Source of the DNA: Rickettsiales bacterium
Lineage (GTDB): Bacteria; Pseudomonadota; Alphaproteobacteria; Rickettsiales; SXRF01
Reading direction: 5' to 3'
NCBI GenBank assembly: GCA_005792635.1
Contig: SXRF01000108.1
Coordinates: 1-35,115 of the forward strand
DNA length: 35,115 bases
Shown: piece after piece, positions 1 to 35,115 of the stretch
Numbering within the stretch: position 1 is the first letter of the stretch
Layout: every line of letters starts with the position of its first letter
Made by a program: the position numbers and the translations under genes
Notes under the pieces: model-generated
Database searches by the model: none
What the model was told of the DNA's origin: nothing
The model's input: the letters and a program-made list of their open reading frames with translations, nothing else

Positions 1-138
1 AAAATCCCCCATACGGTAAAACAGCAAACAATCCGCATGCCGCGCCTTGATGGAAAGGAACTGCTGCATGGTCGGCGTCGCGCCGTCATGCTCGGGTTTT
101 TCTGGTGAGGTTATTTTTTGTGCGAGTGCTGTGGTCAT
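1..138 (-). CDS. mutS: DNA mismatch repair protein MutS, N-terminal fragment (cut by window edge)
   Basis: Reading leftward from the ATG at 136-138, 46 codons are visible and end at the window edge. The visible part contains [14 protein letters not shown] followed by LLFYRMGDF. This is the start of MutS domain I, the mismatch-binding domain with the conserved MQQYL...[13 protein letters not shown] pattern. MutS recognises base mismatches and recruits MutL. The phenylalanine-containing mismatch motif and the ATPase domain would lie outside the window. The start codon overlaps the ubiG stop by 4 bases (ATGA), which suggests translational coupling in one leftward transcript. The identification rests only on 46 residues, but the match to the family start is very specific. 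Confidence 0.93.
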
Positions 139-884
139 TTCTTCCCCACCACCAGATAGTTAACGCTTAAATCGCGTGCGTCTAGCCGCCATTTTTGGCT
201 GATTGGGTGCATCGCCATACCCGTGAGTTCGCATATCTCAACCCCATTATTTTCCAGAGTGCGGCACAGCTCGCTCGGGCGCAGGAATTTTTTCCATGTA
301 TGCGTGCCAATCGGCAGCCAGCGCAGGATATATTCCGCGCCGATAATCGCCAGAGCATAGGACTTTGCGGTGCGGTTCAGGGTGGAGAGGATAATAATTC
401 CGTTCGGTTTTAGAAGCTTGCTCGCCGATTTTATAAATAAATCCAAATCTGCCACATGCTCCACGATTTCAAGGGCGAGAATCGCGTCAAATTTTTCTTC
501 GTTTTGCTCTGATAATTCCTCAACGCTTGTGCATCTATAGTCAATATCCAGCCCCGATTTCTGCGCGTGTAGCTTGGCTACGGCAATGTTTTTTTCGCCA
601 GCGTCAATGGCGGTGACACTCGCGCCCAACCGCGCCATTGGCTCGGAAATCAAGCCGCCGCCACAGCCAATATCTAAAATGCTAATGCCTTTTAGAGGAG
701 TGTTGAGTGTGGAGTGCTGAGTGTGCATATTTTGCAAAATTTTGTCGCGGATGTAGGCAATCCGCAAAGGGTTCATGCGGTGTAGAGGTGCGAATTTGCC
801 CGTTTCGCTCCACCATTCATCGGCAATGCGCGAAAATCTGGCGATTTCTTCATCGTCCACGGTGCTTTTGTTTTCTGCTTTCAT
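135..884 (-). CDS. ubiG: Ubiquinone biosynthesis O-methyltransferase UbiG
   Basis: This 249-residue class I SAM methyltransferase carries out the two O-methylation steps of ubiquinone synthesis. The N-terminus has the UbiG signature [15 protein letters not shown] and [15 protein letters not shown] (residues 11-46). The SAM-binding motif [21 protein letters not shown] spans about 69-88, with the acidic motif II at AIDAGE and LEIVEHV near 138-144. Length fits the family (about 240-250). The start at 882-884 is preceded by AAAG. A segment at about 52-63 ([11 protein letters not shown]) is encoded by a CACTC-rich repetitive stretch and lies in the variable loop before motif I; it looks like inserted low-complexity DNA. 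The gene overlaps mutS by ATGA. Confidence 0.96.
698..726. repeat. CACTC-rich repetitive stretch inside ubiG
   Basis: On the minus strand this reads as repeats of CACTC joined by AA, AG or CA (CACACTCAGCACTCC, then CACACTCAACACTCC). It is translated in frame within UbiG as [11 protein letters not shown] near-identical stretch (CACACTCAACACTCC then AAACTCC twice) lies at 1794-1821, just beyond the ABC-F gene end. The repetition and its placement in a loop suggest a small dispersed repeat rather than conserved protein sequence. Confidence 0.6.
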
Positions 885-934
885 TTCTTTGCAAATGTTG
901 GTTAATATGGAAATATTATTTTAGGAGAGTGAAT

Positions 935-1297
935 ATGCCAGAGAAAAATAAATTTCGCTACCCGTTTTCTGGGGCGATAGAAAAATGGCGGGTGGTTGTG
1001 CTGACATTTTTGCGTGATTTGCAAAAAATCCGCAATATCCTGCAAACAAATTTTGAGCTGGGCAAGAAGCATTATGGGCTTGGCAATTTTTCCGACGCGG
1101 TTTTGCGCTTCAAATTCGTGACATGGCTAGAGCCAAAACACGCTAGCGGCTGGTATTGGCTTGGGCTTAGCCATTTGTCGTCTGGACAAAAACCCGCCGC
1201 TATCAAAGCTCTCAAAAAAGCTTTGGAAATAAACCCAGAATTGCAGGGGGCGCGTGACGCGCTGGCGGCGGCGTTGGCGGCGAGCGAAAATGCCTGA
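935..1297 (+). CDS. Small TPR-repeat protein
   Basis: This 120-residue protein contains two tetratricopeptide-like helical hairpins: FELGKKHYGLGNFSDAVLRF (about 41-60) and ASGWYWLGLSHLSSGQKPAA, which continues into IKALKKALEINPEL (about 70-103). TPRs are protein-interaction scaffolds; no catalytic domain is visible. The start at 935 was chosen because TTAGGAGAG lies at 921-929 at correct spacing; an upstream in-frame extension would run antisense into ubiG and lacks such a site. The last 8 bases overlap the start of the acetyltransferase gene, so the two are probably co-translated. The specific partner is unknown. Confidence 0.82.
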   Translation: MPEKNKFRYPFSGAIEKWRVVVLTFLRDLQKIRNILQTNFELGKKHYGLGNFSDAVLRFKFVTWLEPKHASGWYWLGLSHLSSGQKPAAIKALKKALEINPELQGARDALAAALAASENA

Positions 1298-1754
1298 TTT
1301 TACTACGCATTTTACTACGCGCATTGTTTCAAAGGAGGAATCGGAAATCCTCACCAAAATTCACGAAGAATGTTTCCCGCGCTATTGGAATCGGCAGGCT
1401 TTTACCGATTTTTTCTCTGTGGCTGGCACTTTCGCCAAGCTGGTGGAGCAGGGGGGTGAGGCGGTCGCTATGATGGTGTACCGCGTTTCGTTTGAGCAGG
1501 CGGAGATTATAACCCTCGGCGTGCGCCCGAAATTTCGCGGCGTTGGGATTGCCGATAAATTACTCGCGGATGCGCTTTCTCACTGCGCGAGCCTTGGCGC
1601 GGAAAAAATGTTTCTGGAGGTGGAGGTGGGTAACGAACCCGCCATCAAACTATACGAAAAAGCAGGCTTCAAACATATCAGCCGCCGCAAACTCTATTAC
1701 CAACAGCTGGACGGCACACTCACCGACGCGCTGGTGATGAGCAGGAAATTATAG
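1290..1754 (+). CDS. GNAT-family N-acetyltransferase, RimI-like
   Basis: This 154-residue protein has the GNAT fold. Motif A, the acetyl-CoA pyrophosphate loop, reads TLGVRPKFRGVGIADKLLAD (R/Q-x-x-G-x-G/A pattern). It is followed by GAEKMFLEVEVGNEPAIKLY and EKAGFKHISRRKLYY, the RimI-type C-terminal half with a closing ALVMSRKL. RimI acetylates the N-terminal alanine of ribosomal protein S18, and relatives modify other proteins. The FLEVEVGNEPAIKLYEKAGF pattern favours RimI over small-molecule acetyltransferases, but substrate cannot be assigned from sequence alone. The ATG at 1290 overlaps the TPR gene by 8 bases; an earlier start at 1254 would read an arginine-rich artefact. Confidence 0.85.
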   Translation: MPDFTTHFTTRIVSKEESEILTKIHEECFPRYWNRQAFTDFFSVAGTFAKLVEQGGEAVAMMVYRVSFEQAEIITLGVRPKFRGVGIADKLLADALSHCASLGAEKMFLEVEVGNEPAIKLYEKAGFKHISRRKLYYQQLDGTLTDALVMSRKL

Positions 1755-1778
1755 ATACCCGCACAGGGTGGGTATGAC
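1753..1778. repeat. Half copy of the GTCAT palindromic repeat family
   Basis: AGATACCCGCAC followed by AGGGTGGGTATGAC has the layout of the right half of the larger doublets: GGATACC, a short hairpin, then GGTATGAC. The right end of the copy at 17695-17781 is the closest match seen. It directly follows the acetyltransferase stop codon. Confidence 0.55.
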
Positions 1779-1793
1779 GGAGTACGAAATTAC

Positions 1794-1821
1794 CACACTC
1801 AACACTCCAAACTCCAAACTC
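1794..1821. repeat. CACTC-rich repetitive stretch
   Basis: CACACTCAACACTCC is followed by AAACTCC and AAACTC. It resembles the in-frame stretch in ubiG (698-726). It lies between the convergent acetyltransferase and ABC-F genes, next to a short GC hairpin (GCGGC-GAA-GCCGC, 1822-1834) that may serve as a weak terminator for the ABC-F gene. Confidence 0.55.
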
Positions 1822-1838
1822 GCGGCGAAGCCGCTGGG

Positions 1839-3443
1839 CTACCCCGTCTTCTTCTTCCTTGCCTCTTCTCTCTCTTTCCTGCGTTGGCGGACGACGAGGG
1901 TTCGGTAGGCGTCCAAATCATCGTTGAACGGTTTGCAAGTGCCGTCTGCCACCAGCCACAGGCGGTCGGCAACGCAATCAACCAGATGCGGGTCATGGCT
2001 CACCAGAATAACCGCGCCACGATAGTTGTTGAGAGCCTGCGTTAATGCTTCTCGCGCGTCCATATCCAGATGGTTGGTTGGTTCGTCAAGCAACATGATG
2101 TGTGGTGCGTCAAAGCTCATCTGGCAAAAGAGCAGGCGGGCTTTTTCACCACCCGACAAATCACCCACCAGCGTGTCCGCCTTGAATTTATCAAAGCCGA
2201 ATTTGCTAAGGCTAGCGCGGATTTTACTTTCCGCCGTACCTTTCATGCTTTCGCGCATGATTTCAAACGGAGTTTGGTTGACATCCAGCTCATCGGTTTG
2301 GAACTGCGCGAAATAGCCAACACGCAGCTTGCTGGATTTATGAATTTGCCCAGCCAGCGGCGGAAGCCTGCCCGATAGCAGCTTCACCAGCGTTGATTTT
2401 CCGTTCCCATTCGCGCCGAGAAGGGCAATGCGGTCGTCAGCGTCAATCCGCAGGTCAAGTTTTTTAAGGATTGGTTTGCCAGCCTCATAGCCAGCCTCCA
2501 CATGTTCCAAAACCAACATTGGCGATTTTTGTTCGTCTGGCTCGGGAAACTCAAACGCCGTCACCCGCTCCGCCATCACCGCGTCCACAATATCCATTTT
2601 CTCAATCATTTTCAGGCGGCTTTGCGCTTGCCGCGCTTTGCTGGCGGTTGCGCCGAACCTATCCACAAAGGCCTGCATCCGCGCCTTTTGCGCTAGTTGC
2701 TTTTCGCGGAGAGCTTGCTGCCCGAGCATTCTTTCAGCGCGGCGGCGTTCAAACTCATCATAAGTGCCAGTGTAGGAGGTTAGTTGCTTATTTTCCAGAT
2801 GCACAATATGGGTCACGGTTTTGTTGAGAATATCGCGGTCATGGCTGATGATAATCAAGGTTTTGGGGAATTTTATTAGGTAATTCTCCAGCCACACCAT
2901 CGCCTCAAAATCCAGATGGTTGGTCGGTTCGTCAAGCAACAGCAAATCTGGCTCAATAAACAGCGCGGAAGCAAGGGCAACGCGCATCCGCCAACCGCCC
3001 GAAAAGTCAGAAATCGGGCTGTTTTGCGCTTCGTCATTAAAGCCCAGACCAGCGAGAATCGTTGCGGCGCGGGCAGGCGCATCATACGCCCCGATTTCCT
3101 CCAGCCGTTCGTAAATATAGCCAATGCGGTCAGGGTCTTCGCAGGTTTCGGCTTCTTTGAACAGGGCGTTGCGTTCTTTGTCATAAGACAGCAAAACCTC
3201 AATAACAGGCGTGTCATCCTCGGGCAAATCTTGGCGCACCATGCCGAAACTCGCGCCTTTTATCATGGCTATATCGCCAGCATCGGCGTGATACTCGCCT
3301 GAAATTAGCTTAAAAAGTGTGGATTTTCCCGTGCCGTTTGGCCCAACCAGCCCCACGCGCTGCCCAGCGTTGATGCTGAGACTCGCGTTTTCAATTAGCG
3401 TGCGCCCCGCGATACGGAAGGTTAGATTATTGATAAATAACAT
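1839..3443 (-). CDS. ABC-F family ATPase, YheS-like
   Basis: This 534-residue protein has two ABC ATPase domains and no membrane segments, the ABC-F layout of ribosome-associated translation factors. Domain 1 has Walker A GPNGTGKST (about 35-43), signature SDFSGGWRMRVAL and Walker B LLLLDEPTNHLDF. Domain 2 has GANGNGKST, LSGGEKARLLF and IMLLDEPTNHLDM. The linker between them is charged and helical (REKQLAQKARMQAFVDRFGA), matching the P-site tRNA interaction motif region. FSGGWRMR and the linker DRFGATASKARQAQSRLKM resemble YheS more than EttA or Uup. The C-terminus is a short basic tail (RRKEREEARKKKTG). It probably resolves ribosome stalls; the subfamily assignment is inferred. Confidence 0.93.
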   Translation of the reverse strand: MLFINNLTFRIAGRTLIENASLSINAGQRVGLVGPNGTGKSTLFKLISGEYHADAGDIAMIKGASFGMVRQDLPEDDTPVIEVLLSYDKERNALFKEAETCEDPDRIGYIYERLEEIGAYDAPARAATILAGLGFNDEAQNSPISDFSGGWRMRVALASALFIEPDLLLLDEPTNHLDFEAMVWLENYLIKFPKTLIIISHDRDILNKTVTHIVHLENKQLTSYTGTYDEFERRRAERMLGQQALREKQLAQKARMQAFVDRFGATASKARQAQSRLKMIEKMDIVDAVMAERVTAFEFPEPDEQKSPMLVLEHVEAGYEAGKPILKKLDLRIDADDRIALLGANGNGKSTLVKLLSGRLPPLAGQIHKSSKLRVGYFAQFQTDELDVNQTPFEIMRESMKGTAESKIRASLSKFGFDKFKADTLVGDLSGGEKARLLFCQMSFDAPHIMLLDEPTNHLDMDAREALTQALNNYRGAVILVSHDPHLVDCVADRLWLVADGTCKPFNDDLDAYRTLVVRQRRKEREEARKKKTG

Positions 3444-3505
3444 AAAAAAATGATATGAAGTTGAGGGATTATAAACGAATTTTTAACTCTTATGCTCTAT
3501 GCTCA

Positions 3506-3529
3506 CCTAAAGTAAAGAACAATTTTAGG
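3506..3529. promoter_or_regulatory. Inverted repeat between ABC-F and MarR genes, possible operator
   Basis: CCTAAA (3506-3511) and TTTAGG (3524-3529) form a 6-bp inverted repeat with a 12-bp spacer in the 109-bp region shared by the divergent ABC-F and MarR-type genes. MarR proteins often bind such dyads in their own promoter. No assay or second site supports it. Confidence 0.3.
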
Positions 3530-3552
3530 CATAATTCTAAGGAGATAGCACA

Positions 3553-4011
3553 GTGAAACAGGTTTATACAGAGTCCATTTTGCTTATTGAACGCTTGCAT
3601 CGCCGCTTTCTTGATGTGGTGAAGGCGGAGCTTGACCGCTTGAAGATTGACGATGTCAACAATGTGCAAACGCTTATTTTATATAACATAAACGGCGAAC
3701 AGCTAACCATCGGCGAGCTTACCAACCGCGGCTATTATCTTGGCTCGAATGTTTCCTATAATGTGAAAAAACTGGTGGAAAATGGCTATTTGCTGCAAGA
3801 ACGCGCTCCGCATGATAAACGCTCAACGCGCATCAAGCTTTCCGAAAAAGCCACCCTCCTTTGCCAGAAAATCGACGCGCTTTACCAGCGGAATGTTGAG
3901 GTTTTATCAAAGGAAACCAATGAGGCGGATCTGGCGCGGCTCAATAGCACACTTACCCATCTCGAAGGATTTTGGACGAATTATATCAATAATATTCATA
4001 AGGTTAAGTAA
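3553..4011 (+). CDS. MarR-type winged-helix transcriptional regulator
   Basis: This 152-residue protein has a winged helix-turn-helix at about residues 52-100: LTIGELTNRGYYLGSNVSYN, then VKKLVENGYLLQERAPHDKR (recognition helix and wing), then STRIKLSEKA. The flanking helices are the MarR dimerisation arms. Alphaproteobacteria commonly carry a winged-helix regulator of this shape (LdtR-like), but the target is unknown here. The start is GTG at 3553, preceded by AAGGAGA at 3539-3545 at ideal spacing. A dyad upstream at 3506-3529 may be its operator. A palindromic repeat begins 5 bases after its stop codon. Confidence 0.88.
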   Translation: MKQVYTESILLIERLHRRFLDVVKAELDRLKIDDVNNVQTLILYNINGEQLTIGELTNRGYYLGSNVSYNVKKLVENGYLLQERAPHDKRSTRIKLSEKATLLCQKIDALYQRNVEVLSKETNEADLARLNSTLTHLEGFWTNYINNIHKVK

Positions 4012-4015
4012 TTTT

Positions 4016-4104
4016 GTCATCCTGTGGGCTGCAAAGCAGCAGCACAGGATCTCGTGCAATTGGAAAAGATCCTGCGCTAGTGCTTTCGCACTCCGCAGGA
4101 TGAC
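4016..4104. repeat. GTCAT palindromic doublet repeat, copy 1
   Basis: This 89-bp element starts GTCATCCTGTG and ends CGCAGGATGAC. The left half forms hairpin TCCTGTG...CACAGGA and the right half TCCTGCG...CGCAGGA; the two halves are inverted relative to each other (GGATCT / AGATCC inside). It lies between marR and rpmB. Related doublets are at 10442, 15476 and 17695. Confidence 0.85.
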
Positions 4105-4116
4105 AGAAAAAATACC

Positions 4117-4143
4117 TTGACTTCGCATTTCATAAACTATAAA
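4117..4143 (+). promoter_or_regulatory. Candidate rpmB promoter
   Basis: TTGACT (4117-4122) and TATAAA (4138-4143) are separated by 15 bp, a short but tolerated spacer, about 40 bp before the rpmB start and just after the palindromic repeat. Confidence 0.4.
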
Positions 4144-4182
4144 AAACACCCCTCTTTAATTATGAAATAAGAAGGTATTTTT

Positions 4183-4482
4183 ATGGCTAGACGCTGCGCA
4201 ATCACAGGAACAGGCTCGCAATCGGGCAATAATGTTTCTCACTCAAACCACAAATCTCGCACCCGTTTTATGCCGAATTTGCAACAAGTTTCGCTGAAAA
4301 GCGAAGTTTTGGGTGTGAATGTTCCTTTGCGCGTGACCGCTGCAACCCTGCGCAGCATTGAGCATAACGGCGGGTTGGATGGCTATTTGCTGTCGCATTC
4401 TTCGCTGAAAATGACACCAGCGGCGGCGAAGCTAAAACGCCAAATCAAAAAGAAATTGCTAGCGCAAAAAACAGCTGCTTAG
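4183..4482 (+). CDS. rpmB: 50S ribosomal protein L28
   Basis: This 99-residue protein begins MARRCAITGTGSQSGNNVSH, the L28 start, followed by NHKSRTRFMPNLQQVSL and VPLRVTAATLRSIEHNGGLD, which match the alphaproteobacterial long form (about 97-100 residues). It is a component of the large ribosomal subunit near the E site. The ATG is preceded by AAGAAGG. It stands alone, as L28 often does in this class (rpmG not adjacent). Confidence 0.97.
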   Translation: MARRCAITGTGSQSGNNVSHSNHKSRTRFMPNLQQVSLKSEVLGVNVPLRVTAATLRSIEHNGGLDGYLLSHSSLKMTPAAAKLKRQIKKKLLAQKTAA

Positions 4483-4544
4483 TTTCTGTATTGGGTTAAT
4501 TGCTGTGTTTTTAGGCTTTTTTACTATTGCTGGATTGATGTTGT

Positions 4545-5486
4545 TTATTGAAACCTAATCATCAATGCACAGTTTATGCCATTTCCACCATTTTGTGATA
4601 TTGAGTATTGTTGAGTTGCACCATTAACATTTCCATTGTCAAAGCAAGTAGTTGCAGAGGCAGTGGTTGCTGTGGTGTAAGGGGTAGTATTGTCATACAA
4701 AATTGTTGTTCCAGATAAATACACCCATGTGCTACCACTAACTGTATTTATATATTTTGCTGTAATAATTCCAGATTGAGGAAAGCCATCATCAATTTTG
4801 CTATCAATTGAATACGCTTGTTGCACAGTAATACCATTATTAGCTGATGGTTGACTTACACCAACAACTGCGTTCATAGCCGAAATTATATAATAATTAT
4901 ATGGCGATGTAAGATCATTAGAAGAGCGCCAAGCTAATGGCATTGGAGCCCCACTAACTACAGATATATAATTCCCATTACCTATCTTCGCTCTTGGGAA
5001 ATACAATGGAATTTGTGATGAAGTTAAAGATAATGTTGCGGTGGCGGTTGCAGTATTAAAGCCTCCATCAATCAAACCAGCAGTGCTTAAATCAACCCAA
5101 AACATGGTAGTCTCACCATTTACAAACAAAGATGAGTTACCACCAAAATCATATCCTTCTAATAGACCGCTACCATCACCTTGCCCTATCTGCGTTCCTC
5201 TTGCCTTAAAACCAAAACCACTAGCATTTGGCTCGGCAATATCTCCGGGAATGGCGTTGTATTTTACTCTAAAGGTATTGACTGCTGAATTATATTTTTC
5301 AACTTGTTGAATTTGACTGCGGATTTCCGCAGCTTTTATCAAATCCTGCCCTACGAGAACTCCGCCAACAAGTAAGCCTATGATAACTAAAACAATTGAT
5401 AGTTCAATCAGCGTAAATCCAGCTTTTAAAATGTGCGAATTGGTACGCATTTCTTTCGCTTGCACAGATTTTATATCATTTCCCAT
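4545..5486 (-). CDS. Type IV pilin / pseudopilin-like prepilin
   Basis: This 313-residue protein has a 23-residue positively charged leader ending KAG, then FTLIELSIVLVIIGLLVGGV. That is the prepilin peptidase cleavage site (G|F) with Glu at mature position 5 and the hydrophobic N-terminal helix. The mature part is long (about 290) and rich in Gly, Ser, Thr and Asn, with SIDSKIDDGFPQSG near the C-terminus, a motif shared with the second prepilin at 10363. The ATG at 5484-5486 was chosen because AGGTGG lies 8 bases upstream, inside the end of fabH; an in-frame start 33 bases earlier overlaps fabH and lacks a site. It probably forms or primes a pilus or type II-like pseudopilus; no assembly genes are in the window. 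Confidence 0.88.
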   Translation of the reverse strand: MGNDIKSVQAKEMRTNSHILKAGFTLIELSIVLVIIGLLVGGVLVGQDLIKAAEIRSQIQQVEKYNSAVNTFRVKYNAIPGDIAEPNASGFGFKARGTQIGQGDGSGLLEGYDFGGNSSLFVNGETTMFWVDLSTAGLIDGGFNTATATATLSLTSSQIPLYFPRAKIGNGNYISVVSGAPMPLAWRSSNDLTSPYNYYIISAMNAVVGVSQPSANNGITVQQAYSIDSKIDDGFPQSGIITAKYINTVSGSTWVYLSGTTILYDNTTPYTTATTASATTCFDNGNVNGATQQYSISQNGGNGINCALMIRFQ

Positions 5487-5491
5487 ATTAA

Positions 5492-6451
5492 TTACCACCT
5501 GATTATCGTGCAGCCCCAAGTTAGCCCTGCGCCGAGGGCTGGGCAGGCGATTATTTGCCCTTGCTTTATGCGCCCGTCATGTGCTGCTTCGTGCAGTGCC
5601 AGCGGGATAGAGGCGGCGGAGGTATTGGCGCATTTCGCAACATTAGAGATAATCCTTGCGTCCTCAATTCCCAGTTTCTGCGCGACAGCGGCGAGAATTC
5701 GCATATTCGCCTGATGCGGAACTAGCCAGTCAATTGCGTCTTTATGAAGGCTCAAATTCTGCAAACCTTCTTCCACCGCGGCGGGCATTTTGGCGACGGC
5801 GTGGCGGAAAACTTCCTTGCCCGCCATGGCAAATAGCCCAGCGGTTTTGGTGGTGGAAACGCCGCCTGTGGTGTGAATTAAATCTGAAAATTTGCCGTCG
5901 GAATGAATTTTGGAGAATAATATCCCGCGCTGGCTGTTTTCCTGCGCGTCTAGCAAAACTGCCGCTGCGCCGTCACCAAATAAGATACAGGTGGCGCGGT
6001 CGTCCCAGTCCAAAATCCGCGAATAAGTCTCTGCGCCGATAACCAGCACCCGCTTTGCCGCGCCCGAGATGATAAAATTATTGGCAACGCTCATGGCATA
6101 CACAAAGCCGCTGCACGCCGCGTTGATGTCAAATGCTGCGCCGCTGGTGATGCCCAGTGCGTGCTGAATTTTCGCGGCGGTGGCGGGCATAGTGTCATCA
6201 GGTGTGGCGGTGGCGAGGATTACAAGGTCAATGCTATCCGCCGCTACGCCCGCATTCAAAATTGCCTGTTTTCCCGCTGCAATGCCAAGGTTGGAGGTAT
6301 ATTCGCCGTCTGCGGCGATGTGTCGCTGTTCAATGCCTGTGCGCTCCATTATCCATTCATGGCTGGTTTCCAAATGCGCTGGTAAATCAGCGTTATGGAG
6401 GATTTTTTCTGGTAGATACGCCCCTGTTCCGATGATAACTGCGCGAAGCAT
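5492..6451 (-). CDS. fabH: Beta-ketoacyl-ACP synthase III
   Basis: This 319-residue enzyme condenses acetyl-CoA with malonyl-ACP to start fatty-acid synthesis. The catalytic triad is visible: Cys113 in NAACSGF, His246 in VPHQANMRI, Asn276 in ANTSAASIPLAL. The N-terminal GTGAYLPEKIL and WIMERTGIEQRH are FabH signatures, and the C-terminus GAGLTWGCTIIRW matches the family end. It starts 3 bases after plsX ends, so rpmF-plsX-fabH form a leftward operon, the classical alphaproteobacterial arrangement. The usual next genes (ihfA, a MerR regulator) are replaced here by a prepilin gene. Confidence 0.97.
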   Translation of the reverse strand: MLRAVIIGTGAYLPEKILHNADLPAHLETSHEWIMERTGIEQRHIAADGEYTSNLGIAAGKQAILNAGVAADSIDLVILATATPDDTMPATAAKIQHALGITSGAAFDINAACSGFVYAMSVANNFIISGAAKRVLVIGAETYSRILDWDDRATCILFGDGAAAVLLDAQENSQRGILFSKIHSDGKFSDLIHTTGGVSTTKTAGLFAMAGKEVFRHAVAKMPAAVEEGLQNLSLHKDAIDWLVPHQANMRILAAVAQKLGIEDARIISNVAKCANTSAASIPLALHEAAHDGRIKQGQIIACPALGAGLTWGCTIIRW

Positions 6452-6454
6452 TCT

Positions 6455-7492
6455 TTATTCTTCTTTCTTTTCAGCAGGGTTAATATTACCAATTTCAGCC
6501 ATAATGCGGTCATTAATGCGGTGCGCGACCAGCTCCACCGCCACGCTGATGGCGTTGCAAAAACTATAGGCATCCGCGCCACCATGGCTTTTAACCGCGA
6601 TACCCGCCAGCCCCAAGAACATTGCCCCATTGCGCTTGCGGTCGTCAAGTTTATCTTTCACATTTTTCATTGCGCCCATGGCAAGCAAGCCGCCCGCCTG
6701 TGCTATGATTGAGCTATTAAAAGCATCTTTCAAATATGTGCGGATGAGGCGAGCCACGCCCTCGGCAGTTTTTAGCGCGATATTGCCCGTAAAACCGTCA
6801 GTCACCACCACATCAACCGTGCCTTCGGCAATGTCATTTCCCTCAATAAAACCATGAAAATTAACGGTGGAATTTTTCAGCAAGGTGAAGGCTTCTTTGA
6901 CTTCATTGTGACCCTTCAAATCCTCCGAGCCAACATTGAGCAGCCCAATACGCGGACGCGCCAGCCCAAGTACAGCGCGGGCGAAGGCATCGCCCATAAT
7001 GGCAAAGCGGTATAAATCCTGCGCGTCGGACTCTACATTCGCGCCCAGATCCAGCATCACACATTCACCGCGCAGTGTCGGCAGCAAAGCCGCGATGGCG
7101 GGGCGATAAACACCCTCCAGAGTACGCAAAACCAGCTTGGAAATTGCCATAAGTGCACCCGTATTGCCCGCAGAAACCACGCAGCAAGCCGTGCCGTCTT
7201 TTACCGCTTCCACCGCCAGCCACATGCTGGATTTTTTCCCGCGGCGCACAGCGATAGACGGCTTGTCATGCCCTGCGATAAACTCGGTAGTGTGAACAAT
7301 TTTGCTGACTGCTTTTAGGGCGGGGTGGGCATTTAGCAGGGGGGCAACCACCTCTTCATTGCCGAAAATAAGGAATTTTATACCCGGATGGCGGATAAGA
7401 GCGAGCTGCGCTCCAGAAATCACGCATTCAGGCGCGTTGTCACCACCCATAGCGTCTAAAGCGATTGGGGTCTGGATTTTTCCAGCGACCAT
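6455..7492 (-). CDS. plsX: Phosphate acyltransferase PlsX
   Basis: This 345-residue protein converts acyl-ACP to acyl-phosphate for phospholipid synthesis. The family start IALDAMGGDNAPECVISGA (about 10-28) is clear, followed by RRGKKSSMW, VSAGNTGALMAISK, MLDLGANVE, GNDIAEGTVDVVVTDGFTGN and the C-terminal HGGADAYSFCNAI. Length fits the family. The start at 7490-7492 has GGCGGA upstream. It lies 12 bases after the rpmF stop and 3 bases before fabH. Confidence 0.97.
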   Translation of the reverse strand: MVAGKIQTPIALDAMGGDNAPECVISGAQLALIRHPGIKFLIFGNEEVVAPLLNAHPALKAVSKIVHTTEFIAGHDKPSIAVRRGKKSSMWLAVEAVKDGTACCVVSAGNTGALMAISKLVLRTLEGVYRPAIAALLPTLRGECVMLDLGANVESDAQDLYRFAIMGDAFARAVLGLARPRIGLLNVGSEDLKGHNEVKEAFTLLKNSTVNFHGFIEGNDIAEGTVDVVVTDGFTGNIALKTAEGVARLIRTYLKDAFNSSIIAQAGGLLAMGAMKNVKDKLDDRKRNGAMFLGLAGIAVKSHGGADAYSFCNAISVAVELVAHRINDRIMAEIGNINPAEKKEE

Positions 7493-7504
7493 GGGGGCTT
7501 CCGC

Positions 7505-7687
7505 CTAGCGGTTGACTTTAGCTTTTGTTACCTGACGGCCATTATAATAGCCATCCGCCGACACATGGTGCGGGCGTTTTAGCTCACCAGTGGTCTTATC
7601 TTCCACGGTGTTAACTTTTTTCAAAGAGTCATGCGAACGGCGCATATCGCGCTTGCTTTTGCTCGTTTTTCTTTTAGGTACAGCCAT
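7505..7687 (-). CDS. rpmF: 50S ribosomal protein L32
   Basis: This 60-residue protein reads [20 protein letters not shown] followed by [19 protein letters not shown], the alphaproteobacterial L32 form. The zinc-binding cysteines seen in other L32 variants are absent, so ribosome binding does not depend on zinc. AGAGGATAAG precedes the ATG. It is the first gene of the rpmF-plsX-fabH operon. Confidence 0.97.
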
Positions 7688-7774
7688 TTTCTTATCCTCT
7701 TGCTATATATTTGAAGGGGCTTTATAACATATTTTCCCGCAGGCGAAAGCTTTTTTTTGCCTAATTCGTAAAAA

Positions 7775-8707
7775 TTATTTCCCCAAAACGCTCATCAGCT
7801 CGCGCCATTCGCCTTTGCTCATGCCGCTTTGTTCTTGGCTGATTTCTTCGCCATTGATTAGTTTTTTGACGATTGCTAGCCCTTTTGCTGAGAAATTCGC
7901 GCCACCAACGCGGTAATCCATGAAGGCGGCGTAGGTTATGGGAACCCAAGCTTTTAGGATTTGCAGCATCGCCTCGGCATAAACGCGGATTTCGTACTGA
8001 GCGTGGGAATCTGCCCGTAGGCTAAGGAAATGCAGCAAATTATGGAGGTCAATTTTCCAATACCACTGGGTGTAGTAATTCAGCGAAAGATTCATCCGCG
8101 CCAGTTCCCGCGCCAAGCCATCCTTGCTTTCGTCGATGATATTCTCGTTTGCGTCCATATTCAGCATTTCTTCGTAATGCGAATAAGAGCGGGTGGCATC
8201 CTCACGCAATAGCTCCAGCACGCGCTGCGCCTCCGCACCTTCCAGCGATGCACCGCGCCCTTGATGGTTCACTTTTGACTGCGCCGCCAGATGTTCAGGC
8301 GCAGGGACATAAAACTCTTTATCCATGATGGAATAGCGACCAGAATATTCATTTACATTCGCCGTGCGGTGGCGAATCCATTGGCGGGCAATGAAAATCG
8401 GGAGTTTTATGTGGAATTTGATTTCGCACATTTCAAACGGTGTAGTGTGGCGATGGCGGAGTAGGTAGTTAATCAGACCTGCGTCCTCATTCACCTTTTT
8501 CGTGCCTTTGCCGTAAGAAACCCGCGCTGCTTGCACGATTGCGCTATCCGTTCCCATATAATCAATCACCCGCACAAAACCATGATCAAGCACGGGAAGG
8601 GGGGTATAAAGCAACTCCTCCACGCCAGTTGAAACATCCCGTAGGGTGCTGTTTTTCTGGGCGCGGAGGGCGTTTATTTCTGATTGTTGTTCGGGAGTTA
8701 GCTGCAT
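7775..8707 (-). CDS. thyX: Flavin-dependent thymidylate synthase ThyX
   Basis: This 310-residue enzyme makes dTMP from dUMP using FAD and methylene-tetrahydrofolate. The ThyX motif RHR-X7-S is present as [11 protein letters not shown] (112-122), with [20 protein letters not shown] before it and [27 protein letters not shown]-type C-terminal region containing the second active-site part. Presence of ThyX suggests the organism may lack ThyA and folA-dependent recycling, as in many Rickettsiales and other alphaproteobacteria; this is inference. It lies between rplI (22 bases upstream) and rpmF. Confidence 0.97.
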
Positions 8708-8729
8708 AGAAAACCTATTCTATTGTTTA

Positions 8730-9188
8730 TTAGGCAGCGTGAGCCTCAATGCGTGCAACATTCAAGGTTACATTCACAATCACCTCAGGGTGCAGGGTAA
8801 CGCGAACCGCATATTCACCGATTGATTTAATCGCGGTGGTTTGCACAATTTGGCTTTTTGGCACATCATGACCAGCTTCTTTAAGCGCGTCCGCAATGTC
8901 GCGCACGGTAACTGAGCCGTAAAGTTTTCCTTCTTGGCTGGCTTGACGCACCAAGCGAACGCTTACGCCATCTAGTTTTTTCGCTTGTTTTTCAGCTGCT
9001 TCGCGCTCTTTAGCATTTTCAGCTTCAATCAAATGGCGGCGTTCTTCAAAGGTTTTTTTATTTTCTTCGGTAGCCCGCAATGCTTTACCAGTAGGCACTA
9101 GGAAATTGCGACCATAACCGTTGCGAACTTCAACAACTTCGCCAATTCCACCCAAGCGGGCGATGCGTTGCAACAAAATAACTTCCAT
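8730..9188 (-). CDS. rplI: 50S ribosomal protein L9
   Basis: This 152-residue protein starts MEVILLQRIARLGGIGEVVE and continues VRNGYGRNFLVPTGKALRAT, the L9 N-terminal domain with its rRNA-binding loop. The long connecting helix ENKKTFEERRHLIEAENAKE and the C-terminal domain (KLYGSVTVRDIADALKEAG) complete the standard architecture. AAGGAG precedes the ATG. A DUF2232 gene precedes it, as in many alphaproteobacterial rpsF-rpsR-rplI loci, but rpsF and rpsR are not here. Confidence 0.97.
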   Translation of the reverse strand: MEVILLQRIARLGGIGEVVEVRNGYGRNFLVPTGKALRATEENKKTFEERRHLIEAENAKEREAAEKQAKKLDGVSVRLVRQASQEGKLYGSVTVRDIADALKEAGHDVPKSQIVQTTAIKSIGEYAVRVTLHPEVIVNVTLNVARIEAHAA

Positions 9189-9285
9189 GGTCTTAACTCC
9201 TTAAATACTTTAGTTTTTTCGCGCTCAAGCGGGATTTTTTGTAAGTTTCTATCCGCCGCGCACCTTTAATTTTCAAAAAGGGAGG

Positions 9286-10233
9286 CTAGCTTGTAGATGA
9301 ATTCCCACCAATTGACAAGTGTTTGTTTAATATTTTTGCATGTTGCCACAGCCCAACACCAGCGAGGATGAAGGCGGGCCAGAAAAGTGCGACGATGGAG
9401 AGATAGATTGCGCCCAGCAAAAGCCAGCGATTTTGCCATTTTAGAGTGGTGAGATGCAGTATCGCCGCACCTTGAAAAAAATAAGGCAGCAGCAGGATAA
9501 TAAACGAAGCTTTGCCCAAAAACTGCATGGATTCCCCGCCGATTAATGAGGCAAGGGCGCAAATTCCCATCAATGATAGCAGCCAATTTGGCATGGGAAA
9601 CGGATGAATGGCGATGCTAGGGCGCGGCGCAATTTTTTTGCGGGCGAGTGAGCTGTTTGCCGCCCATGCGTGGGCATAAATCACGATTGTCCACAGCCAC
9701 GCTAGAAAACCACAGAGCATAAAGGCGATGTAGCTGGGCGACACTTGTTCTAGCGTAATACCCATATCTTTTTGTATTGTCTTGATTTCTTCGCTGATTG
9801 TTTGGGCGAGGAGATTGGGCAGATTAGTTTCCTGTGTGGCAAATAGCGCGGTGGTGATGGCGAGCATGACGCAGGCATAAACGGCAAGGCTGATTATGAC
9901 CAACCCCGCAGGATACCAAAAGCGCAAGGTCGGCATACCGTCCCCAAGTTGAATATCGCGGTGGAGTAGCAATAAATGAGATATAAGAACGCAGGGCAGG
10001 GCGTAGACTAGCATAAATATTGCAGGGGCAGAGATGCTGGAAGTAAGCAGGGCTATAGGAAGCGTTGCAATTGCCGCTGCTTCAAGCGCGACTTTGGGGG
10101 ATTTGCCCAGCCCCGCCGAAAATAGCGGCAATGTTGGCAAAAACATGAACAAAAACCCGAGGCTAGTCCCCAGAAAAAACAATAAACTGGCGAGCGCGGC
10201 GGTGATGAGGGTGAACGAGAGTTGTTTTGACAT
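9286..10233 (-). CDS. DUF2232 polytopic membrane protein
   Basis: This 315-residue protein is hydrophobic throughout, with roughly eight membrane segments (for example LITAALASLLFFLGTSLGFL, AIFMLVYALPCVLISHLLLL and ASFIILLLPYFFQGAAILHL). No catalytic motif is visible. In alphaproteobacteria a DUF2232 membrane protein typically sits next to rplI and rpsR, and the position here, directly upstream of rplI on the same strand, fits. Function is unknown; distant similarity to energy-coupling S components and YybS has been proposed for the family. Confidence 0.8.
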   Translation of the reverse strand: MSKQLSFTLITAALASLLFFLGTSLGFLFMFLPTLPLFSAGLGKSPKVALEAAAIATLPIALLTSSISAPAIFMLVYALPCVLISHLLLLHRDIQLGDGMPTLRFWYPAGLVIISLAVYACVMLAITTALFATQETNLPNLLAQTISEEIKTIQKDMGITLEQVSPSYIAFMLCGFLAWLWTIVIYAHAWAANSSLARKKIAPRPSIAIHPFPMPNWLLSLMGICALASLIGGESMQFLGKASFIILLLPYFFQGAAILHLTTLKWQNRWLLLGAIYLSIVALFWPAFILAGVGLWQHAKILNKHLSIGGNSSTS

Positions 10234-10362
10234 TGTGTGTATTAAAAATAAATTGTGTATTGCGGTCTTTAAGCATAAACATTTGATTTAGGTATAACAA
10301 CCTGATTGTTGCTAGTATAACCACAAACTAGTCTATGGAAAAGCCAAAATGGAGACAATAAA

Positions 10363-11241
10363 ATGGCAAAGCAAGCAAGCAAGCAAAAAAATGTGGGTTT
10401 GTGTCTGGTTGTCAAGCGCAAAGTTAAAGTAATCCTCGGTCGTCACCCCGCACTCGTTGCGGGGTCTGTAAACACAAACACCGACAAAATTTACAGCCAC
10501 AGACCCCGTTATAAAAACGGGGTGACAAGCAATGTGGGCTTTACCCTTGTTGAACTCTCCATCGTCCTTGTAATTATCGGGCTTATAGCTGGTGGAATTT
10601 TGCTGGGGAAAGATTTGATCACCGCTGCTGAAATTCGTTACTCTGTTTCACAGATGCAGCAAATGGAAATATCATACAATACTTTCAAAATAAAATATAA
10701 TTGCGTAGTTGGGGATTGTCAAAATGCCACTGACTTTTTTGGAATAGATTTTTGTCCACTCGTTACCAATCAATATAGCGTAAGTTGCAATCATTGTAAT
10801 GGTGATGGTGATGGATTAGTAAAAAATACTAATGGAGATGGAACTCAAAATTGTGAATATCTGAATACACCATCTTTTTTTGTAGCAGCAAACCTTTTAC
10901 CACAAGGAATGAAAGTTAATTCAACAACTATTAGTGGCGGGTATAATGGTTCTCTTTTGAATATCATGAATGATGATTGGGGCTCATATATGTATGGTGG
11001 AACTCGCACTCAATATAATGGAATTATCTCATATAAACCAAATAATTACGCTGGAGCAAGTGCATCAAGTTCGCTAGATGCACAAGCAATTGATAGTAAA
11101 ATAGACGATGGGATAGGTAATAAAGGTAAATTCTGGGGGCTTACAACCATTGGTGTTGCAGGTGCGGGTGTTTGCCAAACAAGTGGCGTATATAATACAA
11201 GTGCTAATGGAGAATGTAGATTTGTATATTACTTTAAGTAA
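10363..11241 (+). CDS. Second prepilin, with a repeat-encoded extended leader
   Basis: This 292-residue protein has the prepilin site at G59|F60 followed by TLVELSIVLVIIGLIAGGIL, and a mature part of about 233 residues. It shares AAEIR, NTFKIKYN, a GD motif and AIDSKIDDG with the prepilin at 4545. The mature domain is unusually cysteine-rich (NCVVGDCQ, DFCPL, SCNHCNGDGDG), which could give disulfides or metal binding. The leader is 59 residues, far longer than the usual 6-30. Its second half (from GRHPALVAGSV to NGVTS) is encoded by a palindromic repeat (10442-10526). The ATG is preceded by GGAGA. A later start would lose the charged leader, so the long form is likely, but translation start is not proven. 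Confidence 0.85.
   Translation: MAKQASKQKNVGLCLVVKRKVKVILGRHPALVAGSVNTNTDKIYSHRPRYKNGVTSNVGFTLVELSIVLVIIGLIAGGILLGKDLITAAEIRYSVSQMQQMEISYNTFKIKYNCVVGDCQNATDFFGIDFCPLVTNQYSVSCNHCNGDGDGLVKNTNGDGTQNCEYLNTPSFFVAANLLPQGMKVNSTTISGGYNGSLLNIMNDDWGSYMYGGTRTQYNGIISYKPNNYAGASASSSLDAQAIDSKIDDGIGNKGKFWGLTTIGVAGAGVCQTSGVYNTSANGECRFVYYFK
10442..10526. repeat. GTCAT-type palindromic doublet repeat inside a prepilin gene, copy 2
   Basis: This 85-bp element begins GTCACCCCGCAC and ends ACGGGGTGAC, with terminal inverted repeat GTCACCCC/GGGGTGAC. The left half folds CCCCGCA...TGCGGGG, the right half CCCCGTT...AACGGGG, and the inner arms are GTCTGTAAA and TTTACAG...AGAC. It lies wholly inside an open reading frame, encoding part of a prepilin leader. 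Confidence 0.9.
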
Positions 11242-11268
11242 TGATAAATAGCTTGCTATTTTGCTCTG

Positions 11269-11296
11269 TCATGCCAGCGCAGGCTGGCATCCACGC
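11269..11296. repeat. Half copy of the GTCAT palindromic repeat family
   Basis: GTCATGCCAGCG followed by CAGGCTGGCATCCACG is a left half only. Hairpin TGCCAGC-GCAG-GCTGGCA spans 11272-11289. It lies 27 bases after the prepilin stop, before the convergent brnA gene. Confidence 0.75.
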
Positions 11297-11315
11297 CAAG
11301 AAATTAGCAATAAAA

Positions 11316-11633
11316 TTAGCGGTATTTATTAACAATTTCCACGGGAGAATGCGTTGCCAGCCAATCTTTCAATGCAGCGTTTATGCGTGTTTGCCAGCCT
11401 CGCCCAGAAGCTTTAAAAGCCAAAAGAACATCAGAATCAAAACGAATAGCTGTAAAAATTTTTGGATTTTCAGAAGTCGGGCGACCGCGCATAGGCTTTA
11501 ATTGGGCAAATTCACTGCCTGATAGCTCGTAAGTGTCGGCATCATTTTTTATGCCAGATTTTATGAGTTTTTCTTCTTCCGCAGTTGGTAAAATAAGCTT
11601 TCGCCCAGAGGCTGTTTTAATTGTTTTTGGCAT
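11316..11633 (-). CDS. brnA: BrnA-family antitoxin
   Basis: This 105-residue protein has the BrnA C-terminal ribbon-helix-helix: GRPTSENPKIFTAIRFDSDV, then LLAFKASGRGWQTRINAALK, matching the family pattern RP...PK..V..R.D.DVL..FK..G.GWQTRIN. BrnA neutralises the BrnT RNase and represses the operon. The gene overlaps brnT by 17 bases on the same strand, the usual toxin-first order. It ends convergent to the second prepilin. Confidence 0.92.
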   Translation of the reverse strand: MPKTIKTASGRKLILPTAEEEKLIKSGIKNDADTYELSGSEFAQLKPMRGRPTSENPKIFTAIRFDSDVLLAFKASGRGWQTRINAALKDWLATHSPVEIVNKYR

Positions 11634-11886
11634 ATGTTTTTACCTCTCTTACATTAGCTTTTCGCAAACTTATAACGCGCCTCTGGTTGCCTCTATCCAC
11701 AAAAACCACGCAATATAACCTTGATTCCATTATGGCAAACCCGATAAAGCGTTCCTCTCCATAATTATGGCGTTCATCGCGCTTTGCTGATAATGTATCC
11801 CATTCTAATTCCTTGGCAAATCCTAGTGAAAAACCATGTTTTTCTTTGTTTGTATTGCTCTTGATTGAATCGTAGGTGATTTCCAT
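11617..11886 (-). CDS. brnT: BrnT-family ribonuclease toxin
   Basis: This 89-residue protein matches BrnT, a RelE-fold RNase. Visible features are ITYDSIKSNTNKEKHGFSLG (the D..K...N..KHG.SF pattern), DTLSAKRDERHNYGEERFIG (D.R...GE.R), a central VVFVDRGNQRRVISLRKA (R.IS.RKA) and the tail EVKTYAKNN. The substrate would be mRNA, arresting translation under stress. The promoter upstream is strong (see 11907-11935). The pair sits in a 70-bp AT-rich slot next to ffh, consistent with acquisition. Confidence 0.92.
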   Translation of the reverse strand: MEITYDSIKSNTNKEKHGFSLGFAKELEWDTLSAKRDERHNYGEERFIGFAIMESRLYCVVFVDRGNQRRVISLRKANVREVKTYAKNN

Positions 11887-11906
11887 AATATTATTATATT
11901 ATTTAA

Positions 11907-11935
11907 TGTATAAACAAAAAAGATGCAATTGTCAA
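11907..11935 (-). promoter_or_regulatory. brnTA promoter with consensus -35
   Basis: Reading the minus strand, TTGACA (11930-11935) is followed by a 17-bp spacer and TATACA (11907-11912), about 21 bases before the brnT ATG. An AT-only dyad-like stretch (AATATTATTATATTATT) separates it from the start and may be the BrnA operator, since BrnA represses its own operon in characterised systems. Confidence 0.7.
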
Positions 11936-11942
11936 ATAAAAA

Positions 11943-11972
11943 CCTACATCCCCAGCACCTACATCCCCAGCA
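11943..11972. repeat. Perfect 15-bp tandem duplication across the ffh stop codon
   Basis: CCTACATCCCCAGCA occurs twice back to back (11943-11957 and 11958-11972). The upstream copy, in ffh direction, encodes the last residues and stop of ffh; the second lies just downstream. It has the look of replication slippage or an insertion footprint beside the toxin-antitoxin pair. Confidence 0.85.
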
Positions 11973-13308
11973 ATTGACCGAGTCCGCCGCGCATCATGCC
12001 TTTCGCGCCCATTTTTTTTAGTTTTTTCATCATATCTTGCATTTGTTGCTGTTGTTTTAGCAGTTTATTTACATCCTGCACAGTTTGCCCGCAGCCGCCC
12101 GCGATGCGGATGCGCCGTTTGGCGTTGATGAGGGCGGGGTTGGCGCGTTCTTTAGCGGTCATGGACAGGATAATCGCTTCTTGGCGGGCGAGGATTTTCG
12201 GGTCTAGCTTTGCCTCGCCGATTTTTTCCTTGAGCTGCCCAATTCCTGGTAGCATTTTCATAAAACCGCCAATGCCGCCCATTTTATTCATTTTCCGCAG
12301 CTGATCTAGCAGGTCGTTAAAGTCAAAAACCCCCTCCATCATCCGCTTTGCCATTTTTTCAGTTTCTTCGGCGGTGATGTTTTCTGCGGCTTTTTCCACT
12401 AGCGAAACGATGTCGCCCATGTCCAAAATGCGCCCTGCGATGCGGTCGGGGTGGAACTCCTCAAATTCCGAGAGTTTCTCGCCAACGCCAAGATATTTTA
12501 TCGGCTGTCCAGTGACCGCCCGCATGGAAAGTGCCGCGCCACCGCGCCCGTCGCCGTCTACCCGTGTGAGGATAATACCCGTCACGCTGATTTGTTCGTG
12601 GAAAGATTTGGCGATATTTACCGCGTCCTGCCCAGTTAGGCTATCGGCAACTAGCAAGGTTTCCAATGGATTGGCGAGTGCTTTTACCGCTTTAAGCTCG
12701 CTCATCAATTCTTCGTCAATATGCAGCCGCCCTGCGGTGTCCAGCAACAAAACATCATAGCCGCCAAGGCGGGCTTCCTGCAAAGCTCGCTTGGTTATTT
12801 CCAGCGGTTTTTCGTTCGGCACAATCGGAAGTGCGTCAATGCCCGCCTTTTTTGCCACTTGCGCTAGCTGTTCCTGTGCCGCTGGGCGATAAATATCCAG
12901 CGAAGCAACGAGCGTTTTTTTGTTATGCTTGGTTTTAAGGCGTAGAGCCAGCTTGCCTGTGCTGGTGGTTTTCCCAGAACCTTGCAGCCCCACCATCATC
13001 ATCACCACAGGCGGAGTTGCCGCCAAATTTATTTCCTGCGTTTCGCTGCCTAGTAGCTCTTTCAAGTGGTCGCTAACCAGCTTTATCACCATTTGTGCTG
13101 GCGACACGCTGGCGATTACTTCCGCGCCGAGGGCTTTGGCTTTCAGCGAATTGATAAAATCCTTGACCACAGGCAGCGCGACATCAGCTTCCAGAAGTGC
13201 AATCCGCACCTCGCGCATCGCCGTGTCAATATCCGCCTCCGAAAGCACACCGCGCTTGCGAAGATTGCTAAAAATACCAGTTAGTTTTGAAGAAAGCGAT
13301 TGGAACAT
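11959..13308 (-). CDS. ffh: Signal recognition particle protein Ffh
   Basis: This 449-residue SRP GTPase binds signal peptides of nascent membrane proteins and docks to FtsY. The N domain (LTGIFSNLRKRGVLSEADID) is followed by the G domain with GLQGSGKTTSTGKLA (about 107-121), DIYRPAAQEQL, DTAGRLHIDEEL and TRVDGDGRGGAALS. The methionine-rich M domain (MNKMGGIGGFMKMLPGIGQL, then QQQQMQDMMKKLKKMGAKGM) binds the SRP RNA and signal peptide. Length is typical. It follows yggT by 3 bases. Confidence 0.97.
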   Translation of the reverse strand: MFQSLSSKLTGIFSNLRKRGVLSEADIDTAMREVRIALLEADVALPVVKDFINSLKAKALGAEVIASVSPAQMVIKLVSDHLKELLGSETQEINLAATPPVVMMMVGLQGSGKTTSTGKLALRLKTKHNKKTLVASLDIYRPAAQEQLAQVAKKAGIDALPIVPNEKPLEITKRALQEARLGGYDVLLLDTAGRLHIDEELMSELKAVKALANPLETLLVADSLTGQDAVNIAKSFHEQISVTGIILTRVDGDGRGGAALSMRAVTGQPIKYLGVGEKLSEFEEFHPDRIAGRILDMGDIVSLVEKAAENITAEETEKMAKRMMEGVFDFNDLLDQLRKMNKMGGIGGFMKMLPGIGQLKEKIGEAKLDPKILARQEAIILSMTAKERANPALINAKRRIRIAGGCGQTVQDVNKLLKQQQQMQDMMKKLKKMGAKGMMRGGLGQLLGM

Positions 13309-13311
13309 GAA

Positions 13312-13599
13312 TCAAAAACCATAAGCGAGCTTATGCAACATGCTCTGCGCGAAATTAATCAGCAAAATCAATATAATCGGGGAAATGTCAAAGCCGCCGA
13401 GGTCAGGCAGGAGCTTGCGTATCGGGCGCATGGTCGGCTCGCAAAGCCTGTCTAGCGCGAACATAAGTTTTTGGACAAATGGCTGATACGCATTGACAAT
13501 CTTGAAGGAAATCAGGGTGCTAAGTATTGTCCACGCGATAACGCACACCAAATAAAGCTGTAATAACGCGCTGATTAGTTCTATAAATGGGCTTAGCAT
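13312..13599 (-). CDS. YggT family membrane protein
   Basis: This 95-residue protein has two hydrophobic helices (ISALLQLYLVCVIAWTILST and FDISPIILILLINFAQSML) separated by the conserved YggT loop LDRLCEPTMRPIRKLLPDLG. The family is a single CCB3/YggT domain linked to osmotic adaptation and, in some bacteria, cell division, with no defined activity. AAAGGA precedes the ATG. It is probably co-transcribed with ffh. Confidence 0.9.
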   Translation of the reverse strand: MLSPFIELISALLQLYLVCVIAWTILSTLISFKIVNAYQPFVQKLMFALDRLCEPTMRPIRKLLPDLGGFDISPIILILLINFAQSMLHKLAYGF

Positions 13600-13925
13600 T
13601 CTTGTTATCCTTTGATTGGAAAGGTTGATTTTTTATATATTAACCTAGGACTTAGATTTGTACAGAATAAAAATTTGATGTATTTTTGCATGGCTTTTGA
13701 CTTTTTAAGCTTGGAAACTAAAAAATCCTAACAAATTTAATAAAATTTTAATTAATAACGATTATTTATAATTCCTGTACACAGAAACACCATCATTAAG
13801 ATGGGGAGGGAATATGGAGAATTGTTACATTAAACGCGCTTATTATGGGCGTGCTGGCATTGGCATCAGCACGGGCTGCCATCTATTTTGGGGAATTATT
13901 CCCAAATTGGCAGGTAAGTAGTAAT
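13600..13925. other. AT-rich region between yggT and the sensor kinase, with a possible broken secreted-protein start
   Basis: No intact gene is seen. The region is AT-rich, as expected of back-to-back promoters. Just before the kinase, the frame from 13845 reads LIMGVLALASARAAIYFGEL, which looks like a Sec signal peptide with an ARA-A cleavage site but runs straight into the kinase frame without its own ribosome-binding site. A second short frame (13814-13921, 35 codons) is preceded by GGAGGG. Either could be a leader peptide or the remnant of a lost gene. Confidence 0.4.
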
Positions 13926-15434
13926 ATGGCGATACGCTCCTTGAAAAATCTTTCAATCAAGCAGCGGCTAACCCTTATTATCATGGCAATTAGCAGTATT
14001 TCGGTGCTAATTACAACTATTACCATTGCAATCTTCGGAATATACAATCTACGCACGAATATAATGAGCGAAATCGATGTTTCCGCTTCCATTGTCGGCG
14101 ATCGAAATGTGGCGGCGATTCTCTTTGATGATAAGCCAGTTGCGGAGACCAATCTCAATGTATTTAGCGTGAAAAGGTCGATTGTTCAGGCGTGTTTATA
14201 TAATATTTCTGGTTTGGAATTTGCCAGCTATAAAAACAAGGAAATTTCGGAGGTTAGTGAGTGTCCAAGCAATCTTACCTCAAGGGCAGAGTTCGTCAAT
14301 AAACATATAGAACTTTTGAAGCCTATATTTAAGGGGCAGGAAAAAGTTGGTTATATATACATAGAATCAACGCTGGAGCAGGTTGACACTTACATTGAAA
14401 AACAAACCACTATTGCTTTTGCGGTTGCGCTTGCGGTTTTGATATTTTCCTATTTCCTAGCGGTTGGCTTGCAGCGGAGCATTTCCGCGCCAATACTTAG
14501 CCTTGCGGGTACGGCTAGAGAAGTTTCCTTGCATAAGGATTATTCGATTAGAGCGGCTTCTTTGGGAAGCAACAGCAAAGAACTTAATAATGAGCTGGTG
14601 ATTTTGACTGATTCATTCAACGAGATGTTATCAGAAATTGATGCTCGTAATATCCAGCTGAAAAAGCAATATTCAGAGCTGGAAAAAGCGAAAGAAGATG
14701 CCGAAGCTGCCAGCCGCGCAAAATCACATTTTCTTGCTAATATCAGCCATGAACTGCGCACTCCTCTTAACGCTATCATTGGCTTTTCATCGATACTTAT
14801 GAACCAGCTATTTGGCCCTCTTGGTGATCAGAAATATCTGGAATATGCGCGGGATATAAACGATTCTGGGACGCATTTGCTGGGCATCATTAATGATATT
14901 CTTGATATTTCTAAAGCGGAAGCTGGCAAGCTGCTCCTTAACTATGAAGAAGTGCATATCGGCAAGGCAATTAATAAATGTATCACCATAATATCAGAGC
15001 GGGCGGAGAAAGGCAAAGTTGCCATCACCACCGATATTCCAAAAATGTTGCCTCCGTTGCTGGTGGATCGTCTGCGTTTTATCCAAATCATCCTGAATAT
15101 TTTGTCGAATGCGGTTAAATTTACCAATGAGGGAGGCAGTGTGCATATCGCGGCAAGTGCCAGAGAAGTTGCTGGTGAACCAGTTGAGTTTATTTTTACA
15201 GTCAAGGATACTGGTATCGGCATGACTGAAGAGGGGATTAAGGACGCATTCTCCAGCTTCGGGCAGGTGGATAGCGGGCTAAACCGCAAATATGAAGGCA
15301 CAGGGCTAGGTTTGCCACTTACCAGAAAGCTCATGGAGCTGCATCACGGTAATATTAACATCATCAGCGCACCAAATAAAGGGACTCTGGTTACGCTTAC
15401 CTTCCCAGCGATGCCGCCAATAGAGGAATTGTAG
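13926..15434 (+). CDS. CHASE8-like membrane sensor histidine kinase
   Basis: This 502-residue protein has two membrane helices (about 15-39 and 160-182) around a ~120-residue periplasmic domain containing DVSASIVGDRNVAAILFDDK, a CHASE8-type pattern. A HAMP linker follows (SISAPILSLAGTAREVSLHK) and a coiled coil. The H box FLANISHELRTPLNAIIGF has the phospho-acceptor His at about 275. The ATPase has N box ILNILSNAVKFTNEGG, G1 DTGIGMT, F box FSSFGQVDSG and G2 GTGLGLPL. No receiver domain or adjacent response regulator is present, so it is an orphan kinase. The ATG at 13926 was chosen for AGGTAAG at 13912-13918; a start at 13845 would add a signal-like 27 residues. Confidence 0.88.
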   Translation: MAIRSLKNLSIKQRLTLIIMAISSISVLITTITIAIFGIYNLRTNIMSEIDVSASIVGDRNVAAILFDDKPVAETNLNVFSVKRSIVQACLYNISGLEFASYKNKEISEVSECPSNLTSRAEFVNKHIELLKPIFKGQEKVGYIYIESTLEQVDTYIEKQTTIAFAVALAVLIFSYFLAVGLQRSISAPILSLAGTAREVSLHKDYSIRAASLGSNSKELNNELVILTDSFNEMLSEIDARNIQLKKQYSELEKAKEDAEAASRAKSHFLANISHELRTPLNAIIGFSSILMNQLFGPLGDQKYLEYARDINDSGTHLLGIINDILDISKAEAGKLLLNYEEVHIGKAINKCITIISERAEKGKVAITTDIPKMLPPLLVDRLRFIQIILNILSNAVKFTNEGGSVHIAASAREVAGEPVEFIFTVKDTGIGMTEEGIKDAFSSFGQVDSGLNRKYEGTGLGLPLTRKLMELHHGNINIISAPNKGTLVTLTFPAMPPIEEL

Positions 15435-15475
15435 CTCTTAGCATCGATTTGTAGGGCAAACCGCACAATTTTTTC

Positions 15476-15558
15476 GTCATCCCCGCGTAGGCGGGGATCT
15501 CTATATCCTCTACGCTGGCGCAAGACTAAAAAGAGATTCCTGCCTACGCAGGAATGAC
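15476..15558. repeat. GTCAT palindromic doublet repeat, copy 3
   Basis: This 83-bp element begins GTCATCCCCGCGTAGGCGGG and ends CCTGCCTACGCAGGAATGAC. Each half folds as a hairpin (CCCCGC...GCGGGG and CCTGC...GCAGG). It lies 41 bases after the sensor kinase stop and could also affect transcript ends. GATCTCT and AGAGATT are the inner arms. Confidence 0.88.
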
Positions 15559-15670
15559 GATTTCGAAGGCTATTCTGGTAGCTAAATAAATATACGCTGC
15601 AACGCAGCAATCATTCCGCTTTCGTAATAAATATGTGGATTTAGAGTGGGTTTTCTGCTATAGTCAAAGC

Positions 15671-16132
15671 ATGAATAGGATGCTAACAGTGGTGGCGGCA
15701 CTCCTGCTTATACAGAATATCTTTATTCATAATAAACTGGCGGTGGCCGCGGAAAATAACGAGCATAGCAATAGGCGATATGCTGATGCGAACCACAAAC
15801 CAAAATCCCAAAAAGCATTTGAGGAAGCATCATCAAAAAATTCTCGTAAAGCCGAAAAAATAATTGTTATGCTGAAGTCAATTGGTATCTCTGACCGCGA
15901 CACTATGGAGCTTGTAAATGATATTGATGCGCGAACAAATGACGGGCATTTCTTGCTGCATGAAGAAAAAATTTCTAGCGATTTTACCAATGGTTCACTT
16001 TCTTTGCGCTATGATTTACAGCCGCGCATAAAAACCAAGATGCTTGAGCTGCATTACACGCCTGATAATTCAAACACAGAATATAGCATTCGAACTAATT
16101 CGGTGATGGTGAATTATAATTTTTCATTTTAG
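15671..16132 (+). CDS. Small secreted or outer-membrane protein of unknown function
   Basis: This 153-residue protein starts with a signal peptide (MNRMLTVVAALLLIQNIFIH, continuing NKLAVAA before ENN). A basic, polar stretch (KPKSQKAFEEASSKNSRKAE) and a helical region with DRDTMELVNDIDARTNDGHF follow. The last 45 residues alternate polar and hydrophobic residues and end in NYNFSF, a terminal Phe like that of outer-membrane beta-strand proteins. The start at 15671 was chosen because it begins the signal peptide; the ribosome-binding site is weak (AAAGC). No family is recognised. A membrane-anchored barrel fragment or periplasmic protein are both possible. Confidence 0.65.
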   Translation: MNRMLTVVAALLLIQNIFIHNKLAVAAENNEHSNRRYADANHKPKSQKAFEEASSKNSRKAEKIIVMLKSIGISDRDTMELVNDIDARTNDGHFLLHEEKISSDFTNGSLSLRYDLQPRIKTKMLELHYTPDNSNTEYSIRTNSVMVNYNFSF

Positions 16133-16212
16133 GATACCTCATAAAATCATTTGCAAATGAAACGGAAATCGCTAAAGCTGTTTTCGCTTATGAATTAACT
16201 CGCGGAGGCAGT

Positions 16213-17655
16213 ATGAATTTATCCAGATTTATGGTCAAAAAATCCATAGCATCAATTCAGTCGGAGGCAAAAAGCAGTGAGCTGAAGCGGTCGCTGTCTG
16301 CTGCAAATTTGATAAGCCTTGGTATTGGTTGCATCATTGGCACTGGGATATTCGTGCTTACGGGCAGTGCCGCCGCGCAATATGCTGGGCCTGCGATTAT
16401 TATTTCGTTCTTGCTTGCTGGTTTGGCTTGCGCCTTCGCCGCCATGTGCTACGCGGAGCTGGCTTCTATGCTTCCAGTTTCTGGCAGTGCATATTCTTAC
16501 GCTTATGCTAGTCTCGGCGAGTTGTTCGCGTGGGTTATGGGTTGGCTCTTGTTGCTTGAATACGGCGTTGCTGCTTCCACTGTCGCCGTTGGTTGGTCGG
16601 GCTATGTAGTTAGTTTTCTCAAGAATTTCGGGCTGATAATTCCGCCAGAATGGACGGCGGCAACTGGGCAAATGGTGAAGCTGGAAGATGGCAGCACTGT
16701 CAAAGCCTTGTTTAACCTTCCTGCTTTCCTTGGGATTTCCGCCGCCACTGGTTTGTTGGTTTTGGGGGTGAAGGAATCGGCAACTGTGAATAATCTTATC
16801 GTGTTCACCAAATTGTTGGTTATCGTGTTGTTTATCGGCATCGGTGCGATGTATATTAACCCTGACAATTGGCATCCGTTTATTCCTGAAAATACTGGGG
16901 AATATGGGCATTTTGGGCTTAGCGGAATTATGAAAGGTGCGAGCTTCATTTTCTTTGCTTATATCGGCTTTGAGGCGGTTTCCACCGCCGCGCAGGAGGC
17001 AAAAAATCCGCAGCGCGATGTGCCTATCGGGATTATCGGCTCGCTGGCGATTTGCACACTGCTTTATATTTTGGTGTCGTTGGTGCTGACGGGTATTGTG
17101 AAATATGATACGCTTAATGTTCCTGACCCGATTGCTGTTGCGGTTGATGCGATTGGTCTTGGATGGCTGTCATTTGTGGTAAAAATTGGCGCAATTGCAG
17201 GGCTATCATCGGTTATGTTGGTGCTTATGTATGGTCAAACTAGGATTTTTTACACTATGGCGAAGGATGGCTTGTTGCCGCCAGTTTTTGCGAAGGTGCA
17301 TCCGAAATATCAAACACCATGGGTTAATACGCTTCTGGTTGGCGGAATATCTGGCTTGGTGGCGGGGATGACGGATATAAATTCGCTGGGTAATCTGGTG
17401 AATTTAGGGACGCTTCTTGCCTTCACCATTATCTGTTTTACAGTGCTTTATCTGCGCAAAAAAGAGCCGAATTTGGCGCGTCCGTTCCAAGTTCCTTATC
17501 CGAAAATCACTCCGATTTTGGGGATGCTGTTTTGCGCGGGGCTGATTTCCAGCTTATATGAAACTTTTCTTACCTTGATACCATATTTCGCGCTGGGTGC
17601 GGCGGTGTATTTTGGTTATGGGCAGTTTCATAGTAAGTTGCGTGCAAAATCTTAA
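16213..17655 (+). CDS. APC-superfamily amino-acid permease, CAT/YfnA-like
   Basis: This 480-residue protein has about twelve membrane helices. Helix 1 holds the APC substrate-binding GIGCIIGTGIFVLTGSAAAQ (unwound G-x-G motif), and helix 6 has FIFFAYIGFEAVSTAAQEAK followed by NPQRDVPIGI, the cationic amino-acid transporter signature. Between them, CYAELASMLPVSGSAYSYAY is also diagnostic. The family imports amino acids, often basic or branched, by proton coupling or exchange; the substrate is not determined. GGAGG lies at about 16204. A repeat doublet follows 40 bases after its end. Confidence 0.93.
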   Translation: MNLSRFMVKKSIASIQSEAKSSELKRSLSAANLISLGIGCIIGTGIFVLTGSAAAQYAGPAIIISFLLAGLACAFAAMCYAELASMLPVSGSAYSYAYASLGELFAWVMGWLLLLEYGVAASTVAVGWSGYVVSFLKNFGLIIPPEWTAATGQMVKLEDGSTVKALFNLPAFLGISAATGLLVLGVKESATVNNLIVFTKLLVIVLFIGIGAMYINPDNWHPFIPENTGEYGHFGLSGIMKGASFIFFAYIGFEAVSTAAQEAKNPQRDVPIGIIGSLAICTLLYILVSLVLTGIVKYDTLNVPDPIAVAVDAIGLGWLSFVVKIGAIAGLSSVMLVLMYGQTRIFYTMAKDGLLPPVFAKVHPKYQTPWVNTLLVGGISGLVAGMTDINSLGNLVNLGTLLAFTIICFTVLYLRKKEPNLARPFQVPYPKITPILGMLFCAGLISSLYETFLTLIPYFALGAAVYFGYGQFHSKLRAKS

Positions 17656-17694
17656 CTTAGTAACGAGATGTACGACTTTTTTTGTCATTTATTT

Positions 17695-17781
17695 GTCATT
17701 CCGCCGAAGGGCGGAATCCATGCCTTTCAACAAGCTAATCGCAATTTGCTTGGCATGGATACCAGCCTGCGCTGGTATGAC
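17695..17781. repeat. GTCAT palindromic doublet repeat, copy 4
   Basis: This 87-bp element begins GTCATTCCGCCG and ends GCGCTGGTATGAC. The left hairpin is TTCCGCC...GGCGGAA, the right ACCAGC...GCTGGT, and the inner arms ATCCATGCC / GGCATGGAT also pair, so the whole element can fold as one long hairpin. In one frame it encodes the widespread FRRRAESMPF...WIPACAGMT type peptide, typical of this class of repeat. Confidence 0.9.
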
Positions 17782-17957
17782 AGCACGAAAAGTAAGTGGC
17801 TTACAAAAAAGTAGTTCAGCCTTCGCAGATGAGGCATTTTGCCACTGCCAGAGCATGTTTTTTAATGCTATGGTCGCTGTATGGATTGGGAAATTGGGAA
17901 TTTTAGTAAAGATAGGCTAATAAAGTGGCGGTGTAGAACAAGGTTTTTTCTGCTGCA
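17782..17957. other. Intergenic stretch before the hydrolase promoter
   Basis: Between the permease (ends 17655) and the hydrolase (starts 18022) lie 366 bases without a convincing gene. They hold the palindromic repeat, this unassigned stretch with only short frames, and then the Fur-box promoter. I see no other structure here. Confidence 0.6.
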
Positions 17958-17987
17958 GTTGATAATCATTCGCAATTGGCATATAGA
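17958..17987 (+). promoter_or_regulatory. Promoter with overlapping Fur-box-like site upstream of the C45-like hydrolase
   Basis: The -35 TTGATA (17959-17964) and -10 TATAGA (17982-17987) have a 17-bp spacer. Across the -35 lies TGATAATCATTCGCA (17960-17974), matching 12 of 14 defined positions of the Fur 7-1-7 consensus TGATAATnATTATCA. Overlap with the -35 is the usual geometry for repression by iron-loaded Fur. The transcript would cover the hydrolase, dgkA and possibly the transporter. Confidence 0.6.
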
Positions 17988-18021
17988 TTAAGAACTGCGT
18001 AAATTGAGATTTTAAGGAAAT

Positions 18022-19071
18022 ATGATAAAAGCTACGATACCATTTATAGATCTTCGTGGTAAAACGCCGATTGATTTACTGCGGATGTATCCTGATAGCG
18101 CGAAGTCGCTTATTGTGGCGGCGCGGCGTAGCTATGGTTTGCTATCGCATCTGGCAAGCGCGATTTTACTGCCATTTGCGGATAAAAAATCTCATTCTTG
18201 GTTGGTTCGCAATAATAATCCATTCCTGCATGAAATTGAATCTTTTGACAGCATACTTGGGGTGCGCGGGGTTTATTCACTCAATTTATCCTATGAGTGG
18301 GGCTGCACTAGCGGCGCGTATCGGCATGATGATGGCGTGAGCATGATGCGGGTTCTTGATTGGCCATTTCCCAAGCTTGGCAAGCAAGTTTTGGTGGTGC
18401 TGCAAAGCGGCAAGGCTGGCGATTATTACAACATAACTTGGCCTGCGATTTCTGGGGTGTTTAATGGATTGGCGGTTGGGCGATTTGCCGCGGCACTCAA
18501 TCTTGCGCCACTACGACGGCATGGTAAAAATTTTATTTCCGATTGGTTGACCAACCGCAAAATTGCTTATGCTCAAAAGGGCTTGCCGCCCGCGCATTTG
18601 CTGCGTCAAGTGTTTGAGGTGGCGGCGGATTATAAAACCGCGAAGGAGATGCTGACCAATACGCCGCTTGCCGTTCCCGCGATTTTTACGCTAACGGGTA
18701 TAAATGAGGGCGAAGGTTGCGTTATTGAACGGCTGGAAACCACGGCAGAAGTTCGCGAGTTAAGTGCTGATCAACAGGTTGCCACCAGCAATCATTTCCA
18801 CACCAAACTCGCCGAAGGCACAACGCCGCGCCCGTTTTTTGACAGCGCAGGTCGCTATCGGCAAGCGTGCAGCCTGCAAGGGCATGAAATTACGCAGGAT
18901 AATTTTTCGTGGTTGCGTGCGCCAATTCTCAACCCATTTACACGGCTATGTATGGTGGCGGATGCACGGACGGGCAGCTTGATGGTGCAGGGTTTTGAAG
19001 GATTGCCAACGGCAACCGAGTTGTTTATTTTGCCGACTATAAATAATAATTTGCAGCATAAGATTGCATGA
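18022..19071 (+). CDS. Ntn-type amide hydrolase, acid ceramidase/NAAA/C45-like
   Basis: This 349-residue protein has the cysteine nucleophile motif YEWGCTSGAYRHDDGVSMMR followed by VLDWPF. Cys95 with Arg110 and Asp113 corresponds to the Cys-Arg-Asp constellation of acid ceramidase and N-acylethanolamine amidase (spacing one residue shorter). Further conserved-looking parts are ITWPAISGVFNGL, FTLTGINEGEGCVIER and VATSNHFH. Relatives cleave linear amide bonds of fatty-acid amides, bile salts or penicillins. Unlike most, there is no clear signal peptide, so autoproteolytic activation in the periplasm is not assured. It overlaps dgkA by ATGA, which suggests a lipid substrate, but this is inference. 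Confidence 0.75.
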   Translation: MIKATIPFIDLRGKTPIDLLRMYPDSAKSLIVAARRSYGLLSHLASAILLPFADKKSHSWLVRNNNPFLHEIESFDSILGVRGVYSLNLSYEWGCTSGAYRHDDGVSMMRVLDWPFPKLGKQVLVVLQSGKAGDYYNITWPAISGVFNGLAVGRFAAALNLAPLRRHGKNFISDWLTNRKIAYAQKGLPPAHLLRQVFEVAADYKTAKEMLTNTPLAVPAIFTLTGINEGEGCVIERLETTAEVRELSADQQVATSNHFHTKLAEGTTPRPFFDSAGRYRQACSLQGHEITQDNFSWLRAPILNPFTRLCMVADARTGSLMVQGFEGLPTATELFILPTINNNLQHKIA

Positions 19072-19415
19072 CGAAAGAACTCAGTAGAATAATAAAAGCC
19101 TTTGGCTATTCTTTTGCTGGGCTGCGGGCGGCGTGGGGTGAGGCTGCTTTTCGGACGGAAATTTTTGTTTGTGCGGTTGCCGTTCCACTGGTTTTTTTTC
19201 TGACCGATACCAAAATCGAACGCGCCATTATGATTGCCAGTGTGCTGTTGGTTTTGATTGTGGAGTTGCTGAATACTGGGATTGAGGACGCTATCAACCG
19301 CGTTTCGCGAGAGTTTCACCCGATTGCAAAACGGGCAAAAGATGTGGCGAGCGCGGCGGTTTTGCTGGCGATTGTCAATGCTATAGTTGTTTGGTCGTTA
19401 ATACTATGGAGTTAG
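19068..19415 (+). CDS. dgkA: Diacylglycerol kinase, DgkA family
   Basis: This 115-residue integral membrane kinase phosphorylates diacylglycerol to phosphatidate. It has three membrane helices and the family signature ELLNTGIEDAINRVSREFHP followed by IAKRAKDVASAAVLLAIVNA (E. coli: EILNSAIE...HELSGRAKDMGSAAVL). The catalytic Glu and metal-binding Glu of the first helix-loop (EAAFRTE) are visible. The start overlaps the hydrolase stop by ATGA, and a 145-bp imperfect palindrome begins at the stop codon. Confidence 0.95.
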   Translation: MTKELSRIIKAFGYSFAGLRAAWGEAAFRTEIFVCAVAVPLVFFLTDTKIERAIMIASVLLVLIVELLNTGIEDAINRVSREFHPIAKRAKDVASAAVLLAIVNAIVVWSLILWS

Positions 19416-19558
19416 AGGCTGTTCATACTCTCTACTCCAGCTTGCTGCAAACGGCGTTTTCTGCGCTTCCTCTGCTCATGTATAAAACATACACTGCGCT
19501 GCGGTTCTCGAAAATCGTCGTTTTCGCTTGCGCTGGAGCGAGATTATGAACAGCCTCT
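19414..19558. repeat. 145-bp imperfect palindrome between dgkA and the transporter gene
   Basis: AGAGGCTGTTCATA (19414-19427) and TATGAACAGCCTCT (19545-19558) are perfect 14-bp terminal inverted repeats. Partial pairing continues inward (ACTCCAGC with GCTGGAGC, GTTTTC with GAAAAT-type arms) to a centre at GTATAAAACATAC (near 19480). The dgkA stop codon TAG lies at the left end. At the right end the palindrome carries GGAG and the ATG of the next gene plus its first four codons. No second copy is seen in this window. Confidence 0.85.
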
Positions 19559-20862
19559 TAGAAACTCTGCATCTGGAGAATCTGAAATATAGCCTGTTTG
19601 GCAGTCGCCGTTTTTTGCCGATGTTTCTTGCGACTTTTCTGGGGACGCTGAATGATAATATAATTCGCTCTGGCTTGGTGGTGATGATTGCCTACGCCGC
19701 GCAGCATGAGATTTCGCTATTTGCCGATCCTGAAATTCTGGTGACTATCTGCTCGGCTTTGTTGGTGTTGCCGATGGTGTTATTCTCCTCGGTGGCGGGG
19801 CAACTGGCTGATAAATGTGATAAATCGCGGCTGGTGCGCCTGACCAAACTCGCGGAAATATTTATCATGCTCGGCGTGGCGTATGGTTTTTACAGTCAGA
19901 ATATAATATTGCTGATGGGGTTATTATTCGCCAGCGGCACACACTCCACCTTTTATGTGCCAATAAAATTCAGCATCCTGCCGCAGCATTTGCGGGCAGG
20001 GGAGCTAGTGGCGGGCAATGGTTTTATCGCTAGCGGCAGCTATCTTGCAATACTTGCGGGCATGATTGCGGGCGGATTGCTGGTGGAAGAGCCGAATAAT
20101 TTAATCGGCATAGTGGCAGTGGCAATCGCGCTGTGCGGCTTGGTTGCCAGCCTATTTATTCCGCCCGCACCATCCGCGCACCCGCAAACCATTGTCAGCT
20201 TTAATTTATGGCGGGGCAGCCGCGAAATCATCGCCCATGCCATGCGCGATAAAATCCTCACCCGAACTATTTTGTCGCTGTCATGGTTTATTGTTATTGG
20301 CTCAATTTATATCGCGCAATTTGCCAATTATGCCCGCGGCGTGGTGCATGCTGATAATGAGGTTTATATTGTGTTTCTGACGATTTTTTCGCTTGGCGTG
20401 GCGGTTGGGTCAATGCTGTGCGACGCTCTGCTGAAAGGCGAAATTTCCACGCGCTACACCACAGCTTCGGCAGTTGGTATGGCGTTTTTTACCATGCTCA
20501 TGGTGGTGTCCACGCCGCCACCGCTGCATGATGGGTTGATGACAGTGCGCGAGTTCTTCGGTGTTCCGCATAATTTCTTGGTAGTGTTTTCTATGCTGAT
20601 GGTGGCGGTTTGCGGCGGTTTATACATGGTGCCTTTATATGCGGTTTTGCAGTCGCGCTCTGGCGCACAGCACCGCTCACAAATCATCGCCGCCAGCAAT
20701 TTAAGCGATTCCATCTGCATGACCATAGCTGCTATTATCTCCGCCGCGTTGCTGTATTGCGGGCTGGGAGTGCAGGATTTATTCGCTATTGTCGCGGCTA
20801 TAACCCTCGCCGTTGCGCTTTATGTACGAAAAATTTCCAATCTAGAAACAAGAAAAATATGA
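19546..20862 (+). CDS. MFS transporter, LplT-like lysophospholipid transporter
   Basis: This 438-residue protein has about twelve membrane helices. FLPMFLATFLGTLNDNIIRS at the start is the LplT/MFS motif (F..QFLGAFNDN..K), and AGQLADKCDKSRLVRLTKLA is the MFS loop 2-3 motif. TFYVPIKFSILPQHLRAGEL is a strong LplT feature (Y.P.KY.ILP..L...ELV.GN), with NGFIASGSYLAIL after it. LplT flips lysophospholipids across the inner membrane for re-acylation, which suits the neighbouring dgkA. The ATG at 19546 has GGAG 7 bases upstream; both come from the palindromic repeat. Confidence 0.85.
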   Translation: MNSLLETLHLENLKYSLFGSRRFLPMFLATFLGTLNDNIIRSGLVVMIAYAAQHEISLFADPEILVTICSALLVLPMVLFSSVAGQLADKCDKSRLVRLTKLAEIFIMLGVAYGFYSQNIILLMGLLFASGTHSTFYVPIKFSILPQHLRAGELVAGNGFIASGSYLAILAGMIAGGLLVEEPNNLIGIVAVAIALCGLVASLFIPPAPSAHPQTIVSFNLWRGSREIIAHAMRDKILTRTILSLSWFIVIGSIYIAQFANYARGVVHADNEVYIVFLTIFSLGVAVGSMLCDALLKGEISTRYTTASAVGMAFFTMLMVVSTPPPLHDGLMTVREFFGVPHNFLVVFSMLMVAVCGGLYMVPLYAVLQSRSGAQHRSQIIAASNLSDSICMTIAAIISAALLYCGLGVQDLFAIVAAITLAVALYVRKISNLETRKI

Positions 20863-21041
20863 TAAATAAACATATTGTTAAGAGGGGGATTGACATTTTG
20901 GGTTCGCTAGCTGGGCTTGTAATCTTAAGTCCTGTTTTGTTGTTGGTGGCTATTATTGTGCGGCTTACTATGGGTAGTCCAATAATTTTTACGCAAATTC
21001 GCGCTGGGATTAACCAAAAGCCATTCAAAATCATGGCATAA
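20859..21041 (+). pseudogene. Truncated sugar-phosphate transferase (WcaJ/PglC type), N-terminal 60 residues
   Basis: The frame starts at ATG 20859 (overlapping the transporter stop by ATGA) and reads KRGIDILGSLAGLVILSPVL, then IVRLTMGSPIIFTQIRAG and INQKPFKIMA before a stop. This is the membrane anchor and start of a bacterial sugar transferase, which normally continues KPF(K/R)IYKFRSM and the catalytic DE motif. Only the first third is present, so it cannot be active. The break lies after about 21032, where the sequence joins a foreign membrane-protein fragment read in the opposite direction. Confidence 0.85.
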
Positions 21042-21356
21042 AGGACAAAAATAGGTGCTATTTTTAGGAAATTGATAGCAGGAAGTTGTTTTGAGCGTGC
21101 CAATACCTGTCTTCATAATTCGCATTCCACCATCTATAAACAAGGTGGCAATGGCAAAATAAGTGGCGGGAACTGCGACACCAGAGAAAAAATTGACGAT
21201 TACAGAAATAAAGCCGATGGAAAAAAGCCCAAATGTTAGATAGAAATAGTCTGGGTACTCCATGTTTTTGCCATGGTGTGCAATCAGCAACGCGCCAGAA
21301 CCAATTGCATATAAAACGCACAAAAAAACAGGAAATAATAAAAAATCTAGCAGCAT
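20925..21356 (-). pseudogene. Truncated polytopic membrane protein, N-terminal fragment
   Basis: Starting at ATG 21354-21356, the first ~80 residues are a plausible membrane-protein N-terminus (LLDFLLFPVFLCVLYAIGSG, YPDYFYLTFGLFSIGFISVI, PATYFAIATLFI), resembling the start of the large LIC_10190-type surface-polysaccharide membrane proteins. Beyond about residue 85 the frame becomes non-natural (CYQFPKNSTYFCPLCHDFEW) and then runs antisense into the truncated sugar transferase (20925-21041). The true fragment is about 21050-21356. It directly follows the GT2 gene with no gap, so it was probably the second gene of that operon before truncation. Confidence 0.6.
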
Positions 21357-22091
21357 TTAGCCGAGTTTCCTGTGCCAAGTATTATATTTAAGTATAACCC
21401 AAAAGGCGCGGAATGCGTCTTTCCAGCCGATTTTTTTGCCTTCCGCGTATGTTCTGCCATGATAGCTAACCGCGCTTTCATAGATGCGTAGATTATCGCG
21501 CTTGGCAAGCCTAGCCGCTTTTGAAACCAGCTCTGGCTCAACGCCAAAGCGATTTTCCTCAATGGTTATTTGTTTAATAACTTCGCGCCTGAACATTTTA
21601 TGGCAGCACTCAATATCAGTTAGGTTCAAATCGCTAAAAATATTGCAGGCGAGAGTTATTACTTTATTCGCGACCGAATGCCAAAAATAAAGCACACGAT
21701 GCTCTTTACTATTCAAAAAGCGAGTACCAAAAACCACCTCAGCACGCCCAGCGTTTATAATTTTATACATAGGCAGTAAATCCTGCGGGTCATATTCCAA
21801 ATCCGCATCATGAACGCAGATAATATCACCTTTTGCCTCGGCAAACCCTGTGCGTAGAGCAGCACCTTTGCCTTGATTTCTTTCGTGAGCAAAATAGCGA
21901 ATTTGCGGGTGTCTTTTCGCTAATTCCTGCGCTATCTCGCCGCTTCTATCTTTTGAGCAATCGTTAACAATGACGATTTCCAGATTTTTTACATCATTTT
22001 CCAGCAATAAAACTGCCGCTATAGATTTTTCTAGCAATTTTTCTTCATTGTAACATGGTACTACTATTGATAGTTGGGGGATTATAGACAT
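21357..22091 (-). CDS. Family 2 glycosyltransferase, DPM1-like
   Basis: This 244-residue protein has a GT-A fold with VVPCYNEEKLLEKSIAAVLL at the start, IVIVNDCSKDRSGEIAQELA, NQGKGAALRTGFAEAKGDII and the metal-binding HDADLEYDP (Asp95-Asp97). CCHKMFRREVIK and RFGVEPELVSKAARL are polyprenyl-phosphate mannosyl/glucosyltransferase patterns. No C-terminal membrane domain is present, like the DPM1 soluble type. It probably transfers a sugar to undecaprenyl phosphate for a surface glycan. It is divergent from manC by 90 bases. Confidence 0.9.
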   Translation of the reverse strand: MSIIPQLSIVVPCYNEEKLLEKSIAAVLLLENDVKNLEIVIVNDCSKDRSGEIAQELAKRHPQIRYFAHERNQGKGAALRTGFAEAKGDIICVHDADLEYDPQDLLPMYKIINAGRAEVVFGTRFLNSKEHRVLYFWHSVANKVITLACNIFSDLNLTDIECCHKMFRREVIKQITIEENRFGVEPELVSKAARLAKRDNLRIYESAVSYHGRTYAEGKKIGWKDAFRAFWVILKYNTWHRKLG

Positions 22092-22181
22092 AAGAACACC
22101 TTTTTAATTTCCTTGCAAATTGGCAAGTACATTGTTACAAAATTTTTCTTGTTTCAATAACTAAATATAACAAAAAATCAA

Positions 22182-23600
22182 ATGGCTTCTATTATTCAGC
22201 CGATAATTCTATGTGGTGGAAGTGGAACTCGTTTATGGCCACTTTCTCGTGCTGAGTTTCCTAAACAATTTTTAAGTCTATTTGGGAAGGAAAGCCTTTT
22301 CCAGCTTGCCGCGCAGAGATTGACTAATTTTGCGGACGAAAAAGTTGCAGAGCCTTTGATTGTAAGCAATGAAGAGCATAGGTTTCTAATTTTGCAGCAG
22401 TTGAAGGAAATTTCGCTCGAGCCAAAATATATTTTATTAGAACCAGTTGGGCGCAATACTGCGCCAGCACTTGCACTTGCGGCTTTTTCTGCACAAGAAG
22501 GCGGGGGCGACCCTATATTGGTAGTAAGTCCAGCTGACCAGATGGTGCTGGATAATGCTGCATTCTCCAAGGCTATTTTGCAAGCGGTAAAGCTTGCGCA
22601 AACGGGAGCTGTTGCACTGCTTGGAATATTGCCAGATCGCCCTGAAACTGGTTATGGGTATATAAAAAGGTCTGATGATGGAACGGTTGAAAAATTTGTA
22701 GAAAAACCAAATTTAGAAACTGCTTTTTCTTATATAAAAGAAGGTGGTTATTATTGGAATAGTGGTATTTTTGTGCTTAAGGCTTCGGTTTGGCAGGCGG
22801 CACTGCAAAAATATCGTCCAGATATTGCGGATGCTGTAAAATCCGCTTGGGAAATTCGCCAAAAAGATGAGAAATTTACTCGCCCAGATAGTGAGCTATT
22901 CACGCAAACGCCGTCAGAATCAATTGATTACGCCGTAATAGAAAAATCTGTTCAGGATTTCGATGTTAGGGTTGTGCCGCTAGTTGCAGGTTGGAGTGAC
23001 CTTGGGTCTTGGGATTCCGCGTGGCAAAGCGCGGAAAAAGACATAAATGGCAACTCTATTATTGGCGATGCTCTTATAAAAGATAGTAACGGAATTTTTG
23101 TTCATGCTACTAGCAGATTGGTTAGTGTTGTCGGGGTTTCTAATGTTGTTGTAGTTGAAACTCCAGATGCTGTTTTGGTGATTGATAAAGCCCGCAGCCA
23201 AGAAGTTAAACAAATCGTCGCCGAGCTTGGAAAAACAAAGCGTAGCGAGCATATGCAGCACCGAAAAGTTCATCGCCCATGGGGGTGGTATGACAGCATA
23301 GAAGAAGGCGAGGGGTTTAAGGTAAAGCGAATCATGGTGCGCCCGCATGCTAGCCTGTCGCTGCAAAAACATAGCAAGAGAGCCGAGCATTGGGTGGTTG
23401 TTTCTGGTACGGCGGAAGTTGTTTGCGGTGAGAAAAAAATCATTTTGCACGAAAACCAAAGTACATATATACCTCTTGGAGAAATTCACCGCCTTACCAA
23501 TCCTAGTGATAAACCTCTGGAAATTATAGAGGTACAATCAGGTAGTTATTTGGGCGAGGATGATATAGTACGCCTAGGTTCTGTTGATAAATTTATTTAA
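22182..23600 (+). CDS. manC: Mannose-1-phosphate guanylyltransferase / mannose-6-phosphate isomerase
   Basis: This 472-residue bifunctional enzyme makes GDP-mannose. The N-terminal nucleotidyltransferase has LCGGSGTRLWPLSRAEFPKQ (about 10-29), VSPADQMV, FVEKPNLETA and YYWNSGIFVLKA. The C-terminal type II phosphomannose isomerase cupin has HRPWGWYDSIEEGEGFKVKR and QKHSKRAEHWVVVSGTAEV, then PLGEIHRLTNPSDKPLEIIE. Length fits the family (about 470-480). There is no strong ribosome-binding site before the ATG. The final 8 bases overlap the end of an IS5-like transposase remnant on the opposite strand. GDP-mannose would feed the adjacent glycan genes. Confidence 0.96.
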   Translation: MASIIQPIILCGGSGTRLWPLSRAEFPKQFLSLFGKESLFQLAAQRLTNFADEKVAEPLIVSNEEHRFLILQQLKEISLEPKYILLEPVGRNTAPALALAAFSAQEGGGDPILVVSPADQMVLDNAAFSKAILQAVKLAQTGAVALLGILPDRPETGYGYIKRSDDGTVEKFVEKPNLETAFSYIKEGGYYWNSGIFVLKASVWQAALQKYRPDIADAVKSAWEIRQKDEKFTRPDSELFTQTPSESIDYAVIEKSVQDFDVRVVPLVAGWSDLGSWDSAWQSAEKDINGNSIIGDALIKDSNGIFVHATSRLVSVVGVSNVVVVETPDAVLVIDKARSQEVKQIVAELGKTKRSEHMQHRKVHRPWGWYDSIEEGEGFKVKRIMVRPHASLSLQKHSKRAEHWVVVSGTAEVVCGEKKIILHENQSTYIPLGEIHRLTNPSDKPLEIIEVQSGSYLGEDDIVRLGSVDKFI

Positions 23601-23739
23601 TCCATTGCAGAGCGGCTACGAAATGCAAGAATGCAGCAAATCTACTGGCTATTTTATCAAAACGCGAGAAGATTTTTCTGTAATGCTTGAGAAATCCGAA
23701 GGCGCATTCTATTTTATTATGTCGTTCTTTGTAAATAGA
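23593..23739 (-). pseudogene. IS5-family transposase remnant (C-terminal ~48 residues)
   Basis: Read leftward, the frame gives SIYKERHNKIECAFGFLKHY, then RKIFSRFDKIASRFAAFLHF and VAALQWIK before a stop at 23593. This is the C-terminal end of an IS5-type DDE transposase, with the catalytic Glu of the DDE triad in the Y-x-x-R-x-x-I-E-x-x-F pattern. The N-terminus is cut off by a stop codon at 23740-23742. No terminal inverted repeats were recognised. It overlaps the last 8 bases of manC. Confidence 0.8.
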
Positions 23740-24053
23740 TTATTTCCCATGTTTTTACTTTACAAGCTCCTAGCCTACTTTAACATAATTGATGAAATTT
23801 TAATGGATGGCATCGTACAAAATACCGCATGAAATAACAAGCACTTAAGTAGTATATATAAGCACAGGAAATAGCATTTTGCCGCAAGATATAGCAGGAT
23901 TTATGGGCAGTAGCTAATTTCTTATGGCAAATCTCTCAATAGTTAGTTGACAAAACAAAAATAATCTGACTTTTGGTCTTAGCATTTTTAGTGGCTAATA
24001 ATAGCAGATGAACTGCAGAAGACCTTTAGCAATGGTCTTTTATATTTGAATAC
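23740..24053. other. AT-rich region between the transposase remnant and tRNA-Ser
   Basis: No gene is recognised in these 314 bases. TTGACA near 23948 could be a -35 for the tRNA. A small hairpin AGACC (24020-24024) / GGTCT (24034-24038) followed by TTTTATATTT looks like a weak terminator, but its position only 15 bases before the tRNA makes that role doubtful. The stretch may include further decayed insertion-sequence DNA. Confidence 0.4.
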
Positions 24054-24145
24054 GGAGCGGTGGCCGAGTGGCCGAAGGCGGCTGTTTGCTAAACCGTTAT
24101 ACGGGTAACTCCGTATCGGAGGTTCGAATCCTCTCCGCTCCGCCA
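24054..24145 (+). tRNA. tRNA-Ser (GCT anticodon)
   Basis: The 92-base gene has acceptor GGAGCGG / CCGCTCC, discriminator G and an encoded CCA (24143-24145). The D arm is GCC/GGC, the long variable arm is TACGG-CCGTA, as in serine tRNAs, and the T arm is GGAGG-TTCGAAT-CCTCT. The anticodon loop TTGCTAA gives GCT, reading AGC/AGT serine codons. The anticodon stem (GCTGT / ACCGT) contains a U29-C41 mismatch where related genes normally have a G-C pair. The integrative element begins downstream. Confidence 0.95.
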
Positions 24146-24521
24146 TTGACTACTATACAACCCCTCTCAGTGCTTTTGAGAGGGCGCGAAAAAGCACAGG
24201 ATTTGCGGGGTTCAGCGGGAATAGCTCCGCACCACGCATTTCAGAAAATTGCCATTTTTTGTTCTCTGAGATGCACTATTCTCATAAGCTCCGCACCACG
24301 GCGTTTTTAGTGCGGAGGTTATGAATCGTTATTTTTCAGCATAATGCGGCAGATTCGAAAACACAAAATTCGTGATGCATGACCGGTATGCGGACGAGAT
24401 TCGAACCTTTTTACGCAGTGCAGGTTTCGGTGGCTGGCTAACGTCACGCCACGCTGAAGTCAAAGAAAAAGCCGCGTCCCTTCGTGGAGGCGTGGCTTTT
24501 TTATTGCCGGACTCGCCAGCG
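24146..24521. other. Left junction region of the element with direct repeats and hairpins
   Basis: No gene is seen in 376 bases. It holds a hairpin CCCTCTCA...TGAGAGGG just after the tRNA, a perfect 14-bp direct repeat AGCTCCGCACCACG (24223-24236 and 24287-24300), and a hairpin CTCCGCAC (24289-24296) / GTGCGGAG (24310-24317) that overlaps the second copy. An inverted match to the tRNA T-loop (GATTCGAACC) lies near 24400. One of these may be the attachment or a recombinase-binding site. Confidence 0.5.
24466..24503. terminator. Bidirectional rho-independent terminator
   Basis: AAAAAGCC...GGCTTTTTT with a TTCG loop region gives a GC-rich stem flanked by A and T tracts, so it works in both directions. 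It closes the leftward integration operon, whose last gene ends at 24522. Confidence 0.75.
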
Positions 24522-24770
24522 TCATTTTAGTATCGGCGGCTCATGGTGCATGCCTCTTTCTGCCTGTTGGATGGGTTGATTATCCGACAGCGTGAGGACG
24601 CTGCGTATATTCTCGCGCAGACTGGCGGTCGCCAGATCATTCATGTTGATGCGGTAATGATTTTCCTGCTCCAGCGGGTATCTATCGGCGGGATATTTTT
24701 CATCAAACCAGCGGAGGGTCTCCTGGAGCATCTCGTACAACGCAGCTGTGGTGTGCTTATGGTTCAGCAT
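24522..24770 (-). CDS. 82-residue element protein of unknown function
   Basis: The protein is polar and helical (HTTAALYEMLQETLRWFDEK, then YPADRYPLEQENHYRINMND). No known domain is recognised. AGGAGAAGATT precedes the ATG, and it starts 9 bases after the preceding accessory gene ends, so it is the last gene of the leftward recombinase operon. Confidence 0.7.
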   Translation of the reverse strand: MLNHKHTTAALYEMLQETLRWFDEKYPADRYPLEQENHYRINMNDLATASLRENIRSVLTLSDNQPIQQAERGMHHEPPILK

Positions 24771-24779
24771 AATCTTCTC

Positions 24780-25223
24780 CTATTTTTTGTTGGGGATAAT
24801 TGAAAAGCCGAATTTGCGGCGCTGCTCTTGCCATTCAAGCGGCATGAAGGTCAGCATATCGACGAGGTTGAGGGTCTTTGGTTGCTTGCCACTTAGAATC
24901 GCCTCGACAATGTCGGGCGCGAGTAATGTGAGCTTCAAAAGCCTGGAGACATAATTGTCACCAAGCCTTTCCTTATCCCCTATATCCTTCATACTGCTGG
25001 CTTCGCCCGAATCGAGCCGCGCCTTCCAGCTGAAGGCCGTCACCAGTGCTTTGACGATGTTGTTTTTTACCTCCGGTTGCTCGAACAACATGGGAGCAGA
25101 GCCCACAGCGCAAAGGATGTGCGTCTTGCCCTTTTTCACCATACGGATTGGCACGGTGATGGTGATCTTGCCGTCTTCGTCGGTGCTGGAGCGTTGTTTG
25201 TGGGTAAGCAGCGTGATGCTCAT
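24780..25223 (-). CDS. Recombinase-accessory protein with HTH (C-terminal module of recombinases, as separate gene)
   Basis: This 147-residue protein contains GDNYVSRLLKLTLLAPDIVE, then AILSGKQPKTLNLVDMLT and PLEWQEQRRKFGF. In many alphaproteobacterial elements this pattern (Y-V-S-R-L-L-x-L-x-x-LAPDIVEAILxGxQP ... LPLxWxxQRxxLGF) is fused to, or follows, the serine recombinase. Here it is its own gene, with a start that overlaps the recombinase stop by ATGA. The middle resembles a ParB/KorB-like helix-turn-helix and may assist DNA binding or directionality. The function is inferred from context. Confidence 0.78.
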   Translation of the reverse strand: MSITLLTHKQRSSTDEDGKITITVPIRMVKKGKTHILCAVGSAPMLFEQPEVKNNIVKALVTAFSWKARLDSGEASSMKDIGDKERLGDNYVSRLLKLTLLAPDIVEAILSGKQPKTLNLVDMLTFMPLEWQEQRRKFGFSIIPNKK

Positions 25224-26554
25224 GCCGCCTCCTGATAGAGCTTCATTTCACGGCAAATCTGCACCAGCCCGTTTGCCATGTAGGTGATGTTGATGCCATC
25301 CGGCGATACTTCGATGCGCTCGATCAGCAGGCGCACGATGCGGTTTTGTTCCACTGGGAATAGTTGATCCCACAAGGCGTTGAAATGATTGCACGCCTCG
25401 CGGATGTCGTTGATATCGATTCCAATCGCCTGTATCCGTGCCGTTTGATAGGTCTTAAACACCATTTCCGGTGTGGTGAGCATCTGGCGGATCTGCGCGA
25501 TGACCATCTGCTCCACCTGCGCTGCCGGTACGCTGGCGAGTTTCGCTTCGCCGTAGGATGTTTTAATCGCCTTCGTACTGACGTAATAACGGTAGATCTT
25601 GCCATGCCGATTTTTCGTGGCGCTTGGCGTTAGCGCATTGCCCTCGCAATCGAAGAGTATGCCGCGCAGCAGATGTGAGGATGGCACGCGGGAGCGTTTG
25701 CGGCGTTCTCCCGAAGAGTTTTTATCGAGCAATGCTTGTGCCGCATCCCATTTTTCCTGCGAGATAATGGGCGCGTGCTCACCCTGGTACACCGCTTTCT
25801 TGTGTTGAATTTTTCCAACATAGATGGGGTTGTTCAGGATTCGATAGACACTACCTTTATTGAGCATCTCACCCTCATTCAGATTGCCGCGACGAGATAC
25901 CCAGGTTTTTCCTTTGATGCCTTTGCGCTGCAGCTGCGCCACGATGGTGGTCATGGATTCATGACGCAGGAAACTATCAAAAATAAGCCGGATGATGTCG
26001 GCTTCCGGCTCGTTGATGGTGAGTTTTCTGTCTTTGGCGTCATAACCGAGCGGAGGCTTTCCGCCCATCCATATGCCCTTTTTCTTGGAGGCAGCGATTT
26101 TGTCGCGGATGCGCTCTCCGGTGACCTCGCGCTCATATTCGGCAAAGCTCATCAACACGTTGATCATCAGCCGTCCCGCTGCCGTGCTGGTATTGATTTG
26201 CTGGGTAATGGAAACAAAGGCGACGTTCTGATTGTCGAACATTTTCACCATCTGCAGAAAATCAAGCAACGAGCGTGACAGGCGGTCGATTTTATAAACC
26301 ACCACCACGTCGATCAGCCCTGCCTTGATTTCTTCCAACAGTTTCTGTAGCGCAGGTCGGTCAGTATTGCCGCCGGTGAACCCGCCATCATCATAATGTT
26401 CGGGAATCAGCACCCATCCTTCCCCGCGCTGGCTTTGCACGAATTTTTCACAGACATCACGCTGTGCGTCGAGCGAGTTGAATTCCTGCTCAAGTCCTTC
26501 CTCATTGGACTTGCGGGTGTAAATGGCACAGCGAAGTTTGGGTTTTGGGGTCAT
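25220..26554 (-). CDS. Large serine recombinase (integrase)
   Basis: This 444-residue protein has the resolvase catalytic domain (about 6-150): CAIYTRKSNEEGLEQEF with nucleophile Ser16, YDDGGFTGGNTDRPALQKLL, VYKIDRLSRSLLDF and AGRLMINVLMSFAEYEREVT GERI. The recombinase domain follows with GGKPPLGYD, and a C-terminal part GILFDCEGNALTPSATKN that lacks the usual zinc-ribbon cysteines, as in this subfamily. It catalyses site-specific integration and excision by double-strand exchange. The ATG at 26552-26554 overlaps the DUF2924 stop by ATGA; an upstream start would read into that gene. Confidence 0.94.
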   Translation of the reverse strand: MTPKPKLRCAIYTRKSNEEGLEQEFNSLDAQRDVCEKFVQSQRGEGWVLIPEHYDDGGFTGGNTDRPALQKLLEEIKAGLIDVVVVYKIDRLSRSLLDFLQMVKMFDNQNVAFVSITQQINTSTAAGRLMINVLMSFAEYEREVTGERIRDKIAASKKKGIWMGGKPPLGYDAKDRKLTINEPEADIIRLIFDSFLRHESMTTIVAQLQRKGIKGKTWVSRRGNLNEGEMLNKGSVYRILNNPIYVGKIQHKKAVYQGEHAPIISQEKWDAAQALLDKNSSGERRKRSRVPSSHLLRGILFDCEGNALTPSATKNRHGKIYRYYVSTKAIKTSYGEAKLASVPAAQVEQMVIAQIRQMLTTPEMVFKTYQTARIQAIGIDINDIREACNHFNALWDQLFPVEQNRIVRLLIERIEVSPDGINITYMANGLVQICREMKLYQEAA

Positions 26555-26982
26555 GCGGATTTTTTCCTCAGCCCAAAGAAGGCATGTCCGTTCCAAGCCG
26601 TACCGGTGATTTCGCGGGTAACACGGCTTAGACTGCGGTAGCGCTTGCCCTCATATTCATACCCATCCGCTAGGACGGTGACGGTATAAATGCCGCCTCG
26701 CCATTCGCGCCGCAGCACGGTGCCGACGCTGAAAATTGTCGGCTTTCTCGCCTGGCTGTTCCCCGCATGCGGTGCCGCTGTCTCCCGCAGGCGTTTTCTG
26801 GTTTCTTTAGATAAACCGCCATATGCCAATTCCTGAATCCTATAGGCCAGCCGCGATTCTAAATATTGCCGGTTAAAAGGTGGAGCGTCGCTTTCGAATA
26901 ACTCTTTCCACAGCACTTTTAGTTCGGGGGTGCTGGTAGTTTTCAGCGATGACAGCCGCGCTATAATGCTTTGTTTTATCAT
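26551..26982 (-). CDS. DUF2924 protein (recombinase partner)
   Basis: This 143-residue protein has the DUF2924 signature: ELKVLWKELFESDAPPFNRQ, then YLESRLAYRIQELAYGGLSK, and the C-terminal RYRSLSRVTREITGTAWNGH AFFGL region. In alphaproteobacterial elements DUF2924 lies directly upstream of a serine recombinase; the arrangement here is the same, with ATGA overlaps on both sides. Its role is unknown but the fixed pairing suggests a part in recombination. Confidence 0.92.
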   Translation of the reverse strand: MIKQSIIARLSSLKTTSTPELKVLWKELFESDAPPFNRQYLESRLAYRIQELAYGGLSKETRKRLRETAAPHAGNSQARKPTIFSVGTVLRREWRGGIYTVTVLADGYEYEGKRYRSLSRVTREITGTAWNGHAFFGLRKKSA

Positions 26983-27158
26983 GATTCTTCGCCTCCGTGG
27001 TGTGCGTCATACACGCTTCGTTCCGGCAAAGAGTCCAGTGGAATATGCTTATTTTTTCTCAGTTTACGGTTCTTAAGGCGTATGACGGCAGTAGCCATAA
27101 TCGCGGCGATTTCCGATAAACGCTCCTCTTTGGTCATGCGGGAGGGGTTGTCGTACAT
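26979..27158 (-). CDS. 59-residue conserved element protein upstream of DUF2924
   Basis: The frame reads MYDNPSRMTKEERLSEIAAI, then MATAVIRLKNRKLRKNKHIP and a tail ending GGEES. AGGAGGG lies 5 bases before the ATG. The stop overlaps the start of the DUF2924 gene by 4 bases. A short protein with the pattern MTxEERLxEIAxIxAxAVxRLxxRK precedes DUF2924 in related elements. It is predicted helical and basic; the function is unknown. Confidence 0.82.
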   Translation of the reverse strand: MYDNPSRMTKEERLSEIAAIMATAVIRLKNRKLRKNKHIPLDSLPERSVYDAHHGGEES

Positions 27159-27166
27159 AATCCCTC

Positions 27167-27565
27167 CTATTCATCGGATTTGTTCTTCTCGCTGATGCGG
27201 CAAAGCGCTTTGACAATAGCCGTCACTTCTTCTGTATGCAGAAGCGCCACCGGAGAGAGTTTGCGAAAAATTTGCACCAATATGCGCGGCGGAGTCGGCT
27301 CGTAATCCTTCACCTTGTCCTGCGGAAACATGGCCGCGATAGGAATCTGCATGGCATGAGCAAGAATATAGAGCTTGCCGGAAGAAATACGCCCGCCGCG
27401 CTCATATTTCTGAATTTGCTGAAATGACACGCCAAGTTCGCGCGCCAAATCCTGCTGTGTCAAACCATGCTCGGTACGATGATGACGCAACTCAGTACCG
27501 ATATGTTGGTTGACATGCAGTTCGACCTTTTTCGGGTCATCGTATTTATCGAGCATTTTTGCCAT
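27167..27565 (-). CDS. XRE-family helix-turn-helix regulator
   Basis: This 132-residue protein has an HTH_3 domain at about 22-76: IGTELRHHRTEHGLTQQDLA, then RELGVSFQQIQKYERGGRIS and SGKLYILAHAMQIPIAAMF, the canonical XRE turn. A C-terminal region of unknown function follows. GAGGAA precedes the ATG at 27563-27565, inside the end of the upstream membrane-protein gene. It probably controls the recombinase operon or acts as an excision/Cro-type switch. Confidence 0.9.
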   Translation of the reverse strand: MAKMLDKYDDPKKVELHVNQHIGTELRHHRTEHGLTQQDLARELGVSFQQIQKYERGGRISSGKLYILAHAMQIPIAAMFPQDKVKDYEPTPPRILVQIFRKLSPVALLHTEEVTAIVKALCRISEKNKSDE

Positions 27566-27764
27566 AAAATTCCTCATAATGTTCGTTGTGGCATTGAGGG
27601 TAGATGTCAGGCCAGCAGACGCCGCCCTCACAACAGCCCAGCAGCCAGTTGATAATCAGCCAGTCCATAAAGAGGGCGAACAGCAACACGGCCAGCACGC
27701 CCCCTGCGATCTCCAGAAAGCGTTTCCAGCGCGGTCGTTGATCTTTTCGGAAATTTCTTTGCAT
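27546..27764 (-). CDS. Small single-span membrane protein
   Basis: This 72-residue protein has a basic start (MQRNFRKDQRPRWKRFLEIA) and one hydrophobic stretch (GGVLAVLLFALFMDWLIINW), then a short cysteine-containing tail (LLGCCEGGVCWPDIYPQCHN) with four cysteines. GGAAGGGAAATT precedes the ATG. Its last 20 bases overlap the XRE gene start. No family is recognised. Superinfection exclusion or a lysogenic-conversion role would be speculation. Confidence 0.65.
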   Translation of the reverse strand: MQRNFRKDQRPRWKRFLEIAGGVLAVLLFALFMDWLIINWLLGCCEGGVCWPDIYPQCHNEHYEEFYGKNAR

Positions 27765-27833
27765 AATTTCCCTTCCTCTTTTGGTTGCAATCCGACCTCA
27801 AATCTGCAGGTCAGATTAGAATCAAATATCAGA

Positions 27834-27865
27834 ACCGGAAATTATTTCAAACAGTTTTTTTTCCG
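27834..27865. promoter_or_regulatory. Possible left operator for the element repressor
   Basis: ACCGGAAA (27834-27841) and TTTTCCG (27859-27865) form an inverted pair with a 17-base spacer, upstream of the leftward membrane-protein/XRE operon. The same half-site words flank the repressor promoter at 28514-28589. Confidence 0.5.
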
Positions 27866-27930
27866 ACAAGCGGAATCGGGGCTGCAACCCGCAGTACAGC
27901 TGAAGAAAAAAAATTCAGTTGATGATGGAG

Positions 27931-28512
27931 CTATCCCTGACGGGAATAGAGAATCGGAAATGCCTTCACGATCTGTGCATCGAAGATCGGTTCACCGGCA
28001 TAAGGGGTGAGCATATATACCCCTGGCTTAGAACCACGCGAAACCCAGCACAGCATTAGGTTTGGCATCTTTTTCTTCTCAGGGATTTCCACCATGCATT
28101 GGCGCTCAAGAAACAGCTTCTCGGTTGCTGGCTTGGTGGGATCGTAATAAAAAACGGTATCGATGGGAAAGTGCGGCTTGAGATGTCCGCCCGCCACGCG
28201 GATGGCGCGGGATTTCTTGGGAAGTCCTTCAAAATACTCGGTGGGCATCCACTCCTTTTCAGGCAGCAGTTTGATATAGGACTTAAACTTTATCTCGGCT
28301 GCAATCGGCACGGAGGGCGCGTCAAATTCCGGTGCGTCCAGTTCTTCCGGGTCGCAGCGCAAAGCCGCAGCCAGCTTGCTTCTATACTTATCGACGGGCT
28401 GGCCATTTTCAATACGGTGCAGCGTCGTTAATGGAATGCCGCTCGCCTCTACGAGACGCTCCAGGCTCATCCGTTTACGTTGTCGTATCGCTCTGACGTT
28501 GTTCTTCTTCAT
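27931..28512 (-). CDS. CI-like phage repressor
   Basis: This 193-residue protein has an N-terminal XRE helix-turn-helix (KKNNVRAIRQRKRMSLERLV, then EASGIPLTTLHRIENGQPVD) and a C-terminal domain (VAGGHLKPHFPIDTVFYYDP, ERQCMVEIPEKKKMPNLML) with the shape of S24 peptidase-like repressor regions. The self-cleavage Ser/Lys pair was not clearly recognised, so SOS-type inactivation is unproven. The ATG at 28510-28512 is chosen because the upstream extension is not conserved-looking and runs into the divergent promoter. It faces the rightward early operon. Confidence 0.85.
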   Translation of the reverse strand: MKKNNVRAIRQRKRMSLERLVEASGIPLTTLHRIENGQPVDKYRSKLAAALRCDPEELDAPEFDAPSVPIAAEIKFKSYIKLLPEKEWMPTEYFEGLPKKSRAIRVAGGHLKPHFPIDTVFYYDPTKPATEKLFLERQCMVEIPEKKKMPNLMLCWVSRGSKPGVYMLTPYAGEPIFDAQIVKAFPILYSRQG

Positions 28513-28513
28513 A

Positions 28514-28589
28514 TTTTCCGAATTTACACCAGGCGGAAATCTTAGTCCACGATTAAAACCGGAAAATACCATTGACAATTTTTTCCGGT
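28514..28589. promoter_or_regulatory. Repressor operator region and early promoter
   Basis: ACCGGAAAA (28558-28566) and TTTTCCGGT (28581-28589) are a perfect 9-bp inverted repeat with a 14-bp spacer. TTGACA (28572-28577) lies between them, as the -35 of a rightward promoter. Further half-sites TTTTCCG (28514-28520) and GGCGGAAA (about 28532-28539) lie next to the repressor start. The predicted transcript would start within a few bases of the ATG at 28610, so the message may be nearly leaderless. Confidence 0.65.
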
Positions 28590-28609
28590 CTGAGATGCTA
28601 AACGGCACT

Positions 28610-28933
28610 ATGAAGCTGCAAGAATGGATAAAAATCACAGGGATGAAGCAGAACCAGCTGGCGCGGCTGGCGGGCATTTCCAATCAACGGATGACCCGTA
28701 TTTTGCGCTACGGGATGATCCCCCACCATGATGAAATGGTAAAATTTTACTGGATCAGCCTCGGCTCGGTGCGGCCGGACGATTACTACGACCTCGCGGC
28801 CATTCCTGCGGAACTTGCTTATTTGCTCAAACCTAACCCCAAACGCAGGAGGGAATATGTCGACATCGGAGACATCCAGAAACTCAGTCAACGTCAACGG
28901 AATCGTTGGAAAAGATCTGCTCTCGATCATTGA
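28610..28933 (+). CDS. Cro-like small HTH protein
   Basis: This 107-residue protein starts MKLQEWIKITGMKQNQLARL, then AGISNQRMTRILRYGMIPHH, a helix-turn-helix of the Cro/YdaS type. DDYYDLAAIPAELAYLLKPN follows. It is the first gene of the rightward early operon and faces the repressor, the expected position for Cro. Its last 77 bases overlap the DUF2312 gene in another frame. An in-frame ATG at 28595 is possible. There is no clear ribosome-binding site. Confidence 0.7.
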   Translation: MKLQEWIKITGMKQNQLARLAGISNQRMTRILRYGMIPHHDEMVKFYWISLGSVRPDDYYDLAAIPAELAYLLKPNPKRRREYVDIGDIQKLSQRQRNRWKRSALDH

Positions 28934-29138
28934 GCGTGTTGAGCGCATTGAAGAAGATCGCGCCGGTCTTGGCGATGATATTGCCACTATTTTCGCCGAA
29001 GCCAAAGGCAAAGGCTTCGACGTGAAGATCATCCGAAAAATTCTCCGCCTTCGCAAATATGAAAAACATGAACTCGATGAAGAACAGGCGCTGATCGATA
29101 TCTACATGAGCGCCATCGGCATGGCCGGAGAATCTTAA
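28857..29138 (+). CDS. GapR-like nucleoid protein (DUF2312)
   Basis: This 93-residue protein shows the DUF2312/GapR pattern: GKDLLSIIERVERIEEDRAG, then LGDDIATIFAEAKGKGFDVK, then IIRKILRLRKYEKHELDEEQ and ALIDIYMSAIGM. In Caulobacter, GapR clamps overtwisted DNA ahead of replication and transcription and stimulates topoisomerases. AGGAGGGAAT precedes the ATG at 28857. Host copies normally exist in this class, so this is an element-encoded paralogue, perhaps serving element replication. Confidence 0.9.
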   Translation: MSTSETSRNSVNVNGIVGKDLLSIIERVERIEEDRAGLGDDIATIFAEAKGKGFDVKIIRKILRLRKYEKHELDEEQALIDIYMSAIGMAGES

Positions 29139-29148
29139 AGGATGTACC

Positions 29149-29484
29149 ATGAGCGACGAAACCTATCACCTTCCCGCACGGCGGGTTTTACGCACGGTCG
29201 AATGCCAGTTTGAGAGCATGAGCTTTCGGCTGACGCTCGACCTGTCGGAGGATGGTAAGGTTGGTGAAATCACGGTTGGTGGTTTTAAGCATGGCACCGC
29301 GCTCGATCTCATCTTAAGCGATGCATGCACGCTGATTTCTGAATTACTGCGCCGCTTTGTCTCGCCGGAGACGCTCAGAGAATTGGCGCTCCTGCATCCG
29401 AACGGCGATCCCGCCTCCATCATCGGCGCCATTCTTTTTGAGATGTGCGAGGCGCTGCAAAATGGTGAGGGCGAGGATGCCTAA
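29149..29484 (+). CDS. TSCPD-domain-like protein
   Basis: This 111-residue protein reads LPARRVLRTVECQFESMSFR and LTLDLSEDGKVGEITVGGFK, then DACTLISELLRRFVSPETLR and GDPASIIGAILFEMCEAL. This resembles the TSCPD domain found at the C-terminus of class II ribonucleotide reductase and as stand-alone proteins in alphaproteobacterial phages. No catalytic reductase residues are present. The start is 10 bases after the GapR gene, and the end overlaps the next gene by 8 bases. Confidence 0.65.
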   Translation: MSDETYHLPARRVLRTVECQFESMSFRLTLDLSEDGKVGEITVGGFKHGTALDLILSDACTLISELLRRFVSPETLRELALLHPNGDPASIIGAILFEMCEALQNGEGEDA

Positions 29485-30337
29485 ACCGAAATACATGCGC
29501 TACGTTGCGGAAGATTACCTGGCGGACACCGAGCCGCTCGACCTCGCAGAGCAAGGCGCGTATTGGCGCTTGGTATCCAAGATGTGGCTTGCCGGTGGAC
29601 GCATCCGCGCTGACGACTCGCTGATCGCCCGTATGCTCGGCGTGCATACCAATCGATGGATGAAGCTCAAGCCCGCTGTTGTCGCCTATTTTATAGAGAA
29701 AGAAGGGTTTTACACGCAAAAACGCCTCAAAAAAGAGTACAAATTTTCGGTCAGTCAAATGGCTGTGGATAACTCTGATGATGAAGAGAATACCCCATCA
29801 GATACCAGGGGGGTAACACCCACCCAAACCCCACCCGTAACTAAGGGAGTAACCCACCCAGTAACCCCACCGGTAACTAAGGGGGTTACCCCACCCGTTA
29901 CCCCAGGAGTATCTTCCGACAACACATTGAAAAATAGCGATTCCAATTCTTCGCCCACCGTACTCAAAGAAGATAATCCTTCGCGCACGCGCACGTTATC
30001 TCAATCCAATTCCATTTCAAAAGATAAAAGATCTGAGATTGCATCGGCGGAAACGTGGAAAAAACTCAGTTTTGAGTGCGATTTTTCGCCCGAAGAAGCC
30101 ACAGAATTCAGCAACGAGCTGGTGGATGCGTTCACCGATCTCAAACTGCAGCCACCGCAGGATTTTGGCGTGATTCACGGCTGGATGCAGCGTGGCGCAC
30201 ACCCGTTCCGAGACATCCTCCCCACCGTGAGATCAATGTTAAATCGCAACGTTGAAGGTCACCACGAACCACCGAAGAGTTGGAAATATTTTGCAAATGA
30301 ACTGTTCAAAAAAATCAAAGGAGGTGGCAATGGGTAG
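29477..30337 (+). CDS. DUF1376 replication-type protein with internal tandem repeats
   Basis: This 286-residue protein has a DUF1376 domain at about 1-90 (YMRYVAEDYLADTEPLDLAE, then QGAYWRLVSKMWLAGGRIRA DDSLIARMLG). DUF1376 proteins occur where phage replication initiators are expected. Residues 112-145 consist of 12-residue tandem repeats TPPVTKGVTHPV / TPPVTKGVTPPV. A charged C-terminal domain (FECDFSPEEATEFSNELVDA) follows. GAGG lies before the ATG at 29477; the gene overlaps both neighbours by 8 bases. The internal repeat may be a replication origin, as in lambda O. Confidence 0.8.
   Translation: MPKPKYMRYVAEDYLADTEPLDLAEQGAYWRLVSKMWLAGGRIRADDSLIARMLGVHTNRWMKLKPAVVAYFIEKEGFYTQKRLKKEYKFSVSQMAVDNSDDEENTPSDTRGVTPTQTPPVTKGVTHPVTPPVTKGVTPPVTPGVSSDNTLKNSDSNSSPTVLKEDNPSRTRTLSQSNSISKDKRSEIASAETWKKLSFECDFSPEEATEFSNELVDAFTDLKLQPPQDFGVIHGWMQRGAHPFRDILPTVRSMLNRNVEGHHEPPKSWKYFANELFKKIKGGGNG
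29828..29905. repeat. 36-bp tandem repeats inside the DUF1376 gene
   Basis: Two near-identical units begin at 29828 and 29864 (ACCCCACC, then GTAACTAAGGG, then a GTAACC or GTTACC word), with a third partial unit from 29892. Related GTAAC words also occur before the first unit, at 29813. The period of 36 bp equals 12 codons. An AT-richer stretch follows from about 29911. Confidence 0.8.
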
Positions 30338-30941
30338 AAAAAGAAAGAAGGCTCGGCAAGGGAAGCAAGTGGCAAAGTCGGTGCTAACGCATCCAGGCAT
30401 GGAGGTGATTGAACCTACCACTGAATTTCAAGCCAAACACCCTCTGGAGAAGGTAAAAACCGATCAGGGTAGCTATACCAAGCGAGTCAGAAGCAGACGT
30501 CCTATAGACGATTATCACCGGATGTATTGCATCGACCGTGATCGTGGCATCGGTGAGCAATACCGGCGCGGTATCAACGAGGATCAGTTCCGCGCTGCTG
30601 ACCGGTTGTCTTGCAATTACGAACGCACCTTTCAGAGAATGTCGCTGCCGCTCGATGGCATCCGCGTGGAGAGCAGCATCAACGTGGGGATGTACCCCAC
30701 CGAAAGCATCATGCACGCGATCCACCAGCACACGCGCATGATGAAGGAACTCAGCCGTGTGTCGCAGGATATCATTCAGACGATTTGCTGTGAGCAAGAT
30801 GGGCTGTACGATTACGAGCGGGCGCGTTGCTGGCGCAATGGCTATGCAATTACACGTCTGCGGGAGGCGCTCGACGAACTCGTTGAAGCGTACCGCAGGC
30901 TCTTTAAACGCGAAAGCAAGCGCAGTCACCCGTTTGCCTGA
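30330..30941 (+). CDS. Conserved phage protein, DUF6456-like
   Basis: This 203-residue protein has a basic N-terminus (MGRKRKKARQGKQVAKSVLT) and a core RPIDDYHRMYCIDRDRGIGE, then QYRRGINEDQFRAADRLSCN, with a C-terminal helical LREALDELVEAYRRLFKRES. The DYHRMxxxxxIxxxQYxAGxxF-like pattern resembles DUF6456, found in alphaproteobacterial phage and host regulators. AAAGGAGG precedes the ATG. The first 8 bases overlap DUF1376. Function is unknown, and the family call is tentative. Confidence 0.65.
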   Translation: MGRKRKKARQGKQVAKSVLTHPGMEVIEPTTEFQAKHPLEKVKTDQGSYTKRVRSRRPIDDYHRMYCIDRDRGIGEQYRRGINEDQFRAADRLSCNYERTFQRMSLPLDGIRVESSINVGMYPTESIMHAIHQHTRMMKELSRVSQDIIQTICCEQDGLYDYERARCWRNGYAITRLREALDELVEAYRRLFKRESKRSHPFA

Positions 30942-31012
30942 TGCTTGACACAAATGGGAGGCGACTAGCATGGCAACTGGATACAACCAACTGAATATAC
31001 AGCATTTTTTAT

Positions 31013-31151
31013 TTGACAACACTTACAGGTCAGTGCTATGAGTCTACATAGAATCCCGCGAAGTGCGTTTAAGTTTCTGTCTTTGCATCCCCATCCTCCC
31101 TGTGATTGACGCCTCCCACTGCACCGATCCCAAAGGTCGGTGCATCTTTTT
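31013..31151 (+). ncRNA. Candidate small RNA with promoter and terminator
   Basis: TTGACA (31013-31018), an 18-bp spacer and TATGAG (31037-31042) would start a transcript near 31049. A strong hairpin TGCACCGA (31120-31127) / TCGGTGCA (31137-31144) followed by TCTTTTT would end it at about 31151, giving roughly 100 bases. No good open frame with a ribosome-binding site lies inside. A second TTGACA lies at 30945-30950. Confidence 0.45.
31120..31151 (+). terminator. Rho-independent terminator in the early-operon gap
   Basis: An 8-bp perfect stem TGCACCGA/TCGGTGCA with a 9-base loop is followed by TCTTTTTGG. It would stop the candidate small RNA and read-through from the upstream early operon. 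Confidence 0.75.
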
Positions 31152-31494
31152 GGTGGCAAACTGCACAAACGGTGCAAAAACCTGCACACAAACACACAAA
31201 ACCCGCACAACATACTGAAAGACCAACACACTTTGGCGGTCATTGATGTGCGGCGCGGTAGCTACACCGGTTGAAACGCCCAGCCACAGCCACTTTGAAC
31301 CATAAGATTTTGGGTCCTTCCGGCGAAATTTGTATGCGGGGGCGCGAGGCGCGGCCTTCCGCCAGCCAAAAGTTTCTGGCATCGACTTCGTTTCGTTTTT
31401 TCTGATGTAACTCATTGATTTATAGTCATAACGCCATTTTGGAAAACGAAATGGGGGCGAAATGCCCTGTTTTTGCTGGAGAAAAGGATAAAAT
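31152..31494. other. Unassigned GC-rich stretch before the conserved phage protein
   Basis: No supported gene is present on the plus strand. The first part has several short repeats of TGCAC/CACAAA (GCACAAACGGTGCAAAAACC, then TGCACAC and CCCGCACAAC). On the minus strand an open frame covers the whole stretch and continues into the next gene; the part reading KFRRKDPKSYGSKWLWLGVS looks protein-like, but it lacks a convincing start site. It may hold an origin, regulatory RNA or an antisense gene. Confidence 0.35.
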
Positions 31495-32283
31495 ATGCTG
31501 TGCGATGAGGTGTATGGTTTCATGCCAGAAGGCGCTCCTGGACGGGAGTTGGTAGCCGCCGCACATAAATTCGTTCTCACTGAAGAGTTATGTGTCGCCG
31601 CCGCCAATATCAGCAAGAGCAACGCTGATTTCATGGCGCTCCGGCATTTGTTCAGGCTGCCACACAATCTGATGTGGCTAGAGTCACGCCCACGGCATCT
31701 GTTCAACTGCGGCATTCTGATGGAGCAGTATACCGAAGAACAGTGCCGGTATCTTGAGCAACAAGTCTCTCCGCTGATGCACCCGATTCAAGATGCGATC
31801 CACATCACTCAGGTGCCTCCTTGCCGTGAGGGGATACCCTACAGCTGGATCGCGCTGCCGCACACGCTCAAGATTTGTGACGATGGTGTTCTTCAAATCA
31901 CTCTCTTCGGTGTCACTGAGCCATTAAACGCTGAGAAAATGTCCCTGCTTGCTCACGAGACATCCAAATACAGTCTTTTGCTCGCAGTGCTTAATTCGCG
32001 CAATCTAATCGAAACGGAAACTTCTGATCTGAGGCAGCTTAACCGCGCGCGGGAGCGGCGCGGCAAACTGCCATTGTTTGAACATAAGGTTATTCACATC
32101 AATCCCGACATCCGACACGCAATGTGTGAAGCGCAATCAGGTGTGGAGGAGAATCATACGGGTGTGCGCGCGCACTGGCGCCGAGGACATTTCAAAATCA
32201 GAAAAACCGGAGTGTTCTGGTGGTCGCCCCACATGGCAGGCAAGGCCGAGCTTGGGCAAATCGAAAAACAATATGTGGCGTGA
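31495..32283 (+). CDS. Conserved phage/element protein of unknown function
   Basis: This 262-residue protein ends with HTGVRAHWRRGHFKIRKTGV and FWWSPHMAGKAELG, a pattern (R-x-H-x-R-R-G-H-F-K-x-R-K-T-G-x-F-W-W-x-P-H-x-x-G) seen at the end of conserved proteins in phages and elements of proteobacteria. The rest (LTEELCVAAANISKSNADFM, AIHITQVPPCREGIPYSWIA) has no recognised enzyme motif. The His/Trp/Arg-rich tail may bind nucleic acid or metal. AAAAGGAT precedes the ATG. It starts a second rightward gene group. Confidence 0.75.
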   Translation: MLCDEVYGFMPEGAPGRELVAAAHKFVLTEELCVAAANISKSNADFMALRHLFRLPHNLMWLESRPRHLFNCGILMEQYTEEQCRYLEQQVSPLMHPIQDAIHITQVPPCREGIPYSWIALPHTLKICDDGVLQITLFGVTEPLNAEKMSLLAHETSKYSLLLAVLNSRNLIETETSDLRQLNRARERRGKLPLFEHKVIHINPDIRHAMCEAQSGVEENHTGVRAHWRRGHFKIRKTGVFWWSPHMAGKAELGQIEKQYVA

Positions 32284-32304
32284 ATGAGGGCAACCGGAGG
32301 CACT

Positions 32305-32583
32305 ATGGAAGCACAAATCATATCCATCAAAAAAATCAGGCGGCATCCAAAGCGGCCGCACGTCACCAGAGATGTGGTGGTGAAGATAGCACAAAGCATC
32401 GAAGAGTTCGGCTGGCTGCAGCCCATCGTCATTGACGCGAATTATACCGTTATCACCGGAGACACGCGTCTTCGCGCTGCGCGCAAGCTGGGCATGAAAA
32501 AAGTACCCGTGCTGATCGCCGCGCATCTATTTCCCGCCGAAACCAATTACCTGCGTGAATCTCAACTAAGAAAGATCGTGTAG
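32305..32583 (+). CDS. Stand-alone ParB N-terminal domain protein
   Basis: This 92-residue protein consists only of a ParB-N/sulfiredoxin fold: ISIKKIRRHPKRPHVTRDVV, then SIEEFGWLQPIVIDANYTVI and TGDTRLRAARKLGMKKVPVL. The GxTR motif (here GDTR) corresponds to the CTP-binding GERR/GHTR loop. The same domain opens the next gene 3 bases downstream, so the two may be a duplicated and diverged pair. GGAGG lies before the ATG at 32305. A DNA-binding or nuclease-like role is inferred. Confidence 0.85.
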   Translation: MEAQIISIKKIRRHPKRPHVTRDVVVKIAQSIEEFGWLQPIVIDANYTVITGDTRLRAARKLGMKKVPVLIAAHLFPAETNYLRESQLRKIV

Positions 32584-32586
32584 CAT

Positions 32587-33831
32587 ATGCGTATCGAAAC
32601 CGTATCCATCGAAAAAATCATTCCCTACGCGCGCAATCCGCGCCGCAATGAACATGCGGTAGCAAAAGTAGCAGGTAGCATTAAAGAATTCGGCTGGCAG
32701 CAGCCGATTGTCGTGGATACCGATTATGTTATCGTGGCCGGTCACACGCGGCTGCTTGCGGCGCAGCAGCTGGGCACGAAAGAATTGCCGGTCAAAATCG
32801 CCGACGATCTCACGCCCGCGCAAATCAAAGCCTACCGCATCGCCGACAATCGCACACACGAAGAAGCGGAATGGATCGATGAACTGCTGGCGATTGAGCT
32901 CGGTGAAATCCGCGACATGGGCTATGACCTCGACATCACCGGATTCGATCCCGATGAACTTGACAAGCTCCTCGCCGGTGATGCCGGTGACGGCCTTACC
33001 GATGATGACGCCATTCCGGAAGTGCAGGAGAAGACAATCTCCCAGGCAGGCGATGTGTGGTTGTGCGGCAATCACCGTTTGCTGTGCGGCGATTCCACCG
33101 ACCGCACTGCCATCAACAAGCTGATGGATGGTGTGCTGGCGGACATGACCTTCACCGATCCGCCCTACAATGTGAACTACGGCGCGTCGATGAAGGATAA
33201 GGTGCGCGGCAATAATCGAACGATTAAGAATGATAATCTCGGCGAGGATTTTTACGGCTTTTTGCAAAAGGCTTGCGCCAATCTGCTCGAGGTCACAAAA
33301 GGCGGCGTGTATATTTGCATGTCGTCTTCTGAACTGGACACACTGCAGAAAGCCTTCCGTGAAGCCGGAGGCCACTGGTCAACTTTCGTGATATGGGCGA
33401 AGAACGCTTTCACGATGGGGCGCGCTGATTATCAGCGTCAGTATGAGCCGATCCTCTATGGCTGGAAGGAAGGCAACACGCATTATTGGTGCGGCGCACG
33501 CGATCAAGGTGACGTGTGGTTTGTCGATAAGCCCACAGTGAACGATTTGCACCCCACCATGAAGCCGGTGGCACTGGTGGAGCGCGCTATCACCAACAGC
33601 AGCAAGAGCCGCGATATCGTGCTCGACTGCTTCGGCGGCTCCGGTACCACCATGATTGCGTGCGAAAAAACTGGCCGCAGTGCGCGGCTGGTCGAACTCG
33701 ACCCCAAATACGCCGATGTGATTATCCGGCGCTGGCAGGAATTCACCGGCAAGAGCGCCACCCTTAATGACAGCGATAAAACATTTGATGAGTTAGTGAA
33801 GGAAAGAGAAACCCCGCGCTCTACAATTTAA
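32587..33831 (+). CDS. ParB-N / DNA N6-adenine or N4-cytosine methyltransferase fusion
   Basis: This 414-residue protein has an N-terminal ParB-N domain (residues 1-95: VSIEKIIPYARNPRRNEHAV, SIKEFGWQQPIVVDTDYVIV, AGHTRLLAAQQLG) and a C-terminal amino-methyltransferase. Motif IV is TDPPYNV (Asp191-Tyr194) and motif I is LDCFGGSGTTMIACEKTGR (about 346-364). Motif IV preceding motif I is the beta-class permuted order. Such fusions are common in phages, where they protect DNA from restriction. The target site cannot be read from sequence. No partner endonuclease is adjacent. Confidence 0.95.
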   Translation: MRIETVSIEKIIPYARNPRRNEHAVAKVAGSIKEFGWQQPIVVDTDYVIVAGHTRLLAAQQLGTKELPVKIADDLTPAQIKAYRIADNRTHEEAEWIDELLAIELGEIRDMGYDLDITGFDPDELDKLLAGDAGDGLTDDDAIPEVQEKTISQAGDVWLCGNHRLLCGDSTDRTAINKLMDGVLADMTFTDPPYNVNYGASMKDKVRGNNRTIKNDNLGEDFYGFLQKACANLLEVTKGGVYICMSSSELDTLQKAFREAGGHWSTFVIWAKNAFTMGRADYQRQYEPILYGWKEGNTHYWCGARDQGDVWFVDKPTVNDLHPTMKPVALVERAITNSSKSRDIVLDCFGGSGTTMIACEKTGRSARLVELDPKYADVIIRRWQEFTGKSATLNDSDKTFDELVKERETPRSTI

Positions 33832-33846
33832 GAAGATAGCGCGGGG
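33812..33846. terminator. Hairpin between convergent genes
   Basis: CCCCGCGCT (33812-33820) and AGCGCGGGG (33838-33846) are a perfect 9-bp stem with a 17-base loop, containing the methyltransferase stop codon. It lies between the rightward methyltransferase and the leftward 44-residue gene. There is no T tract, so it may act with Rho or only as an end-protecting structure. Confidence 0.55.
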
Positions 33847-33860
33847 CTGGAGGCGATTAT

Positions 33861-33995
33861 TTATGCCAGCGTGTCAATGGCATCCATGATTTTCTGCAAT
33901 GCCTGCGATTGTTTTTCGCCGTAATCACAATCACCTTCCATTGCTTTATCCCGGATTTCTTCAAGCTGCGTGAGCAGTTGTTTATCAGTAAGCAT
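33861..33995 (-). CDS. 44-residue hypothetical protein
   Basis: The frame reads MLTDKQLLTQLEEIRDKAME and GDCDYGEKQSQALQKIMDAI before a short tail DTLA. It is acidic and helical. GGGAGG lies 6 bases before the ATG. It follows the DUF3489 gene by 11 bases on the same strand, so the two form a leftward pair. No family is recognised. Confidence 0.65.
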   Translation of the reverse strand: MLTDKQLLTQLEEIRDKAMEGDCDYGEKQSQALQKIMDAIDTLA

Positions 33996-34006
33996 GACAG
34001 CCTCCC

Positions 34007-34468
34007 TTACGCGATTTTGTACACCCTGTCCGCGCCATCGGCTTTGGATTGGGTGATGTTGAGGTTTTGCTGCTTCTTGAGGTTTGCCATCGCGCCGTGG
34101 ACGGAGTGCTTCTGCCAGCCGGTGGTCTCCATCAATGCTTTTAGCGTGACACCTTTCTTGAGCATGGTGAGCATTATTTCTTTTTTGCTGACATGCTTCT
34201 GCCCATCCTTCTTCGGTTCGGCGATGGGCTTCTTGACCTTAGCTTCCGCAGTTGCCGGTTTCCTGCCGAGTGCGGCGAACCCCGCATCGGTGATGTAATG
34301 TCCATCCTTGCGCTTTTCGAGCAGCCCCTTGTTTTGCAGGGCGGTGAGAACTTTGCCGCGTGCGCCTGACGGTAAATACGCGGCGAATTTTTCCGCAGGG
34401 GTCTCCGGCTGGTTAGCCGTGTCTTCGAGAACCCTGTGTTGCGCGTTGCTGAGGGTGACTTCGGTCAT
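34007..34468 (-). CDS. DUF3489 protein
   Basis: This 153-residue protein has the DUF3489 C-terminal winged helix-like domain: SKKEIMLTMLKKGVTLKALM followed by ETTGWQKHSVHGAMANLKKQ and GADRVYKI. The N-terminal half (LSNAQHRVLEDTANQPETPA, then LTALQNKGLLEKRKDGHYIT) is a second winged-helix-like segment. A lysine-rich linker joins them. The family is frequent in alphaproteobacterial phages and is probably DNA-binding. AAGGAG precedes the ATG. It is divergent from the C5 methyltransferase. Confidence 0.88.
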   Translation of the reverse strand: MTEVTLSNAQHRVLEDTANQPETPAEKFAAYLPSGARGKVLTALQNKGLLEKRKDGHYITDAGFAALGRKPATAEAKVKKPIAEPKKDGQKHVSKKEIMLTMLKKGVTLKALMETTGWQKHSVHGAMANLKKQQNLNITQSKADGADRVYKIA

Positions 34469-34568
34469 AATAAACTCCTTATTGGGGTTAAAAAATTGTC
34501 CTTATGGACAGCCCCATGAATGCTTCGAATACGAAGTCTATCAAGTCAATTATCGGAAATAACCCATT

Positions 34569-34594
34569 ATTAATCAACGCATTATGCGATTAAT
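34569..34594. promoter_or_regulatory. Palindrome in the divergent DUF3489 / C5-methyltransferase region
   Basis: ATTAATC-AA-CGCAT-T-ATGCG-ATTAAT is a nearly perfect 26-bp palindrome. It lies about 24 bases before the methyltransferase start, where an operator would act. A further TCAACG (34574-34579) / CGTTGA (34597-34602) pair overlaps it. The rest of this 149-bp gap shows nothing recognisable. Confidence 0.5.
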
Positions 34595-34617
34595 TACGTT
34601 GACTCCCCCAAAGGTCT

Positions 34618-35115
34618 ATGGATGCCGCGCAGCCACAATTTCGCTACCTGTCGGTATGTTCCGGCATCGAGGCGGCAAGCATCGCGTGGCATCCGCTCGG
34701 CTGGCATCCGGCGGGCTTTTCGGAGATTGACGGATTCGCGCGCGCCATACTGACGCACCATTACCCGCAGGTGCCGCTGCATGGCGATTTCACCACGCTA
34801 AAGACTTCGGATCATGGAACAATTAACCTTCTTGTTGGCGGAACGCCCTGTCAGTCCTTCAGCATCGCCGGACTTCGAAAAGGCCTTGATGACGATCGAG
34901 GAAACCTCGCCCTTGAATTTATACGGCTTGCTGAGAGAGCACGCCCCCGCTGGGTGGTTTGGGAAAATGTCCCTGGCGTTCTGTCGATTGACGGAGGACG
35001 GGCATTTGGAACCTTCCTCGGAGGGCTGGCGGAATGCGGGTATGGGTTCGCCTACCGGATTCTTGACGCTCAGTATTTCGGAGTGCCACAACGACGCAGA
35101 CGTGTGTTCGTTGTC
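34618..35115 (+). CDS. C5-cytosine DNA methyltransferase, N-terminal part (cut by window edge)
   Basis: From ATG 34618, 166 codons run open to the window end. Motif I is YLSVCSGIEAASIAW (SAM binding, a variant of the usual FSGxGG). Motif IV is LLVGGTPCQSFSIAG, with catalytic Cys78. Motif VI is WENVPGV (116-118 ENV), and motif VIII is VPQRRRRVFVV at the very end. The target-recognition domain and motifs IX-X lie outside the window. The CSGIEAA variant is typical of phage-encoded Dcm-like enzymes. With the ParB-methyltransferase fusion, the element encodes two DNA methylation activities. Confidence 0.95.
   Translation, partial: MDAAQPQFRYLSVCSGIEAASIAWHPLGWHPAGFSEIDGFARAILTHHYPQVPLHGDFTTLKTSDHGTINLLVGGTPCQSFSIAGLRKGLDDDRGNLALEFIRLAERARPRWVVWENVPGVLSIDGGRAFGTFLGGLAECGYGFAYRILDAQYFGVPQRRRRVFVV

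Follow-up and report, generated by a model that had tools for sequence, protein, structure and literature searches.

The window, by which we mean the whole stretch of 35,115 nucleotides analysed here, carries at positions 10363-11241 (+) an open reading frame (ORF) for a prepilin of 292 residues (labelled C91 among its paralogues), in which 59 residues, ending in a glycine, come before FTLVELS. The G|F...E5 motif and the hydrophobic helix are both present, and the ORF scored 20.4 bits with TIGR02532, the prepilin cleavage/methylation model, over its cut-off of 16.3, and 17.7 bits with Pfam N_methyl, under its cut-off of 21.2. If the cut falls after G59 the leader (10363..10539, +) would be lost, leaving a mature pilin-like part of 233 residues that starts FTLVELSIVLVIIGLIAGG (10540..11238, +).

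Three ATG codons on the forward strand stand at the beginning of this gene. The first (10335..10337; offset -205 from the cleavage codon, frame 1) is in a non-pilin frame and hits a stop, as does the second (10349..10351; offset -191, frame 2), which is in the third frame, while the third (10363..10365) is the in-frame start of the 292-residue ORF, with GGAGA at 10351-10355 (+) as its putative Shine-Dalgarno-like site. Directly 3' of this start codon TRF reported a simple-sequence repeat with a frame-shifting unit, (AAGC)4.5 at 10369..10386 (+), which is followed by a basic leader segment ending ...LCLVVKRKVKVIL (10387..10440, +) that is alike in about ten paralogues.

Leader residues 27-55 are encoded by a heterodimer of CGTC-tagged REP units. 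The left unit (10441..10468, +) has the tag CGTC and the right unit (10500..10527, -) the tag TGTC, each with an 8-bp stem, a 5-nt loop and the 3-nt tail CTG, and a spacer of 31 nt (10469..10499) separates the two. The tags, at 10441 and 10527, point outward, and both stems are perfect; the first stem pair is A-T, and at the second position the window copy has C-G where others, among them that of the paralogue C29, have T-A. When the window was searched with the arm pattern, allowing up to three mismatches, only the two arms of the doublet were found (0.01 expected), and the region folded as single-stranded DNA with a z-score of -4.8, better than 200 of 200 shuffles. A general repeat search of the window did not list the doublet, and one pair that it reported joined two CGTC-type hairpins (11259 and 17738). 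A sequence-only reading of this DNA had described the 59-residue leader before FTLVELS, a palindromic doublet at 10442-10526 and a frame open across it; the leader is confirmed by the ORF and its TIGR02532 score, the doublet is real by its stems, arm matches and fold, and the ORF translation runs through it without a stop.

Six further CGTC-tagged hairpins lie in the window (1779-, 11267+, 15475+/15559-, 17694+/17782-), making eight of the CGTC design in the whole window; 40 dinucleotide shuffles contained 0.1 on average and never more than 1. Two are single: a CGTC-tagged one at 1752..1779 (-), with a 5-nt loop and one stem mismatch, and an intergenic CGTC-type one at 11267..11293 (+), with a TGTC tag and a 4-nt loop. 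The others form two intergenic dimers with 4-nt loops, a CGTC REP dimer at 15475..15559 and a CGTC-type dimer with TGTC tags at 17694..17782. Five of the six have 4-nt loops and stems unlike those of the leader doublet, and a BLAST search with the leader palindrome (97 nt, E <= 10) matched none of them. Three intergenic copies had been put in one family with the doublet, which is right for the superfamily design that they have in common and goes too far for the subtypes, since loops and stems differ and BLAST finds no match.

Elsewhere in the window, genes for a BrnA antitoxin and a BrnT toxin (Pfam; 11316-11886, -) immediately follow the prepilin on the opposite strand, with overlapping ORFs. 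A second prepilin (4545-5519, -) scores over the TIGR02532 cut-off; counted from a TTG start its leader has 34 residues, and its frame overlaps ORF 5492-6451, read as fabH-like. A 36-nt tandem repeat (29809-29905, +) lies inside an ORF at the window's right end, a part that reads as prophage.

Dispersal of the palindrome through the genome

The genome is a 1.95 Mb draft in 128 contigs, in which several prepilin starts fall at contig ends. The window copy had 53 BLAST matches in it at E <= 10, with close copies on other contigs, and a covariance model (R1) built from 12 full copies had 127 at E <= 0.1. With strands merged, these represent at least 67 distinct places of the dimer, a lower bound since scoring covered 150 of the 1053 first-look candidates. 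Under stricter filters the model matched 22 of 55 genomes, including this one, at E <= 0.001. Dimer cores are most often 85 nt long (27 of the 58 measured), and the copies in coaE and fmt both have 85-nt cores that differ by one base, which marks their movement as recent. Sequence comparison thus supports a family that is dispersed and recently mobile. A REP-associated transposase was sought with a single model, PF01797, whose one match (C69:1069-1425) has no copy of the window subtype adjoining it; unrelated hairpins lie beside it, with one palindrome of another CGTC-like subtype just downstream. We take this match to be IS200-like.

Copies inside genes are common. By a list of our own choosing, drawn up from ORF size together with NCBIfam or Pfam matches or the prepilin motif, 25 of the 67 places are in frame within recognised ORFs, five of them prepilin leaders and 20 others, of which 17 were matched by NCBIfam at E <= 1e-8 (some under the curated cut-offs) and three by Pfam. 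The carriers include coaE, fmt, addA (with two separate copies), addB, hscA, hemN and bioA, cobQ, cobU, cobG and cobN (C109:7433, where the copy is degenerate), mtaB, and genes for a BepA-like M48 peptidase, an ABC substrate-binding protein, a DsbD-like protein, a porin, a Tad/VWA protein, an acyltransferase and a P-type ATPase (on C6), the last with no start codon visible upstream of the palindrome. Three genic copies are thus in addA and addB; the two in-frame palindromes of addA are of different subtype, and addB, also on contig C16, has a shortened one.

In two of these enzymes the palindrome-encoded peptide could be placed against known structures and relatives. The alignment of CoaE with PDB 2if2 falls into two blocks (4-58 and 92-220) that flank the palindrome peptide, and the alignments of Fmt with its six closest chains stop at residues 251-259, approximately where the palindrome begins. 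Neither protein has the peptide in any of the three other genomes of the genus. The comparison with relatives covered these two and DsbD, whose N-termini were too divergent for a judgement. For the porin and the DsbD-like, substrate-binding and M48 proteins, we read the palindrome as lying just before the hydrophobic part of an apparent signal peptide.

Are coding copies a distinct class? A frame open in at least one orientation was found in 19 of 21 genic copies and in 23 of 37 others (p = 0.03), so that an open frame separates the genic copies weakly and is not special to them. Core length was rejected as a mark of coding copies (class 1 mod 3 in 16 of 21 genic and 20 of 37 other copies, p = 0.16). 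Both tests cover 58 of the 67 places, the nine in which the pattern found no core (four genic, five other) having been dropped.

Probable translation through the palindrome

By motif, and among the stretches fetched, the genome has about 36 prepilin genes. It also has two Peptidase_A24 matches, both over the cut-off. About ten of the paralogues share the leader form MAKQSKAKQK..VLWLVVKRKVKV. A CGTC hairpin lies inside the leader ORF in 7 of the 36 prepilins, and in none of 41 prepilins from four relatives, so a palindrome in the leader is not peculiar to the window gene. Palindrome-free leaders are of 32 (C110:4631), 29 (C93) and 30 (C89:775) residues. The expectation had been a short leader in orthologues without the repeat, with the palindrome as a clean insertion, and the comparison with these paralogues agrees in that palindrome-free leaders are shorter (29-32 residues) and the palindrome adds 27-30 residues; it also indicates that the leader was long already beforehand.

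An indication that these leaders are coding comes from their phase. We entered 11 paralogues and dropped C89a, in which the shared anchor was not found. In all ten usable paralogues, whose leaders are related and hence not independent, the distance from the anchor to the cleavage codon falls in one residue class mod 3, although the stretches have eight distinct lengths between 35 and 158 nt, and these same stretches contain no stop in the pilin frame and between one and four in each other frame. Moreover C88a, a palindrome carrier, and C52, in which the rule used for leader hairpins finds none, lack any ATG, GTG or TTG in the pilin frame beyond the anchor. The kept phase, the stop-free frame and the two genes without a later start argue that translation runs through the palindrome and that the leader, which looks coding, is read across it.

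These results bear directly on the alternative that translation begins downstream of the repeat, at the GTG in the pilin frame at the palindrome's right end (10522..10524, +), which would give the short leader VTSNVG and leave the palindrome as a 5'-untranslated REP, acting on the mRNA or inert, and the long ORF as an effect of annotation. C91, C29, C88b, C89b, C48 and C125 all have a GTG or ATG in the pilin frame where the right unit has its outer tag, and the leaders that would result are of ordinary length, 6-26 residues being usual for type IV prepilins (PMC4471445); Di Nocera et al. also caution that REPs which seem to lie inside genes near the N-terminus may in many cases be extragenic (PMC3733652). 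Such a start would, however, leave unexplained why the whole segment keeps its phase and is free of stops in ten of ten paralogues while both other frames are stopped, and it is unavailable to C88a and C52; the frame-shifting tracts, too, are located at the upstream start, and GGAGA lies 5' of the ATG at 10363. We therefore consider a downstream start unlikely. The phase and stop test largely, though not fully, counters this possibility, which the sequence-only reading had itself put forward as grounds for giving up its proposal.

With translation from the upstream start, the palindrome-encoded peptide lies wholly upstream of the cleavage site and would be removed with the rest of the leader. 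That a prepilin peptidase could take these residues away, as had been suggested, is consistent with their position and with the two peptidase A24 genes of the genome.

Slippage tracts and a proposed switchable prepilin repertoire

The (AAGC) tract of the window gene, which the sequence-only reading had not mentioned, has many counterparts. Repeats of at least three copies with a frame-shifting unit are present in 13 of 34 prepilin leaders, and repeats with units of 3, 6, 9 or 12 nt in none of the 34. The units are AAGC, GCAA, GCAAA, AG, GAGGAAGC, AACTTCCC, AACTTTCC and GCGACCA, and their sizes 2, 4, 5, 7 and 8 nt; units of 10 and 11 nt were sought too. Some leaders at contig ends were examined over less than 220 nt. 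Tract density is 1.91 per kb in the leaders and 0.045 per kb in the background (five tracts in 110.8 kb of surrounding sequence plus the window), and since one of these five belongs to the C48 prepilin, which the length filter missed, the comparison is biased against a reading as phase variation. A pattern of three AAGC units with at most one base between them matched 25 times in the genome and never when reversed as a control; the 25 matches are 15 places, of which six are known prepilin starts and six lie elsewhere, two (C71 and C76) are cut by a contig end, and one (C25) follows an ATG with no prepilin beyond. In the prepilins fetched from relatives, recognised by our own motif pattern, a frame-shifting repeat is rare, being found in 2 of 14 leaders of genome G001, 0 of 5 of G002 and 0 of 18 of G003; the stretches obtained covered 14 of 19 matches in G001 and numbered 7 for 15 matches in G002, 17 for 25 in G003 and two in G005.

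At 11 leaders the start region is visible, and in seven of them an ATG before the tract is in the pilin frame (ON), while the other four have no ATG, GTG or TTG before the tract in that frame (OFF); these are paralogues and not alleles of one locus, and C89b, whose tract is interrupted, is counted among them. Two further observations concern tracts. In the relative G001 a prepilin (G001:C6:757800-759400, L122) has (AG)14 before the cleavage site in an open frame without an ATG, possibly an OFF state. In the draft genome itself, contigs C58, C84, C125, C88, C71 and C76 start or end in or near prepilin-like tracts or leaders, as if tract length or copy number had broken the assembly.

A frame-shifting repeat that opens the leader, as in many paralogues, points to phase variation, and many prepilin genes of this genome are probably phase variable. 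Pilus phase variation is known in Neisseria. We propose, with a probability of about 0.72, that the window gene is one of a set of phase-variable prepilins, in whose removable leaders slippage tracts and mobile palindromes accumulate. The insertion, the coding constraint and the tract enrichment are computed; slippage, the cutting of the leader and tolerance of the palindrome are what we infer. Slippage in the (AAGC) tract would set the frame and so turn translation of the prepilin on or off, with the upstream ATGs in the other two frames as alternative entries. The ON frame would yield a prepilin with a long basic leader, which the prepilin peptidase would cut after the glycine and discard whole. 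Residues encoded by repeat and palindrome would then never reach the pilus, and a leader that is discarded would readily accept DNA of either kind. A tract of 4.5 tetranucleotide copies is short, and its slippage may be rare. As for the palindrome, it is most likely a mobile insertion that the gene tolerates, as its place in a removable leader would allow, rather than an adaptation.

Could the gene and its leader instead be drifting debris, an unexpressed duplicated pilin struck by a REP and a short repeat? A stop follows the cleavage site by 38 codons in C48 and by 113 in C1, and four of 11 starts are OFF, as such decay would have it. Yet the frame of C91 is intact over 292 codons, the phase is preserved in ten of ten usable paralogues, and 13 leaders with frame-shifting repeats against none with in-frame units is a bias not expected of debris, which makes this account very improbable.

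A different role for the same DNA would be as a recombination site: palindrome and shared leader could mediate exchange between pilin genes, giving donor-recipient antigenic variation of the kind that pilE and pilS provide in Neisseria. There are indeed about ten paralogues with closely similar leader DNA, whose proteins are mostly 43-53% identical to the window prepilin over leader and body (73% for the first 95 residues of C48), and in C88b (L080:1216-1404, -) a newer palindrome of the HPALVAGS type seems to sit atop an older remnant of the C29 type. Duplication, however, explains similar leaders too, the palindromes are unlike one another between paralogues, and the family is dispersed in many genes other than those for pilins; we regard recombination of this kind as quite improbable.

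The proposal of a switchable repertoire with permissive leaders can be widened, more tentatively, to the genome as a whole. Cleavable leaders might serve as a genomic sandbox, the preferred homes both of slippage tracts, which would maintain a large phase-variable pilin repertoire, and of CGTC palindromes, whose coding-compatible 85-nt form would spread among leaders and into enzymes. The prepilin peptidase, and perhaps signal peptidase too, would discard the leaders, and an upstream tract could bring a frame-shifting insertion back into phase, so that the two features would favour each other. We hold this wider scheme to be possible, if somewhat doubtful.

Comparison with known systems

By its tag, stem, loop, tail and dimer form the leader palindrome is a member of the CGTC-tagged REP superfamily. 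Di Nocera et al. (2013, PMC3733652) describe elements that likewise have a CGTC or TGTC tag, an 8-bp stem, a 5-nt loop and a 3-nt tail, form heterodimers and occur in frame within genes; their common tail is CCA, whereas that of the leader palindrome is CTG. The superfamily as a whole also admits CCTC as the unpaired tag, stems of 8-9 bp and loops of 4-5 nt, its many dispersed copies are mostly dimers, and A/T pairs are expected at the first two stem positions, of which the window copy has the first. According to the same source they are found mostly in alphaproteobacteria and have no dedicated transposase, and their intragenic copies include some in DNA-repair genes, with which the copies in addA and addB accord. 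None of the words pilin, pilus, leader, secreted and signal peptide occurs in the main text of that paper; in the present genome the palindrome has entered prepilin leaders and what look like signal peptides more than once.

The palindrome had also been likened to the Rickettsia palindromic elements (RPEs). Both are palindromic and dispersed, and both make in-frame additions of about 30 residues to conserved proteins. Since RPE-4 and RPE-6 of R. conorii are placed among the CGTC REPs (PMC3733652), the comparison is apt at the level of the superfamily. The likeness is one of design; the RPEs first described are 105-146 bp long (PMC2229807). The comparison thus stands for dispersal, recent movement and in-frame copies in many genes, and it holds at superfamily level only. 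A guanylate kinase that carries an RPE is active, with a changed affinity (PMC2229807). In the lineage studied here, near-identical copies in unrelated enzymes together with insert-free relatives make the movement and the tolerance of protein-coding palindromes testable in an uncultured alphaproteobacterium.

The tracts resemble the contingency loci of H. influenzae, in which tetranucleotide tracts, GCAA being among the units, lie in the 5' part of ORFs and in one case directly after the start codon (PMC2651432). The window prepilin has its tetranucleotide tract in the same part of the ORF, as seen in the sequence of one assembly. Unlike the H. influenzae tracts, those described here lie in a removable leader and in many paralogous prepilins of one genome, with units of 2, 4, 5, 7 and 8 nt together. 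The prepilin itself has the G|F junction, the E5 and the hydrophobic stretch of the class III signal peptides of type IV prepilins, and differs from them in its leader of 59 residues, against 6-26 (PMC4471445).

Among the matches listed from the open-licence literature we found no case of a pilin leader with a palindrome or a slippage tract. Intragenic CGTC REPs and RPEs are known already, and so is phase variation driven by repeats; what seems to be new is their combination in pilin leaders, which points to a phase-variable pilin repertoire whose switch would be sited in the part of the protein that is discarded.
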